Shown here in pieces: positions 1-64,000 of a stretch of 64,000 nt of DNA; the stretch's first letter is position 1; the number at the start of each line of letters is the position of its first letter. The notes under the pieces are model-generated. The model was not told the DNA's origin. It did not search any database and worked only from the letters and a program-made list of their open reading frames with translations. Source of the stretch: Nitrospirota bacterium. Lineage in GTDB: Bacteria > Nitrospirota > Nitrospiria > Nitrospirales > Nitrospiraceae. The stretch lies in assembly GCA_040755395.1 (NCBI GenBank), contig JBFMAX010000005.1, forward strand, positions 124,001-188,000, written 5' to 3'. The position numbers were made by a program, and so were the translations under genes.

Positions 1-2
1 GG

Positions 3-326
3 CCCAAGACCGAGGTCGTCGCCGACGCGACGACGCTGCTCAAGGACGTCGGCCTGGGCGATCGCTTGCACCACAAACCCGGCGAGCTTTCCGGAGGCGA
101 ACAACAGCGCGTGGCGGTGGCCCGCGCGCTGATGCAGCGACCGGACCTGGTGCTGGCGGACGAACCGACCGGCAACCTGGACACGCATACCGGCGAGGCG
201 CTGTTCGCCCTGTTGCGGGAACTGAACCGGGCCCGCGGCACGACGTTCGTGATCGTCACCCACAATGAAAAACTGTCCGCGCAGGCGGACCGGATCATTC
301 ACATGGAAGACGGGATGATTATTTAG
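3..326 (+). CDS. lolD: ABC transporter ATP-binding protein, C-terminal part (LolD type)
   Basis: This is the 3' part of a gene that enters from the left edge; the frame is open from base 3. It shows the ABC signature LSGGEQQR, the Walker B segment [12 protein letters not shown] and the switch histidine in VTHN, in the order and spacing of the LolD/MacB/FtsE class. LolD powers release of lipoproteins from the inner membrane toward LolA. The Walker A half lies outside the window. The next gene on the same strand encodes an outer-membrane-type protein 15 bases downstream, which fits an envelope role. LolD is the best match, but MacB-like exporters share these motifs. Confidence 0.82.
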
Positions 327-341
327 GCGAAAGAGGGTTGA

Positions 342-1490
342 ATGGTCATGAAGCGGACCTTCCTTACTCTCGGAGCTATCGTGCTCTTGCTTGCGGCGAT
401 TCCGCTGCGCGCACCCGCCGTGGAATTCGCGATTGTCGGGCCGAGAGCCGTCGGGATGGGCGGCGCCGGCGTCGCCGTGACCACCGATGCGTTGGCGACG
501 TATTGGAACCCGGCCGGATTGGCGATGAGCAAGACGTTCGACATTCGCGTCCAAGGGAGCGCCCAAGGTATCGATCGGCTGGGTGTCATCGACACGGCCA
601 AGGACATCAACGACATCAATCTCAACGACACATCAGCAAGCAACCAGGCCAGGTTGCAAAGCCTTGCGGACCGGATCAACAAACCGGGCTCGACCGTTTC
701 GGGGATCGGAGCCGGGGGAGTGTATGTCAAGGGCAACTTGGGTAATCACGCCTTCGGATTCAACGTGTCGGATGTGGCCACGGGAGGCGCGTTCGTCTCA
801 ACGCCGGCCTCGATCAGCGGTGGAGGAGGAACTCCCTTCACCGTTAACGGCCAGTTCGCCCTCCACGGCCTCGAAGCCCGCCAGGCGGCCTTCTCCTATG
901 CTTATGCGTTCGCCGACAAGACGTTCGCCATCGGCGTGACCGGCAAACTCATTCAAGGCGCGGCCTACGCCGCCGTCACCAACATCCGCGGGGCCGAGAC
1001 GGATTTCGATGTCCTCGAGGACTTCGGTAGGGCGAAGATCTCGACGGCCTACGCCATCGACGTGGGGGCCATCTATCGTCCCGCGTCCTGGTTGCGGTTG
1101 GGCGTGGTCGCAAAGGACATCAACGAACCGGGTTTCGACGCGCCGAACGGGCAGGAATTCAAGCTGGCCCGGCAGGTCCGCGGCGGCCTGGCGGTGAATC
1201 CGTATCCCTCTTTGACGATCAGCTTCGACGGCGATATTCTCTCCAATACGACTCTTCTGCCGGGAGTCAAAAGTCGCGTACTCAGTCTGGGCGCCGAACA
1301 GACGCTGTTCTCGGAATTTCTTTCGCTCCGCGTGGGCGCCCTGAAAAACGTGGAGGACGCGGCATCCCCGATCACGCCCACCGCCGGCTTCGGCCTGAAG
1401 ATCTTCGCCTTGCGGGTGGACATCGGCGGCGGATATGATTTTCGCGAGCGCGGCGCACTGGCTTCTGGCTCGCTGTCGCTGACGTTTTAA
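342..1490 (+). CDS. Outer-membrane beta-barrel protein, TraF_2/PorV-like
   Basis: The 382-residue protein has an N-terminal signal peptide ending near residue 26 (APAVEF). A segment then reads VGPRAVGMGGAGVAV and YWNPAGLA. This 'G-aRamGmGGA ... WNPAGLA' pattern is typical of TraF_2 (conjugal transfer TraF-like), PorV and FadL-like barrels. The rest is alternating beta-strand-like sequence and it ends in the hydrophobic, aromatic-terminated SGSLSLTF expected of a barrel. An ATG at 348 is an equally good start; the purine-rich stretch at 331-337 can serve either. The substrate is unknown. The TraF name comes from domain similarity and does not imply conjugation. Confidence 0.75.
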   Translation: MVMKRTFLTLGAIVLLLAAIPLRAPAVEFAIVGPRAVGMGGAGVAVTTDALATYWNPAGLAMSKTFDIRVQGSAQGIDRLGVIDTAKDINDINLNDTSASNQARLQSLADRINKPGSTVSGIGAGGVYVKGNLGNHAFGFNVSDVATGGAFVSTPASISGGGGTPFTVNGQFALHGLEARQAAFSYAYAFADKTFAIGVTGKLIQGAAYAAVTNIRGAETDFDVLEDFGRAKISTAYAIDVGAIYRPASWLRLGVVAKDINEPGFDAPNGQEFKLARQVRGGLAVNPYPSLTISFDGDILSNTTLLPGVKSRVLSLGAEQTLFSEFLSLRVGALKNVEDAASPITPTAGFGLKIFALRVDIGGGYDFRERGALASGSLSLTF

Positions 1491-1503
1491 CGGACTTGAT
1501 AGA

Positions 1504-2121
1504 GTGATGCTCATGAATAGGAACGGACGGAGGTCGCATCGGCTCGGTTTGAGCCTGCTGCTGGCGATCATGACGCTCGCCGGATGCGGCGGATTGCAGG
1601 AAGTGTGGGAAGGCCCGGCCGCAAAAGGGTTTCATCCGAAGTCGATCGCGATCCTGCAACTTGCCGGTCCATACGATGCCGCCCGGGAGGACGTGGAGGA
1701 AGTGCTCGCCGCCGCGCTGATGAGAAGCAACAAATTCGAGCGGGTGGTTCCGCCCGAGGATGTCACGGATATTTTCCAGGCGACCAAGGACGCGTTCGAC
1801 GCGCTCGTGGTGTACTTCACCAAGATGGAGACTACCGGGCAGTCGGACAAGCAGGCGGCGGTCAAGATCGGCCAGGCGTTGAAAGCGGACGCGTTGCTCG
1901 TGGTGAAGGTCAACGCGTGGGAATACACCCGCCAGGACGGCGACAACATCGCCAAAGTCGGACTGGGGCTCCGCCTGGTCGATGCCGCCACCGGCGCCAT
2001 CGTGTGGAAAGCCCGCCACCAGGTGGTCAAGAGTTACATCTTTTTTCGCCCCAATATGAAAGAGGTGGCGATGGAACTCGGCCAGGAGATGATCCGCTTC
2101 ATGCCGCCGGAACGGCGGTGA
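1504..2121 (+). CDS. Lipoprotein with CsgG/GNA1162-like domain
   Basis: A 205-residue protein with a basic N-terminus, a hydrophobic core and the lipobox LAGC, so it is predicted to be lipid-anchored. The mature part reads KSIAILQL followed by a predicted alpha/beta domain with KADALLVVKV and GAIVWKA. That pattern is seen in CsgG, GNA1162 and similar periplasmic lipoproteins that sense or export. It starts 13 bases after the barrel gene and probably shares its transcript. GTG 1504, ATG 1507 and ATG 1513 are all possible starts. No precise function can be given. Confidence 0.7.
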   Translation: MMLMNRNGRRSHRLGLSLLLAIMTLAGCGGLQEVWEGPAAKGFHPKSIAILQLAGPYDAAREDVEEVLAAALMRSNKFERVVPPEDVTDIFQATKDAFDALVVYFTKMETTGQSDKQAAVKIGQALKADALLVVKVNAWEYTRQDGDNIAKVGLGLRLVDAATGAIVWKARHQVVKSYIFFRPNMKEVAMELGQEMIRFMPPERR

Positions 2122-2130
2122 GAGGAGTGG

Positions 2131-3198
2131 TTACGACCCTGCGCGGCTGAGGCGCGCAGGGTCCAACGCTAAGGCCAGTTGGTTGGACAGGCTGGAGAGT
2201 TCCAGTAGGTCCCAGTTGCTGAACGGCCTGTTCCCGCGTTTGTTCACGACTTCCAAGACTCCCAGGCTTCTGGTGCCGACGCGGACCAGGACCGACACCA
2301 CGGTTCGAACAGGAAAGAGCGCCCCCCACCCGTTCGACTCCATGACCCTGGGGTCCAGTCGCGCATCCTTCACCAGCACCGACTTGCCGTCGCGCATGAC
2401 GGATTCGGCGATGCCGGACCGTATCCCCTTGGCGGCTGACGCCTTGTCTCCCGCCACGACTGCGGCCGTGAAGGTGTGACCGGCGCTCTCCGCCAGGAAC
2501 AGCGCGCCGGCCTCCCCGTCCACCAGGCGGAGCGACGCTTCGAGGGCGCGCCGAAGCTTTTCATCCTCGTCCAGAATCGAGTTGAGAAGATCGCTCACCT
2601 CTTCCAGGCACTGAATACGGATGATCTTCTGCGCGTACTTCTGCGCCAGCCTGGCATGGTCCAAGGCCACGGCGAGCCACGGCGCCACGGCGTCGAGCAG
2701 ACCGATGATCGCGCGAGCTGACAGTTTGCCGGGTTGGCCGTTTTGAACGACCAAAAGTCCGTCCAGCCGGCCGATCTGCTTCATCGGATAGACGAGCAAG
2801 GGATCGCTGGTCACCACGCGACCGCCGCGCTCGATACGCTCCAAGACGCTTCTCCACTGCTCGGCCAACGGACCTTGAGGACACCCGGCCTCGGCCAATC
2901 CCCGCATCTCCCGCGTCTGCTCGTCTCGAAGATACACGGCGATCCCGCCGACCTTGGTGAGATTGTGGAAAAGCCGCACGAACATGTCGGCGACACCGGC
3001 CGGAGAGCGCCGTCGTTCCTCGGCGCTGCTGATGGTCTCCAGCAATCGTCGTTGGAGGGTGACGATGAGTTTGGCCGATACCGCCAGAGCGGCGGCGGAC
3101 GGACGAGCCTGCCGAGAGGAATGCTTCAACGCCTTTGAGGGAGGCACCCGTTTGCGCGGTCGAACGATTGTCGATTTCGAACGTCGAGACGAGGTCAT
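2131..3198 (-). CDS. Tandem GAF-domain protein
   Basis: A cytoplasmic protein of 355 residues. After a basic N-terminal stretch it holds two regions with GAF character. The first (about residues 60-185) contains VGGIAVYLRDE. The second (about 205-345) contains DGEAGALFLAES, GIAESVMRDGKSVLVKDA and SLGVLEVVNKRG. GAF domains bind small ligands or serve as dimeric sensors. No output domain such as a kinase, cyclase or HTH is visible, so it may act by protein contact. The frame stays open far upstream, but ATG 3198 has the ribosome site AAGGGAG and the upstream translation is the antisense of trpA. It lies downstream of trpA on the same strand. Confidence 0.72.
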   Translation of the reverse strand: MTSSRRSKSTIVRPRKRVPPSKALKHSSRQARPSAAALAVSAKLIVTLQRRLLETISSAEERRRSPAGVADMFVRLFHNLTKVGGIAVYLRDEQTREMRGLAEAGCPQGPLAEQWRSVLERIERGGRVVTSDPLLVYPMKQIGRLDGLLVVQNGQPGKLSARAIIGLLDAVAPWLAVALDHARLAQKYAQKIIRIQCLEEVSDLLNSILDEDEKLRRALEASLRLVDGEAGALFLAESAGHTFTAAVVAGDKASAAKGIRSGIAESVMRDGKSVLVKDARLDPRVMESNGWGALFPVRTVVSVLVRVGTRSLGVLEVVNKRGNRPFSNWDLLELSSLSNQLALALDPARLSRAGS

Positions 3199-3266
3199 GA
3201 CATCTCCCTTACCAGGAGAGTCTGCAAAAGAAAAGCAAAAGATGGGAAACGAGCGGTCGGAAGAGA

Positions 3267-4094
3267 CTAGCCCTCGGCAGTGCGTGGGGCGTGCACGGCG
3301 TGATTCATTGCGGCCTTCAACGACCGGACGAAGGTGCCGATCTCTGGGGCCAACCGCGGATCCTGCAGGCGCTCGCCGATCCGCCGGACGATGGCGCTGC
3401 CGACAATCACGCCGTCCGCCATCTGTGCGACGCGGGCGGCATCGTCGGCCGTTGCGACGCCGAACCCGACGGCGACCGGCGCTTCGGCTATACGGCGAAT
3501 CTTGGCGACATTCCGCCCGACCTCGTTCATGTCGGTGAGCTTCGCCCCGGTGATGCCGGTCAGCGAGACGTAGTACACGAACCCTCGCGACCGTCTGGCG
3601 ACCGTGGCGCGGCGGGATTCGGTGCTGGTCGGGGCCAGGAGAAAGATCAGCGCCAGACCGGCCTGCTCGGCCGGTCCCTCCAGCGGCCCGGCTTCCTCCG
3701 GCGGCATATCCGGCACGATGAGGCCGTCCACGCCCGCTTCGACGGCGTTTCGACAAAACTCGGCTTCACCGCACGCATGGATGGTGTTGTAGTAGGCCAT
3801 CAGCACGAGGGGAATTTGCGTCTTGGTTCGCAGCGCCTTGACGGTCGCAAGGATCTTGCGCAGCGACGTGCCGCTGCGCAAGGCCCGCTCGGCAGCTTGC
3901 TGAATCACCGGTCCGTCCGCGATCGGATCGGAAAAGGGCACGCCGAGTTCGATGATATCCGCGCCGGACCGCTCCAATTCCAGAACGAGCTGTTCCGTCT
4001 CGGCCAAGGATGGATCGCCGGCCATGAGATAGGCGATCAGCGCCTTTTCGCCCCGATCCTTGAGCCGACGAAATGTCGCATCGAGGCGATTCAC
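3267..4094 (-). CDS. trpA: Tryptophan synthase alpha chain
   Basis: The 275-residue enzyme cleaves indole-3-glycerol phosphate to indole and glyceraldehyde 3-phosphate and passes indole to TrpB. The family motif IELGVPFSDPIADGP is present. With the GTG at 4094 as start, the catalytic residues fall at E49 and D60, the classical numbering. That decides the start against longer readings that run through the intergenic repeat at 4099-4226. GxxxVGSAIV near the C-terminus fits the phosphate-binding region. It is the last trp gene of the operon, 135 bases downstream of trpB. Confidence 0.95.
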   Translation of the reverse strand: MNRLDATFRRLKDRGEKALIAYLMAGDPSLAETEQLVLELERSGADIIELGVPFSDPIADGPVIQQAAERALRSGTSLRKILATVKALRTKTQIPLVLMAYYNTIHACGEAEFCRNAVEAGVDGLIVPDMPPEEAGPLEGPAEQAGLALIFLLAPTSTESRRATVARRSRGFVYYVSLTGITGAKLTDMNEVGRNVAKIRRIAEAPVAVGFGVATADDAARVAQMADGVIVGSAIVRRIGERLQDPRLAPEIGTFVRSLKAAMNHAVHAPRTAEG

Positions 4095-4098
4095 CCGC

Positions 4099-4226
4099 GC
4101 GTGATGCGTGACGCGTGATGCGTGACGGTACCGCGACAATGCCGAAGTTTGAACCGCAGACACACGGCTCTTCCGTGCCTCAGACACCCTCTTCACGCAT
4201 CACCCATAACGGATCACGCTTCACCT
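4099..4226. repeat. Intergenic word-repeat hairpin 1 (trpB-trpA gap)
   Basis: The left arm at 4099-4134 repeats GTGATGCGTGA with variations. The right arm at 4191-4226 carries the inverse; TCACGCATCAC at 4193-4203 is the exact inverse of 4101-4111. About 55 bases of unrelated sequence form the loop. Confidence 0.7.
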
Positions 4227-4229
4227 GCC

Positions 4230-5423
4230 TTAGAGCGTGACTCCCTTGATTCTCGCCGCCTGCTGCACGTCCTTGTCCCCTCGGCCGGACAGGTTCACGA
4301 TCACGATCTGGCTCTTCTTGAGCTTGGGCGCCAGCTTGACCACCTCCGCGATGGCATGGGCGCTTTCCAGCGCCGGCATGATGCCTTCCTCGCGCGTGAG
4401 CAGGTCGAACGCCGTCAATGCTTCCTCATCCGTCGCGTAGGTGTACCGGACACGGCCGGCGTCGTGGTAAAAGGCGTGCTCGGGTCCGACGGCGGCGTAG
4501 TCCAGGCCGGCCGACACCGAATGGGTCAGACTGATCTGCCCGTCGTCATCCTGCAGCAGATAGGTCATGGTGCCGTGCAGCACGCCCGGCCGGCCGCCGG
4601 AAAAACGGGCCGCATGTTTTCCGCTCTCGATGCCCAACCCGCCCGCTTCAACACCCACCATCTTGACCTTGGCGTCGCCGACGAACGCGTGGAACAGTCC
4701 GATGGAGTTGCTGCCGCCGCCGACGCAGGCCACCAAATAATCCGGTAATCGCCCCGCTTCCGCCAGAATTTGTTTTCTCGTCTCCCGCCCGATCACGGCC
4801 TGAAAGTCGCGGATCATCATGGGATAGGGATGGGCGCCCAACACCGAGCCCAGAATGTAATGGGTCGTGCGCACGTTGGTCGTCCAATCCCGCATGGCCT
4901 CGCTGATGGCGTCCTTCAGCGTGCGGCTGCCGGCATCGACTCCGGTTACCGTGGCGCCGAGCAGCCGCATACGGAACACGTTCAACGCCTGGCGTTGCAT
5001 GTCCTCCGTGCCCATGTAGATCTCGCACTGGAGCCCGAACATCGCGGCCACCGTCGCCACCGCCACCCCGTGCTGGCCGGCACCGGTCTCGGCGATGACG
5101 CGCGGCTTCTGCATCCGCTTCGCCAGCAAGGCCTGCCCGATCGAATTGTTGATCTTGTGCGCGCCGGTGTGGCAGAGATCTTCGCGCTTGAGATAGATTT
5201 TCGCGCCGCCGAGTTTCCGAGTCAGCCGTTCCGCGAAATACAGCGGAGTCGGACGACCGACATAGCGTTTCAGATAGTGATTGAATTCGGCCTGGAACCG
5301 GCGGTCTGTTCGCGCCTTCAGATAGGCGTCCTCCAGTTCCAGCAGTGCCGGCATGAGGGTCTCGGGAACATACCGGCCGCCGTACTGACCGAACCGGCCG
5401 CGTTTGTCGGGAAGTGAGGACAT
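4230..5423 (-). CDS. trpB: Tryptophan synthase beta chain
   Basis: A 397-residue PLP enzyme that condenses indole with serine to make tryptophan. The pyridoxal lysine is K90 in HTGAHKINN and the phosphate-binding loop is GGGSNS near residue 230. Length and the N-terminal [12 protein letters not shown] segment are those of the standard TrpB1 form. The upstream gene is trpF, about 100 bases away, and trpA follows. The ribosome site is weak, but ATG 5423 matches the family N-terminus. Confidence 0.96.
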
Positions 5424-5526
5424 ACCAAGAGTTCTCAGTGGTCAGCTATCGGCCGTCAATTATCAGCGAACCCCCACGAAACCTCCCCCTTAACAAGAGG
5501 AAGGAAAGGTGGGAGTGTCGTGAGCG

Positions 5527-6159
5527 CTAACAGGATGCACGCCTCACGGCGCGGACGAAGGCGCGGACCTTTTCAGGGTCCTTCTTTCCAGGGCTCGCCT
5601 CCACGCCACTGCTCACATCGACGCCATAGGGCCGAACCTTCTCGATCGCCGCGCCGACGTTGGCCGGTGTGAGTCCGCCGGCGAGCAAGATCTTCGCGGC
5701 CTTCGCCGCCTCAGCCGCCAGGTTCCAATCGGTGGTCTGCCCCGTGCCCCCATAGGCCTCTTCGGAGAAAGCATCCACCACGAAGCCGCGCACATGCGCC
5801 CGTCCTTGAAATTCCGCCAAGGCCAGAAACGATCCGCGATCCCTGAGGCGGATCGCTTTCAAAACCGGCCGGGCCAACAGCTCGCAATAGGAGGCGGTTT
5901 CATCCCCGTGAAGCTGCGCGAGCGCCAGCCCGCACTCATCCATGAGATCGCGCACGACCTTCGCGTCCTCATTGACGAACACCCCGACCGGCAGGACGAA
6001 GGGCGGCAGCTCCGACACGATCGCCTTCACGACCTTCGTTTCCACCCAGCGCGGGCTCTTTCGGTGAAAGACGAATCCCAGCGCATCCGCGCCAGCCTCG
6101 ACCGCCGCCAGCGCATCCGGCGCGTTGGTGATGCCGCAGATTTTGATTTTGCATGCCAT
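5527..6159 (-). CDS. trpF: Phosphoribosylanthranilate isomerase
   Basis: A TIM-barrel enzyme of 210 residues that converts phosphoribosylanthranilate to CdRP. The catalytic pair is visible: C8 in KICGIT (general base) and D129 in GFVVDAF (general acid). C-terminal ILLAGGLTPANV and GVDVSSGVE are the phosphate-binding loops. The frame runs further upstream, but ATG 6159 gives the family N-terminus MACKIKICGIT. It lies 23 bases downstream of the small lipoprotein gene. Confidence 0.95.
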   Translation of the reverse strand: MACKIKICGITNAPDALAAVEAGADALGFVFHRKSPRWVETKVVKAIVSELPPFVLPVGVFVNEDAKVVRDLMDECGLALAQLHGDETASYCELLARPVLKAIRLRDRGSFLALAEFQGRAHVRGFVVDAFSEEAYGGTGQTTDWNLAAEAAKAAKILLAGGLTPANVGAAIEKVRPYGVDVSSGVEASPGKKDPEKVRAFVRAVRRASC

Positions 6160-6182
6160 GCGCCGCCGTTCTTCAGCGCGAC

Positions 6183-6494
6183 TCAACACGATCCTTGACT
6201 GTGCCGGTCCCCGTACAGGCTGCGAAAGGTCCACTGGCACACCATCCCTCTTGAATCGAACGTGAGCGCCAGCGTGTCGGTGGTGTCGGGGGCCCATTTG
6301 ACCGGCCATTCGCACACTTCGCCGCCGCCTTTAAACGCATGGCACCGCGTCGGAATGCCCAACTCGCGCACCCGGTTGTCTTTGGTCGTTCCGATCCATG
6401 CATCCCATTTCTTGGACGCGTCATCCAACGTTTGGCCCGCGCACCCGGCCAGTCCCAGCAACAGGCTCACCGCGAACGCCATGCGCAGCAGCAT
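6183..6494 (-). CDS. Small lipoprotein inside the trp operon
   Basis: A 103-residue protein with a signal peptide and the lipobox LAGC (lipidated Cys near residue 18). The mature 85 residues contain VRELGIPTRCHAF and VCQWTF, reminiscent of small BamE/SmpA-like lipoproteins, but this is only an impression. The ribosome site is strong: AGGAGGG, seven bases before ATG 6494. It sits between trpC and trpF on the same strand and must be co-transcribed with them. No link to tryptophan synthesis is apparent. Confidence 0.75.
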   Translation of the reverse strand: MLLRMAFAVSLLLGLAGCAGQTLDDASKKWDAWIGTTKDNRVRELGIPTRCHAFKGGGEVCEWPVKWAPDTTDTLALTFDSRGMVCQWTFRSLYGDRHSQGSC

Positions 6495-6534
6495 GGAAAT
6501 CCCTCCTTCGACCGTTCCGCCGAATCGCCGCGAC

Positions 6535-7356
6535 TCACCGACCTGCGTTCTGTCGAACCCCGGTGAGTTCTCGAATCTTCGCGCCGATGTCGTCCGCCTT
6601 GATCAGCGACTCGCCGACCAGCATCGCGTGCACCCCGGCCTCCAGCAACCGCAGCACGTCGTCCCGCTTGTGAATGCCGCTCTCGCTCACGATCAATTTG
6701 TCCGAGGGTATCCGTTTGGCCAGTCTGAGCGTCACTCCCAGGTCCGTCGAGAATGTCTTGAGGTCCCGATTGTTGACACCGATCATCCGCACATCGGGCA
6801 GCCATTCCAGCACCGTATCGAGTTCGCGCTCGCGATGAGTCTCGACCAACACGTCCAGCGAGAGTTCGCGCGCCAAGGCGAAAAAGTCGATCAACTGCCG
6901 GCGTTCCAACGCGGCGACGATCAGCAACACGGCGTCGGCACCGCAGGCCCGCGCTTCGTAGAATTGAATCTCGCCGATCATGAATTCCTTGTTCAAGGTC
7001 GGAAGTCCCACGGCCTGTTTCACCGCCCGCAGGTCGTCCAGACTGCCTTGGAAATAGTCCTTGTCCGTGAGCACCGACACAGCCGACGCCCCGTGCTCCT
7101 TGTACTGCCTGGCGATCTCGACCGGCTCGAACTTGTCCTTGAATTCCTCCCGCAACAGGCCCAGGCTGGGTGAAGCCTTCTTGACTTCGGCGATCAGCGC
7201 GGGACTGTCCGGCCGCCGCGTCGCGTCCAGCGCCGCCTCAAACTCCACCGGCGGCTCCGCATCGCGAATTTTCGCCTTCAAGTCGGCCAAGTACCCCCGG
7301 CTCTGCTTGTGTCTCAACTCCGCCCGCTTATGTTCTAAAATTCGATCGAGAATCAT
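6535..7356 (-). CDS. trpC: Indole-3-glycerol-phosphate synthase
   Basis: A 273-residue TIM-barrel enzyme that closes the indole ring of CdRP. Diagnostic segments are ALIAEVKKASPS (catalytic E57 and K59), LPTLNKEFMI, GVNNRDL and VSESGI with VGESL for phosphate binding. ATG 7356 gives the expected MILDRILEHK start. The 30 extra codons upstream read through the word-repeat hairpin at 7365-7468 and are not credible. Confidence 0.95.
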   Translation of the reverse strand: MILDRILEHKRAELRHKQSRGYLADLKAKIRDAEPPVEFEAALDATRRPDSPALIAEVKKASPSLGLLREEFKDKFEPVEIARQYKEHGASAVSVLTDKDYFQGSLDDLRAVKQAVGLPTLNKEFMIGEIQFYEARACGADAVLLIVAALERRQLIDFFALARELSLDVLVETHRERELDTVLEWLPDVRMIGVNNRDLKTFSTDLGVTLRLAKRIPSDKLIVSESGIHKRDDVLRLLEAGVHAMLVGESLIKADDIGAKIRELTGVRQNAGR

Positions 7357-7364
7357 GACAGAAA

Positions 7365-7468
7365 CCGTGACGCGTAACGCGTGACACGTGACACGTGACG
7401 AGCAGCTAGGACATGCTGCGCCGTCTGCACCTTCTTTCCTCGTCACGCATCACGTGTCACCTATCACG
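7365..7468. repeat. Intergenic word-repeat hairpin 2 (trpD-trpC gap)
   Basis: The left arm at 7365-7400 repeats GTGACACGTGACG-like words. The inverse arm at 7441-7468 reads CGTCACGCATCACGTGTCAC. The right arm overlaps the last codons and stop of trpD (stop at 7457-7459). Confidence 0.7.
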
Positions 7469-8482
7469 CCTATTCGTAAACGCGATGAGCCGCTCCAACT
7501 TTTCCGCCGCCGCGCCGCTATCGATCACCCTCTCCGCCAACTGATAGCCCTCCTGAAGCGTCTTGGCCTTTCGTCCGGCCACCAACGCCGGCGCGGCGTT
7601 CAGACACACCACGTCGCGCTTGGGTCCCTTTCGCCCCTGGAGAATATCGCGTGTAATGTTCGCGTTCTCCTGAGCCGTGCCTCCGACCAGGTCCTTTAGC
7701 GCCGCCCGCTTGAGTCCGAACTCGGCGGGCTCGATGTAATAACTGGAGACCACCCCGGCCTTGCCTTCCGAGATTCTCGTGCGGTCCGTCAGCGTCACCT
7801 CGTCCAATCCGTCCATCCCATGGACCAGAAAACAATGCTGCGCCCCCAGGTGCACCAACACCTTCGCCAGTAATTCCGTCAACCCCGCGTCATAGACGCC
7901 CATGACCTGAACGGTGGCGCCGGCCGGGTTGGTCAGAGGCCCGAGGATATTCAGGATGGTCCGGACTCCCATCTCCTGCCGCGGTCCGGCGCAGTGCTTC
8001 ATGGCGCCGTGATAAAGAGGGGCGAAGAGAAATCCGATGCCCACTTCGTTGATGCAATCGGCCACCCGCTCGGTCGGCAGATCGATCTTCACGCCCAGGG
8101 CGGCCAGCACGTCGGCGCTCCCCGACTTGGACGACACCGACCGATTGCCGTGCTTGGCTACCGTCAGTCCGGCGGCGGCCACGACGAAGGCGGCGGTCGT
8201 CGAGATATTGAACGTATGGGAACGGTCGCCTCCGGTTCCGCAGGTGTCGACCACCAACGGGTTCCCGACGCGAATGCGGACCGCTTTCGCCCGCATGGCC
8301 CGCACCGAGCCGGCGATTTCGTCGACCGTCTCACCCTTCATGCGCAGGCCCATCAGGTAGGCCGCGATCTGCGCCGGCGTGGCCTCGCCGTTCATGATCT
8401 CGAGCATGACCTCCTCGGCTTCCTTCTCCGAGAGATCCACCCGCTCCGTCAATTTGGCGATGGCGTCTTTGATCATGGTCAT
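7457..8482 (-). CDS. trpD: Anthranilate phosphoribosyltransferase
   Basis: A 341-residue enzyme that joins anthranilate to PRPP. The PRPP-binding GTGGD is at residues 82-86 and KHGNRS at about 110-115; both match the family. ATG 8482 and ATG 8476 are both possible. The last codons lie inside the arm of an intergenic repeat, so the C-terminal FTNRRDR may be repeat-derived. The gene is separate from trpG, unlike the fused trpGD of enterobacteria. Confidence 0.95.
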   Translation of the reverse strand: MTMIKDAIAKLTERVDLSEKEAEEVMLEIMNGEATPAQIAAYLMGLRMKGETVDEIAGSVRAMRAKAVRIRVGNPLVVDTCGTGGDRSHTFNISTTAAFVVAAAGLTVAKHGNRSVSSKSGSADVLAALGVKIDLPTERVADCINEVGIGFLFAPLYHGAMKHCAGPRQEMGVRTILNILGPLTNPAGATVQVMGVYDAGLTELLAKVLVHLGAQHCFLVHGMDGLDEVTLTDRTRISEGKAGVVSSYYIEPAEFGLKRAALKDLVGGTAQENANITRDILQGRKGPKRDVVCLNAAPALVAGRKAKTLQEGYQLAERVIDSGAAAEKLERLIAFTNRRDR

Positions 8483-8483
8483 A

Positions 8484-8577
8484 AGCTCACAGCCAACAGC
8501 GGGTAGCGAATAGCTGGATACTCACCGCATAGTTCTGTTTCCCCGGCTGCTCGCTATCAGCTATGAGCGGTTCGCTA
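8484..8577. repeat. Intergenic word-repeat hairpin 3 (trpG-trpD gap)
   Basis: The left arm at 8484-8517 contains AGCGGGTAGCGAATAGCTGG. The right arm at 8545-8577 contains TCGCTATCAGCTATGAGCGG. They form an imperfect inverted repeat of AGCTA/TAGCG words that touches the trpG stop at 8575. Confidence 0.6.
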
Positions 8578-9138
8578 GAGTTTTAAGAAGTTCCGGAGCA
8601 AATCCTTACCCGCCGCGGTCAGGATCGATTCCGGGTGGAATTGCACTCCTTCGATCGCCAAAGTCCGGTGCCGCAATCCCATGATTTCCCCTTCTTCGCT
8701 CTCGGCGGAGATCTCCAAACAGGCCGGCAGATTCGCCCGGTTGACGATCAGCGAATGGTAGCGGGTCGCTTCGAAGGGGTTGGGTAATTCGCGAAAGATG
8801 GTTTTGCCGTCGTGGCGAATCATCGAAGTCTTGCCGTGCATGAGCCGCTGGGCCCTGATGACTTCGCCGCCGAACGCCACGGCCAAGGACTGGTGCCCCA
8901 AACAGACGCCGAGAATGGGCAGACGCCCCGCAAAATGTCGGATGGTGTCCACCGAGATACCGGCTTCCCTCGGCGTACAAGGTCCCGGCGAGATCACGAT
9001 GCGGCTCGGTTTGAGCGCTTCGATCTCCTCGATCGTGATCTTATTGTTGCGATAGACCCTCACATCCTCCCCCAGTTCCCCGAAATACTGAACCAGGTTG
9101 TACGTGAACGAGTCGTAGTTGTCGATCATCAACAACAC
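8575..9138 (-). CDS. trpG: Anthranilate synthase, glutamine amidotransferase subunit
   Basis: The 187-residue class I amidotransferase supplies ammonia from glutamine to TrpE. The catalytic triad is visible: C79 in GVCLGHQ, and H168 and E170 in VQFHPES. The oxyanion strand ISPGPCTP is also present. GTG 9138 gives the family start (M/V)[13 protein letters not shown]. PabA-type proteins share this fold and may also use PabB; the position between trpE and trpD favours TrpG, with possible dual use. Confidence 0.94.
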
Positions 9139-9146
9139 GATGAGGC

Positions 9147-9234
9147 CGTTATTCGTTAATCGTTAACCGTGAATCGTGGAACCAATCGACTCCATTCCTG
9201 CGTCTAACGTTGAACGTTTCACAATTAACGACGC
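9147..9234. repeat. Intergenic word-repeat hairpin 4 (trpE-trpG gap)
   Basis: The left arm at 9147-9179 repeats CGTTAATCGTTAACCGTGAA-like words. The right arm at 9201-9233 carries the rough inverse, with AACGTTGAACGTTTCAC. It is an imperfect hairpin filling the trpE-trpG gap. Confidence 0.65.
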
Positions 9235-9245
9235 CGCTCGCGGCG

Positions 9246-10742
9246 TCACTCCAGTCCCAGCTCCGCCAGTTCGATCGCGTTCATCATGGCCCGGGCCTTG
9301 TTACAGGTCTCCTCGTACTCATGCTCGGGGTTGGAATCCGCAACGATGCCTGCACCGGCCTGAATGTACGCCTGCTTGCCTTTGATCACGACGGTGCGGA
9401 TGTTGATACACATGTCCATGTTGCCGGAGAAGCTGAAGTAGCCGACCGCGCCGGCATACGGTCCCCGCCGGGTCGGCTCCAATTCCTCGATGATCTCCAT
9501 CGCCCGGATCTTCGGCGCGCCGGAGACGGTGCCCGCGGGGAAACAGGCCCGCAAAACGTCGTAGACCGTCATCGAGGGAGCCAACCGGCCCGTGACCTGC
9601 GAGACGATGTGCATGACATGGGAGTAGCGTTCGATCTGCATCAACGCCTCCACCCGCACCGATCCCAAACGCGCCACCCGGCCGACGTCGTTCCGCCCCA
9701 GATCGACCAGCATGACGTGTTCCGCCCGCTCTTTTTCATCCGCCAGCAGTTCCACTTCCAACTGCCGGTCCTGCTCCGGCGTCTGTCCGCGCCGGCGCGT
9801 GCCCGCGATCGGCCGCACGGAGATCACCCCGTCCTCGCACCGCACCAGCGTTTCCGGCGAGGACCCGACCAACTCCACGCCGGCCACCCGCAGGTAATAC
9901 ATATAGGGCGAGGGATTGATCACGCGCAGCGCGCGGTAGAGCTGAAAAGGACTGGTTTGGATGCGCGCTTCCCAGCGTTGCGAGAGCACCGCCTGTACGA
10001 TGTCGCCGGCCCTGATGTACTCCTTGGTCCGCATCACCATCTTTTCGAAGTCCGACCGGCTCATGTTCGGAGTAAACGTGATCGGCTTGCGCCGATGCTT
10101 GGGACGCGTTCGGCGCAACGGCCGCTTGAGGCGGGCGATCATTTTCTCGATCCTCGCGGTTGCCTCCGCATAGGCGCGCCGGACGTCCGCTTCGCGAGCG
10201 GACCTCACATGGGCGTTGGCCACGACTTTGATCTTCTGCGACACATTGTCGAAAATCAGGAGCGTGTCGGTGAGGAGGAAGGCGAAGTTCGGCAGGCCCA
10301 GGCCGTCCTTGCGTCCGGCCGGAATCTCCTCGAACGTGCGCACCACATCGTACCCCAGATAGCCGACCGCGCCGCCGACGAACCGCGGCAGCCCGGGCGC
10401 GGTGACGGGCCGGTACTGGTCCATCAACTCCCGCAGCCGCTCGAGGGGCCGGCCCCTGCTCGCCACCCGGCGCAGGCGGGTCCCTCGGGAGATCAGGAGA
10501 TCGCCGCGATCTTCGCGAATGACCACGGGCGAGCCGCTGCCGAGGAACGAGTACCGCGCCCAGTTCTCTCCGCCTTCGACGCTCTCCAGCAAATAGGCGG
10601 ACGGGCCGTGGTCGATCTTGGCGAAGGCCGAGACCGGCGTCTCGTAGTCCGCCAGGATCTCGCGGTAGAGCGGAATCAGGTTCCCTTGGCCGGCGAGGGC
10701 CCGAAATTCATCGAGATCGAGGGAATAGGCAGGTTTGTTCAT
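9246..10742 (-). CDS. trpE: Anthranilate synthase component I
   Basis: A 498-residue chorismate-utilising enzyme that forms anthranilate with TrpG. C-terminal catalytic segments include [46 protein letters not shown] and [16 protein letters not shown], all diagnostic for the TrpE/PabB fold. The N-terminal domain has [16 protein letters not shown], the usual tryptophan feedback element. It is the first trp gene of the operon and lies downstream of the LysM lipoprotein gene by about 100 bases. No attenuator or T-box was recognised in that gap. Confidence 0.95.
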
Positions 10743-10844
10743 GCCGCGATCCCCGGCACGCTTCGCTCCCTGACGGGCCGCCGACCGGGCGCGGGTCGCC
10801 GGACGCTGTCGGTCGGCAGGGCACGACCACGGCGAGCGATGGGC

Positions 10845-11423
10845 TCATTCATAGCCGACGATCAGCCGCTGGCCGACTTCGATGATGTCGTCCGGGAGCT
10901 TGTTCCATTCCTTGACCTTGTCGACCGACACGCCGTATTTACGGCTGAGGCGGAAGAGCGTTTCTCCCGGCTTCACCTGGTGATAGATCGGGGTCGTCTT
11001 CGAGAGCTGAGAGGCGTCCGGTTTGACGACCGATTCGGCCGTCTCCAACTCCATCCCCGGCACTTCCACCTTTTTCGGCTTGCCGGACGGCTTCGCCATC
11101 CGTCGCATTTCCTCGTTGGCCTTGCGTTCGAGGAGCGCGGCTTCCTTCATCGCGTCGGCCTCTTCCTGGAGTCTCGCCATTTGCTCCCGCAACGCCTGCA
11201 CCTGCGCGGCCAGTTCCCGATTCTTCGCCTCCAACTCGGCCGCTTCGCGCTTGGTCCGCTTGACCTCGCTGTCCAGCTCCGCCGTCCGCTTTTCTTCCTG
11301 CGCCAGCAACCGCTGAAAGTTCAAGCTCCTGGCCTTTTCCGCCTCGTACTTTTCGGCCATGACGCAGCCGGTCAGCAAGAGAAGCCCGACCAGCGCCGTC
11401 GCCAAGCGTACTGTCTTGATCAT
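10845..11423 (-). CDS. LysM-domain lipoprotein with coiled coil
   Basis: A 192-residue envelope protein. It has a signal peptide with lipobox LTGC, then a long charged heptad-like stretch (about residues 25-110) that should form a coiled coil. A C-terminal LysM domain (about 145-190: [19 protein letters not shown] ... [10 protein letters not shown]) should bind peptidoglycan. ATG 11423 is preferred over ATG 11429 because GGGAGGG lies eight bases ahead of it. It is the first gene on this transcript, ahead of trpE, so trp expression may partly depend on its promoter. Confidence 0.8.
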
Positions 11424-11558
11424 TCTCATCACCCTCCCATCCGATTGATCCGGCTCGAGCCGTTCCGACGATGCACCGCCGGACGGTGTCGATGCTCGCC
11501 GACCCGTGACGCCCGGGAAGAACGCCACGACCCGACGTTTCCGACGGCCGGAAGCCTA

Positions 11559-11587
11559 AGAATAGAGAGGCATGCAGCGAAAGTCAA
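11559..11587 (-). promoter_or_regulatory. Candidate sigma-70 promoter for the LysM-trp unit
   Basis: Read on the minus strand, TTGACT (11587-11582) and TATTCT (11564-11559) are separated by exactly 17 bases. It faces the LysM lipoprotein gene with a leader of about 135 bases. No repressor site was recognised. Confidence 0.45.
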
Positions 11588-11696
11588 AGCGGAAAGGGCC
11601 GATCCGGCCGGTTTGACCCGTTGCCTGAGGCTGTGTTACGGTTGGCTTCGCCGACGGCAGCCCCAGCCAGACTCCGCACACCGGACTCGAACTTCA

Positions 11697-12650
11697 ATGC
11701 GAAAGAAACCGGAAATCAGCGCCGGTCGGACCGTGGTCGTCGACGGAGTGACGCTCCACCTGGCGCAACCGATCGCCAGTTCGCAGGAATGGATCGGCGA
11801 GCGGGAAATTCTGCGGCAACTGCTGGCCTGCTGGCTGGTCGTCGACGAGAAAGATCTGCCGCTTTCGCCGCGCATCACGGGCCCGCCCGGCATCGGCAAG
11901 ACGACGCTGGCCATGTCCGGCGCCCGTGAGCGGAAACAAGCCCTTTACATCTTTCAGTGCACGGCCGACACCAGACCCGAAGACCTGCTGATCACGCCCG
12001 TCCTGGCGGAGTCCGGGTCTATCGCCTACCACGCGTCGCCGCTGGTCACCGCCATGCTGACCGGCGCCGTCTGCGTGTTGGACGAAGGCAACCGCATGAA
12101 CGAAAAGAGTTGGGCGTCGCTCGCCTCGCTCCTGGACCATCGCCGATGCGTGGAATCGATCGTCGCCGGCATTCTCGTCACGGCCCATCCCGAGTTCCGC
12201 TGCTGCGTCACGATGAACGAAGACGCGTCCACATACGAAGTGCCGGATTACATCCTGTCCCGGCTCCAGCCGACGTTGAACATGGGCTTTCCCGGCAAGG
12301 AGGATGAGTTGGCCATCCTCCGGTACCATCTCCCCTTCGCGCCGGCCGAGATGCTGGCCATGACCGTGGAGTTCCTCCAACAGGCGCATCAGCTCAATCT
12401 GGACTATTCGGTCCGGGACGGCATCCACATCCTGCAATACGCGCTCAAGCGCCTGGCTCAGGACCCCGCTCATCCGCTCTCGAAAGACGAAGCCTGGCGT
12501 GAGGCCCTGGTCAAGGTGCTGAGCGACGAGGCCTTGGACCTGCAAGCCCTGGCACGCCGGCGCAAACGGGCGCTCGGCGATCAGCCGTTGCCGAAAGGCC
12601 TGGGGGATTTCTTCTTCGAAAGCGACGACCCCCTGCATCCGGGCCGTTAA
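11697..12650 (+). CDS. MoxR-family AAA+ ATPase
   Basis: A 317-residue AAA+ protein. Walker A is GPPGIGKTT (about residues 62-70) and Walker B is [11 protein letters not shown], followed by a sensor-type region (RCCVTMNED) and an arginine-finger-like [11 protein letters not shown]. The order matches MoxR-class chaperone ATPases, which remodel or load cofactors into partner proteins, often with a VWA protein. No VWA gene is adjacent; the next gene, 10 bases on, is an unrecognised 639-residue protein. The open frame extends over 2 kb upstream antisense to trpE, but ATG 11697 is the first credible start. Confidence 0.8.
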
Positions 12651-12660
12651 TCACCCTGCC

Positions 12661-14580
12661 GTGATGAACGACGACGCGATCTTCAGGCTCTCCGCTAGGA
12701 TCGAGATGCTCCCCATCCTGCACGCGAGCGGAGACGTCGCGCAGGAAGTGCGCGAACGGCTGATCAGTCGGCGTTACGATTGCCTGGCTCTGCCCCTCCC
12801 CCCGTCCGTCGAAGAACCGTTCGAACGTGCGATCGACCGGTTGCCCCGCATCGGCCTGGTGGTCCTGCCGGAACCGGATCAAGACGGGGACGCGGCGGCC
12901 AGCTTCGTGCCCGTCGATCCCTGCCAGGCCGTCGTCATGGGAGCCCGGGTAGCGATGGTCGAAGGCATCGCGCGGGCCTATATCGACCGCGAAGTCCGCG
13001 TCTTTGAACCCTCGCCGTTCGCCTCGCCCGATCCCTACAGTCTCAAGCGCGTCCCGCTGGCCGCCTTTGCGGCCGCCGTGCTGCCGTCGCTGCCGCCGCC
13101 GACACCGGGCACGCAGCGCTGGGAGCGTATCTGCTGGATGGCGTTCAGGCTGCACGAGTTGGAGTTGGACTACGAGTCGATCCTTTGCCTCTGCCATGTG
13201 GCCGATTGGCCTTGGCTGCGGGACGCGTACCGGGAGCGGCGACCGTACACGGCGCCCGAGTCGACCGCGGCGTCTCCCTCCCTGTATTCCGTCACCCCCT
13301 CCAGCCTGTACTTTGTGTTGGGGGAATTGCCGTTCATCACCGACCTGTACGAGCGGCGGCGGGCGGAACTTCGTTCGGACCGCCACCTCGCCGTGGACGG
13401 CATCAAAGAATTGCTCCTGGAAACACGCAGCCGCTGGAAGGCCGAGCATGAGACCGACGGTCATCATTCGGTGGCGAACTGGGTGACCCCTCAGTTGCTC
13501 CAGATTTACCTGCAATACGTCCGCAACCTCGCGCTGCTGGAACGGCGCCTGACGCCGGACCTGTACACGCTGGTGCTGGCGGCCAAGCAGACCGCCGGCG
13601 ATGAGTTCGCGATCAAGCTCTTGGAGACAGCCAAAAGCTATGCGTTTCAGACCGACATCGAGCATGAGCATTTCCCGCCCGTGGCTGCCGGGATCGAACA
13701 GTTGGAGTTGCCGGACGGCCAGATCGTCCGGGCGAAGAACCGGCTCCAAGGTCCGCCGTTGGTATGGAGGTCCCTGTCCCTCCGCCCCAAACCGACGCGG
13801 GCGAAGAGCCGGCGATGGGCGCTCTTGTGGAATCCCTTTCGCCAGTGTTCCTGGCCGCCGGAAGACGAGAAGATCGAGAGCTTCACCAGCCACGTGCGGG
13901 AACAGGCGCGGGCCATTCTCGGGGCCGACCTGGCGAAAGTGGAAAGGTTCACCTCGTCCATCAAGGACGGGATCGATCTCCGCGAAAGCCTGCGCCATTG
14001 GTGCGCGAGTCAGCGGGGTGCCGGAGCGGCAGTACCGGTTTCCACGGAGCGCCGACCCCGTATGGACATTTATGTGAAGGAAATCCCCCCGGCCAGGGGC
14101 AATGTCGAGGTCGTAGTCTTTCTCTTCGACACGCCGGCCGATCCGGACGAATATCGCTGGCGGGCGACTTGGTATGCGGAACATGCCGAAGAATCCACGC
14201 TGTGCTTCTACGCCACCCCCTTCGAGGACAACATGGTCGGACCGGGCATCGCCCAGTCCCGCTACGGCGGCGCCATGTTTCTTTTCCCTCCCCGGCCCAT
14301 CCCGGACATCTGGACCGACCCGAGCTTCGATTTCGCCAAGACGTTGGAGGATCGCCTTATTGCCGCCGCCGCCTTGCATTCCCGCGAGCCCTATATCGCC
14401 TTGGTCTCTCCTATCCCCCCGCGCGTGACATGGCGACGGATTGTCCGACATTTCGGACGGAGACTGGTTCCGATTCCCTTGAGCCGATTCTCCGGCCAGA
14501 CGATCGATCGCCTGCGCCGCTTCCATGTGCTGAACGGACACGACATCAGAAGCTATGCGGCAAGATTCATCAGGGAATGA
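12661..14580 (+). CDS. Large conserved-looking protein of unknown function, TraB/DUF5682-like impression
   Basis: A 639-residue soluble protein with no signal peptide. The N-terminal third has a pattern reminiscent of TraB/ChaN/DUF5682 proteins: ILHASGDVAQEVRE followed by YDCLALPLPPS. Near residue 160 comes MAFRLHELELDYESILCLC then HVADWPWLR, resembling the 'helix, hydrophobic strand, HW' element of those families. The middle is helical and the last 200 residues are alpha/beta. It begins 10 bases after the MoxR ATPase and ends 3 bases before ligA, so it is probably translated with both. I cannot assign a reaction; a client or partner of the ATPase is the simplest reading. GTG 12661 or ATG 12664 is the start. 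Confidence 0.7.
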   Translation: MMNDDAIFRLSARIEMLPILHASGDVAQEVRERLISRRYDCLALPLPPSVEEPFERAIDRLPRIGLVVLPEPDQDGDAAASFVPVDPCQAVVMGARVAMVEGIARAYIDREVRVFEPSPFASPDPYSLKRVPLAAFAAAVLPSLPPPTPGTQRWERICWMAFRLHELELDYESILCLCHVADWPWLRDAYRERRPYTAPESTAASPSLYSVTPSSLYFVLGELPFITDLYERRRAELRSDRHLAVDGIKELLLETRSRWKAEHETDGHHSVANWVTPQLLQIYLQYVRNLALLERRLTPDLYTLVLAAKQTAGDEFAIKLLETAKSYAFQTDIEHEHFPPVAAGIEQLELPDGQIVRAKNRLQGPPLVWRSLSLRPKPTRAKSRRWALLWNPFRQCSWPPEDEKIESFTSHVREQARAILGADLAKVERFTSSIKDGIDLRESLRHWCASQRGAGAAVPVSTERRPRMDIYVKEIPPARGNVEVVVFLFDTPADPDEYRWRATWYAEHAEESTLCFYATPFEDNMVGPGIAQSRYGGAMFLFPPRPIPDIWTDPSFDFAKTLEDRLIAAAALHSREPYIALVSPIPPRVTWRRIVRHFGRRLVPIPLSRFSGQTIDRLRRFHVLNGHDIRSYAARFIRE

Positions 14581-17897
<3,317 letters not shown>

Positions 17898-18181
17898 GAA
17901 AATCGAAAATTAGAGACGAATAACCGGCTCAAGAAGCCGGACAAGACGCTCTGCCGAGGCCCGATCCGGGCTGGCAAGCAGTGTGATTGGGGTACTGAGG
18001 AACAGAATGACCTGGTGAGCTCCTATCGGGCCGCCGTCATCCATTGCGCAGTACATTTACCACAGGCAAGGCGACTCATCAAGCGTTACAGCAATTCCTG
18101 ACATAAAATCAACGGGTTGCCAATCTCGATGAAGGCGTGCTCTCTGAAAGTCGCGGACCGGATAGGGAAAGGGAAGTACAG

Positions 18182-18862
18182 CTACGTGTCATCTCTCACG
18201 ACAAAAGGATCAACGTCCAGCATGCTCCCCAACCGCCCGGCGACCGCCTCAGCCTGAGTCTCGCTGGTAAATCGACCGACCTGGACGCGGTATCGTTTGC
18301 CTTCCGGCAGCTCGACCATCACGATCCGGCTATCCGGATAGCGGTCCTTCAACCGATCGATCAGCGCCCGAGCATTCGCCGGATCGGCAAATGAGCCGAC
18401 CTGGACACGGAGAAACCCCATGCCGTCCGGCCTGCCCTCATAGCCGATCACACGCAGCTCGACCTCGTCCGTTCCGGAACCGGTCATCCCGAGCGCCCTT
18501 GCTCCGGCGTAGGACAGGTCGAGGATGCGGCCCCTCGCGAACGGCCCCCGGTCGTTGATCCGCACGGTCACCTGCCGGCCGGTCGTCAGCGAACGGACGA
18601 CCGCCACGGAGCCAAGAGGTAGGGTCCGGTGCGCCGCCGTGAACTTGTGCATATCAAACCGTTCCCCGTTGGCCGTGTGGTTCCCATGAAAGCCCGGCCC
18701 GTACCAGGAGGCGGTTCCGCGTTCGACGTAGCCGATGGGATAGCCGGGTGGATACGCGCGGGGCGATGGAGCGCCGGCGCAGCCGGATAAGGCCCAGGCA
18801 CCCAGGAAGAACGGAACAGAAATAGCCAACCGAGCAAGAGGCGTATGGAGGCCTGCTCGCAT
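18182..18862 (-). CDS. rlpA: RlpA-like septal ring lytic transglycosylase with SPOR domain
   Basis: The 226-residue lipoprotein has signal peptide and lipobox LSGC. A double-psi beta-barrel domain (about residues 45-135) follows, with GTASWYGPGFHGNHTANGE and the catalytic-type VRINDRGPF. A C-terminal SPOR domain (about 145-220; FLRVQVGSFADPANA, YRVQVGRF) binds denuded septal glycan. It would cleave naked glycan strands at the division site. Its start lies one base after the stop of the upstream ACT gene, so the two are probably coupled. Confidence 0.92.
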   Translation of the reverse strand: MRAGLHTPLARLAISVPFFLGAWALSGCAGAPSPRAYPPGYPIGYVERGTASWYGPGFHGNHTANGERFDMHKFTAAHRTLPLGSVAVVRSLTTGRQVTVRINDRGPFARGRILDLSYAGARALGMTGSGTDEVELRVIGYEGRPDGMGFLRVQVGSFADPANARALIDRLKDRYPDSRIVMVELPEGKRYRVQVGRFTSETQAEAVAGRLGSMLDVDPFVVRDDT

Positions 18863-18863
18863 G

Positions 18864-19274
18864 TCAGAATTCGTCGAGGGACTTATCGCGCAGAACGTCC
18901 AAGGCCTTTTGGGTGTTCGAAACGGTCAAGACCACGATGGCGCGTTTGCCCTCGCGGGACGGCGTGCAATAGCCGCACTTGATGTTGATCCTGGCCTTGG
19001 TCAGCAGATCGGCGACCTCCTTCAAGGCGCCGGGTTTGTTCTCCAGGCTCAAGACCAGGGCCACTTCTTCCCGAAAGCGGATCTTCGCCGCCCGCAAGGC
19101 CGCCCGCGCTCCCTCCAGATCCGCCACCAGCAACCGAAGGTTCCCGGTGCCCGTCACTTCCGGGGCGGAAAAGGCCTTGATGTTGACCCCGGCGCCGCCC
19201 AGCACCGAAGCCACCTGCGCCAGCACCCCCGGCTTACTGCGCTCGCTGATCACCAACTGCGTCGTCGTCGGCAT
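18864..19274 (-). CDS. Double ACT-domain protein
   Basis: A 136-residue protein made of two ACT-like halves. The first, LVISERSKPGVLAQVASVLGG, covers residues 7-70. The second, ALVLSLENKPGALKEVADLL, covers 72-136. ACT domains bind amino acids and regulate metabolic enzymes. No catalytic domain is attached, so it is probably a stand-alone regulator or sensor. It precedes rlpA by one base and follows the cupin gene on the same strand. Confidence 0.8.
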   Translation of the reverse strand: MPTTTQLVISERSKPGVLAQVASVLGGAGVNIKAFSAPEVTGTGNLRLLVADLEGARAALRAAKIRFREEVALVLSLENKPGALKEVADLLTKARINIKCGYCTPSREGKRAIVVLTVSNTQKALDVLRDKSLDEF

Positions 19275-19286
19275 ACTTTCCCTCGA

Positions 19287-19389
19287 TAGACGGGATAAAG
19301 GGATATCGGGGTCTCGGGATACTTGACTCCTGTACAGCCAGCGCCCTGTTCCACATTACCCCGCTACCCCTTTTACCCCTTACCCCTTC
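19287..19389. repeat. Intergenic word-repeat hairpin 5 (cupin-ACT gap)
   Basis: The left arm at 19287-19321 is built from GGGATA-type words. The right arm at 19355-19389 is built from TACCCC-type words (TACCCCTTTTACCCCTTACC). The right arm overlaps the cupin stop at 19380. Confidence 0.65.
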
Positions 19390-19655
19390 TTGTATCCGTA
19401 CAGCCACTGTGCGGTGGTCCCGCCCACGTTCCGGACAGAATGTACCACATTGGCGGGAATAAAGACTTCCTCCCCGGGCTTGGGCCTGAACGTCCGGCCC
19501 TGCATCTCCAGCTCCAACTCCCCCTCGACCACCATCAGGAGTTCATCTACGGAATGGACATAATCCTCCCATACCTGCCCCGGCGGATCAACCCACAGGT
19601 CGCAGGAAAAGCCGCGGGAATGCCAGAGTTGCTGAACCTTTTTACGATCTATCAA
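19380..19655 (-). CDS. Small cupin-domain protein
   Basis: A single-domain cupin of 91 residues. Motif 1 is recognisable in VHSVDELLMVVEGELELEM and motif 2 in PGEEVFIPANVVHSVRNVG. Histidines and glutamates that could bind a metal are present (H34, E38, H73 approximately). Such short cupins are often sugar- or acid-binding sensors or oxygenase-like proteins; the substrate cannot be told. The C-terminal YGYKKG ends inside an intergenic repeat. Confidence 0.8.
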   Translation of the reverse strand: MIDRKKVQQLWHSRGFSCDLWVDPPGQVWEDYVHSVDELLMVVEGELELEMQGRTFRPKPGEEVFIPANVVHSVRNVGGTTAQWLYGYKKG

Positions 19656-19694
19656 GCCCGCTGCCCTTGAACTACATGGACCTAACCATGCTGA

Positions 19695-19892
19695 TTACTC
19701 ATCGGTTCCGATGCGGTAGACCAAGGACACTTCCCGATGGATTTTATCCTTCCGATATTCCTTCTGGGCCGCCGAAATCAGTCTGCGGTACGACGCAACA
19801 GCCGAAGGTCCAGAGATGTCTCTTCGTACAACTTCACGGCCATACGGCTCGCTTTCCAAGACTACTTCCCAGAGCCCATGCTGGCGGTACAC
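19695..19892 (-). CDS. Possible small protein at the end of the methyltransferase cassette
   Basis: The 65-residue frame is closed by a stop immediately before GTG 19892. Its sequence is protein-like and charged, with SAAQKEYRKDKIHREVSL. It is less GC-rich than neighbouring housekeeping genes, like the two genes upstream of it. No family was recognised and there is no clear ribosome site. It could be a genuine last gene of the cassette or the relic of a longer one. Confidence 0.4.
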   Translation of the reverse strand: MYRQHGLWEVVLESEPYGREVVRRDISGPSAVASYRRLISAAQKEYRKDKIHREVSLVYRIGTDE

Positions 19893-19977
19893 ACTTAGTG
19901 ATCTTTTTTCATACGTTCACCTACACACAATCGCAAACAGCCCCAACCGGCGCCCGCTAACCATCGATGACAGTCCG

Positions 19978-20589
19978 CTAGCTACTGTGATTGGCCAACG
20001 TAGGTCTGCCATGCTGGAGAACGATCCTCGGAGCAAAATAGACGAGGCATCCCTTAAGCCGTTCCGCCGGATTTTTCACACCGAAGGTATGTGTTCTTCC
20101 GCCCTGACCTTCCCCTGCCCGACTCCCTTCATACTTCCAATCATTGCGTTGAAGAAATGCGACATCAACCCGCCAGATCAAAACCTCCCGCCCGCGCTTC
20201 ATCCGCCTGGTGGGATCCTCTGCATATCGCCACACGATGTACCATCCTGGATGATTATAGTGAGACTGAATCGCCCAAGGACGCGTACTACCTTTTGACT
20301 CCAGGGCATGCTCCGGCGGCGGATTTAACTTACCATTTAGTGAAAGATCTGGAAACCTTTGCTGGGCAATATCCGGGTGCTTATGTTTCTTGTACGGACC
20401 GAATGCATTCAATGCCCGCACACCAAGGATACCGATCAGGCCGCTGAAGACGTTGCTCTGTTCGAAATACACATCGACAAACTCCTTTGCTTCCTTTTCG
20501 ATGTAGTCGATGGCATTACGAATGTGGGCGATGGTCAACTTCGGAGGGAGCGAAACTGATCGGTCGAATCCGTCAGAGTCGAAAGGCAC
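19978..20589 (-). CDS. Unknown protein paired with a DNA methyltransferase (candidate restriction component)
   Basis: A soluble protein of 203 residues, start GTG 20589, 15 bases after the methyltransferase stop. It contains SGLIGILGVRALNAFGPYKK, WYIVWRYAEDPTRR and GREVLIWRVDVAFL. A short E-x-(hydrophobic)-W-R-V-D stretch could be a nuclease core, but no firm PD-(D/E)XK or HNH motif was found. Position next to a methyltransferase suggests a restriction or DNA-targeting role. Base composition is lower in GC than the surroundings, consistent with transfer. Confidence 0.55.
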   Translation of the reverse strand: MPFDSDGFDRSVSLPPKLTIAHIRNAIDYIEKEAKEFVDVYFEQSNVFSGLIGILGVRALNAFGPYKKHKHPDIAQQRFPDLSLNGKLNPPPEHALESKGSTRPWAIQSHYNHPGWYIVWRYAEDPTRRMKRGREVLIWRVDVAFLQRNDWKYEGSRAGEGQGGRTHTFGVKNPAERLKGCLVYFAPRIVLQHGRPTLANHSS

Positions 20590-20604
20590 TGGCTCGACAG
20601 TCTC

Positions 20605-21582
20605 CTAGATGAACGGAAGTGGGACCACGTCGGTCTCCGTTCGGATGCTGGGCATGTGGCCGTTTCGATTCACGGGAAAGACCGCAAGCTTGGGAATTGC
20701 TCGCAGGGCCATCTGGCAGTAGATCGGATCGACCTCCAGGCCAATGCTTTCGTAGCCGACCGAGAGTGCTGCCGCGATCGTCGAGCCGCCGCCCATAAAG
20801 GGATCGAGCACCACTCCAACGCCTAAGGGCAGGGCTGCCCGCACGATCTGACGCATGAACGCCTGCGGCTTTAATGACGGATGGTCCGCAATCGCCCGCT
20901 CCTCGGGTCGTGTCGGTGCAGATGCAATCACGTCCGCGAAGGGCAGATCTCTGGAAGGACGCCTGAGTCCGCCCGTCTTGTACTTCCTGAGATTATCCTG
21001 AACCCGTCCCTCACAGGGTTTTCGAAAGAGCCCCCAGGGCTCCCAGCACGATCGCGGCATGACGGTGACCTCTGAGAACTCTTCATGCGCATTTTTCGGT
21101 CTATCCCCGCCGCGCAGCGTTTGGACGAGCCTGATAATCTCGCCCCGCTTCTCGAAGCCCGCTTCGATGAGCGGCAGATACACCAGATGCGAAAGCAGAG
21201 GGTTGGTGGCGATAAACACATGACCGCCGGGAACCAAAATCCGAAATGCCCTTTTGGCAAACGCCGCAAAAAACTCTCTCAGGCGCCCCCTTTCCGCATC
21301 AGTAAGAACGGTGAAGCGGGGGAGCGGATTCCGTTCGCAGCCGTCGAACGACGGGGGGATACGCCAGACGCCTCCCTTTCTCCTTCGTAGCTTTTCGGTC
21401 TGCTCAGGAGTGTATTCTTTCAACCCATACGGCGGATCGGTCACGATCGCATGAACGGAGTTTTCGGGACGGCGGTCCATCCATTCGAAGCAATCGACAC
21501 AGGCAAGGCTGTACGGCACTCCGCCGATGCGGCCGGACACACCGTGCCGCCCATTGCTCGCCGCTTGTAAAAGCGCATTCAT
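20605..21582 (-). CDS. DNA methyltransferase, beta-type (N6-adenine or N4-cytosine)
   Basis: A 325-residue SAM-dependent DNA methylase. The catalytic motif IV is TDPPYGL near residue 50, and the SAM-binding FxGxG motif is DPFMGGGSTIAAAL near residue 270. Catalytic-before-SAM order defines the beta class, and DPPY fits N6-adenine or N4-cytosine methylation. A central variable region (about 150-230) would recognise the target. ATG 21582 has a GAGGGAA ribosome site at good spacing and is preferred over GTG 21597. It is flanked on the same strand by a small nuclease-like gene upstream and an unknown gene downstream. Confidence 0.85.
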   Translation of the reverse strand: MNALLQAASNGRHGVSGRIGGVPYSLACVDCFEWMDRRPENSVHAIVTDPPYGLKEYTPEQTEKLRRRKGGVWRIPPSFDGCERNPLPRFTVLTDAERGRLREFFAAFAKRAFRILVPGGHVFIATNPLLSHLVYLPLIEAGFEKRGEIIRLVQTLRGGDRPKNAHEEFSEVTVMPRSCWEPWGLFRKPCEGRVQDNLRKYKTGGLRRPSRDLPFADVIASAPTRPEERAIADHPSLKPQAFMRQIVRAALPLGVGVVLDPFMGGGSTIAAALSVGYESIGLEVDPIYCQMALRAIPKLAVFPVNRNGHMPSIRTETDVVPLPFI

Positions 21583-21604
21583 GAAAGGTTCCCTCACGGA
21601 CTTC

Positions 21605-22012
21605 TCACAGCAACTGCAACACCCCGTTCACGAATCCGTACTCGTACACACCGTTGAAGGTGATCTCGGCAACGGCGGCCAGCTTCTGTGCCGTCTCTCT
21701 GCCGCCGCGCGGAACAAACAGATAGAACGGCACGCCTAATTCCGCACCTTGCTTCCATCTGACTACGGTTTCAGATTCGGCCAGTGACCCTTCGGTTTCA
21801 ACCTCGGCGATCCACAGAATACGGTCCCCTCGCGGGTTGACCTTCCGCCCCATGAGGTCCGCCTTCTGATCGATCCCTGCCCATCGGTTTTCTTTCAGGC
21901 CTGTCTTGATCGTAACCCGACACTGAAAGGCTTTGGACCACCGTTGAGCCAGCAGGCTGACCACCTGGTCGTGCAAGGTTTCGATGCCCGGTTCGCGAAG
22001 AATTGTACTCAT
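21605..22012 (-). CDS. Small PD-(D/E)XK-like protein
   Basis: A 135-residue protein with a possible nuclease core: KADLMGRK, then RILWIAEVETEGS, where an acidic residue is followed by a strand carrying E-x-E. GVPFYLFVPRG follows as the next strand. This resembles small restriction-type or resolvase-type nucleases in which the E-x-K signature is altered, so activity is uncertain. An AGGGG ribosome site precedes ATG 22012. It starts 22 bases after nrdJ and ends about 20 bases before the methyltransferase start. Confidence 0.55.
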   Translation of the reverse strand: MSTILREPGIETLHDQVVSLLAQRWSKAFQCRVTIKTGLKENRWAGIDQKADLMGRKVNPRGDRILWIAEVETEGSLAESETVVRWKQGAELGVPFYLFVPRGGRETAQKLAAVAEITFNGVYEYGFVNGVLQLL

Positions 22013-22034
22013 GGCGCACCCCTTTTTCGTCGCT

Positions 22035-25000
22035 TCACGAACACCCGTTCGTGGCGCCGCAGTTCACGCACTTGAGGCACGTCCCGTTCCGGACCATGGT
22101 GAACTGCTTGCACTCGGGGCAGGGATCGCCCTCATAGCCCTTCAGCCGCGCCGTGTCGCGAATCGCCGTGACGGTGAGCGATTCGCGCGTGATCTCCACC
22201 TGGTGCGCCAGGGCATGCCCGTTCCCTTGGCCGTTCCCTCTCGCACCGTTTCCCGCGTCATGCCGGGAGGGAAACTTGTCTGCGATGATCGAGGCCGACT
22301 GGAGCGCCTGGATGTCCGCCTCCTCGTCGGTGCACTCCGGGTCCTGGTCGTCCTTCTTCACCGAATCCATCCGCAGGTCCTCGGGCTGCACCTGCGCCAG
22401 GTCGTAGCGATCCAGGTAGGTCACGGCCAGCTCGCGGAAGATGTAGTCGATGATCGACGTAGCCATCTTGATCCGGTCGTTGAGCTTGACCGGTCCGTTC
22501 GGCTCGAACCTGGTGAAGACGAAGGCTTCGACGAACTCTTCCAGCGGCACCCCATGCTGCAGCCCCAGCGAGATCGCGATCGCGAAGCAGTTCATCAGGC
22601 TCCGGAAGGCCGCCCCCTCCTTGTGCATGTCGAGGAAGATCTCGCCCAGCGTCCCGTCTTCGTACTCGCCGGTCCTGAGATAGATCTTGTGGCCCCCGAC
22701 GATCGCCTTCTGCGTGTAACCGTTCCTCCGCGCCGGCAACGGCCTCCGCTTCGCCAGGTACCGGTAGCGCACCAGCACCCGCTCGGTCATTTTTTCGGCG
22801 GCGCTCAACACGTCGGCGCTCGGTTCGACTGCCTTTCCGCTGTCCGAGGAGGCGTTCAGCGGCTGGCTCAGCTTGGACCCGTCGCGATAGAGCGCGACGG
22901 CTTTCACCATGCTCCTCCACGCCAGGAGGTACGCGGCCTTCACGTCCTCCACCGTGGCGTCGGCGGGCATATTAATGGTCTTGGAGATCCCTCCGCTGAT
23001 GAAGGGTTGCGCGGCCGCCATCATGCGAATGTGGGCCTCGATTGGAATGTAGCGTTGCCCGATCCGGCCGCACCGGTTGGCGCAATCGAACACCGGCAGG
23101 TGTTCCGCCTTGAGGTGCGGCGCGCCTTCCACGGTCATGGCGCCGCAGCAATAGTCGTTGGCCGCGGCGACCTCCTCCTGGGTGAAGCCCAGCGCTTTGA
23201 GCATGTTGAAGTTGGGCTCGTTCAGTTGCGCGTCCGTGAAGCCCAGCTTCTCGCGGCAGAACTCCTCGCCCAGCGTGAACTTGTTGAAGGCGAACTGGAT
23301 CTCGAACGCCTGCTTGAGCGAGTGTTCCAGCCGCTCCAGCGCCGCGTCGTCGAACCCTTTCTCCTTCAACGTCTCGTGATTGATGAACGGCGCGCCCTTG
23401 AGCGTCTGCCGCCCGATGCAGTAATGGACGATGTCCTGCATCTGTGTCTCCGTGTACCCGAGGGTCCTCAGCGCCGGCGGAAGGCTCTGGTTGATGATCT
23501 TGAAGTAGCCTCCGCCCGCCAGTTTCTTGAACTTGACCAGCGCGAAGTCCGGCTCGATGCCGGTCGTATCGCAATCCATCACCAACCCGATCGTGCCGGT
23601 CGGCGCGATGCACGTCACCTGGGCGTTGCGGAACCCGTAGGCCGTGCCCAGTTCCAATGCCCGATCCCATGCCCGCCGGGCCGCCAGCAGCAAGTCGGGC
23701 GGACAATGTTCCGGCTGGATGCCCATCGGCTTGATCGTCAGCCCTTCATATTCCTCCGGCGGCGCATTGTAGGCTGCGCGGCGGTGGTTTCTGATCACCC
23801 GCAGCATGTGCTCGCGATTTTTCGCGTAGCCGGGGAAGGGCCACAGCTCGGCAGCCATCTCGGCGGAAGCGCTGTAGGCTTCGCCGGTCATGATGGCCGT
23901 GATGGCGCCGCAGATCGCCAAAGCCTGAGGCGAATCATAGGGAATGCCTTGCCGCATCAGGATGGTGCCCAGGTTGGCGTACCCCAACCCCAATGTCCGG
24001 AAGATGTAGCTCTTTTCCGCGATCGCGCGGCTGGGGAACGAGGCCATCAACACGCTGATCTCCAGCACGATGGTCCAAAGGCGCACCGCGTGACGGAAGG
24101 TCTCCAGGTCGAACCGTCCGTCCGGCGTGAAGAATTCGGCTAAGTTGATGGACGCCAGGTTGCACGCCGTGTCGTCCAGGAACATGTACTCGCTGCAGGG
24201 ATTCGACGCGTTGATGCGCCCGTCCTCCGGGCAGGTATGCCATTCATTGATGGTCGTGTCGTATTGCGTGCCGGGATCGGCGCAGATCCAGGCGGCCCAG
24301 GCGATCTTGTCCCACAGCTCCCGCGCCTTGACGACTTTGCAGACCTTGCCGTCCGTCCGCCGCTTGAGCTGCCAGTCGCCGTCTTTTTCCAGCGCCTCGA
24401 AGAACGCATTGGGGATACGAATGCTGTTGTTGGAGTTCTGCCCCGACACGGTCTGATAGGCCCTGCCGTCCCAATTCGTGTCGTATTCATGAAAGACGAA
24501 ATGCGTGAAGCCCTGCTGGGCATAAGCGAACATGCGGTCGATATAGGCTTCCGGCACGTGGTCGCGCCGAGCCGCGTGGATGGCCTCCTGGAGCGCCGGA
24601 TTCTTCTTGGGATCGATCTCCACTTTCATCTGGCCGTCGCCGCCGACCACATGACAGGCCTTCAACACCGCGTTCAATCGTTGTGCGCATATTTTTGAAC
24701 CGGTGACCATGGCGGCCACTTTCTGCTCTTCGATCACCTTCCAGTCGATGAACTCCTCGACATCCGGATGGTCCAAATCCAGGCAGACCATCTTGGCCGC
24801 TCGCCGGGTCGTCCCGCCCGACTTGATCGCGCCGGCAGCCCGGTCCCCGATCTTCAGAAACGACATCAGCCCCGACGACCGGCCGCCGCCGGACAGCGGC
24901 TCTCCGTCGCCGCGCAGCCTGGAGAAATTCGTCCCCGTTCCGCTTCCGTACTTAAAGAGGCGCGCCTCGCGGACCCACAGGTCCATGATGCCGTTCTCGT

Positions 25001-26693
25001 TGACCAGATCGTCCTCGATGGACTGGATGAAACAGTTGTGCACGACGACATTGTTGGAGAGGTACTGTCCGCTTTCCGTTTGAATGTCGAAGACCGGCTG
25101 CACTCCCATCGCCTCGATCCGGACAATGACTTCCTCTCGCAATGCCGGCAGTGTCTTACCCGGAAACCGATCGGAGCAGGCCGCCTCAAGCTTTTCACGC
25201 TTGTCTTCCGAAACGAACCCGATCAGGTCCCGGTAACGAGCCCGCGCTTCCGCATAGCCGATCGAAACGAAGTACGGCGTCCTCCGATTTTCCCGGGTCT
25301 CGACGCCTCGCTGCACTCGCGCATAGACGCCCAGGTTCAGCAACAGCGCCTGGATGCCGAGGGCCAGCGGCGCCGAGGTCGTGGTCAGAACGATATCGGC
25401 GGTCCGGGAGGCGCGGGATCTGAGACGGACCGTGCCATCCGCCTGGAACAAAGCCAAGAGATAGGCGGCTAGCACTTGCAGTCCGGAAGACTGGATCGCC
25501 TTCGGCACGGACCACTCTTCGCTTTCCCTCAGCAGTTCGTATTTCTCGACAAAAGGTCTGAGCGCTTCGCCGTACAGCCGGATGCAGCGGACATCGAGCC
25601 CGGCGGTCCGGGTCTCCACGGACCGAACGTGGTAGTGCACCCCGTCGAAGACGCGCAACACCCGTTCCAGAACGAAATTGAACTCGGCCTTGTCGATGGT
25701 CATGAATTCAAGCGTCAGACCGCGGTTGGTGCCCCGCTCGTACCGGCCGACAAAGCCGTCTCCCTGCAGCCAACCGACCAGCGCGGCCTCGTCCACGTCA
25801 TGCGGCTTCGACTGCTCGGTCACCGCCGTCCCGGTCGCCAGCGTGAGCCGCATGCCCGGAGCCAGTTCGTCCACCCTCCGCCAGGCGCCGGTTGAACGCC
25901 GCGCCTCGAGCGCATAGACGAGATGATCGCCTGTCGCCTCGACGCAGACGCCGTTTTTGAGCACGATCTTGAAGACGGGCTTCTCGCCGTTTGCCTTGAC
26001 GGCGACCACCTTTGTCGTCCCCGAACCCTTGCCCGCGTCGGAGCGGCGACCGTCGAACACTTCCAGCCCGACCAGGCCCTTCGTCACGATGTCTCCGATC
26101 GGCATGGGCCCCTGCGGCGTCGAGACCAAAGCGTGGTAGGGTTGGCACGCGTGGGGTTGCGGGTGTTCGAACGCGTTGGCGGCCTTGACCACTTCGCGGG
26201 TCTTGGGATCGACGTAGTAGTGGCCTTGGGCGGGGCCGGTCAGACCATAGGCGTAATGGAGCCCGGTGTTGAACCATTGGGGCGAATTGGGCGCCGCCAT
26301 TTGGCGCGCGAGCATGTAGCAGATTTCGTCATGAAAGGCGGCGGCGTCTTCGGCCGACTTGAAGTAACCGTAGTTCTTGCCCCAATGCGTCCAGCACCCG
26401 GCCAGCCGTTCGAAGACCTGGCGCGCATCGCGCTCTCCGCCGAGAACCGGCTTTCCATCCGGTCCGGTCAGTACCTTCCCGTCCGGCCCGATTTGGGGCA
26501 CGCCGGCTTTACGGAAATACTTTTGCGCCAGAATGTCGACGGCCAATTGAGACCACCGCTCCGGAACCTCGATGTTGTCCAATTTGAAGACCGTGGACCC
26601 GTCGGGGTTGCGGATTTCCGACGACCGCTTCACGAACTTCATCCCCTCGTAAGGGCTCTGCCCGCTCCGCGTGAATTTCCGTTCAATTCTCAC
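22035..26693 (-). CDS. nrdJ: Adenosylcobalamin-dependent ribonucleotide reductase (class II) with an intein
   Basis: The 1552-residue reading frame encodes a 1181-residue NrdJ interrupted by a 371-residue intein (residues 183-553). NrdJ reduces ribonucleotides to deoxyribonucleotides with B12 and needs no oxygen. Key residues are visible. The redox cysteine follows the intein (CFIQSIEDD). The thiyl-radical cysteine sits in SNPCSEY with its Asn and Glu partners. The second redox cysteine is in [13 protein letters not shown]-terminal zinc ribbon (CPECKQF ... CLKCVNCG) is typical of the long class II form. Start is GTG 26693 with GGGAGGG ahead. Without splicing the enzyme would be inactive. Confidence 0.95.
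25035..26147 (-). mobile_element. LAGLIDADG intein inside nrdJ
   Basis: The insertion begins at C183 after PQPHA and ends at VVHN with C554 as the first residue of the second extein. It has a block A start [19 protein letters not shown], a block B-type ATGDHLVY and two LAGLIDADG-like helices ([12 protein letters not shown] near 304-315 and [15 protein letters not shown] near 408-422). A C-terminal [20 protein letters not shown] closes the splicing domain. All residues needed for protein splicing (Cys1, His in block B, penultimate His, Asn, Cys+1) are present, so it looks active. The endonuclease part keeps both acidic motif ends. Confidence 0.93.
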
Positions 26694-26812
26694 GATATCC
26701 CTCCCTGGAAAGCTGCCGATAAAGGTGGTCCCGACCGCCTGTGCTCGACTAGAACTTTGAAGCCATCCGGCTGGAAAACCGACTGTCCGATTCAGTAAGC
26801 CTGTCCGGGATG

Positions 26813-26860
26813 CAGCTACATATAGCGATTCGATTTTTTTGTCAATACTAAATATTGTGG
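26813..26860 (-). promoter_or_regulatory. nrdJ promoter with two NrdR-type boxes
   Basis: Two 16-base boxes lie at 26813-26828 and 26845-26860, separated by 16 bases. Their cores are CTACATATAG and CTAAATATTG; each matches the NrdR palindrome core at nine of ten positions. Between and within them, on the minus strand, is a TTGACA -35 element (26845-26840) and a weaker TATATG -10 element (26824-26819). Repressor binding would block the promoter. The spacing of about three helix turns is the usual NrdR arrangement. Confidence 0.72.
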
Positions 26861-26941
26861 GTTTACTGGGGAAAACGAGGAAAACCTGGGGATAGCGAAA
26901 TCAGCCGATTGGCTCTGGCTCAGACCGATTTGTTCACGAGG

Positions 26942-26950
26942 TTATCCACA
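26942..26950 (+). promoter_or_regulatory. Perfect DnaA box upstream of nrdJ
   Basis: TTATCCACA, the strict DnaA consensus, stands alone about 80 bases upstream of the second NrdR box. A single box does not make an origin. DnaA control of nrd genes is known in E. coli. Confidence 0.45.
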
Positions 26951-27015
26951 GCGGGGAAGGTTACACCCAGGAGCGGTTTGGTCGACTGAACCGTCATTTC
27001 ACGAGTGATGTGGGC

Positions 27016-27396
27016 TCAGAACACGGCGCGACCGAGTTTCAGCGTCGCCTCCTCAACGCCCTCAATCGGTACAAACCGGCCCGCCACGCCCAGCACCACG
27101 ACCCGAACGTCCAATACCCGCGTTTCGAACAGGCTCACCAGCCCCCAGTTTCGCCTGACGGTGTTCGGACGCACCACACCCGCGATCAGCCGCTTGCCCT
27201 GCGTTCTGAAGACAGAGCGGATGAGATTCTGTTCTCGGCTCGGCGCAGTTTGATCCATGCGCTCGAGCGCCTGGGAGAGTTTCGCCTCGAGGAAGAGGAG
27301 GTAGTCGTCGGTGGTGGGATTTGTCGCCGCCAACGCGACGCAGACGCCCAGGAACGCGGTCAGAAGAGCTAAGGCGAGGGTCTTCGTGTCGTCCAA
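27016..27396 (-). CDS. DUF4359-like exported protein
   Basis: A 126-residue protein with one N-terminal hydrophobic segment (about residues 7-24), followed directly by TNPTTDDYLLFLEAKLSQ. The 'TNP-x-x-x-DY' start after a signal anchor is typical of DUF4359 proteins. The C-terminal part, ETRVLDVRVVVLGVAGRFVPI, is predicted beta. The start appears to be TTG 27396 with GGGGTG ahead. The function of the family is unknown. Confidence 0.55.
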   Translation of the reverse strand: MDDTKTLALALLTAFLGVCVALAATNPTTDDYLLFLEAKLSQALERMDQTAPSREQNLIRSVFRTQGKRLIAGVVRPNTVRRNWGLVSLFETRVLDVRVVVLGVAGRFVPIEGVEEATLKLGRAVF

Positions 27397-27559
27397 GCTT
27401 CACCCCGGGCAAGGGTTCAGGAATCGGCCGTGCGATTCACCTCCGGCTGCCGACCCGCGCGTTGACAATTCACCATACGGTGATTAGCCTAGCCCGCCGT
27501 CACGCCGTCACATGAACCGCCCGTGCGCCGTGAGCCAACTCATAGATTAGGAGGATGTC

Positions 27560-27853
27560 ATGTATGTCTGGAGCAAGCGTCTGGTCGCCGGACTGTTGGG
27601 CGCGTTTCTCATCCTGCTGGGGATTTTTTTACTTCACGGCACGCCCGACGCCGCGAGCGGACTCAAAATCCACACGACGCGCTGGATAACGATGAACTAC
27701 GCCGGGCTCGTGATCTGGGTCTTCGTATGGATGATCGACCAGGCCCGGGTGCGGGGGAAAAATGTCTGGCTGTGGTTCGTTCCGTTTCTCTTCGCGCCGC
27801 TTCCGGTTCTCATGCTCTACGTGCTCTTCCTTCAGCGCCGATTGAAGACGTGA
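27560..27853 (+). CDS. Small integral membrane protein
   Basis: A 97-residue protein with three hydrophobic segments (about residues 8-25, 45-60 and 70-90), ending in a basic tail RRLKT. AGGAGG stands six bases before ATG 27560. No family was recognised. It is convergent with ampG, whose stop is 4 bases away, and shares no transcript with its other neighbours. Confidence 0.7.
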   Translation: MYVWSKRLVAGLLGAFLILLGIFLLHGTPDAASGLKIHTTRWITMNYAGLVIWVFVWMIDQARVRGKNVWLWFVPFLFAPLPVLMLYVLFLQRRLKT

Positions 27854-27856
27854 AGG

Positions 27857-29140
27857 TTATTCCACCGCGGGAGAGACCGGAGAGAGCCCCGCGCTCCGCC
27901 GGGACTCCGGCGACCGGTGATTGTCCAGCGCCCCACGCAATCTCCAGAGCAGCAGGAGGCCCGGCAAAGCGGCCAGAAACGTGACTAGGAAAAATTGCCC
28001 CCAGCCCAAGGTTTCGACCAATTCCGCCGCCGGCCGGCCGAGCAACACGCGGCCGAGGGCTTCCAGCGACGACAGCAAGGCGAACTGGGTCGCGGTATAG
28101 CGGTGGTCGCACAGGGACATCACGAAGGCGACGAACGCGGAGGTTCCCATCCCGCCGGAGAAATTTTCGAAGACGACCGCCGCCACCGTCGCGGTGTAAT
28201 TCTTCCCGACCCACGCCAGCGCCATGAACGAGAGGTTCGAGACGGCCTGCAGCGCTCCGAAAGCCAGCAACGCGCGAAAGAGGCCCATGCGCGCCATGGC
28301 CACGCCCCCGGCCAAGGCGCCGAGCAACGTTGCGGCGATCCCCACGCCCTTCATCAGGCCGACATCGGTGGCCGTGAACCCGATCCCCCCGATCAGGAAC
28401 GCCGTCGAGAGCGTCGCCGCGAAGGCATCACCCGCTTTATACAGCACGATCAGCAGCAAGAAGCCGACCGCTTCCGGGCGGGAGAAGAATTCCGTGATCG
28501 GTCCCCAGACCGCTTCCGAGAGGCTCCGCGGAATGACCCCGGGGTCCGCCGGTTCCGGGCTGAGCAGGATCGTCGCCACCCCCGCCGTCATGAGACCGGC
28601 CATCAGCCAATACGTGCCTCGCCAGCCGATCGAATCCGCCAGGATCAGCGCGAGCGCCCCGGCGACGACCAGCGCCAGTCGATATCCGTTTACCCAGACC
28701 GCCGCGCCAAAACCCCGTTCCTGCGGCTGCAGCACATCCGTCCGGTAGGCGTCGAAGACGATGTCGAGCGACGCCGACATGAAGGCCACGGCGAGGGCCA
28801 GGATCCCGAGCGCCCAGGGATGATCGCTTGGTCCGGTCACCGCCATGGCAGCCAGCCCGGCTGCCACGCCGAGCTGGGTCACGACCATCCAGCCGCGCCG
28901 GCGACCGAGCCACGGGGGCACGAAACGATCCATGAGGGGCGCCCAGAGAAATTTCACCGCGTAGGGCAGCCCGACGAGCGTGAAAATCCCGACGGTCCGC
29001 AGGTCGACTCCCGCAACGGTCAGCCAGGCCTGGAGCGTCCCAGACGTGAGGGCCAAGGGCAAGCCGGAGGCGAACCCCAGCGGCAGCATGACGGCGACGC
29101 GACGATTAGCGAGCGCGGTCCACAGATGTCGGGATATCAT
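27857..29140 (-). CDS. ampG: AmpG-type MFS transporter
   Basis: A 427-residue MFS permease with about 12 hydrophobic segments. Diagnostic AmpG features are GFASGLPLALTSGTLQAW in the first helix, VGLPYAVKFLWAPLMDR in the second-helix loop, DIVFDAYRTD, and the second-half KAGDAFAATL. AmpG imports anhydro-muropeptides for cell-wall recycling. ATG 29140 is chosen because it leads directly into the first helix; the longer GTG 29191 start adds an unlikely tail. Other acetyl-CoA or siderophore MFS carriers share this fold. Confidence 0.82.
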   Translation of the reverse strand: MISRHLWTALANRRVAVMLPLGFASGLPLALTSGTLQAWLTVAGVDLRTVGIFTLVGLPYAVKFLWAPLMDRFVPPWLGRRRGWMVVTQLGVAAGLAAMAVTGPSDHPWALGILALAVAFMSASLDIVFDAYRTDVLQPQERGFGAAVWVNGYRLALVVAGALALILADSIGWRGTYWLMAGLMTAGVATILLSPEPADPGVIPRSLSEAVWGPITEFFSRPEAVGFLLLIVLYKAGDAFAATLSTAFLIGGIGFTATDVGLMKGVGIAATLLGALAGGVAMARMGLFRALLAFGALQAVSNLSFMALAWVGKNYTATVAAVVFENFSGGMGTSAFVAFVMSLCDHRYTATQFALLSSLEALGRVLLGRPAAELVETLGWGQFFLVTFLAALPGLLLLWRLRGALDNHRSPESRRSAGLSPVSPAVE

Positions 29141-29301
29141 TCGGCGGCAATCCAGGAGAGCGTGATACGGAGCAGCATACCACCATTCCACGCACGGCGG
29201 GAGCAGATTCCCAAGAACAGGGAAGGAACCGGTCCGACCGAATAGGACGAGATCGTTGGGCTTCGAGCGAGGCCGGCGGAAAAGGCGCGTTCCCGGTCAG
29301 T

Positions 29302-29709
29302 TCAGCAAGGCTGGCCGTTGAAGAGACAGGGCTTGTAACGCGTGACGTCGAAATCGATGTTCTCTTGGTACACCAGTTCGTTCCCGTTCACGCCGTCGCG
29401 CTGGGGATCGTTCCACATCGTGTGGTTCCACCAATAGAACAGAGGATAGCTCTCGGTGTAGTAGACCGGATTGCCGTAGTTGCTTCGCGTGTACTCTTCC
29501 ACCAGGCGTCCCGTCACGTAATCGACCACGCCGTTGCCCTGCAACGAGTACAGGATGAGAAAGAGACGGGCCTCGTGGTCATACAGTTCATCGATTCGCG
29601 TATTGAAATCCGGTTCGACCGGCAGGGATTCACGGGTCCATCCGGCTTGAGCCGGCAGAAGCACCGTGAGGAGAAGCGCAACACCGAGGGCGAGCCGCAA
29701 CGTGGCCAT
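29302..29709 (-). CDS. Secreted protein of unknown function
   Basis: A 135-residue protein with a clear signal peptide (cleavage near AQAGW, residue 22). The mature part is rich in Tyr and Trp (YYTESYPLFYWWNHTMW) and has two cysteines near the C-terminus (KPCLFNGQPC) that could form a disulfide. AGGAGGATG stands about nine bases before ATG 29709. No family was recognised. Confidence 0.72.
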   Translation of the reverse strand: MATLRLALGVALLLTVLLPAQAGWTRESLPVEPDFNTRIDELYDHEARLFLILYSLQGNGVVDYVTGRLVEEYTRSNYGNPVYYTESYPLFYWWNHTMWNDPQRDGVNGNELVYQENIDFDVTRYKPCLFNGQPC

Positions 29710-29822
29710 AGGATCATCCTCCTACGTTGTACAGCAGCGCGACGGAAAATTTCGAAAATCGTACCACGAGAATATCGCTTGTTCAACAGGAACTCTCGAG
29801 TCGCCGGGCGACGCTCCCCGGC

Positions 29823-29852
29823 TTGCCGTCGCACTATGGCCTTCCCTATAAT
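29823..29852 (+). promoter_or_regulatory. Candidate promoter for a near-leaderless mtaB transcript
   Basis: TTGCCG at 29823-29828 and a perfect TATAAT at 29847-29852 are separated by 18 bases. Transcription should begin near 29859-29860, only two or three bases before ATG 29862, leaving no room for a ribosome site. Confidence 0.55.
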
Positions 29853-29861
29853 GACGCCGCT

Positions 29862-31229
29862 ATGCGAACATCTCGTCCCCGCGCTTCCTTGCACACGCTC
29901 GGTTGCCGGCTCAACCAGGCGGAGACCGCTCTGCTGGCCGACCGGTTGCGACGCGACGGATACGAGCTGGTCGAGTTCGGCCGGCCGACCGATCTGCTCG
30001 TGCTCAACACCTGCTCCGTCACGGAGAATGCGGAGAAGGATTGTCGCTATGCGGTGCGCAGAACCCTGCGCCATTCCCCCCATGCCTTCGTGGCCGTGAC
30101 CGGCTGCTACGCGCAAACCGGCATGCAGGTCCTGCGCGATCTGCCGGGGATCGATTTGATCGTCGGCACCCAATACAAGATGAACCTGCCGGATTACCTG
30201 CCGGCGCCGGCCGCCCTGAAGAAACAACCGGCCCCCCAGGTGCTTCATACGAAAGCGATCGCACGTGAGGATTTCCTGCTGCCCGGCGCCGGCGAGTGCG
30301 GCACGGTGCGGGCGCCCCTGAAAATCCAGGACGGCTGCAATTTCATGTGCAGCTTTTGCCTCATTCCGTTTGCGCGGGGCCGCGAGCGGAGCCGCCAAAC
30401 CGACGATGCCGTCCGTGAAGCCGAGGAACTGGTCGCAAAAGGCCACCGTGAAGTGGTGCTCACCGGCGTGAACATCGGACGATACGACCGGGACGGGCGC
30501 GGGCTGATCGACCTGATCCGCCGCTTGGAAGGCATCGCCGGCCTGGAACGGATCCGTATCTCGTCGATCGAGCCGACGACGATCCCGGACGAGTTGCTCG
30601 ACTACATGGCTTCGTCCTCCAAGCTCTGCCGCTATCTCCATGTTCCGCTCCAAAGCGGCGACGACGGCATCCTGCGGGCCATGAACCGGCGCTACACGGT
30701 CGGCGACTATGCGAGCCTGATCGACAAAGCGGTCCGGACGATCCCCGATGTGGGGCTGGGCACCGATCTTCTCGTCGGGTTTCCGGGCGAAGGCGAGAAG
30801 GAATTCGCGAACACCCTGCGGGTTGCGGAAGAGCTGCCGTTCTCCTACTTTCATGTCTTCAGCTTCTCCAAGCGTCCCGGAACGGCCGCGGCCCGTCTGA
30901 CCAATCCCGTGAACCCGGCGACGGTCAAGACGCGGACGCGGATCCTCTCGGAACTCTCCCGAGCGAAACGCCTGGCCTTTTACCAAAAGCAGATCGGCCG
31001 GACGGTCCGGGTGCTGTTCGAAACCAAACAGAAGGACGGGCTGTGGACCGGCTTGACGAGTACCTTCACGAAGGTCGGGGTCTCTTCGGATGCCGACCTC
31101 ACCAACGTCATCAGGAATGTGGTCATCACCGGAGCGATGGACGGTCTCGCGGTCGGACATCTCGATCCCCCGACCGGCGCCACCTTGCGTCCGCGCCTTC
31201 GGGAGATCCGATTGGTCGCCCATGACTAA
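29862..31229 (+). CDS. mtaB: tRNA t6A37 methylthiotransferase
   Basis: A 455-residue radical SAM methylthiotransferase. The N-terminal UPF0004 domain carries its three cluster cysteines (LGCRLNQAE, NTCSVTE, TGCYAQ). The radical SAM motif is CNFMCSFC near residue 160, and a C-terminal TRAM-like region follows. 'LGCRLNQ' rather than 'FGCQMN' separates MtaB from MiaB. It adds methylthio to t6A at position 37 of tRNAs reading ANN codons. ATG 29862 is preferred over the longer frame because it leads straight into the first domain. It overlaps miaB by eight bases. Confidence 0.9.
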   Translation: MRTSRPRASLHTLGCRLNQAETALLADRLRRDGYELVEFGRPTDLLVLNTCSVTENAEKDCRYAVRRTLRHSPHAFVAVTGCYAQTGMQVLRDLPGIDLIVGTQYKMNLPDYLPAPAALKKQPAPQVLHTKAIAREDFLLPGAGECGTVRAPLKIQDGCNFMCSFCLIPFARGRERSRQTDDAVREAEELVAKGHREVVLTGVNIGRYDRDGRGLIDLIRRLEGIAGLERIRISSIEPTTIPDELLDYMASSSKLCRYLHVPLQSGDDGILRAMNRRYTVGDYASLIDKAVRTIPDVGLGTDLLVGFPGEGEKEFANTLRVAEELPFSYFHVFSFSKRPGTAAARLTNPVNPATVKTRTRILSELSRAKRLAFYQKQIGRTVRVLFETKQKDGLWTGLTSTFTKVGVSSDADLTNVIRNVVITGAMDGLAVGHLDPPTGATLRPRLREIRLVAHD

Positions 31230-32592
31230 CCCAACGCGCTTCAAGACCGTGCACATCGAAACGTTCGGCTGTCAAATGAACGAGTATGACAGCGAACTGG
31301 TTCGAACGATCCTCCGGAAAGAAGGCTTCGACTTCACCGAGGATAAGGAACGGGCCGACATCGTCTTGATGAACACCTGCGCCGTCCGGGAGAACGCCCA
31401 CAACAAGGTTTACGGCCACCTCGCCGAACTGAAAGCCATCAAGAAGCAGCGTCCGCTCGTCGTCGGTGTCCTGGGCTGCATGGCGCAAAATTTGAAGAAG
31501 GAGTTGACCGAGGCCGAACCGATCGTGGACGTGCTGGTCGGGCCAGACGCCTATCGCCAACTCCCGGGCTTGATCAACCGGGCCGTCGAATCTCAAGAGC
31601 AGGGACTCCGACGGAAAGGGATCGCGGTCGACCTGTCCGAATACGAGACCTACGAGGACATCCTGCCGGAACGCGCCGAAGGCGTGAACGCGTGGATCGC
31701 GATCATGCGGGGCTGCGACAACTTCTGTACCTTCTGCGTAGTGCCGTACACGAGAGGTCGGGAACGGTCGCGCGATCCGCAGGGCGTGATTCGGGAGGCC
31801 GAGCAGTTGATCGCGCAGGGATTCAAGCAGATCACGCTGCTCGGACAAAACGTCAATTCCTATCGGTTCGGAGACTGGGACTTCGCTCGGCTGATCACCG
31901 CCGTGGCCGACCTTGCCGGAATCGAGCGGGTCCGCTTCACTTCGCCCCATCCGAAGGATTTTCCGCCGGCTCTGCTGGACGCAGTGGCGGAACACCCGAA
32001 GATCTGCAAGCACATCCATCTGCCCCTGCAATCCGGCAACGACCGCATCCTGGATTTGATGAACCGCACCTACACGCGACGGGAATACTTCACCCTCGTC
32101 GAGGAGATCCGGCGCCGGAATCCGGAGATCGCCCTCTCAACGGACATCATCTGCGGGTTCTGCTCGGAAACGGAAGACGAATTCCAGGACACTTACCGAG
32201 CCGTCGAACAGGTCGGATTCCATTCCGCGTTCATTTTCAAGTACTCCGAACGCAAGAACACGATCGCCGCCCGAAAATATGCCGACGACGTGCCGGACCC
32301 GGTCAAGGCCGACCGGGTTATACGACTGGTCGACATCCAGAAGGGGATTTCGCTCCGGAAGAACCGGGAACTGCTCGGCCGGACGGTGGAAGTCCTGGTC
32401 GAAGGCAATGCCAAACGGTCATCCGGCCAGTGGATGGGACGGACCGACGGTAACATCACGGTGGTCTGGGAGAAGGATGACAGCCAGACCAAACCGGGAG
32501 ACCTGCTCCCGATCGTGATTCAAGATGCCTCGGCCACTACGTTGTTCGGCCGGCCGGTTTCCCGGACCGGATTGTGCGGCAGACCAGCCTGA
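31222..32592 (+). CDS. miaB: tRNA i6A37 methylthiotransferase
   Basis: A 456-residue radical SAM enzyme that converts i6A37 to ms2i6A37. It has the UPF0004 cysteines (ETFGCQMNEYD, NTCAVRENA, LGCMAQN), the radical SAM cluster motif CDNFCTFC, LLGQNVNSYRF, HLPLQSGND and a C-terminal TRAM domain ending near GRPVS. ATG 31222 overlaps the mtaB stop, which implies translational coupling. Paralogous methylthiotransferases side by side suggest an ancient duplication kept for two tRNA substrates. Confidence 0.96.
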   Translation: MTNPTRFKTVHIETFGCQMNEYDSELVRTILRKEGFDFTEDKERADIVLMNTCAVRENAHNKVYGHLAELKAIKKQRPLVVGVLGCMAQNLKKELTEAEPIVDVLVGPDAYRQLPGLINRAVESQEQGLRRKGIAVDLSEYETYEDILPERAEGVNAWIAIMRGCDNFCTFCVVPYTRGRERSRDPQGVIREAEQLIAQGFKQITLLGQNVNSYRFGDWDFARLITAVADLAGIERVRFTSPHPKDFPPALLDAVAEHPKICKHIHLPLQSGNDRILDLMNRTYTRREYFTLVEEIRRRNPEIALSTDIICGFCSETEDEFQDTYRAVEQVGFHSAFIFKYSERKNTIAARKYADDVPDPVKADRVIRLVDIQKGISLRKNRELLGRTVEVLVEGNAKRSSGQWMGRTDGNITVVWEKDDSQTKPGDLLPIVIQDASATTLFGRPVSRTGLCGRPA

Positions 32593-33101
32593 TCCGTCTC
32601 CCCTTCCTTTTTCAACCGATTCCATCACTGCCCGCCGATTTGACACGACGACATCCTTCTGTCGGCTGTCTGGCGGGACAAGCAAACAATATTGCACACC
32701 GCTTTTCCCAATCTGGACATTCGCCCTTTCAATCGCCTCGTTCTGTGTAAGTAAGGGCGGAAGCACGACTTCTCAGAAAAGACATCCGTGTTTTCAACGC
32801 AAGGCATTCTTTGCAGATATAAAAACAATGCATTCTCAACATCTTATATGCTTTCATTGAAGTGCCTCTCGAAGCAAACACTCCTGGTGATCATTCCGCC
32901 ACGACACAATGTCTCGGCAGCGAAAAACCTAACAACTTGTTGAACGGAAACGCGGAGCTTAGGGGCATAACCTTTGCTTCAAAAATTGAGCAATCACTTC
33001 TCACGCGTGGCCGAACGAGATCAGCATCTCCTTGAGCGATCAAGAGGGCGATCATCGTGGAGCGACCGACGGAAGCACAACGCGATCGGAGGGAAAGCGG
33101 T
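32593..33101. other. 509-base gap, AT-richer than its surroundings
   Basis: No credible gene was found. The stretch is visibly lower in GC than both neighbours, with several A/T runs around 32815-32830 (ATATAAAAAC). It precedes a short membrane-peptide gene and a lipoprotein gene and may hold their promoter. No terminator hairpin was recognised after miaB. Confidence 0.4.
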
Positions 33102-33185
33102 ATGAGTCTGGAAACCATGATCTCGGTCGGCGTCTTTGGTTGGCTGGCGATCGGTATGGTCTTGATGGGACTGGGAATCTGGTAG
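33102..33185 (+). CDS. 27-residue single-helix membrane peptide
   Basis: ATG 33102 follows GGAGGG at a spacing of about eight bases, one of the best ribosome sites in this stretch. The peptide is MSLETMISVGVFGW continued by LAIGMVLMGLGIW and a TAG stop at 33183. Residues 6-26 form one hydrophobic helix with small residues. It lies 84 bases before a lipoprotein gene on the same strand. The strong ribosome site and fully hydrophobic content argue for a real small protein, but no homologue could be checked. Confidence 0.5.
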   Translation: MSLETMISVGVFGWLAIGMVLMGLGIW

Positions 33186-33269
33186 ACGGATCTCACGCTC
33201 CCATCTTTCCCGCCACAGTTTCTCGACGACTCAACCCAATTCTCGGCTCTTTTCAAAAGGAGACATTCC

Positions 33270-34247
33270 ATGAACGTCCACGGCCGTTATTCGCCCGTTT
33301 CGAGCTGGTTGACGATCGGGCTCATGCTCGGTCTGATCGGCGTCGGTCCGCTCGGCTGCTCCTCGCTGGGCGGCCCCGGCACGAAGATTCATCAAAGTTC
33401 GCAAGGAACCGTCTATCTCGAAGAAGCTTCGGACTGGTCGTTCGAAGCGGGCCATCCGACCGTGATCGACCCGGCCACCATCGCGGCCACACTGCGCGGC
33501 GTGGTGATCGAAGCTCCCCCAGCCGTATCCCATCGAGGATCGGCCAGGGCGACGAAGCCGGCCCGCGTGTTCAGCGACGAAGACGTCGCGTTCCTCGCTC
33601 CCCTCTTGGCGCAAGGCCTGTTGCACGCCAAACCCGAACATCTCGTCGTCTTTCGCGTGAACCAGCCGACGTCCTCGGGAGCGGAACCGACGTCCGGCGT
33701 CCTGTATGTGCAGAAGGGATCCCTCTATCTCGCCTTGACCCACTATCACGGGGAAAAATGGAAGTCCGCGGACGTACAAACCCGGATTGGCGCGATCGGG
33801 TTTCTTCCGGAGACGGCGGCCCGCATCGAGACCGCCGCTGCGATCGGACAACCCGATCTGACCAGTCTGGCGATCGATTATCGCTTCCTGGCCAAAAATG
33901 CCCCCCTCACAGCCATACCGGCCAAGGCCGCACCAGCCAAACCTGAACCGATGCCCGTCGCCGCGGCGATGCCCGTCAGCATGCCGGAGCCCCCGCCGGC
34001 GCCGCCGGCGGCCGCACCGCTACAAGACCAGAAGGATGTGGAATTCCTGACCCTTAAACTGGAAGAATTGCGCCAGGCCAAGGAAGCGCTCGACGCGAAG
34101 GACGGTCAAATCAAGGCGATGAAGAAGGAAGTCGATTCGCTCCGCCGTCAACTGATCGAACGGGAAACGGAGATCAAGGTCTTGAAAGCCAAGGGCGTAT
34201 CGGCCAAGTTGCCGCAAAAGAAGGCCGCGAAGGTGACGAAAAAGTAG
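33270..34247 (+). CDS. Lipoprotein with proline-rich linker and C-terminal coiled coil
   Basis: A 325-residue protein with signal peptide and lipobox LGCSS. The domain at about residues 35-210 is unrecognised; it contains GTVYLEEASDWSFEAGHP and SGVLYVQKGSLYLALTHYHG. A Pro/Ala-rich linker follows (about 215-255, PMPVAAAMPVSMPEPPPAP). Residues 258-310 form a charged heptad coiled coil, ending in a Lys-rich tail. The tail and linker suggest it spans the periplasm and contacts peptidoglycan or partner proteins. AAAAGGAGA precedes ATG 33270. Confidence 0.75.
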   Translation: MNVHGRYSPVSSWLTIGLMLGLIGVGPLGCSSLGGPGTKIHQSSQGTVYLEEASDWSFEAGHPTVIDPATIAATLRGVVIEAPPAVSHRGSARATKPARVFSDEDVAFLAPLLAQGLLHAKPEHLVVFRVNQPTSSGAEPTSGVLYVQKGSLYLALTHYHGEKWKSADVQTRIGAIGFLPETAARIETAAAIGQPDLTSLAIDYRFLAKNAPLTAIPAKAAPAKPEPMPVAAAMPVSMPEPPPAPPAAAPLQDQKDVEFLTLKLEELRQAKEALDAKDGQIKAMKKEVDSLRRQLIERETEIKVLKAKGVSAKLPQKKAAKVTKK

Positions 34248-34272
34248 GCAAGAGCCGGCCGGAGATGAACGT

Positions 34273-34989
34273 CTATGCCACCTCGATCAACTCGGGCTGG
34301 AGAAGCACCACTTCCTTGGACAGAGGCGGCCGGAAATTCATCCGACAGTAGCAGGCATAGGTCACGTAGGTGTCCTGCAGGCAATACAGCGCGATTTCTT
34401 TTCCTTGGCCCTTCGCCCACATCTCCGCGACCTGGAGCCCGCTGCCGGATTTGGTTTCGACGTTCAGCGCGCGGGCAAGCACATCCAGCTTGATCCAGCC
34501 GCGCGAATCCCAGTTGCTCCAAACCGCCATGGTGTCGTACACCGGCTCGGTCCGGAACTTGGCCAGGTTGATGTCGATGCTGGGCCTGACCTGGTGAATG
34601 ACGGACCGTTTCTTGATAAACGGTAGGTCGAAACCCAGCCCGTTATGCGTAATGAATAGGCTCGGACGCTCCTGCCCCAGCCTGGCCCAGAACTGCCGCA
34701 GTAATTCCCGCTCGTTTGCCCCGTACCAGGCGATCCCGCCGCGCGGCTCCATCGCGTCGGAGAATTCGATCAGGCCGATGCAGACGATCCGGCTGAAGGT
34801 GCCGTCGAAAGCCGACTTTTCATAGAGCTCATCCTCCATCCGCTTCCGATCCTGGGCCTCGCCCAGTGTGAAGAGGTCGCAATCCCCCTCGGCCAGCACG
34901 TCATCAGGACGGGCCGGCGTGACGCCGACGAGCCGGGCCCACTCCTCGCGCGGCGCCTGCACGGTCTCGATGTCGAGGACGATTTTCAT
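34273..34989 (-). CDS. DEDD-type 3'-5' exonuclease (PolB exo2 family)
   Basis: A 238-residue nuclease. Exo I is LDIETV (D6, E8), Exo II is THNGLGFDLPFI and Exo III is YCLQDTYVTYACY, giving the DEDDy set. It resembles the predicted DNA polymerase B exonuclease 2 family, stand-alone proofreading-type domains. No polymerase domain is attached. The substrate may be DNA or structured RNA. Its downstream end is convergent with the lipoprotein gene, 25 bases away. Confidence 0.85.
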   Translation of the reverse strand: MKIVLDIETVQAPREEWARLVGVTPARPDDVLAEGDCDLFTLGEAQDRKRMEDELYEKSAFDGTFSRIVCIGLIEFSDAMEPRGGIAWYGANERELLRQFWARLGQERPSLFITHNGLGFDLPFIKKRSVIHQVRPSIDINLAKFRTEPVYDTMAVWSNWDSRGWIKLDVLARALNVETKSGSGLQVAEMWAKGQGKEIALYCLQDTYVTYACYCRMNFRPPLSKEVVLLQPELIEVA

Positions 34990-34995
34990 AATTCA

Positions 34996-35085
34996 ACGCG
35001 AGACAAGCGAGACAGGCGCGAAAAGCGGGAGGCGCTGTCGCTTCTACGATTCGCGCTACTCTCGCTATTCCCGCCCGTCTCGCTT
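34996..35085. repeat. Intergenic word-repeat hairpin 6
   Basis: The left arm at 34996-35031 repeats GCGAGACA-like words. The right arm at 35048-35085 has the inverse (CTCTCGCTATTCCCGCCCG, GTCTCGC). It touches the stop of the GNAT gene at 35084. Confidence 0.65.
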
Positions 35086-35629
35086 AGATCAAGGATCGAA
35101 ACATGATCACCGCACCCTGATACGTCCCGTCGTTCTTCCGCACCGCGCCGGGGATGACGGCCAGTTCATGGAAGCCGAGCTTTTCCCAGAGACGGCGCGC
35201 GACCCGGTTTTCCGCGAACACAAGGTTGAAGATCACGCTCCGATACCCAAGCTGTTTAGCGTAGTCCAGCATCGTCGCGCCCAACAGCCAGCCCAGGCCT
35301 TTGTTGCGCCATTCCGGCGCCACGATAAAGCCGGCGTTGGCGACATGCCTCGCCCGTCCGGGCCAGTTCGGTTTGAGGTAGAACGCTCCCGCCATGTCCG
35401 AAGCGCGCAAGCGATCCGGCGCGTAGGCTGCCACGGTGCTCTTGCCGCGAAACCAGTACTCCATGAAGTCGTCCTGATCCGGAGGCCGTTCGTGCGGGTA
35501 CGAAGTCCCCTCCTCCACGATCACCCGGTACAGCCGTCGCAGGGGCTCCACGTCACGTTCGTCGGCCAGCACCAACTGAACCGGCGAACCGTCTTTGAGT
35601 TTCGCCTCGACGGGAAAGCGAACGCTCAT
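35084..35629 (-). CDS. GNAT-family N-acetyltransferase
   Basis: A 181-residue acetyltransferase. The acetyl-CoA loop is VAPEWRNKGLGWLLGATML (about residues 115-133), followed by NLVFAENRVARRLWEKLGF, the usual C-terminal strand-helix element. The substrate is unknown. Its ATG at 35629 overlaps the mutT stop as ATGA, so the two are translated together. Confidence 0.85.
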   Translation of the reverse strand: MSVRFPVEAKLKDGSPVQLVLADERDVEPLRRLYRVIVEEGTSYPHERPPDQDDFMEYWFRGKSTVAAYAPDRLRASDMAGAFYLKPNWPGRARHVANAGFIVAPEWRNKGLGWLLGATMLDYAKQLGYRSVIFNLVFAENRVARRLWEKLGFHELAVIPGAVRKNDGTYQGAVIMFRSLI

Positions 35630-36051
35630 TCCGCCGAACCTTCGCCTTGTCGGCGCTGCAGCGCCTCGAGCACGGGCCGATCCGCCGGCGGAAAGGCGAA
35701 CTGTCCGAATTCCTCCGGCGCAATCCATTTGACCTCCGCGCAGTCCACCGGTTTCACCTGTCCCTCCGCAATCGCGCAACGAAAGAAATGCAGCTCGACC
35801 GTTCGTTCCGGGTATTCATGTCGGATCACCTGAAAGTGGACCGGAGCAGTCACCGTGATCGACAGTTCCTCGCGTAACTCGCGCCGCAGACAATCTTCCA
35901 ACGTTTCACCGGCCTCTCGCTTCCCGCCCGGAAACTCCCACAACCCTCCGAGGTGAACGCCGGACTTCCGGCGCGCGATCAGATAACGACCTTCATGGCA
36001 GATGAGCCCGGCCGCCACTTGGATGACCGGGACGGTCTTTTCCTTGCTCAT
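35626..36051 (-). CDS. mutT: MutT-type Nudix hydrolase
   Basis: A 141-residue Nudix protein with the full box GGKREAGETLEDCLRRELRE plus EL. The N-terminal VAAGLICHEGRYLIARR and GLWEFPGGK match MutT/(d)NTP pyrophosphatases that remove 8-oxo-dGTP. It starts 36 bases downstream of a MutY that lacks its own Nudix-like C-terminal domain, which supports a shared role in the 8-oxoguanine pathway. Confidence 0.85.
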   Translation of the reverse strand: MSKEKTVPVIQVAAGLICHEGRYLIARRKSGVHLGGLWEFPGGKREAGETLEDCLRRELREELSITVTAPVHFQVIRHEYPERTVELHFFRCAIAEGQVKPVDCAEVKWIAPEEFGQFAFPPADRPVLEALQRRQGEGSAE

Positions 36052-36087
36052 GAATCGGCGTCCTGAGCCGCAGACCGGAACGACGCG

Positions 36088-36819
36088 TCAGACGCCGTTC
36101 GGATCGAACGGGTAGGCCTTGCAAAACTCCTTCATCGGGCACAGCAGGCAATAGGGATTTCTCGCGGTGCAGACCATCGCGCCGAAATCCATCAACGCCT
36201 GGTTGAAGTCGTACCCCTTGCCCTTGGGAATCAGCGCCTCCGACAGCGCCCAGAGTTTGTTCCTTTGCCTCTTCGGATCGCCCTCGCCGACAAAGACCCG
36301 ATACAACACCCGCATGACGTTGGTGTCCAGAATCGGCGCATCTTCGTTGAAGGCGAACGCCCGGATGGCACCGGCCGTGTAGCGGCCGATGCCTTTGAAC
36401 GACAACAGTTCCTCCGGTTCCTTGGGCACCGCGCCGCCGTAACGCGCGACGGTTTCGCGCGCGATACTGTGCAACCGGTGCGGCCTGATGTTGTATCCGA
36501 GGGGATACCAGGTCTTGCAGACTTCCTCGACCGGCGCCTCCGCCAGATGAGTCAACGTGGGATAGCGCTGCAGGAACTCGTGATACTTGGGAATGACCCG
36601 ATCCACCTGTGTCTGCTGCAGCATCACTTCGGACACCAGAATCTTGTAGGGATCGGAAGTCTTCCGCCAGGGCAGGTCGCGCCCGTGCTGCTTGTACCAT
36701 TTCAAGAGACGCATCTGGAATCGCCGTTTCAATCCCGGCGAGATGGGAAAGCTCGCGGACTTGGACGGGCGGGCGGATCGAGACGACGATTTCTCGTTGG
36801 ATCGAGAGCGACGCGGCAT
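36088..36819 (-). CDS. mutY: Short MutY-like adenine DNA glycosylase
   Basis: A 243-residue HhH-GPD glycosylase. The catalytic pair is E64 (SEVMLQQTQV) and D165 (ILDTNVMR). FKGIGRYTAGAI is the helix-hairpin-helix. The [4Fe-4S] loop is C217-x6-C224-x2-C227-x5-C233. The Nudix-like C-terminal domain that recognises 8-oxoG in full-length MutY (about 350 residues) is absent; the protein stops 10 residues after the cluster. A basic, Ser/Arg-rich N-terminal tail of 25 residues is unusual. mutT and a GNAT gene follow on the same strand. Confidence 0.88.
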   Translation of the reverse strand: MPRRSRSNEKSSSRSARPSKSASFPISPGLKRRFQMRLLKWYKQHGRDLPWRKTSDPYKILVSEVMLQQTQVDRVIPKYHEFLQRYPTLTHLAEAPVEEVCKTWYPLGYNIRPHRLHSIARETVARYGGAVPKEPEELLSFKGIGRYTAGAIRAFAFNEDAPILDTNVMRVLYRVFVGEGDPKRQRNKLWALSEALIPKGKGYDFNQALMDFGAMVCTARNPYCLLCPMKEFCKAYPFDPNGV

Positions 36820-36911
36820 GGCGGATTGGCGGCATTCTAGGAGCCCGCCTCGTGAAATGCAAACGCCCTTCTTGACCCACTTCCTCAGCAGCCCCTACAC
36901 TCCCCGTACGA

Positions 36912-38201
36912 ATGGGCCGATCTCGATCAGAACCTGACGGAGCGAAGAAGCGGACCCGCGTCGTCATCATCGGCGGCGGCTTCGGCGGGTTGACGGCCAC
37001 GCAATCGCTCCGCAGATCGGGACTCGACGTCGTCCTGATCGACCGGACCAACCATCACCTGTTCCAGCCGCTGCTCTACCAGGTCGCCACCGCCGCGCTC
37101 TCCCCCAGCGACATCGCCTGGCCGCTCCGCACGATCTTCCGGTCGCGAATGAACGTGCAGGTCGTCATGGATGAGGTCCAGGCCATCGATAGGATCAGTC
37201 GACTGGTCGTCCTGGCGGAAGGCGGGGCGCTTCCCTTCGACGCGCTTGTCGTCGCGCCGGGCTCACGCCACTCCTACTTCGGACACAACGAGTGGGAGGC
37301 TCACGCGCCGGGATTGAAGACATTGACCGATGCTCTGACACTGCGCGAGCGGCTGCTGCTGTCGTTCGAGAAGGCGGAACAACTGAAAGGCGCGGCCGAA
37401 GCGCAACGGTATCTGACTTTCGTGATTGTCGGAGGAGGCCCGACCGGCGTGGAACTGGCTGGGGCCCTGGCGGAGATCGGGCGCAAGGCCATGACGCCGG
37501 ACTATCCCTCCCTCCGCTCAGCCAATCTGAAAATTCTGCTGCTCGAAGGAACCGAACGGATCCTCTCGGCCTATCCGCCGCTGTTGAGCGCCAAGGCGCA
37601 ATGGGCGCTGCAGGCCATGGGCGTCACGGTCATGTTGAACACCAAGGTCGTGGACGTGACGCCGCAGGGAGTCTCAACCGGCCGCGAGTTCATTGAAACC
37701 GCCAACGTCATCTGGGCCGCCGGCAACACCGCCTCGTCGCTCATCCAGTCCCTCAAGACCCCGGTCGATTCCGCCGGGCGGGCCATCGTGCGCGCCGACC
37801 TCACCATCCCGGACGATCCCTGGATCTTCGTCATCGGAGACGCCGCCTGCTGCCTCGGAGCAGACGGCAAACCTCTGCCCGGCCTCGCGCCGGTGGCCAT
37901 GCAGGAGGGGCGCTACGTCGCGCGGGTGATCGCGAAGGGCGTTCCTCAGGACCGGCGCGAGCCGTTTCGCTATGTCGATCGCGGCATGATGACGACGATC
38001 GGACGGGCCAAAGCCATCGCGCAACTGGGGCCGCTCAAACTGTCCGGCCTGCCCGCCTGGCTCATCTGGTGCGTCGTCCACATCTTTTTCCTGATCGGCG
38101 TCCGCAACCGCTTCCGGGTCATGTCCGAATGGATCTGGTACTACCTGACCTTCCGCCCCGGCGCGCGGTTGATCTATTGGAAACAAGAGAAGCGGGACTG
38201 A
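36912..38201 (+). CDS. ndh: Type II NADH:quinone dehydrogenase
   Basis: A 429-residue FAD enzyme that passes electrons from NADH to quinone without pumping protons. The N-terminal FAD loop is VVIIGGGFGGLTA, the NAD(P)H loop is VIVGGGPTGVELAGAL, and the second FAD motif is FVIGDAAC. The C-terminal LSGLPAWLIWCVVHIFFLIG and arginine-rich tail match the membrane-contact region of NDH-2. It is divergent from mutY. Confidence 0.92.
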   Translation: MGRSRSEPDGAKKRTRVVIIGGGFGGLTATQSLRRSGLDVVLIDRTNHHLFQPLLYQVATAALSPSDIAWPLRTIFRSRMNVQVVMDEVQAIDRISRLVVLAEGGALPFDALVVAPGSRHSYFGHNEWEAHAPGLKTLTDALTLRERLLLSFEKAEQLKGAAEAQRYLTFVIVGGGPTGVELAGALAEIGRKAMTPDYPSLRSANLKILLLEGTERILSAYPPLLSAKAQWALQAMGVTVMLNTKVVDVTPQGVSTGREFIETANVIWAAGNTASSLIQSLKTPVDSAGRAIVRADLTIPDDPWIFVIGDAACCLGADGKPLPGLAPVAMQEGRYVARVIAKGVPQDRREPFRYVDRGMMTTIGRAKAIAQLGPLKLSGLPAWLIWCVVHIFFLIGVRNRFRVMSEWIWYYLTFRPGARLIYWKQEKRD

Positions 38202-38476
38202 GCGCGGTTCGCAAAGGGTCTCATGGATCATGTCCCCTGCCATGCCGTTCGTCCATGAACGCGTCCTCTCTTCCTTGCCCGTGTGGAAAATAGCTGTCAG
38301 CGTCAGCCATCAGCTTCCCCCTTACCTGTCTCCTCTCCCCTAGAATGGGAGAGAGGGTTGGGTGGGGGGACATTTTCACGAGCAGAGAGAGCCGCAGGTT
38401 CATCGGAACCATATGGGAAACAGTTCCGTTGTCTCTGGACCGCGATCGTAGTAGACTCCCCTCTATCAAAATTGTC
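38202..38476. repeat. Gap with a REP-like GC hairpin
   Basis: No gene was found between ndh and the antitoxin. At 38332-38356 CCTCTCCC and GGGAGAGAGG form an imperfect hairpin. The same kind of sequence recurs at 53172-53194 and 60111-60142. Word-like AGCTGTCAGCGTCAGCCATC at 38291-38313 resembles one arm of the hairpin family seen elsewhere. Confidence 0.45.
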
Positions 38477-38488
38477 TCACAATTGTGA
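38477..38488. promoter_or_regulatory. Perfect palindrome ahead of the antitoxin gene
   Basis: TCACAATTGTGA is a perfect 12-base palindrome 13 bases before the antitoxin start. Phd/YefM antitoxins repress their own operon through short palindromes in this position. Confidence 0.5.
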
Positions 38489-38501
38489 TAGGAGAAGCCT
38501 A

Positions 38502-38774
38502 ATGCCGATCATCAAACCCATTTCGGATCTGCGCAACAAGGCCAACCAGTTGTCTGCGCTGGTTCACGAAAGCCGTGAGCCGGTCTTCATCACCAAGAAC
38601 GGAGAAGGGGATATGGTGCTGATGTCCCTGGCGCAGTATGCCGAGCTGCAGCGCAAACTCGAGCTGTACGGCAAGCTGGCGGCGGCCGAAGCGCGGGTGG
38701 CGGCCGGAGAGCGAGGCCGGCCGCTCAGTCAGGTCATGAAGACCCTGCGGAAACGGATCCGTGAACACAGGTAA
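38502..38774 (+). CDS. Phd/YefM-type antitoxin
   Basis: A 90-residue antitoxin. The N-terminal DNA-binding half reads PISDLRNKANQLSALVHES and PVFITKNGEGDMVLMSLAQY, the standard Phd/YefM pattern. The C-terminal helix would wrap the toxin. AGGAG stands seven bases before ATG 38502. The toxin gene overlaps its end by 14 bases. Confidence 0.88.
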   Translation: MPIIKPISDLRNKANQLSALVHESREPVFITKNGEGDMVLMSLAQYAELQRKLELYGKLAAAEARVAAGERGRPLSQVMKTLRKRIREHR

Positions 38775-39078
38775 GGACGCGGTCCGGCTCCTCTCCATCG
38801 CCGAACAGGATCTTCTGGACATCGTGACCTTTGTCGCCGCCGACAACCCTCCGCCGGCGGTCGCCCTGGCTGATCGGATCGAGAACGATTTACATCGCCT
38901 CGCGCGCCATCCCTACCTCGGAAAGATCCCGAACGACGAGCGGCTCGCCGCTCTGGGTTACCGGGTCCTGGTCATCGAGAACTATCTGGTCTTCTACAAG
39001 ATCAAGGGCAAGACCCTCCTGGTCCACCGCATCCTCCACGGCACACGGGATCTGCCGAGTCTTCTGGAGGAACTGTGA
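38761..39078 (+). CDS. RelE/ParE-type toxin
   Basis: A 105-residue toxin with start GTG 38761. The helix pair (SIAEQDLLDIVTFVAADNP ... RIENDLHRLARHPYLGKIP) and the C-terminal strands (YRVLVIENYLVFYKI, VHRILHGTRDL) match the RelE/ParE superfamily. The R-x-L-H-G-x-R ending favours the ParE/RelE fold. Whether it cleaves mRNA or poisons gyrase cannot be told. It is immediately followed by an insertion sequence relic. Confidence 0.88.
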   Translation: MNTGKDAVRLLSIAEQDLLDIVTFVAADNPPPAVALADRIENDLHRLARHPYLGKIPNDERLAALGYRVLVIENYLVFYKIKGKTLLVHRILHGTRDLPSLLEEL

Positions 39079-39115
39079 TGATGGGTCAGTGGAACCCGGA
39101 GAGAAGTGGACGGTA

Positions 39116-39889
39116 CCCGTTGCACGGCGATCCCCAGCCACTGTTCCTCAAGCGCGGCGCGCAGGCCCGGGTTCCCATCGATCACGCACAACGGCGGCCG
39201 CCGGAGCCCTCGCGTAATCAGGCCCTCCAGCAGTCCACCCCAGGCGGACGTCGACTCGCTGGTGAGCAATTCCAGTCTAGCACCACCTTCTGCCCCTCCG
39301 CCCGCACGCCGAGGACGACCAGGACCGGAGCCGAGATGACCTTCTGGGCCACCCGCACCCGCAGTGCGATCGCATCCAGGTACAGCATGACGATCTGCTC
39401 ATCACACAGCGAGCGCCGACGCCATTCCTCGAACAGGGATTTCAGCCGCCCCACGAGACGGGAGATGGCGCTCTTGGAGAGCGGCGCATGTCGGAGCAAT
39501 GGGGCCAGCGCCCCCTGGATGCGGCGCTGGTTCGCACCGGTTAGATAGGCGCCGAGCAGAGCGGCGTCCACCGCTCGGGCGCGACGCTGATACCGCGGCC
39601 GCAAGTGGCTCCGCCATTCCACTTCACGTCCGTCCTCCAGCAACCGAGCACGCGGCAGTGCGATCTGTGCTCTCCCCAAGCCGGTCGCGATGCTGTGTGA
39701 TGTTCGCCCATGCCGGTATCCGCGCCGTGCTCCATTCCGCTCATACGGCACTGCCAACACTTCGGTCAGCTCGGTCTCCACCACGGTGACAATCATCTCG
39801 CGGACCTGCTCGCGCAGCGCGGCGGTCAGCAGATCAGGCCCAAGACAGGCTTCCACTGCTCCAGAACCTCGTGTAGACTTGCTGCCCAT
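39116..39889 (-). pseudogene. IS256-family (mutator) transposase, frameshifted and truncated
   Basis: The intact-looking N-terminal part starts at ATG 39889 and includes YRHGRTSHSI, LPRARLLEDGRE and the first catalytic Asp in MLYLDAIALRVR. Near 39275-39278 one base appears lost; the frame must shift to continue as LELLTSESTSAWGGLLEGL and CVIDGNPGLRAALEEQW (second Asp). Homology stops at about 39116 (GIAVQR), before the family's C-terminal third with the catalytic Glu. It is therefore a dead relic. Confidence 0.85.
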
Positions 39890-39956
39890 AGGCGTATTCC
39901 TCCTCGGTTATGGCGCTCCCCAGGGCCAAGTGTTGTGGCGCTGAGAGAATACGCCT

Positions 39957-39983
39957 TTTTAATGTCCACAAGAAGGGGGACAC
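39957..39983 (+). mobile_element. Right end of the IS256-type element
   Basis: GTCCACAAGAAGGGGGACAC at 39965-39984 has the look of a terminal inverted repeat of an IS256-type element. It lies about 70-95 bases upstream of the transposase start. The sequence immediately after it is in frame with a methyltransferase gene body. The matching left end was not found, so the element has lost that side. Confidence 0.55.
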
Positions 39984-40688
39984 CACCTGATCGACATCCG
40001 TGGAGTGTGGAACAAGGGCACTCCCACGAGAAGTCTCTATCAGTATCACCTGTTGCTCGCGCTCTGTGAGCGTCTCAGCTTCCACTTCGCGCAAGATTTT
40101 TACTGGTACAACCCCGGCTCCCTGCCTGCCCCGGCCGAGTGGGTGAACGTCCGGCGCATTCGCGTCAAATGCGCTGTGAACCAAGTGTGGTGGCTGAGCA
40201 AGACGCCTTGGCCCAAGGCCAATAACCGAAACGTATTGAAAGAATACAGTGACGACATGCTGCGTCTGCTGGCTCGTGGGTATCGCGTGAAGGCTCGCCC
40301 GAGCGGCCATAACATCACTCCGAAGTTTAACCGTAATCACGGCGGCGCCATTCCTCCCAATTTGATTGAACTCGGCAACAATGACTCCAACGGCGAGTAC
40401 TTGAAGCGCTGCCTCGAAGCGGGGCTCCCGGTGCATCCTGCGCGATTCCCCCGCGGTCTGCCCGAGTTTTTCATCAAACTCTGCACCGACCCCAAGGACC
40501 TGGTCCTCGATCCGTTCGCTGGGTCGAACGTCACGGGTGAAGCAGCCGAGCGCCTCGGGCGTCGCTGGATTGCCATCGAGCTCGTGAGGGACTATTTGGA
40601 GGGTTCCAAGTTCAGGTTCGTCGAGCCGCCGCTTTTGGCCCTCATGCACAAGAATGGATCCTCCCGGAAGGGCGCAGCCCGCGCCTGA
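39984..40688 (+). pseudogene. DNA methyltransferase, 5' end removed by the insertion sequence
   Basis: The frame is open from the IS end and reads [20 protein letters not shown] at once, which is mid-domain methyltransferase sequence. The C-terminal part has the target region and the SAM motif [20 protein letters not shown], as in beta-class N4-cytosine or N6-adenine methylases. The catalytic motif IV (S/D-PPY) that should lie upstream is missing. Only an internal GTG (40005) could start translation, and the product would be inactive. A candidate endonuclease gene follows 6 bases later. Confidence 0.8.
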
Positions 40689-40694
40689 CGTGAA

Positions 40695-41672
40695 TTGAGG
40701 AACTTCAAGCGTCTCTACCGTATCCTCCGCGACATCTACGGCGATTCGGCGCCCAGTGTCCGCGAAATCCGTCTGGTCCTCGCAGTCGGAAGAGTCCTCC
40801 ATGGGGACCAACCGGAGACTGTTAGTGCAGAACTTCGGCTCCAGCCTCGTGTGGTCGAGAGCCAAGCGGCCGCTATGCGTGCAAAAGACCTTCATGGATT
40901 CTCAGTGGCTGAATACCCGATCAGCGCCGAAATCTTGGCCGGCAGGCGGCAGGGGATTTCTCAGATGCTCCTCGGGGCACTCGCCGAGCGACGCTTTGAG
41001 GAGCTGACCGAAAGCATCACAGGAGGAAGAGTTCTCAAAATTGAAGACCATCGGCCCTCTCGCACCGACACCGACTATAGGCTTTTGAACGGAAACGACA
41101 GCCCGATCTGCCGGCTCAACATCAAGTTCCACGGCACGTTGTTCCGAGACGCGCCACGCTACGTCTGGCTGGAACCTCAAGACTGCTTCGCTTTGGTCAC
41201 CTATAAGATCAACAACGCGCTCAAGCGGCAGGATTCAGAACGACTGCCTTATGTCTTTCTCGTCCTGAGTGTTCCTGACCTCAGTTCCGCTGATGTGGGA
41301 AAGCTGATTCCCGACGACTACGTGTGGGCCCTGGCGGTGCTGAAAGGGAAGAGATCTCTGGAGGAAGCCATCGTCGATCACCTGCGCTCACCTGATTACT
41401 TGGATCGCTTTCGTCCGATCTTCGAGCGCATGCCGGAGGGCCAGTTCCGCATCATTTCTGCCAAGAAAGCCTACAGACTTCTGACCGAGAGGCTCTTCGA
41501 ACGAGTCCACGCCCTTAGCCTGAAAGGGTTTACAAGGCGGTTTCGCAACGCCGAGATTGATATGCATTTCTCCCTCTCGACCGAGCTGACCCCTATCCGG
41601 ACTTTCCTCGAACTGCTGGTTCGTGAGAGCCCGCAAAAGTTCGCCGTCAGCCTCTACATCGGGGATTATTAA
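40695..41672 (+). CDS. Candidate type II restriction endonuclease
   Basis: A 325-residue protein with start TTG 40695; an in-frame stop just upstream excludes earlier starts. Near residue 125 it reads RTDTDYRLLNGNDSPICRL then NIKFHGTLF: an acidic residue followed by a strand with N-x-K, a PD-(D/E)XK-like core. ATYK-like 'LVTYKINNALKRQ' and PYVFLVLSVPDL follow. The N-terminal 90 residues may bind DNA. It directly follows a methyltransferase gene, as restriction genes do. The target is unknown. Since the methylase is broken, activity would be self-harmful unless lost or compensated. Confidence 0.6.
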   Translation: MRNFKRLYRILRDIYGDSAPSVREIRLVLAVGRVLHGDQPETVSAELRLQPRVVESQAAAMRAKDLHGFSVAEYPISAEILAGRRQGISQMLLGALAERRFEELTESITGGRVLKIEDHRPSRTDTDYRLLNGNDSPICRLNIKFHGTLFRDAPRYVWLEPQDCFALVTYKINNALKRQDSERLPYVFLVLSVPDLSSADVGKLIPDDYVWALAVLKGKRSLEEAIVDHLRSPDYLDRFRPIFERMPEGQFRIISAKKAYRLLTERLFERVHALSLKGFTRRFRNAEIDMHFSLSTELTPIRTFLELLVRESPQKFAVSLYIGDY

Positions 41673-41933
41673 CAAGCCGCTCCCCACCCACTCTGACCCC
41701 AACAAAAGCGGAATGATGAGCCCTGCCTTGCGACTTGCGTGGAGGCTCAGGGCCCGCACTTCCTGAGCGGACGCGGTCGCCCTTGGCGACGGCGAGCACT
41801 GTTCGAAGTTCCGTTCGAGCAAAGCTCGGAATGGAACAAGTTGCGCAGCCGAGCGGATGGGAAGGTTAGTGCGGTCGTACGACCCATTGCACGCGGCTGG
41901 CAATGAGTGCCCCGGCGCCGGAGCAACCAGGGC

Positions 41934-42023
41934 TCACCACTCCGCTTCCAATCGATCCACCACGATCTGGTGCACGACCGCATGTCGCCCCAGCATGGCA
42001 AGGTAGATCGTCGTCTCGCCGAG
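41934..42023 (-). pseudogene. 3' fragment of a second SDR gene
   Basis: Thirty codons read LGETTIYLAMLGRHAVVHQ then a C-terminal VDRLEAEW and a stop. This matches the last 29 residues of the intact SDR at 42862 (IAETAIYLATLGRYAVVHQ ... VDRLGADW) at about 20 of 29 positions, in the same orientation. The fragment ends two bases before the nucleotidyltransferase stop. It is a relic and not a gene. Confidence 0.8.
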
Positions 42024-42025
42024 GG

Positions 42026-42580
42026 TTAACGCTGACCTGGCTCGACGATCCGTTTCCATCGGTCGAGGAAGGGTTCGTGCAACGCCGTTGAAAAATTTTC
42101 CAGCCGGCGTTCGATTTCCGCCCGATCGACCTTGGGATTCTTCCGGAGCAGGCGAGCGACATCTTCCAGATCGCGGGGACGTCCGGCCACGACCTTGTGA
42201 ATCACGAGATCTTCAAGCGCAGCAAAGCGAACCTGGGCGTCGCCTATCGCCACGCTCTTGGCACGCTTCAGAGCCACGGCCTCGTAAGGTGAATTTGAGA
42301 AGATGAAGTCCACGCGGATTCCTGAGTCAGGATCTTCGCAGGGCAAGACCATCGTCTGGCGCGTGAAGGTCTCGGCCTCGACGAGCACCTTCAATCGAAG
42401 GTCGGCCGCAACCGCTTGTAGATCTGCCAGATGGGAGACATCCAGTCCCAGCGTGACGTCGATATCTTTGGTGAGGCGCGGTTCCCCATACAATAACACC
42501 GCCTGCCCACCGATGACCATGTAGGGAATACGGGCTCGATCGAGCGCCAGGGCGAGCCGTTCAAGTAGGCGAGTGAACAT
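42026..42580 (-). CDS. Nucleotidyltransferase-fold protein (AbiEii-like)
   Basis: A 184-residue protein with the nucleotidyltransferase signature VIGGQAVLLYGEPRLTKDID (GG ... D-x-D), a further acidic strand IRVDFIFS, and a C-terminal helical part with DLVIHKVVAGRPRDLEDVA. This set is typical of AbiEii/MNT-type proteins in toxin-antitoxin or phage-defence pairs. ATG 42580 overlaps the upstream small gene by 20 bases. Substrate (tRNA or another protein) is unknown. Confidence 0.8.
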   Translation of the reverse strand: MFTRLLERLALALDRARIPYMVIGGQAVLLYGEPRLTKDIDVTLGLDVSHLADLQAVAADLRLKVLVEAETFTRQTMVLPCEDPDSGIRVDFIFSNSPYEAVALKRAKSVAIGDAQVRFAALEDLVIHKVVAGRPRDLEDVARLLRKNPKVDRAEIERRLENFSTALHEPFLDRWKRIVEPGQR

Positions 42581-42767
42581 TGAGCGCCTTGGCGAGGCGG
42601 AGATCGACCTCGATCCCGTCGAGGGGATCGGAGAGCGGGAAGATACCAAGGGCCCTGGCTTCTTCATAGAGGCCCTCGACGATGCGCAAATTCTCACGAT
42701 GGCCCCCGGTCCCCCCGGTTTGTTGGCTTCGTTCGAATTCCTCAAGAAGTGGATCCGGCCTAACCAT
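42561..42767 (-). CDS. Small partner of the nucleotidyltransferase (probable antitoxin-like protein)
   Basis: A 68-residue soluble protein from ATG 42767. It contains LRIVEGLYEEARALGIFPL and DGIEVDLRLAKALNV, a regular helical pattern. It overlaps the nucleotidyltransferase gene by 20 bases, the usual layout of paired two-gene cassettes. No named family was recognised; the antitoxin role is inferred from position only. Confidence 0.6.
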   Translation of the reverse strand: MVRPDPLLEEFERSQQTGGTGGHRENLRIVEGLYEEARALGIFPLSDPLDGIEVDLRLAKALNVHSPT

Positions 42768-42861
42768 AGCTCCTCTGTTAAGCTCAGGGTAGGTGCAGAT
42801 TCTAACACAATCGGCCGGCGATTCCCTCTTCCCCCGGATATGACGCGATAGGCGGTGTAGC

Positions 42862-43581
42862 TTACCAGTCAGCTCCTAATCGATCCACGATCACTTGATG
42901 CACGACCGCATACCGTCCCAGCGTGGCGAGGTAGATTGCGGTCTCGGCGATGTCGTAGGGGCTGATCTTCTCGCTCCGCTCGATCTCCTTCGGCGACGCA
43001 TCGACCAGGTCGTCCGCCACTCCGCCAGGACAGATCGCGCTGACTTTGATGTTGTACGCGCGCCCCTCGTCCGCCAGCGACTTGGTCAGCGCCATGACCC
43101 CATGCTTCGACGCGCTGTAGGGGCCGGTGCCGGCCCAGGCCTGCACGCCGGCCACGCTGGACATGTTGATGATCGTCCCGCCCTTTTGCGTCATCATCTG
43201 GCGGAAGCCGGCCCGGCAACAGAGGAACGTGCCGCGCAGATTCGTGTTGATCACGCGATCGAAGTCCTCGGTTTTGGTCTCCGCGATCCGGCCGCCGCCC
43301 CCGATGCCGGCGTTGTTGACCAGAATATCCAGCCGCCCGTACCGCGCGACGGTTTCGCCGATGAGCCGTTCGACCTGCGTCTCATCCGTCACGTCCGTCG
43401 GAATCGCCACCGCTTTCCCGCCTCGCTCCTGGATCTGCGCCACCGTTCGGTCACAGAGGTTCTTTCGCCGCGCGGCCACTACGACCTTGGCCCCCTCCTC
43501 GGCGAAGCGCAGCGCAATGGCTTTCCCGATCCCGCTGCTGCTTCCGGTGACGATCGCGACTTTCCCGTGCAACCGTTTCAT
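42862..43581 (-). CDS. Short-chain dehydrogenase/reductase
   Basis: A 239-residue classical SDR. The cofactor loop is TGSSSGIGKAIAL, followed by NNAGIGGGGRI. The catalytic set is Ser in INMSSVAG and YSASKHG (Tyr-x-x-x-Lys). ARRKN after strand 2 favours NADP(H). 3-oxoacyl-ACP reductase-like family members are closest in look, but the substrate is not determinable. A diverged copy of its 3' end lies at 41934-42023. Confidence 0.88.
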   Translation of the reverse strand: MKRLHGKVAIVTGSSSGIGKAIALRFAEEGAKVVVAARRKNLCDRTVAQIQERGGKAVAIPTDVTDETQVERLIGETVARYGRLDILVNNAGIGGGGRIAETKTEDFDRVINTNLRGTFLCCRAGFRQMMTQKGGTIINMSSVAGVQAWAGTGPYSASKHGVMALTKSLADEGRAYNIKVSAICPGGVADDLVDASPKEIERSEKISPYDIAETAIYLATLGRYAVVHQVIVDRLGADW

Positions 43582-43799
43582 GTTGCTCCCCCTTGACCGG
43601 TCTCTGACCTCCTGAACGGTCTCTGACCCACTGAATACCGTATCCCGTGAAGCGTATCTCGATAAGGTCGGAGCTAAGAGCTGATAGCTGGTAGCTTCGG
43701 TCGCGCGTTACGATCGACGCCGGCAAGCCGACGCTTCACGAGGCTTCTTGCAATTGGTCCGATCAGCCCCTTATTCTGTGACGCGGAAATGGAGTCGTC

Positions 43800-44018
43800 G
43801 TGTCCGATCCTTCGCTCAAACTATCAGACCTGACTCTAGTCGAGCTGAAGGAACTCGTGCAAGGGTTGGTGGACGACCGGCTGCGCGAGTTGCTCGGCGA
43901 TCCGGACCTCGGCCTGCAACTGGGCGAGGCCGTTCGAGCCAGACTGAAGGCATCTCTCGCCTCCACGGCGCGGATCAGCGGGGATGAGATCGCGGACAAA
44001 CTCGGCCTCAAGTGGTGA
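43800..44018 (+). CDS. Probable antitoxin of a RelE-type pair
   Basis: A 72-residue acidic, helical protein with start GTG 43800 and GGAG six bases ahead. It contains LVELKELVQGLVDDRLREL and ends in ISGDEIADKLGLKW. No DNA-binding motif is clear. It overlaps the following RelE-like gene by seven bases, which is the main evidence for an antitoxin role. Confidence 0.65.
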   Translation: MSDPSLKLSDLTLVELKELVQGLVDDRLRELLGDPDLGLQLGEAVRARLKASLASTARISGDEIADKLGLKW

Positions 44019-44290
44019 TGGAAATGGCCTGGTACCGTCTCGCCTTCAAACCGGAGGTCGTCGCCGATCTGGCCGAACTGGAGAAGCCGATGGCGCAGCG
44101 GTTGTTCGACAAGACCAAATGGCTCGCCTCCAACGTCGAGAACCTGCGCCATGAACAGGCAACGCCGGATCTTCCCGGCCTCTCCAAGTACGCGGTCGGC
44201 GACTGGCGTATCTTCTATTCGGTGGACCGCGCCGAACAGGTACTCGACATCCACTGTATCGCGCACCGCAAAGACCTGACCGAACCGTAA
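44012..44290 (+). CDS. RelE/HigB-type toxin
   Basis: A 92-residue protein of the RelE superfamily: YRLAFKPEVVADLAELEKP, then GLSKYAVGDWRIFYSVDRA and the ending LDIHCIAHRKDLTEP. 'A-V-G-D-W-R-I-F-Y' with 'I-A-H-R-K-D' is the usual RelE core, with arginine and histidine candidates for RNA cleavage. GTG 44012 or ATG 44018 or ATG 44024 could start it; overlap with the upstream gene supports coupling. Confidence 0.82.
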   Translation: MVMEMAWYRLAFKPEVVADLAELEKPMAQRLFDKTKWLASNVENLRHEQATPDLPGLSKYAVGDWRIFYSVDRAEQVLDIHCIAHRKDLTEP

Positions 44291-44324
44291 AGGGTAAGGG
44301 GTGAGGCGTGAGGGGTGAGGAGAG

Positions 44325-44636
44325 ATGGTGACCGTCACCTGGTCCGCCGTTCAAAAGCTCAAGGCGTTGATCGTCGAACATCCCGATGATCCCGTCGTCC
44401 GCCTGACGCTGCGCGACGTCGATGAAAACCGGCTGGCATTCAGCATCACGCTGGAGAACGCCCCACGGCCGGATGATGAGGTTCAGACCATCGAAGGCCT
44501 GACCGTCGCGGTGGAAGGAAAGAACGCGCCGCGCATGGACGGGATCGTCCTGGATTACCGGGAGCCGCAGGGCTTCAAGTTCCTCCATCCGGGCCAGACG
44601 GAGGAGTTTACGCTGACCTTGCCGAATCTGAATTAG
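44325..44636 (+). CDS. HesB/IscA-like protein without cysteines
   Basis: A 103-residue protein following the A-type iron-sulfur carrier pattern: VTVTWSAVQKLKALI at the start, then GLTVAVEGKNAPRMDGIVLD and PQGFKFLHPG. All three cluster-binding cysteines of IscA/ErpA are absent, and the protein contains no cysteine at all. It cannot hold a cluster in the known way and may be a structural or regulatory derivative. The preceding gap holds reiterated GGGGTGAGG words (44290-44322). Confidence 0.65.
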   Translation: MVTVTWSAVQKLKALIVEHPDDPVVRLTLRDVDENRLAFSITLENAPRPDDEVQTIEGLTVAVEGKNAPRMDGIVLDYREPQGFKFLHPGQTEEFTLTLPNLN

Positions 44637-44652
44637 CAGGCATGGAACATGC

Positions 44653-45192
44653 CTATCGCATCGGCGGTAAGACGCTGCCGACATGGAGCGTAAAACACCC
44701 CTGCTCCAGATCCCGCACATAGCGAGCCAGGGTTTCGCGGATGACCGGAAAGGCCAACAGGTCCCAGGGAATGGTTTCAGGCGGGAACAGTTGAACCTCC
44801 AGGCTCTCGGCCCCGGCCTTGAACTCCGGGTTTTTCATCCGTCCGCGGAACACCACATAGACCTGGCTGATATGGGGCAGGCTGAAGACCGCGTAGAGCG
44901 ACGCGATCTCCACGTCCGCATGGGCCTCTTCGAGGGTTTCCCGCAGCGCGGCCTGCTCCGTGCTCTCGCCGATTTCCATGAATCCGGCCGGAAAGGTCCA
45001 CAGGCCGGAACGCGGCTCGATCGCCCGGCGGCAAAGCAGAATCGACCCGTTCCACTCCGGGATGCAGCCGGCCACGATCTTGGGGTTCTGATAATGGATG
45101 GCCTGGCAGGCCTCGCAGACGAACCGGGGCAGGTTGTCGCCGGGCGGCACTTTCCGGATGACCGGCGCGCCGCATTGACTGCAGTACTTCAT
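44653..45192 (-). CDS. Nudix hydrolase with N-terminal zinc ribbon
   Basis: The 179-residue protein begins with a zinc ribbon (CSQCGAPV ... FVCEACQAIHYQNPK). A Nudix domain with box GFMEIGESTEQAALRETLEE follows. This layout resembles NudC-type and related ADP-ribose/NADH pyrophosphatases but is shorter than NudC. The substrate cannot be fixed. It is divergent from the RNA methylase gene across a word-repeat hairpin. Confidence 0.85.
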   Translation of the reverse strand: MKYCSQCGAPVIRKVPPGDNLPRFVCEACQAIHYQNPKIVAGCIPEWNGSILLCRRAIEPRSGLWTFPAGFMEIGESTEQAALRETLEEAHADVEIASLYAVFSLPHISQVYVVFRGRMKNPEFKAGAESLEVQLFPPETIPWDLLAFPVIRETLARYVRDLEQGCFTLHVGSVLPPMR

Positions 45193-45224
45193 AATGACCC
45201 GCTATTGCCCACGAAACGCTCCGG

Positions 45225-45306
45225 CCTGCGAGACTGGCGGGAAAAGCGAGACTCGCAAGACCGGCCAATCTCGTCCGTCGCGCACGTCCCGCTCGTCCCG
45301 CTGAGC
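45225..45306. repeat. Intergenic word-repeat hairpin 7
   Basis: The left arm at 45225-45264 repeats GCGAGACT/GCGGG words. The right arm at 45269-45306 carries the inverse CGTCCCGCTCGTCCCGC. It lies between the divergent Nudix and RlmL-like genes. Confidence 0.6.
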
Positions 45307-45316
45307 CGCGCTCAAC

Positions 45317-46489
45317 ATGGATAGCACAATCCATCGATTCTTTGCACCTTGCCCGCGAGGACTCGAACCGGTGCTCGCGGAAGAATTGCGAGGACTCGGG
45401 GCGCAATCTGTGACTCAGACGCCGGGCGGTATCGGCTTTACGGGGCCGTTCACGCTGTGTTACCGTGCGAATCTGGACAGCCGTATCGCCAGCCGCATGT
45501 TGTGGCGGATTTGCGACGCCCCCTACCACACCGAGCAGGACATCTACGAGGCCGCATCGGCGGTCCGCTGGGAGGATTGGATTTCTTCGCGCCGCACGAT
45601 CAAGGTCAAAGTCAGCGCCCAACACTGCCCTCTCAAAAGCCTCGACTTCGTCACGCTGCGTATCAAAGACGCCGTCTGTGATCGATTCAGAGCGATCGGT
45701 CAAGGACGGCCCGGCGTGGAGACCCGACAGCCGGATGTCCGTATCGACGCGTTTCTCGACCGGACGACCTTGACGTTGTACCTGGACACATCCGGCGAGC
45801 CGCTCTTCAAGCGGGGCCTGCGGCAGAGCGCGACCGAGGCGCCGCTGCGGGAGAATCTGGCGGCGGGGATTTTGAAATTTGCCGGCTGGACGCCGGAGCA
45901 GGTTTTGCTCGACCCGATGTGCGGCGGCGGGACGATTCCCATGGAGGCGGCGATGATGGCGCGCGATATCGCGCCAGGCCTCGGCCGGCATTTCGCCTTC
46001 GAACGGCTGCAGAACTACGACGGCAAGCTCTGGAGTCGCCTCTGCGAGGACAGGCGGGCGCAGCAACGTGACAAGGCTGACGCGGCGATCTTTGCCAGCG
46101 ACCGCGACGCCGGGGCCGTTCGGGTCGCAGAAGCCAACCTGAAAGCCTCCGGTCTTGCCGGCTCCGTCCGGCTTGCCCAAGCGGACATCCTGGCCCTAAG
46201 CGCACCGGCCGACACCGGCCTGATCGTCACGAATCCTCCCTACGGAGTGCGGATAGGCGATGAAGGTCGGCTTGCCGCGTTCTATCCGAGGCTCGGCGAC
46301 GCGTTGAAGCGCCGTTTTCCCGGCTGGACCGCCTATCTCTTTTCCGGCGATCTTCGCCTGCCCAAACTGATCGGGCTCGCCCCCTCCCGCCGCATCCCGC
46401 TCTTCAACGGCGCCCTCGAATGCCGGATGTACGAATTCAAACTGGTGCGTGGCACCAACAGACGGAAAGCCGTCCTGCCAGCCGGATGA
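45317..46489 (+). CDS. THUMP-domain RNA guanine-N2 methyltransferase (RlmL-like)
   Basis: A 390-residue protein. The N-terminal ferredoxin-like and THUMP domain (about residues 1-155: FAPCPRGLEPVLAEELRGL) binds RNA. The methylase domain follows with LLDPMCGGGTIPMEAAMMA (SAM motif I) and the catalytic NPPYG motif (TNPPYGVRIGD). It corresponds to the N-terminal half of E. coli RlmKL, which makes m2G2445 in 23S rRNA; the RlmK half is absent. The tRNA m2G6 enzyme TrmN/Trm14 is similar and cannot be excluded. Confidence 0.88.
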   Translation: MDSTIHRFFAPCPRGLEPVLAEELRGLGAQSVTQTPGGIGFTGPFTLCYRANLDSRIASRMLWRICDAPYHTEQDIYEAASAVRWEDWISSRRTIKVKVSAQHCPLKSLDFVTLRIKDAVCDRFRAIGQGRPGVETRQPDVRIDAFLDRTTLTLYLDTSGEPLFKRGLRQSATEAPLRENLAAGILKFAGWTPEQVLLDPMCGGGTIPMEAAMMARDIAPGLGRHFAFERLQNYDGKLWSRLCEDRRAQQRDKADAAIFASDRDAGAVRVAEANLKASGLAGSVRLAQADILALSAPADTGLIVTNPPYGVRIGDEGRLAAFYPRLGDALKRRFPGWTAYLFSGDLRLPKLIGLAPSRRIPLFNGALECRMYEFKLVRGTNRRKAVLPAG

Positions 46490-46499
46490 GATTTGACCG

Positions 46500-47357
46500 T
46501 CAGTGTATGGAGAGGTACTGGTACATCGCCTCGATGTTCTCGAGGAACCAGTCTGGATAGCCGTTCCACTTTTCATATTTCGGCAGGCGGATGGTCTGTT
46601 TGGCTTCTTCCAGGGTCATCCCTTTCAACACCGCCTGGCGCACCTCCCTCAACAGGTCTTCGAGGTATTCCCGGAACATCTGCACATGCTCCTTGCGGCC
46701 GACCGGGCCGTGACCCGGAGCGAGGACATCGAAATCCAACTGCTCGACCCGCCTGAGCGACTCGATCCACTCTTCGGGATAGGAATCGCGCATGCGCCGA
46801 TAGGCGACGGCTTCCACCGGAATGAAGTCCACGGCAAAGAGCAACCGTTCCTGAGGCAGCAAGAGCACCACGCTGTTGTCCGAATGGTTCCGGCCGACGT
46901 GGATCACCTCCACATGTTTTCCGCCCAGATCGATGAAGAGCCGGTCGGTGAAGGTCAACTCCGGCACGGGCGTATCGGCTTGCTTCTTTTCCAGAATATC
47001 CTGCCTGGCTCTCCAGTGGCTGACGAAAACGGCCGTGTCCGCGAACACGGTGCCGCCCGTGATGTGGTCGGCATGGTCGTGGCTGTAAATGACATAGCGC
47101 ACCGGTTTCGCCGTGAACTTTTTGAGTTCCGCCTTGAGCCAGGTCGCGGCCTCTACGCTGATCGGGTCCGTCGCGATCACGCCGTCCGCCGTCACGACCA
47201 CCAGCGCCTTGTGCGCTTTGTGCCGGAAGAGAAAGACGTCCTCGGCCAGCTTCGTCAGTTCGTCGGTCGGTTTGGATTCCTGCGCCGCCACGGCGTCAGG
47301 AACCAGAAACATCCAGACACAGAGAAAGCCCGTAAAAAGTTGTGTTAGTGTACGCAT
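46500..47357 (-). CDS. Secreted metallo-beta-lactamase-fold hydrolase
   Basis: A 285-residue protein with a signal peptide (cleavage near AVAAQ, residue 26). The metal motif YSHDHADHITGG is at residues 91-102; GRNHSDNSVVLL, FAVDFIPV and APGHGPVG supply the further His and Asp ligands. It belongs to the periplasmic MBL-fold enzymes. The class is diverse (lactonases, SoxH-like, quinoprotein-relay hydrolases), and drug resistance should not be assumed. AGGAGA precedes ATG 47357. Confidence 0.88.
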   Translation of the reverse strand: MRTLTQLFTGFLCVWMFLVPDAVAAQESKPTDELTKLAEDVFLFRHKAHKALVVVTADGVIATDPISVEAATWLKAELKKFTAKPVRYVIYSHDHADHITGGTVFADTAVFVSHWRARQDILEKKQADTPVPELTFTDRLFIDLGGKHVEVIHVGRNHSDNSVVLLLPQERLLFAVDFIPVEAVAYRRMRDSYPEEWIESLRRVEQLDFDVLAPGHGPVGRKEHVQMFREYLEDLLREVRQAVLKGMTLEEAKQTIRLPKYEKWNGYPDWFLENIEAMYQYLSIH

Positions 47358-47505
47358 GAGACGTCTCCTGTGATATTCGCTATGGTAACGCTCGATGCTA
47401 CGCACGCGCCCGCATCGCGTCAACCGCAGTAAGCGGACTGCTGATGGCTGACCGCGGTTTTTTGAGCAGTCCCTATGAGCCATTGGCTTTCCCGTGCAGC
47501 ACGAA

Positions 47506-47570
47506 ACTAGCCAACAGCTAGCAGCGAATAGCTCAAAGCTATTTGCTGTTTGCTACGAGCTACTCGCTCT
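47506..47570. repeat. Intergenic word-repeat hairpin 8
   Basis: AGCTAGCAGCGAATAGCTC at 47517-47535 faces AGCTATTTGCTGTTTGCTAC and ACGAGCTACTCGCT at 47537-47570. The arms are inverse AGCTA/TAGCA words with almost no loop. Confidence 0.6.
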
Positions 47571-47600
47571 TTTCAGAACGCGGATCAACCGAGAAGGAAG

Positions 47601-49613
47601 ATGAGTTCGAGCATCCGGCGCATCTGCCTCGCCGCTCTAGTCCTGACGCTCACAGGCTGCAACTTCTTTCAACATGCCTGGCCGTCGAGCCATCCTCTCC
47701 CCGCCAGCCGGATGCGTGAATCGGTCGTGCGTCGCGTCCAACTTCAGATTCAGCCCGACATCGAGCGGTATCTTCCCCTCCAAGAAGCCGCAGCGCTCAA
47801 GGCGCTGGCCGACACCGATGCGGTTCCCGGCGCGTTCCGGCGGCGTCTGACGCTCATAAGCTTGACCGACCCCTGGTCGGGCCTTGCCAACCTGGAGCGC
47901 CAGGGGCTCCTGATTGCGGAACTGGCCGAGTCCGGCATGGAAAGCCTGCCGGCGCTGATCGACGTCATGGAAGCTGGGATGGACCGGACGGCGGCGTTCT
48001 TCAATCCCCTGCCCTTTCCCGGCAGAACCAGCCTTGACGGTCTTCTGACCTTTCTGACCGACGCCTTGGCGCAAGCGTCCGACTTGCGGGAGAAGGCGCT
48101 GCGGAATCTCAGCCAGGAGGACCGGCAATTCCTCTTCGCGCACGCCGGCCGATCGGTCGAACAGTTTACACCGCACGTGGCGTCGGTCAACGAGGTTATC
48201 TTGACGCAAGCCAAGGAAGATTACCGCTTCGTCCGCCTGCTCGAAGAACAGGTGGACTATGCGTCGCTGATCGCGGCGGCCCAGGCCTTGACCCGACTGG
48301 CCAACGACCGCTGGCTTGAACAGGTGCGGCTCGCGGTTCGCGACAGCCGGCCCCTCGCGACGCCGCCCGCCGGAGTGACGGGAGATGTGCTGCTGGCTAA
48401 GCCCACCTCCTACGGCATGATCGTGGTCGGCGGACCGGGACCCAACACCTACGATGTGGACGCGCGCATCAGCCTCATCCTCGATCTCGGCGGCGACGAC
48501 ACGTACCGAGGCATAATCGCCTCGGCCGGAGACGCCGAACAGGGCAACAGTGTCGTCATCGACGCGGCGGGCAACGACACCTATAGCGCCGCGCCGTTGG
48601 GGCTCGCCACGGGCCGCCTCGGCGTGGGCCTGCTGGTCGACCTGGCAGGGGACGATGTGTACCAATTGGCCGATGGGTCGGGCGGGGCCGGCTTCGCCGG
48701 TCTGGGCATCCTTTACGACAAGGCCGGGAACGACGTGTACATGGGAAGCCGCTTCACCCAGGGAGCGGCGATCGGCGGGCTGGGCTTGCTCCTGGACGAA
48801 GCGGGCGACGATCGTTACACCAGTTACGGCTACGCCGTCGGGTTCGGCGGGCCGTCCGGTGTCGGCGCGGTCCTCGACGTGGCCGGGAACGATTTCTATC
48901 AGTGCGGCGAGAAGCATCCCAGCGAGTACAACGCGACCGACGCGCCGAACGCCAAGGCCGGCGATCCGGCTTTCCAGTACGACTGCTTCGGGCTCGGTGC
49001 AGGATCCGGCAAACGGATCTTTTCCAGAAAGACCGAGCACCACGCGCTCAGCCTCGCCGGCGGCTGGGGCTTGCTGATCGACTCGGAGGGCCACGACCGC
49101 TACCGCAGCTCGAATTTCTCGCAAGGGGCCGGCTACTTCTTCGGCGTCGGGATCAAATTGGATCTCGACGGCGACGATGAACACGCGGCCGCGCGCTACG
49201 GCCACGCAGCCGGCGCGCACGACGGCGTCGCGCTGTTCCTGGACTCGCACGGGGACGACCGCTACGACTCCACCGGGCCGTTTTACAACAACGGCGCGGC
49301 CTGGGACCGCAGCGTCACGTTGTTCATCGACGCAGGCCAAGGCAACGACGTCTACGACTTGCGCCGATCAACCGGCCTCGGCCGCGCCGACCACCGTTCG
49401 TGGAGTCTCTTCGTCGAAGAGGGCGGACGCGATCGCTATGCCGTTCCCGACGGCATGGGCATGGTCTCGGATCACAGCGTGAGCGGCTTTTTCGATCTGG
49501 CCGGGAACGACGAGTACATGCTGATCCCCACGCCGCCCTCCATAGACCGGGAACGGCGAGGCAACGGGCGGATCATTTTGGATCGGGCTGGCGGCCTTTT
49601 CATCGACCGCTGA
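47601..49613 (+). CDS. Lipoprotein with about twelve D-x-x-G-x-D-x-Y repeats
   Basis: A 670-residue protein with signal peptide and lipobox LTGC. Residues 25-290 form a helical domain. From about residue 293 to 660 a motif recurs roughly every 25-45 residues: DLGGDDTY, DAAGNDTY, DLAGDDVY, DKAGNDVY, DEAGDDRY, DVAGNDFY, DSEGHDRY, DSHGDDRY, EEGGRDRY and DLAGNDEY. These acidic, Gly-rich turns followed by Tyr suggest a calcium-binding beta-solenoid, loosely recalling RTX repeats but with a different unit. Start ATG 47601 is preferred because it gives a proper lipoprotein signal. No known function. Confidence 0.75.
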   Translation: MSSSIRRICLAALVLTLTGCNFFQHAWPSSHPLPASRMRESVVRRVQLQIQPDIERYLPLQEAAALKALADTDAVPGAFRRRLTLISLTDPWSGLANLERQGLLIAELAESGMESLPALIDVMEAGMDRTAAFFNPLPFPGRTSLDGLLTFLTDALAQASDLREKALRNLSQEDRQFLFAHAGRSVEQFTPHVASVNEVILTQAKEDYRFVRLLEEQVDYASLIAAAQALTRLANDRWLEQVRLAVRDSRPLATPPAGVTGDVLLAKPTSYGMIVVGGPGPNTYDVDARISLILDLGGDDTYRGIIASAGDAEQGNSVVIDAAGNDTYSAAPLGLATGRLGVGLLVDLAGDDVYQLADGSGGAGFAGLGILYDKAGNDVYMGSRFTQGAAIGGLGLLLDEAGDDRYTSYGYAVGFGGPSGVGAVLDVAGNDFYQCGEKHPSEYNATDAPNAKAGDPAFQYDCFGLGAGSGKRIFSRKTEHHALSLAGGWGLLIDSEGHDRYRSSNFSQGAGYFFGVGIKLDLDGDDEHAAARYGHAAGAHDGVALFLDSHGDDRYDSTGPFYNNGAAWDRSVTLFIDAGQGNDVYDLRRSTGLGRADHRSWSLFVEEGGRDRYAVPDGMGMVSDHSVSGFFDLAGNDEYMLIPTPPSIDRERRGNGRIILDRAGGLFIDR

Positions 49614-49691
49614 GCGACCGGCTGAAGAGCAGAATCCCGCGGCGCTCCGCTCGCACGCATCGCCGGCTGACAAGCTGAAATTGAGCTCAAC

Positions 49692-49719
49692 TTGACTCAC
49701 GCGAACCGGTGGCTATCTG
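49692..49719 (+). promoter_or_regulatory. Possible lon promoter
   Basis: TTGACT (49692-49697) and TATCTG (49714-49719) are 16 bases apart, about 80 bases ahead of lon. A perfect palindrome TTGAGCTCAA lies just upstream (49681-49690). The elements are weak. Confidence 0.3.
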
Positions 49720-49799
49720 ATGTTCATTGCTGCTGAGCGCGTCACATGTGTGCCGTTGTCGGCAGTCTCAATACTTGACAGCCACGCGGAGGGAAACCC

Positions 49800-52202
49800 A
49801 TGAACGATGAAGCGGTCCTGCTGCAATTGCCCGTCCTGCCGATCAAACGCACCGTCCTGTTTCCCGGCGTCATGATGCCTCTGACGGTCGGGCGGGCGCG
49901 GTCCGTCGCCGCGGTGGAAGCGGCCATGAAGACGGAAGAGAAGACGCTTCTGATCGTGGCTCAACGCGATCCGCAGACGGAAGAGCCCGGTCTCGACGAT
50001 CTCTATCCCATCGGGACGAAAGCGGTCATCAAGCAAGTCGGCCGCGCGCCGGAAGGCGTCCTGCATGTGCTGGTTCAGGGACTCGACCGTGCCGTGCTGT
50101 TGAAACTCGAACAGACCGAGCCCTTCATGCTCGCCCGCGTCCGGCACTCGCCGGTGGCGGAGGATTCCGGCACGGAGGTGGAGGCGTTGCATCGGGCCAT
50201 CCAGGACCTCATGACGGATCTGCCGAAGCTCATCCAATCGCCCGGGATTCAGGAAGCCGTCACGGCGCTACGGAATGAAGACGACCCGGTGGCGCTCGCC
50301 TATCGTATCGCGTCGTTCCTCAACCTCACCGTGGAAGGGGAGCAACAGTTGCTGGAAGCGCAGACCCGGTCGGACTTGCTCCGCGGACTCTACGCCGCTC
50401 TGTCGCGGGAAATTCAGATTTTCCAACTGCGCGAGAAAATCGCCAGCGAAGCCCAGGCCAAGATCGGCAAGACGCAGCGCGAGTACATCCTGCGCGAGCA
50501 GTTGAAGGCGATCCAGCAGGAGTTGGGCGAATCGGAGAGCGAAGAAAGCGAGGTCGCGCACCTCAAGAAGCAGATCCAGGAGGCCGATCTTCCCGACCAC
50601 GTGCGGAAAGAAGCAGAACGCGAGGTCGCGCGGCTCGCAAAGATTCCGCCGGCTTCGCCGGACCATCAGGTGATCCGCAGCTATCTGGAGCTGGTCCTCG
50701 AGCTGCCTTGGAAAAAGGCGTCGCAAGACAGCCTCGATCTTGCCCGCGTGCGCCAGGTCCTGGATGAGGACCATTACGGGATTAAAGAGGTCAAGGAACG
50801 CATCGTCGAGCACCTGGCGGTGTTGAAACTCAATCCCGGCGCGAAAGCGCCGATCCTCTGTCTGGTCGGCCCGCCGGGTGTGGGCAAGACCAGCCTGGGC
50901 CAGTCCATCGCGCGGGCGATGGGCCGGACTTTCGAGCGGTTCAGTCTCGGCGGCGTCCACGACGAAGCCGAACTGCGCGGCCACCGTCGGACCTACGTCG
51001 GCGCGTTGCCCGGCCGGATCATTCAGGCCATCCGTCGGGCCGGCGTGAACAATCCGGTGCTGATGCTGGATGAAGTGGACAAGATGGGCCGCGACTTCCG
51101 GGGCGACCCGGCGGCCGCGCTGTTGGAAATCCTCGACCCGGCGCAGAATCACACGTTCCGGGATCATTACCTGGATCTGCCGTTCGATCTGTCGAAGGTC
51201 TTCTTCATCACGACGGCGAACACGCTCGATCCGATCAGCCAGCCTCTGCTGGATCGGATGGAAGTGATCCGCCTGCCGGGCTACAGCGAACGGGAAAAGC
51301 TGGAGATCGCGGTCCGCTATCTCTGGCCGAGGCGGCTGAAGGAAGCCGGCCTGCAACCGGAACTCGTCGCGTTGCCGAACGACGTGATCGAGCACATCAT
51401 CAGCCGCTACACCCGGGAGGCGGGCGTGCGGCAACTGGAGCAGATGCTCGGCCGGTTGACGAGGAAGGTGGCGTTGAAGTTCGCCGATCAGCCGGACGAC
51501 CACCCGCGCGAGCCGGTCACGATTGTAAAGGAGCAGCTCAACGACTGGCTCGGCTCCGAACGGTTCATGCCCGAAGAGGCGCGCAAGCAGCTTCCGCCCG
51601 GCGTGGCGACGGGCTTGGCCTGGACGCCGACCGGCGGAGACGTGCTGTACGTCGAGACCAGCCTGCTCCCGGGCAGTCACGAGTTGACGCTGACCGGACA
51701 GTTGGGCGACGTGATGCAGGAATCCGCGCGAGCGGCGCGCAGCTACCTGTGGGCCCATGCCGAGGCGATGGGGCTGGACATCTCCCGCTTCAAGCGGAAC
51801 GGGGTCCATATTCATGTGCCGTCCGGCGCGATCCCTAAGGACGGCCCGTCCGCCGGCATCACGATGGCCACGGCCTTGGCGTCGGCCTACGTCGGCACGC
51901 CGGTCCGCAGCGATACGGCCATGACCGGGGAGATCAGCCTGAGCGGGTTGGTGCTGCCGGTCGGCGGGATCAAGGAAAAGATCCTGGCGGCGCACCGGGC
52001 CGGCATCAAGCGCATCGTCCTGCCCAAGGCCAACGAGAAGGACCTGAAGGACGTGCCGGAAGAAGTGCGGCAGGATCTTGAGTTCATTCTGGTGGAGAAG
52101 ATCGAGGAAGTGCTGCAGGCCGCGTTCGCGTCGCGGCCTGACACCTCCGCCGCTCGCGAACCGACGGAAGGCGTCGAACCGGCGGTCGGTCTGCCGGCGT
52201 GA
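49800..52202 (+). CDS. lon: ATP-dependent protease Lon
   Basis: An 800-residue LonA protease. The N-terminal substrate-binding LON domain (about 1-200) is followed by a coiled region and an AAA+ module with Walker A GPPGVGKTS (near 357) and Walker B PVLMLDEVDKMG. The serine protease domain has the catalytic dyad S684 (KDGPSAGITM) and K727 (GGIKEKILAAHR), with normal family spacing of 43. It degrades damaged and regulatory proteins. GGAGGG stands six bases before ATG 49800. Confidence 0.97.
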   Translation: MNDEAVLLQLPVLPIKRTVLFPGVMMPLTVGRARSVAAVEAAMKTEEKTLLIVAQRDPQTEEPGLDDLYPIGTKAVIKQVGRAPEGVLHVLVQGLDRAVLLKLEQTEPFMLARVRHSPVAEDSGTEVEALHRAIQDLMTDLPKLIQSPGIQEAVTALRNEDDPVALAYRIASFLNLTVEGEQQLLEAQTRSDLLRGLYAALSREIQIFQLREKIASEAQAKIGKTQREYILREQLKAIQQELGESESEESEVAHLKKQIQEADLPDHVRKEAEREVARLAKIPPASPDHQVIRSYLELVLELPWKKASQDSLDLARVRQVLDEDHYGIKEVKERIVEHLAVLKLNPGAKAPILCLVGPPGVGKTSLGQSIARAMGRTFERFSLGGVHDEAELRGHRRTYVGALPGRIIQAIRRAGVNNPVLMLDEVDKMGRDFRGDPAAALLEILDPAQNHTFRDHYLDLPFDLSKVFFITTANTLDPISQPLLDRMEVIRLPGYSEREKLEIAVRYLWPRRLKEAGLQPELVALPNDVIEHIISRYTREAGVRQLEQMLGRLTRKVALKFADQPDDHPREPVTIVKEQLNDWLGSERFMPEEARKQLPPGVATGLAWTPTGGDVLYVETSLLPGSHELTLTGQLGDVMQESARAARSYLWAHAEAMGLDISRFKRNGVHIHVPSGAIPKDGPSAGITMATALASAYVGTPVRSDTAMTGEISLSGLVLPVGGIKEKILAAHRAGIKRIVLPKANEKDLKDVPEEVRQDLEFILVEKIEEVLQAAFASRPDTSAAREPTEGVEPAVGLPA

Positions 52203-52275
52203 CGGAACACAGAGCCCGGCCATGCGCTGTCATGACCAGGCTCAGCCGTTCCCAGCCATCCCCGTCGGCGTCGTC

Positions 52276-52845
52276 TCACACCCGGGAACGTAGCTGCTTG
52301 TACCGGAAGCAGCGGACCGTGTGGTCGTTGACCATCCCGACCGCCTGCATGAAGGCATAACAGATGGTCGAGCCGACGAATCGAAATCCTCGTCGTGTGA
52401 GGTCCTTGCTCATCGCGTCCGATTCACGCGTACGGGCGGGAATCTCCTTCAGCGACCGCCGGCGGTTGACCTTGGGTTTGCCGCCGACGAATTGCCAGAC
52501 GTAGGCGTCGAAACTGCCGAACTCCCGTTGCACTTGCAGGAAGGCTTTGGCGTTGTCGATCGCAGCCGCGATCTTGAGCCGGTTGCGGACGATGCCCGGA
52601 TCGGTCAGCAGCCGCCGGATTTTCTTCCCGTCATACTCGGCTACGGCTTTGGCGTCGAACCCATCGAAGGCGGCGCGGTACGCGCCCCGCTTTTTCAGAA
52701 TCGTCTCCCAGCTCAATCCCGCCTGAGCGCCTTCAAGAATCAGAAACTCGAACAGCCGCCGATCGTCGTGGACCGGCATGCCCCATTCCTCGTCGTGATA
52801 CCGAGTCATCAGCTCGGTCTTCGCCCACTCGCAGCGGGTTTTCAT
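52276..52845 (-). CDS. tag: DNA-3-methyladenine glycosylase I
   Basis: A 189-residue repair glycosylase that removes 3-methyladenine. Zinc-binding residues C5 and H17 (RCEWA, RYHDEEWG) and the C-terminal NDHTVRCFR (His and Cys) are in place. The catalytic-site segment LILEGAQAGLSWETILKKR and GFRFVGSTICYAFMQAVG match Tag. It is convergent with lon. Confidence 0.95.
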   Translation of the reverse strand: MKTRCEWAKTELMTRYHDEEWGMPVHDDRRLFEFLILEGAQAGLSWETILKKRGAYRAAFDGFDAKAVAEYDGKKIRRLLTDPGIVRNRLKIAAAIDNAKAFLQVQREFGSFDAYVWQFVGGKPKVNRRRSLKEIPARTRESDAMSKDLTRRGFRFVGSTICYAFMQAVGMVNDHTVRCFRYKQLRSRV

Positions 52846-53394
52846 TGGCTCCTCCAGTCAGGGATCAATACTGGTGCCACTTGCCTGCGACGAAGTCAAG
52901 CGACGCTCCGCTTGACAAAAACCCGATCCGATCGGTCTGGCAAAAGAATGAACAAATCGGTAAGCTACTCACATCTGGGACACCGCGCGTCGGGCAGTTC
53001 GCGCGAGTCGCGAGACTTGCCTAAGGTGCGAGCCTGTCGCTTTATCCTTTCAGCAGGTCGCGGCCGTACGCTCGAAAAGACCGTGTAAGAATCAACGGAA
53101 CCAAACCGGCAGCACCATGCTTTTCCATAAGAAAATAGGTTCTTCAGGAAATCGTGTGGGTCTTTCTTTTTCCCTCTCCCTTGAGGGGAGAGGGGAGAAT
53201 GAGGGTGAACGCCGGGGTTGGTGGACAAGACTGTGATGCCCATGGAGGCCCACGATGTTTCTGAACAGGTCACGGCCCCATGCCGATCTCCCCCTCACCC
53301 GCACCCTTTTTCCCGCAGAGCGGGGGCGAGGGATGTCCCAGAGTTCTATACCCACACAAGATCCGGAAGAGCCAGAAAATAGGAGGGCCCGGCG
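52846..53394. other. 549-base gap with GC hairpins, no gene seen
   Basis: Frames here are short and do not look like protein. CCCTCTCCC (53172-53180) and GGGAGAGGG (53186-53194) form a perfect 9-base stem with a 5-base loop. GC-rich, REP-like sequence continues to about 53335 with CCCCCTCACCCGCACCC. The hairpin could stop transcription toward tag or msrB. Confidence 0.5.
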
Positions 53395-53832
53395 ATGGAT
53401 CAGAAGAAACCCGTGAAAGCGGTGTCGATTCCGGCGCAGATCGTCAAGGTGGTCAAGTCGGACGACGAATGGAGGAAACTGCTCACGCCCGAGCAGTACC
53501 AGGTGCTGCGGCACGAGGCGACGGAACGGGCGTTTACCGGCGCCTATCACGACAACAAGGAGCCCGGCGTGTATCTGTGCGCGGGCTGCGACCTGCCGTT
53601 GTTCTCGTCGCAACACAAGTTCGACAGCGGCACCGGTTGGCCCAGCTTCTGGCAGCCGATCGCGCCCCACGTCATCGGGACCAAAACCGATTTCAAACTG
53701 TTCGTGCCGCGGACCGAAGTCCACTGCGCAAGGTGCGACGGCCACCAGGGACACGTGTTCAAAGACGGCCCGCCGCCGACCGGGCTGCGGTATTGCATCA
53801 ACTCGGCGGCGCTGAAGTTCGTGCCGGCGTAA
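53395..53832 (+). CDS. msrB: Peptide-methionine (R)-S-oxide reductase
   Basis: A 145-residue MsrB. The zinc site is CAGC and CARC. FDSGTGWPSFWQPI and the catalytic cysteine C134 in RYCINSAAL are diagnostic. It repairs oxidised methionine in proteins. AGGAGGG precedes ATG 53395. No signal peptide is present, so it is cytoplasmic. A single arm of CGTCAATCGTCATTCGTCAA words follows the stop (53838-53870). Confidence 0.96.
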   Translation: MDQKKPVKAVSIPAQIVKVVKSDDEWRKLLTPEQYQVLRHEATERAFTGAYHDNKEPGVYLCAGCDLPLFSSQHKFDSGTGWPSFWQPIAPHVIGTKTDFKLFVPRTEVHCARCDGHQGHVFKDGPPPTGLRYCINSAALKFVPA

Positions 53833-53959
53833 CCTTCGTCAATCGTCATTCGTCAATGGTCAACCGAAAGGAACAGTTTCCCGCGATTGCCGGTCGACCG
53901 TAGAGCCAACCTAGCCGTCTCTCTTGACCGTGCCCGGCAAGGAGGACTAGACTGCCGCC

Positions 53960-54343
53960 ATGCCGATCAAGCTGATTTTTCTCGCCGCCTTCTGCTTCGC
54001 CGCCCTGCCCGCCTGGGCTGATGACCGTCCGAACTCGTTGCACTTTGATTCGGACATCGCCGACACCTTGCTCTATGAGCTGGCGGGAAGGGCGTTGGAC
54101 GCGTTTCACGACCACCTGGATCTGCAGGGCTCGGTCGAATCCGACGACCAGACGCAGGAGCGGCGCGGACATCTCACGTTCAAGTTTTATCCAAAAGGCA
54201 AATCCCGCTCCGGCGAGCACATCACGGGCGAGACGACGTTCCGCTTTTCTATCGATCCCGATCACCCGTCCTTGCATTTCGAGTTCAAATCCTCAAAAGA
54301 TTCCACCGGTAAGCCGCGCCTGCTTCCGGATGACGCCATCTGA
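53960..54343 (+). CDS. Small secreted protein of unknown function
   Basis: A 127-residue protein with a signal peptide (cleavage after AWADD, about residue 21). The mature part is polar and predicted beta-rich: LTFKFYPKGKSRSGEHITGE, then FRFSIDPDHPSLHFEFKSS. No family was recognised. GGAGG lies about 14 bases upstream of the ATG, further than usual. Confidence 0.62.
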   Translation: MPIKLIFLAAFCFAALPAWADDRPNSLHFDSDIADTLLYELAGRALDAFHDHLDLQGSVESDDQTQERRGHLTFKFYPKGKSRSGEHITGETTFRFSIDPDHPSLHFEFKSSKDSTGKPRLLPDDAI

Positions 54344-54489
54344 CCGTCCGGCGCCACCGAACCCTCAGACTCCATCTACGCCGGGCGACCCGTAAGAGGC
54401 GAACGCGCGTCGCGAATCGCAGGCTCTGCACTGCCAGTCAACAGTAGGATAGAATTTTTGTGCGGCTTCCCGTTGGATGTGCGCCTGCC

Positions 54490-55176
54490 ATGGATACCCG
54501 GCCACGCTGGATCATGCTGGCTCTCTATACAGCCGGAATGGCGTGGGCCGAATCGGCGACGGTGTTCTATCTGCGTACCCTTGTCGGTCGCGTGGACCCA
54601 TACCGGCCGCACCCGATTCCTGTGCGCGCCGATCTGCTTTGGGTCGAGTTCGTCAGGGAAGCCGCCACGTTAGTGATGCTTGCCGCCGTCGCATGGCTGG
54701 CCGGCCGAACGAGCCGAAGTCGTTTCGGCTGCTTCCTGATCGCTTTCGGAATCTGGGACATTCTGTACTATGTCTTTCTGCACGTGATCAGCGGCTGGCC
54801 CCGGTCACCCTTGGACTGGGACATCTTGTTCCTGATCCCTCTGCCTTGGTGGGGGCCGGTGTTGGCGCCGGCGACCATCGCGCTCGTCATGATCGCGGGC
54901 GGGACTCTGCTTTGCCGGGCCGAGCAAGTGGAACCGGCGCTCAGACCCCGGCGCTGGACCTGGGGCCTGAGCCTCTTCGGCGTGGCTCTGGCACTCTATG
55001 TGTTTATGGCTGACGCGATCAGCGTAGCGGCCGAGGGGATGGAAGCGATAAACACCGTGAGGCCCGTAGGGTTCAACTGGCCGCTCTTCCTGTTGGCCGT
55101 CGTGGCCATGACCGCCCCGTTCATCGACCTGGCCGGCCGACTTCACGTCCGGGCGGCTCGTGCACGGGGATCTTAG
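54490..55176 (+). CDS. Integral membrane protein with six predicted helices
   Basis: A 228-residue protein with about six hydrophobic segments. RADLLWVEFVREAATLVML and GCFLIAFGIWDILYYVFLHV contain conserved-looking charged residues inside membrane segments. The ATG at 54490 is chosen over GTG 54460. No family was recognised. It is convergent with the cyclase-family gene. Confidence 0.7.
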   Translation: MDTRPRWIMLALYTAGMAWAESATVFYLRTLVGRVDPYRPHPIPVRADLLWVEFVREAATLVMLAAVAWLAGRTSRSRFGCFLIAFGIWDILYYVFLHVISGWPRSPLDWDILFLIPLPWWGPVLAPATIALVMIAGGTLLCRAEQVEPALRPRRWTWGLSLFGVALALYVFMADAISVAAEGMEAINTVRPVGFNWPLFLLAVVAMTAPFIDLAGRLHVRAARARGS

Positions 55177-55182
55177 CCCCCG

Positions 55183-55965
55183 CTACGGCAGGATGGCGAT
55201 GATCCGCACCGGCCCGCCGGTGCCGCCCTTGATCTTGATCGGCAGCGCGATCAGCATGGCCCCGGTGGGCGGCAGCTTGTCGAGGTTGGCGATGTTTTCG
55301 AGGCCATATACGTCGGCGCCGTTGAGAATCCGGTGCACGATGAAATCGCGGGACTGCCCATAGTCGATGCTGGCCGTATCGATGCCGACACCGTCGATCC
55401 TTCGCTCCGTGAGCAGAAATTCCGCGGCTTCCTTCGAGAAACCGGGAAAATGAAGCGTCGCGGGATCATGCGGCGTGTCGGTCCCGAAATACTTTTTCCG
55501 GTCCGGCCAATACCTGGCCCACCCGGTTCGCAGGACAACGATCGCGCCGTCGGGGATGCGCCCGTGACGCCGCTCCCAGGCCGCGATGTCCGCCACCGTC
55601 AACCGGTAGTCCCGGTCCTGTTCGACAACCTTCGTGACGTCGATCACCACAGCAGGACCGACCAGTTTCCGCAGCGGAATCTCGTCCACGGGCAGACGGC
55701 CCTGGCCGAAATGGATCGGCGCATCGATGTGCGTCCCGCCGTGTTCCGAGGTAGCGAAGTCGGCGGAGGCGTACCAGTACCCGCCCGGCGTCATGCCCCA
55801 CGACGTCTTCTCCCATGAGAACGGCTTATTCGTCGGCCAGGCCACGGTGTGTTCGTCGAAAGGATGGGTGAGATCGACCAGCTTGCTCTCGTCGATCTGC
55901 GCCGACACCATGCAAGGCCATGCCATCATGAACAACCCAATGAGCCATATGCCCTTCATTTGCAT
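55183..55965 (-). CDS. Secreted cyclase-family (kynurenine-formamidase-like) hydrolase
   Basis: A 260-residue protein with signal peptide (cleavage near VSAQ, residue 23). The metal-binding motif is HGGTHIDAPIHF (H-x-x-T-H-x-D). GVGIDTASIDYG and the start LVDLTHPFDEHTVAWP fit the cyclase family (PF04199), which hydrolyses amides or lactones such as N-formylkynurenine or isatin. GGAGG stands five bases before ATG 55965, which decides the start. The export signal makes a classical kynurenine role unlikely. Confidence 0.85.
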   Translation of the reverse strand: MQMKGIWLIGLFMMAWPCMVSAQIDESKLVDLTHPFDEHTVAWPTNKPFSWEKTSWGMTPGGYWYASADFATSEHGGTHIDAPIHFGQGRLPVDEIPLRKLVGPAVVIDVTKVVEQDRDYRLTVADIAAWERRHGRIPDGAIVVLRTGWARYWPDRKKYFGTDTPHDPATLHFPGFSKEAAEFLLTERRIDGVGIDTASIDYGQSRDFIVHRILNGADVYGLENIANLDKLPPTGAMLIALPIKIKGGTGGPVRIIAILP

Positions 55966-56138
55966 ATCCGCCTCCGTTCGTTGGCTCACTTCTATAGCAC
56001 GGCGCGCGGTTTGCGACCAGCCGGACCGCTCATTTGCTGGCGGAGGTATTCAAGAAGAGGAGCAATGCCAAGCTTGTCGGGGAGACACCGGGAAACAGCC
56101 GTTAGGATGGATCCAAAGGCAGGAGCGATGGGAAAATA

Positions 56139-56552
56139 TTACGCGGAGCGTTTGATGACTTCGTGGACTTTTTCGGCCAACACCTCTTGCGTGTACGGCT
56201 TCGGAAGAAACCAGCCGCCCATGATCCCTTCGAAGTTTTTCGCCGAGACGATCCCTGACGTAAAGAGGACCGGGAGGGTCGGGCACAGGACCCGAAGCTG
56301 CTGGGCCAGCACGGGGCCGCTCATGCGGGGCATGACAATATCAGCCACCAGGAGATGAACAGCTCCTGCATGAGCCTGAAACGTTCGGATGGCTTCCTCT
56401 CCATCAACCGCCCGCAGGACCCGGTAACCCTGCTTTTCCAGCATCCATCCGGTCAGGCAGCAGATCGCCCGCTCGTCATCCACCACCAGAACCGTTGTGG
56501 AGGGAGCATGCATCCCGGTCGAAGCCTGCGGCTCTTTCGATAAAGCAGCCAT
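56139..56552 (-). CDS. Single-domain response regulator
   Basis: A 137-residue receiver domain. The acidic pair is D25-D26 (VLVVDDE), the phospho-acceptor is D71 (LLVADIVMP), the switch threonine is in LFTSG and the lysine is in PKPY. There is no output domain, as in CheY- or Spo0F-type proteins. GGGAGG stands six bases before ATG 56552. No partner kinase lies in the window. Confidence 0.88.
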   Translation of the reverse strand: MAALSKEPQASTGMHAPSTTVLVVDDERAICCLTGWMLEKQGYRVLRAVDGEEAIRTFQAHAGAVHLLVADIVMPRMSGPVLAQQLRVLCPTLPVLFTSGIVSAKNFEGIMGGWFLPKPYTQEVLAEKVHEVIKRSA

Positions 56553-56694
56553 CGTCGCCTCCCGCATCACCCAGTTTAACGTGTAGCACCCAAACTTCGA
56601 ACCGTCAAAAGCTGACATCCGCCCCGTTTCCAGGGTACGCTTGGCGTATCCGTCCCAGCTTTCGCGACTGACGCGACCGCTGAGGCACAATGCC

Positions 56695-57840
56695 ATGACT
56701 TCCGATCCGCAGACAACACTCTCCGGAACACGCTTTCATGTCGCCTACCACGTGCGAGGTCCGGAGGCGGAAGCTCGGGCCAAGGCGGATCTGATCTGCA
56801 TCGATCAGACGGTGGAAGCGCCGGAGGAAATCCTGCCGGCCGGCACGATTCGCGACGAGATTCTTGGACGGATCGAAGGTTTCCGTTCTCTCGGCGCCGA
56901 CCGGCACGAGGCCGTGATCAGCTTTCCCGTTGAGCTGCTGACCGACGACTGTTCGCAACTTCTCAACGTGGTCTTTGGAATCAGCAGCCTGAAGCCGGGC
57001 GTCCGGGTGACAGAGATCTCGCTCCCCGAACAAGTCCTGCAAGGACGGCCCGGCCCCCGCTTCGGCCGGATCGGCTTGCGCGTGTTGGTCGACGTTCCCG
57101 ACCGGCCTCTCGTCTGCGGCGTACTGAAACCCTTGGGCCTTTCACCCGCCGCCCTCGCCGACCTGGCCTATCAGTTTGCGCTCGGCGGGCTCGACCTCGT
57201 TAAGGACGACCAAAGCCTGGGCGACCAGCCGTTCTGTCCCTTTCGCGAACGAGTGCAACGTTGCGCCGAGGCGGTCGCCAAAGCCAATCGAGAAACCGGA
57301 CGAAATTGCCTCTACGTACCCCATGTAAGCGGACCGTGGGAGACGATGCATGAGCGCTGCTTGATCGCCGAAAAAGCCGGGGCGGGCGGGCTGCTGATCT
57401 GTCCGGGACTGACCGGGTACGACGGGCTCCGCCTCATCGCGCAGGACGACGGGATCGGGCTGCCCATCCTCAGTCACCCCGCGATGTTGGGCACGTACTA
57501 CGTTGATCCCGACAGCGGCATCGCGCCTCCGGTATTGTTCGGCCGACTGCCCCGCCTCGCCGGCGCCGACGCCAGCATCTACCCGACCTTCGGGCTGGAC
57601 TTTCCCATCACCCGGGACGAGTGCCGGCACATCGCCGCCGTGACCGCCGTTCCGTGGGGCCGTCTCAAGCCGATCTTCCCGACCGCCGCAGGGCGGATGG
57701 GATTCGATCGGATCAAGGACATGCGCGACCTTTACGGCGACGACGTGCTGTTCATCTTGGGAAGCAGCATCCAGCGTGATACGGATGGATTGGTGAAAGC
57801 TTGTCGCAGGTTCATCCAAGCAGTCGGAGGACAGGTGTAG
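56695..57840 (+). CDS. RubisCO-like protein (form IV)
   Basis: A 381-residue protein of the RubisCO large-subunit fold. The carbamylation motif appears as GGLDLVKDDQ: K170 and D172 correspond to RbcL K201 and D203, but E204 is replaced by Gln (Q173). GVLKPLGLS keeps one of the two active-site lysines (K145) and lacks the second by a one-residue deletion. The loop 6 lysine is not found; ADASIYPTFGLDFP occupies that area. It is therefore not expected to fix CO2. Form IV proteins act in sulfur metabolism or methionine salvage. The frame is open further upstream, but ATG 56695 fits the family. Confidence 0.88.
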   Translation: MTSDPQTTLSGTRFHVAYHVRGPEAEARAKADLICIDQTVEAPEEILPAGTIRDEILGRIEGFRSLGADRHEAVISFPVELLTDDCSQLLNVVFGISSLKPGVRVTEISLPEQVLQGRPGPRFGRIGLRVLVDVPDRPLVCGVLKPLGLSPAALADLAYQFALGGLDLVKDDQSLGDQPFCPFRERVQRCAEAVAKANRETGRNCLYVPHVSGPWETMHERCLIAEKAGAGGLLICPGLTGYDGLRLIAQDDGIGLPILSHPAMLGTYYVDPDSGIAPPVLFGRLPRLAGADASIYPTFGLDFPITRDECRHIAAVTAVPWGRLKPIFPTAAGRMGFDRIKDMRDLYGDDVLFILGSSIQRDTDGLVKACRRFIQAVGGQV

Positions 57841-57904
57841 TCGGAGCCGGCGCAATCCCGATGTGACCTGGCGGCCAGGCTGATCGATGTGATATTCCGA
57901 TTCC

Positions 57905-60103
57905 ATGACCACCCCGTCTCTCCTTCTGCTCATTCCGCCCTTGACCCAACTCAACACCCCGTACCCCTCGACCGCGTATCTGACCGGTTTTCTCCGATCT
58001 CGCGGGTTCGCGGTTGCGCAGGCCGACATCGGCCTCGAAATGGTGCTGGGTCTGTTCTCACGGGCCGGTCTCGAACAGGTCTTCGATCGGATTCGCCTGT
58101 TACATTCCGATTTGCCAGGCGAAGCCCAACAGATGCTCGCCCTGGAGCGGGCCTATCTGGATTCCATCGACCCAGTCGTGAGCTTTCTCCAAGGCCGCGA
58201 CCCTTCTCTCGCGTCACGCATCTGTCAAGGTCACTTCCTCCCGCAGGGTCCTCGATTCTCGGCCGGCCTCGACCAGGTCGCGTCGCCGCAGACCGTGCCG
58301 ACCTTCGATCGGGCTCGGCGCCTGGCCTCCCTGTATTTGGAGGACCTGGCCGACTTGGTCCGCGCCACCGTCGCTCCGCAATTCGCCTTGAGCCGCTATG
58401 CGGAACAGGTCGGCACGTCCGCCTCGTCGTTCGATCCGATTCTCCACGCCCTCGCCGCGCCGCCCAGTCTGACCGACGAACTGATGCTCACCGCGCTCTG
58501 GTGCCACATTGAAGAGACAAACCCGGCGGTTATCGGGCTTACAGTCCCCTTCCCCGGCAATCTCTACGGGGCGTTTCGCATCGCCCAGACGCTCAAACAG
58601 CGCCGCCCATCTGTCACGATGGTGCTCGGCGGCGGCTATGCCAACACGGAGTTGCGACGGCTCCAAGACCCCCGCGTGTTCGAGTATCTGGACTATGTCA
58701 CGCTGGACGACGGCGAACGTCCGCTGCTCTGCCTGCTCGAACATCTGGCCGGCAAGCGCGAAGACGCCGAACTCTGCCGGACGTTCCTGCGGTCGAGCGA
58801 TCGAGTGGTCTTCCGAAACGGAAACCGCGAACCGGACTTCGGGATGGCGGAAACGGGCGCGCCGACCTATGACGGCTTGCCGCTGACCCGGTATCTCTCG
58901 ATCCTCGACACGCTGAATCCCATGCATCGGCTCTGGTCCGACGGGCACTGGAACAAGCTCACGGTAGCGCACGGCTGTTACTGGAAACAATGCACGTTCT
59001 GCGACGTGGGGTTGGACTACATCAGCCGGTATGAAGCCGCGCCGGACAAGGTCCTCGCCGATCGGATCGAGGCGCTGATCGCGGAAACCGGCCGGCGCGG
59101 GTTTCATTTCGTGGACGAGGCGGCGCCGCCCGCCGGTCTCAAGGCGCTGGCGTTGACGCTTTTGGAACGAGGCGTCACGATCACGTGGTGGGGCAACATC
59201 AGATTCGAGGAAGCCTTTACACTCGATCTGTGCCGGTTGTTGGCGGCCTCGGGTTGCGTCGCCGTCAGCGCCGGCCTGGAAGCCGCCTCGGACCGTTTGC
59301 TGGAGGCGATGAAGAAGGGCATCACCGTCGCGCAGGCGGCCCGTGTGGCCGACGCGTTTCGGCAGGCCGGCGTCCTCGTCCATGCTTACCTGATGTACGA
59401 CTGCCCGGGAGAAACCGTCGCAGAAACCGTGGAGAGCCTCGAGCGAGTCCGCCAACTGTTCGCCGCCGGACTGATTCAGTCCGCCTTCTGGCACAAGTTC
59501 ACCGCGACGGCCCATAGCCCGATCGGGCTGGCTCCGGAAGCCCACGGTATTCGCATCACCGGTCCGTCTTTCGGCGGGTTTGCGGAAAACGATCTGACGC
59601 ACGAAGATCGGACCGGCCGGGCGCCCGCCTGGCTGGGCGAAGGACTGCGCCACGCGTTGTTCAACTACATGGAAGGACGGGGACTCACCGCCGATGTGCG
59701 CCGGTGGTTCGACCGGCCGGTCCCGCGGCCCAAGGTGCCGTGGGATTGGGTGGACCGGGCCCTTGCGGAAGGATCGCGCGAAGAAGATGACCCGACCGCC
59801 GAGCGGCGGCTTGTCTGGGTCGGAGGCGAGCCGGTCATCGAGCGACGCGGTCGCACTCGCTCCCGGCTGATCCTGCCCAATCGAGTCGAAGATGCCGACG
59901 TCAGACTTTCGCCCGGCAAAGCCGAGTGGCTAGCGACGTTGATCCGGACCGCGACGCCCGCGCGCACGAAACGCGGCGAGGGCTATCCTCTGCTCCGCGA
60001 CGTGCGGGCCCGCTTCCCCTTCGGCGGGCCTCGGGTCTTTGATGCGCTGCTACGCTCGACCGCCTGGCAGAAAGCCAGAGCGGTCGGCCTCTTGCTCGTC
60101 TGA
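57905..60103 (+). CDS. B12-binding-type radical SAM protein with an unusual cluster motif
   Basis: A 732-residue protein. The N-terminal third resembles cobalamin-binding domains (LIPPLTQLNTPYPSTAYL; VIGLTVPFP; MVLGGGYANTEL). The radical SAM domain has cluster cysteines C358, C363 and C366 in GCYWKQCTFCD, spaced C-x4-C-x2-C in place of C-x3-C-x2-C. HFVDEAAPPAG, ITWWGNIRFE, SAGLEAASDRLLEAMKKG and AYLMYDCPGETVAET follow as in other B12 radical SAM enzymes. It starts 64 bases after the RubisCO-like gene. The reaction is unknown. Confidence 0.85.
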   Translation: MTTPSLLLLIPPLTQLNTPYPSTAYLTGFLRSRGFAVAQADIGLEMVLGLFSRAGLEQVFDRIRLLHSDLPGEAQQMLALERAYLDSIDPVVSFLQGRDPSLASRICQGHFLPQGPRFSAGLDQVASPQTVPTFDRARRLASLYLEDLADLVRATVAPQFALSRYAEQVGTSASSFDPILHALAAPPSLTDELMLTALWCHIEETNPAVIGLTVPFPGNLYGAFRIAQTLKQRRPSVTMVLGGGYANTELRRLQDPRVFEYLDYVTLDDGERPLLCLLEHLAGKREDAELCRTFLRSSDRVVFRNGNREPDFGMAETGAPTYDGLPLTRYLSILDTLNPMHRLWSDGHWNKLTVAHGCYWKQCTFCDVGLDYISRYEAAPDKVLADRIEALIAETGRRGFHFVDEAAPPAGLKALALTLLERGVTITWWGNIRFEEAFTLDLCRLLAASGCVAVSAGLEAASDRLLEAMKKGITVAQAARVADAFRQAGVLVHAYLMYDCPGETVAETVESLERVRQLFAAGLIQSAFWHKFTATAHSPIGLAPEAHGIRITGPSFGGFAENDLTHEDRTGRAPAWLGEGLRHALFNYMEGRGLTADVRRWFDRPVPRPKVPWDWVDRALAEGSREEDDPTAERRLVWVGGEPVIERRGRTRSRLILPNRVEDADVRLSPGKAEWLATLIRTATPARTKRGEGYPLLRDVRARFPFGGPRVFDALLRSTAWQKARAVGLLLV

Positions 60104-60110
60104 CCCTCTC

Positions 60111-60142
60111 CCCGACCCTCCCCCTGAATGGGGAGGGTCGGG
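60111..60142. terminator. Bidirectional terminator-like hairpin
   Basis: CCCGACCCTCCCC (60111-60123) pairs perfectly with 60130-60142 across a six-base loop CTGAAT: a 13-base GC stem. It lies between two convergent genes. There is no T-run, so it could be a transcript-stabilising or REP-like element. Confidence 0.6.
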
Positions 60143-60157
60143 TAAGGACGAAATATT

Positions 60158-60793
60158 TCACTTGTTTGGCTGCGGCGTGTAGCGCAGATAGGGTTTCACG
60201 GCGCGGAAACCCTTTGGGAAGAGCGTCTTGGCCTCCTCGTCGTTCACCGCCGGCGTGATGATGCAGTCTTCCCCGTCCTTCCAGTTGACCGGCGTCGCCA
60301 CCTTATATTTGGCCGTCAACTGAAGCGAATCCACCACCCGCAACAATTCGTCGAAGTTCCGGCCGCACGAAGCGGGATAGGTAATCATCAATTTGATCTT
60401 TTTGTCAGGTCCGATGACGAACACCGACCGCACCGTCATATTGTCCAGCGCGTTGGGATGGATCATGTCGTAGAGCATCGCCACCTTTTTCTCCGGATCG
60501 GCGATCAACGGGAAATTGACCGTGCAGTTTTGGGTTTCGTTGATGTCCTTGGTCCACCCCTTGTGCGCGTCCAGCGGGTCCACGCTGATCGCGATCACTT
60601 TGACGTTCCGCTTCTCGAACTCGGACTTGATCCGCGCCATGTAGCCCAGTTCGGTGGTACAGACCGGTGTAAAATCCTTCGGATGCGAGAAGAGAATCCC
60701 CCAACTGTTCCCCAACCATTCGTGGAAATTGATCCTGCCCTCGGTCGTCTCCGCCGTGAAATTCGGCGCGTCATCTCCCAATCGCAGTCCCAT
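60158..60793 (-). CDS. 1-Cys peroxiredoxin (Prx6 type)
   Basis: A 211-residue thiol peroxidase. The peroxidatic cysteine is C45 in PKDFTPVC. The long C-terminal arm (TPVNWKDGEDCIITPAV, KGFRAVKPYLRYTPQP) is the Prx6 dimer arm. It reduces hydrogen peroxide and organic peroxides, with an unknown reductant. AAGGAGGGAG precedes ATG 60793. No export signal is present. Confidence 0.94.
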   Translation of the reverse strand: MGLRLGDDAPNFTAETTEGRINFHEWLGNSWGILFSHPKDFTPVCTTELGYMARIKSEFEKRNVKVIAISVDPLDAHKGWTKDINETQNCTVNFPLIADPEKKVAMLYDMIHPNALDNMTVRSVFVIGPDKKIKLMITYPASCGRNFDELLRVVDSLQLTAKYKVATPVNWKDGEDCIITPAVNDEEAKTLFPKGFRAVKPYLRYTPQPNK

Positions 60794-61174
60794 AACTCTC
60801 CCTCCTTCCTCTATGGATCACAGGTGTATGAACGGATCGTACCCTTGAGGTGGAAACGCCTTTTACCATACTGACCTCTACGGGCAAGTTCAAGGGTCGG
60901 GAACCGGCGCAGGTAGCGCCCCCGCGCGGGCGATGAGACAGTGCCTCCTGCATCAAGCAGAGAGAGCGCTCGTAAGCATACCGCGGTACCCCCGCAGTCT
61001 CACGGCCGGACCAAAAGACGACTCGGCGCGGCAGCGCTTCCGGTCACGCTTGGCCGAAGCGGCCGCCAAACGCGGGGTGCCGGTCGAGCATCTCCCCCTG
61101 CGACTACTTTGGCGGACATTATCGAGTTGGACGAGGAACGGATGTGAGGCGGACTCCGGCGCCGGCGGAACCGA
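60794..61174. other. 381-base gap, possible gene relic
   Basis: No intact gene was found. Around 61020-61145 one frame reads RQRFRSRLAEAAAKRGVPV and a neighbouring frame ends TLADIIELDEERM before a stop. This could be one small gene broken by a frameshift, but the evidence is thin. Confidence 0.25.
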
Positions 61175-61534
61175 TCAGGTCTCCATCATTTCCAGTCGGG
61201 CGTCAAATTCATGCCCGCAGGCCACGCAGCGGATGCAATCGGATTCCACAGTGATCTCGTCGATCCTGACGCCCATACCTCCGCAGTCCGGGCAACGGGC
61301 CAGGTGGAGCGGCTGATCATCCAGCGACTCGTAGCGTACCCCGCGCAGACAGTAGACCGGCCGGCCTTCCCATTCCCACTGCTTACCCGCCTTGTCCACT
61401 TCCGGCAGGACGATGTAATGGCGCGCCGCGTACGCTTCCATCGCTCGGCGGTCGGCAAGCCCGCCTTGAATCAACTTGCCGGTTTTTGCGTCGTAGAGGG
61501 CGTCGCCCTTGATGATCACCTTGGTCGGTCCCAT
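61175..61534 (-). CDS. Small protein with C-terminal zinc ribbon
   Basis: A 119-residue protein. The N-terminal KVIIKGDALYDAKTGKLIQ and central VYCLRGVRYESLDDQP are unrecognised. The C-terminal four-cysteine set is CPDCGG and CIRCVACGHEF, a zinc-ribbon pattern. GGGAGG stands eight bases before ATG 61534. The role is unknown; nucleic-acid or protein binding is possible. Confidence 0.65.
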   Translation of the reverse strand: MGPTKVIIKGDALYDAKTGKLIQGGLADRRAMEAYAARHYIVLPEVDKAGKQWEWEGRPVYCLRGVRYESLDDQPLHLARCPDCGGMGVRIDEITVESDCIRCVACGHEFDARLEMMET

Positions 61535-61707
61535 ACCCTACCTCCCTGTGCGCGACGGGAATAGCCATTACCTTACGCCTCGGCCACGGTCAAATCAATG
61601 GCGTCGTGTCTCGGCCCGCGAACGGCGCTCGCTGTATGCCGGAGGACGTGGCCTCTGCCTTGAGCAAGTGCACCAGGCCAGCCGTTGAAGAGAAGTCGAA
61701 GAAAGGT

Positions 61708-61784
61708 TGGCGCGCCCGGCAGGAATCGAACCTGCGACCCACAGCTTAGAAGGCTGTTGCTCTATCCGACTGAGCTACGGGCGC
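61708..61784 (-). tRNA. tRNA-Arg (anticodon UCU)
   Basis: The 77-base cloverleaf starts GCGCCCG TA GCTC. The anticodon loop is CTTCTAA (UCU), the T loop is TTCGATT, and the encoded CCA end is at 61710-61708. The acceptor stem pairs fully. Confidence 0.96.
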
Positions 61785-61799
61785 GGACTGTCTGAAAAC

Positions 61800-61929
61800 T
61801 TATGAATGAATGATGAATTCTGAATTGTAATTCGGACCCGAAAGATGATGACCGTGAAAGGCGCAAGACAGAGCGGGCCGGCCTTTTTTAACTCAACATT
61901 CAGAACTCAGTATTCAGAATTCACAACTC
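61800..61929. repeat. Intergenic word-repeat hairpin 9
   Basis: The left arm at 61800-61835 repeats TGAATGAATGATGAATTC-like words. The right arm at 61889-61929 repeats ATTCAGAACTCAGTATTCAG-like words. The arms are rough inverses with a loop of about 50 bases. Confidence 0.6.
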
Positions 61930-61947
61930 GCTGCCTGCAACGCTTGC

Positions 61948-61965
61948 TCGGGGCGAGAGGATTTG
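61948..61965 (-). repeat. 18-base copy of the tRNA-Pro 3' end
   Basis: The sequence is identical to 62106-62123, the discriminator plus 3' acceptor strand and part of the T arm of tRNA-Pro, in the same orientation and about 158 bases downstream of it. It looks like an attachment-site scar or partial duplication. Confidence 0.65.
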
Positions 61966-62100
61966 GCCTTTTGGCCCGGCCGGTTCGGAAACACTTGAGG
62001 TGTTTATCCCGTCGCCAAGACTCATCACAAGGGCTCCGGGTCGAGCAAGCACCGGAACACTTGGGGGCGTTTATCCGCGCGCGGTTCGCACGAAGTGCGG

Positions 62101-62179
<79 letters not shown>

Positions 62180-62190
62180 ACGTCTTCCGC

Positions 62191-62290
62191 AAATTAGGAA
62201 TGAGAAATTATGAATGAGGAATGAGCCATGCGAAATTCCTTGCTGTTCTGTTCCGCCATTCCACATTCCTCATTCCACATTCCTCATGAG
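62191..62290. repeat. Intergenic word-repeat hairpin 10
   Basis: The left arm at 62191-62225 repeats GAATGAG words (TATGAATGAGGAATGAGCC). The right arm at 62257-62290 repeats CATTCCACATTCCTCATTCC. The right arm overlaps the rdgB stop at 62270. Confidence 0.65.
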
Positions 62291-62875
62291 AATTTCGCGG
62301 ACCTTGGCGAAGGCTCGGGCTCGATGGCTGATTCGGTTCTTCTCGTCGCTGGAGAGTTCGGCCAGCGTTTTTCCCAGTTCGGGCACATAGAACACCGGGT
62401 CGTAGCCGAACCCCTCGGTCCCGGCCGGCTTCTCCGCGATGAACCCTTCGAGCGATCCGGTCTCGGTGCGGACCGAGCCGTTCGGCTCGGCCAGAGCCGC
62501 CACGGTCACGAAACGCGCCCAGCGCTTCTCCCGAGGAACACCCTCCAATTCCCGCAGCAACTTGCGCCAGTTGTCTTCATACGTCGCATCCTCGCCCGCA
62601 TACCGCGCCGCATAGACCCCCGGCCGGCCGCCCAATGCCTCCACTTCTAATCCCGTGTCGTCGGCCACGGCGGGCAGCCCTGTGTAGCGGGCGATGGCGA
62701 CGGCCTTCTTCACAGCGTTGGCTTCGCAAGTCTCCCCGTCTTCGATCACCTCGGGAGCATCGGGAAATTCAACCAAAGTCCTGATCACGACACCCAAATC
62801 GGCCAGCAACGCCGTGAGCTCCCTTCCTTTGTCTTTATTGCGCGTCGCCAGCACCAATTCCTTGATCATCGTCAA
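62270..62875 (-). CDS. rdgB: XTP/dITP diphosphatase (RdgB/HAM1)
   Basis: A 201-residue house-cleaning pyrophosphatase that removes deaminated purine nucleotides. LVLATRNKDKGRELTALL, VADDTGLEVEALGGRPGVYAA (shortened here to VADDTGLEVEAL), GFGYDPVFYVPE and the ending LSSDEKNRISHRARA are diagnostic. ATG 62875 or ATG 62869 could start it. The last residues lie within a word-repeat arm. It follows rph, a common pairing. Confidence 0.95.
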   Translation of the reverse strand: MTMIKELVLATRNKDKGRELTALLADLGVVIRTLVEFPDAPEVIEDGETCEANAVKKAVAIARYTGLPAVADDTGLEVEALGGRPGVYAARYAGEDATYEDNWRKLLRELEGVPREKRWARFVTVAALAEPNGSVRTETGSLEGFIAEKPAGTEGFGYDPVFYVPELGKTLAELSSDEKNRISHRARAFAKVREILMRNVE

Positions 62876-62951
62876 TGGTCAAACGTCATTCGTCAATGGG
62901 AAGAAGGGTGTTCTTGTCACACGATTGACAAATGACCATTGACCAATGACG
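62870..62951. repeat. Intergenic word-repeat hairpin 11 (rph-rdgB gap)
   Basis: The left arm at 62870-62900 repeats GTCAATGGTCA and variants. The right arm at 62921-62951 holds the inverse; TGACCATTGAC at 62934-62944 is the exact inverse of 62871-62881. The same word occurs at 53838-53870 after msrB. Confidence 0.7.
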
Positions 62952-62960
62952 TCCTTCCCG

Positions 62961-63704
62961 TTACTCCAGGCTCCCCACCAATTCCTTCTGCATTTCGACC
63001 AGGCCCTGGATGGCCTTCCAGCCAAGCGCCAGAAATTCATCCATATCGCTCTTCTCGAACGGGGTCCGTTCGGCTGTTCCCTGGATTTCCACGAACCGTC
63101 CCTGCCCGGTCATAACGAGGTTCATATCGACTTCGGCCAGCGAATCCTCTTCATAGGCCAGATCGACCATGATCTCCCCGCCGACCTTGCCCACGCTGAC
63201 CGCCGCCAGGTAATCAAGCAGCGGACACTTCTTGATCAAACCCTGCTTCTTGAGCACCGCAAACGCATCCGCCAGGGCGATGAACGATCCGGTGATGGAC
63301 GCGGTGCGGGTCCCCCCGTCGGCCTGGATGACATCACAGTCGATCCAGATCGTGCGCTCCCCCATTTGCGTCATATCCGTGACAGCGCGGAGCGCCCGCC
63401 CGACCAGCCGTTGAATTTCCAGGGTGCGGCCCCCTTGCTTGCCCTTCACCGCTTCTCGAGGAGAACGTTCATGCGTGGCGCGCGGCAACATGGCGTATTC
63501 GGCTGTCACCCAGCCCCTGCCCTTGTCTTTGAGAAAAGGAGGGACCTTGTCTTCCACGGATGCGGTGCAGATCACCTTGGTCTCCCCCATCTGAATCAGC
63601 ACCGAGCCTTCGGCATATTTATTGAAGTTTCTGTTGATGGTCACGGGCCGGACCTGGTCTTTCCCCCGCCCGTCGATGCGGATCAACCCCATGCCCCCGC
63701 TCAT
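62961..63704 (-). CDS. rph: Ribonuclease PH
   Basis: A 247-residue phosphorolytic exonuclease that trims tRNA 3' ends. The family start [15 protein letters not shown], the phosphate-site segment [23 protein letters not shown] and the closing [20 protein letters not shown] are diagnostic. ATG 63704 is preferred over TTG 63728. rdgB follows on the same strand, about 85 bases away across a hairpin. Confidence 0.96.
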
Positions 63705-63792
63705 ACCCGGCACCCCTTCCTGTTTCAAGGAAGCGGATTATAGAAGAGGATCGGAGAAAGAGCAACGAAACCGGCGGCGCAAATGAGACCCG

Positions 63793-63999
63793 CTAGCCAC
63801 GCGACCGGCGCCGATCCGTCCGCGCCCGACGGCTGCGGACAAGCCGTACCCGGATGTACACGAGACCGGCGATCAGCAGGCTAATTGTGTACACAAAGAG
63901 GTCTTCATGCGGGAACACATAAGGCATACGCCAGAGTAGTTTGTTCGGCGGGAAGAAGCAAGAACCAATCTGCCGTCTCGCGTTTTGAAGACGTTCGCA
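63793..63999 (-). CDS. C-terminal part of a membrane protein entering from the right edge
   Basis: An open frame from the window edge to a TAG at 63795-63793. It reads RMPYVFPHEDLFVYTISLLI then AGLVYIRVRLVRSRR and an Arg-rich tail. One membrane helix followed by basic residues fits the end of a membrane protein. The 5' part is outside the window, although an internal ATG could start a 44-residue protein. Confidence 0.45.
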   Translation of the reverse strand, partial: CERLQNARRQIGSCFFPPNKLLWRMPYVFPHEDLFVYTISLLIAGLVYIRVRLVRSRRARTDRRRSRG

Positions 64000-64000
64000 C

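Follow-up and report, generated by a model that had tools for sequence, protein, structure and literature searches.

Within the 64-kb window, which is the whole stretch of Nitrospirota DNA analysed here, the nrdJ gene occupies positions 22035–26693 of the minus strand and encodes a class II (adenosylcobalamin-dependent) ribonucleotide reductase (RNR) with a LAGLIDADG intein. The gene had been named as nrdJ in the original prediction, and this identity is confirmed by a match to NF005736 (1948.8 bits, over cut-off) and by the Pfam domains Ribonuc_red_2_N, Ribonuc_red_lgC, and TSCPD, together with intein domains. Translation starts at a GTG codon behind the Shine–Dalgarno sequence GGGAGGG (26699–26705). 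A small gene of the DUF4359 family (27016–27396) lies directly upstream on the same strand, and because it ends at 27016, the sites described below are located in a proper intergenic region. The nrdJ leader contains no B12 riboswitch or known RNA element according to an Rfam scan, and folding of the 5′ UTR gave no structured leader (z = −0.23). Inteins with LAGLIDADG domains are present in both class II RNR genes of the genome, with one in nrdJ and two in the second gene; the nrdJ frames of relatives are mostly about 1,200 codons long, with a few longer ones (L007 and L029), and most of them, given this length, probably lack an intein.

The nrdJ promoter contains a perfect −35 hexamer, TTGACA (26840–26845, minus strand), and an inferred −10 element, TATGTA (26817–26822, minus strand), which is placed by its 17-nt spacer. 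The −10 element is weak, with three of six positions agreeing with the consensus (TATATT is found in some relatives), and was missed by a strict sigma-70 scan. Two 16-bp candidate NrdR boxes are arranged around these elements on the minus strand. The promoter-proximal box 2 (26813–26828) spans the −10 element, and its core (26816–26825) reads CTACATATAG on the plus strand and CTATATGTAG on the minus strand; the distal box 1 (26845–26860) adjoins the −35 element, and its core (26848–26857) reads CTAAATATTG on the plus strand and CAATATTTAG on the minus strand, stopping 2 nt short of the −35 hexamer. The order on the minus strand is thus CAATATTTAG–TA–TTGACA–(17 nt)–TATGTA, where the TATGTA hexamer falls within CTATATGTAG. 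The boxes are separated by a 16-bp linker, which sets the cores 32 bp apart from start to start; each core carries a single mismatch to CWATATATWG, and both boxes are imperfect palindromes.

The original prediction had placed two sites, each agreeing with this core at nine of ten positions and 32 bases apart, at 26813–26860, covering the −10 and abutting the −35 element. Direct reading of the sequence bears out both matches and the distance, the interval is the exact extent of the two 16-bp boxes, and the promoter overlap holds, with a −10 element that is weak and inferred. The two boxes are the sole matches to CWATATATWG with at most one mismatch in the window, where 0.43 would be expected, and at least two such matches were reached by 7 of 100 shuffled windows; the spaced pair occurs once in the window and in none of the 100 shuffles. 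A scan of the entire 4.1-Mb genome, which had been proposed as a check, returned nrdJ as the only pair with at most two mismatches. With up to three mismatches allowed, two sites are found, namely nrdJ (two mismatches) and a pair on contig C4 (three mismatches).

The NrdR repressor and its candidate targets

The prediction also depended on the presence of the repressor gene, and the genome carries one copy of nrdR (TIGR00244, E = 2e-59, over cut-off), located on contig C6 directly after a gene that, read by eye from its sequence, appears to be glyA. The encoded protein is composed of zinc-ribbon and ATP-cone domains, can be aligned over its length with NrdR chains of solved structure (E = 1.7e-42), and retains the key residues of the family, including the zinc cysteines Cys3, Cys6, Cys31, and Cys34, as well as Asp15, Arg17, the RRRR stretch at positions 26–29, and Arg37. 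In the Streptomyces coelicolor NrdR–DNA structure, Asp15 and Arg17 read conserved GC pairs, and an NrdR tetramer binds two boxes about three helix turns apart, with the conserved GC pairs at positions 9/18 and 40/49 in a 31-bp register (PMC9110341). The spacing of the nrdJ boxes and the invariant C and G positions at their core ends agree with this structure and support the view that the boxes serve nrdJ as its NrdR operator, with NrdR as their ligand, a reading to which we assign a probability of about 0.93, with both binding and repression predicted from sequence.

On the basis of established NrdR biochemistry, NrdR loaded with dATP and ATP would bind both boxes, with one pair of zinc ribbons on each box. 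With the boxes three helix turns apart on one face of the DNA, the repressor would bend it, and the bound protein would bury the −35 and −10 elements of nrdJ, blocking RNA polymerase. A fall in dATP would allow ATP to fill the outer site, converting NrdR into a non-binding oligomer and permitting the transcription of nrdJ.

Other potential targets were sought across the genome. Strong single sites on contigs C2, C6, C8, C16, and C26 lack a convincing partner 31–32 bp away, and the contig C4 pair was rejected as an NrdR target, as it adjoins neither an RNR gene nor any other known NrdR target. A second large RNR locus (L122:3435-7655) encodes a class II enzyme with two inteins and has no NrdR boxes. 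In a search for a class I-type large subunit, no match passed the cut-off, and the weaker hit fell on this second class II locus; no class III RNR was found in the genome. Because the second class II gene lacks boxes, and neither a class III enzyme nor a class I-type subunit above cut-off was detected, nrdJ appears to be the genome's single target with tandem boxes.

Conservation of the predicted operator region in Nitrospirales

The nrdJ upstream regions of relatives were drawn from two source collections, whose named records are mostly from Nitrospira and other Nitrospirales, which assigns the window's genome to the Nitrospira family; in these collections, it is the sole species of its genus. 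Among 91 upstream regions from Nitrospirales, the best box pair at 31–32 bp reaches a score of 16 of 20 or more in 91% (dinucleotide shuffles, 0.29%) and of 15 of 20 or more in every region (shuffles, 2%); these counts are generous, as two of the pairs are doubtful (L077 and L126) and some genomes are present in both collections, and they are not independent, since the species are related. The removal of regions with at least 75% identity left a non-redundant set of 40 regions, all with a spacing of 32. In this set, both boxes have an invariant C and G at their core ends (40/40), TTGACAA is equally invariant (40/40) at a fixed distance from box 1, and the information per column averages 1.58 and 1.81 bits in the boxes, compared with 0.12–0.32 bits in the flanks. 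The distance from the boxes to the start codon ranges from about 90 to 370 nt, and the spacing between the boxes remains at 31–32 bp. In one genus of the family, this spacing is 31 bp, with one base missing between box 1 and the −35 element and the 17-nt promoter spacer retained. The expectation that the boxes would recur upstream of nrdJ in related species is therefore upheld, as a sharp island of conservation with 31–32 bp spacing extends throughout Nitrospirales, and nrdR was found in all 37 Nitrospirales genomes tested.

Upstream of the boxes, in the nrdJ direction, lies a perfect 9-mer DnaA box, TTATCCACA (26942–26950, plus strand), 93 bp from the start of box 1. The shuffled expectation for this 9-mer in the window is 0.06, and the genome contains eight copies, one of which adjoins dnaA. 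The same DnaA box is located 91–93 bp from the start of box 1 in 65 of 90 relatives, and at 101–104 bp, about one turn further, in six more. A second, proximal DnaA-like site, CTATCCCCA (26887–26895, minus strand), lies 38 bp upstream of box 1; it is degenerate in the window's genome, and 61 of the 90 relatives have a site at 37–39 bp, where the sequence is yTATyCACA. The conserved distal box suggests, with less certainty than for NrdR, a second input to nrdJ from replication initiation, the action of DnaA being proposed from the position of the box and its conservation. DnaA-ATP represses nrdAB in E. coli (PMC11853086), and by analogy with that operon, joint control of nrdJ by DnaA and NrdR is plausible. 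A stronger version, in which NrdR does use the boxes but only tunes a promoter controlled mainly by DnaA, would be compatible with the operator reading, and draws on the E. coli precedent, on the scarcity and constant position of the distal box, and on the second site in most relatives. Nevertheless, a sister family keeps the NrdR boxes while a distal DnaA box was not seen at the corresponding position, and the degeneracy of the proximal site in the present genome also argues against DnaA dominance, which we consider unlikely.

Far less probable is the proposal that the conserved stretch is simply a strong nrdJ promoter, with a chance likeness to NrdR boxes in AT-rich, −10-type sequence. Some bases of box 2 also belong to the −10 element, so promoter constraint could explain part of the conservation of this box, and TTGACAA is conserved as strongly as the boxes themselves. 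However, no promoter element is expected upstream of the −35 hexamer, where box 1 is located, and yet the C and G of this box are invariant; in box 2, the outermost C and G fall outside the −10 hexamer. The pair also keeps its spacing at 31–32 bp, and none of the shuffled windows reproduced it. Moreover, in four relatives (L035, L055, L085, and L086), the promoter has shifted, with TTGACA just before box 2, a TATAGT −10 element just after it, and box 2 itself in the spacer, yet the box pair stays 31–32 bp apart; because the pair remains where the promoter has moved, the boxes are under selection separately from the promoter hexamers. The use of the tandem palindrome by a transcription factor other than NrdR, which the slight departure of the sites from the strict consensus might allow where NrdR binding is a prediction, is the least probable alternative, as the palindrome, the spacing, the target gene, and the co-occurring nrdR all fit NrdR specifically, and the DNA-contacting Asp15, Arg17, and RRRR residues are intact.

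Beyond Nitrospirales, 25 relatives of nrdJ were compared, and nrdR is present in six of seven with boxes versus 6 of 18 without. This association is modest, with a Fisher p of 0.03 at threshold 16 and non-significant values at thresholds 15 (0.10) and 17 (0.16). The single box-bearing relative in which no nrdR was found (L099) is a metagenome-assembled genome of unstated completeness.

Comparison with known operators and a related module

The predicted nrdJ operator closely resembles the S. coelicolor nrdRJ operator (PDB 7P3F). In both cases, the target is a class II RNR gene, the repressor has zinc-ribbon and ATP-cone domains, and the promoter is overlaid by a pair of palindromic boxes that lie roughly three turns apart and whose cores begin and end in a conserved C and G. 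In S. coelicolor, however, nrdR and nrdJ share a transcript and the boxes are in a 31-bp register, whereas here nrdR is located elsewhere, beside glyA, the register is 32 bp, and a DnaA box lies upstream of the operator. E. coli nrdAB, which is under NrdR, with NrdR-box linkers of 15–16 bp in that organism (PMC12176259), shares the two boxes, the 16-bp linker, and the overlap with the promoter, as well as DnaA control there and a DnaA box here. In contrast to the present locus, nrdAB encodes a class Ia RNR, carries an additional downstream box, and is also subject to other regulators, and the distal DnaA box 93 bp upstream is a feature that sets nrdJ apart from it. In Pseudomonas aeruginosa, the class II genes nrdJab are repressed aerobically by NrdR and have two NrdR boxes in their promoter (PMC4409342). 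There, NrdR governs three RNR classes, of which nrdJab is one, whereas here nrdJ is the sole tandem-box target found, and the box-less second class II RNR is a further difference.

NrdR control through paired boxes is a well-known kind of gene control, of which the nrdJ operator would be a further case. No paper describing the control of nrdJ by NrdR in Nitrospira was found in the open-access literature searched, but priority cannot be claimed, because a GTDB-wide NrdR-box profile (PMC9110341) may already cover the phylum. The observation that a DnaA box keeps its distance to the NrdR operator across the family is new to the present analysis. For the order to which the main nitrite oxidisers belong, the sites provide a precise, testable map of how dNTP supply is regulated, and the fixed arrangement of DnaA and NrdR sites at a class II RNR gene makes the coupling of replication initiation to dNTP synthesis testable outside proteobacteria.

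An nrdJ-type promoter was also observed upstream of a small ORF of 57–59 amino acids resembling a zinc ribbon, which has its own promoter of this type in 3 of 147 genomes searched, all of the Nitrospira family. In this promoter, two NrdR boxes spaced by 32 bp accompany TTGACA, and a DnaA-like box precedes them; it is found at L141:1932-1973 (ORF 2026–2199), L144:1376 (ORF 1498–1677), and from position 1277 onward in the reverse complement of L145. The module is not present in the window's genome, and no relative of the small ORF was found on viral contigs. We put forward tentatively, and regard as somewhat doubtful, a composite reading of the Nitrospiraceae class II RNR promoter, in which DnaA, at a fixed site about 92 bp upstream, and NrdR, at the promoter itself, would together couple B12-dependent dNTP synthesis to the initiation of replication, and the small-ORF promoter would place a non-RNR gene, and possibly a defence operon, under dNTP sensing. 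In two of the three genomes, the small ORF is followed by a CBASS operon encoding an HNH–SAVED effector, a cyclase, and an E2-like protein, and the third is without CBASS. A conserved hairpin with a T-run, for which Rfam returned nothing, lies between the small ORF and the CBASS operon, and it may end transcription ahead of the operon.
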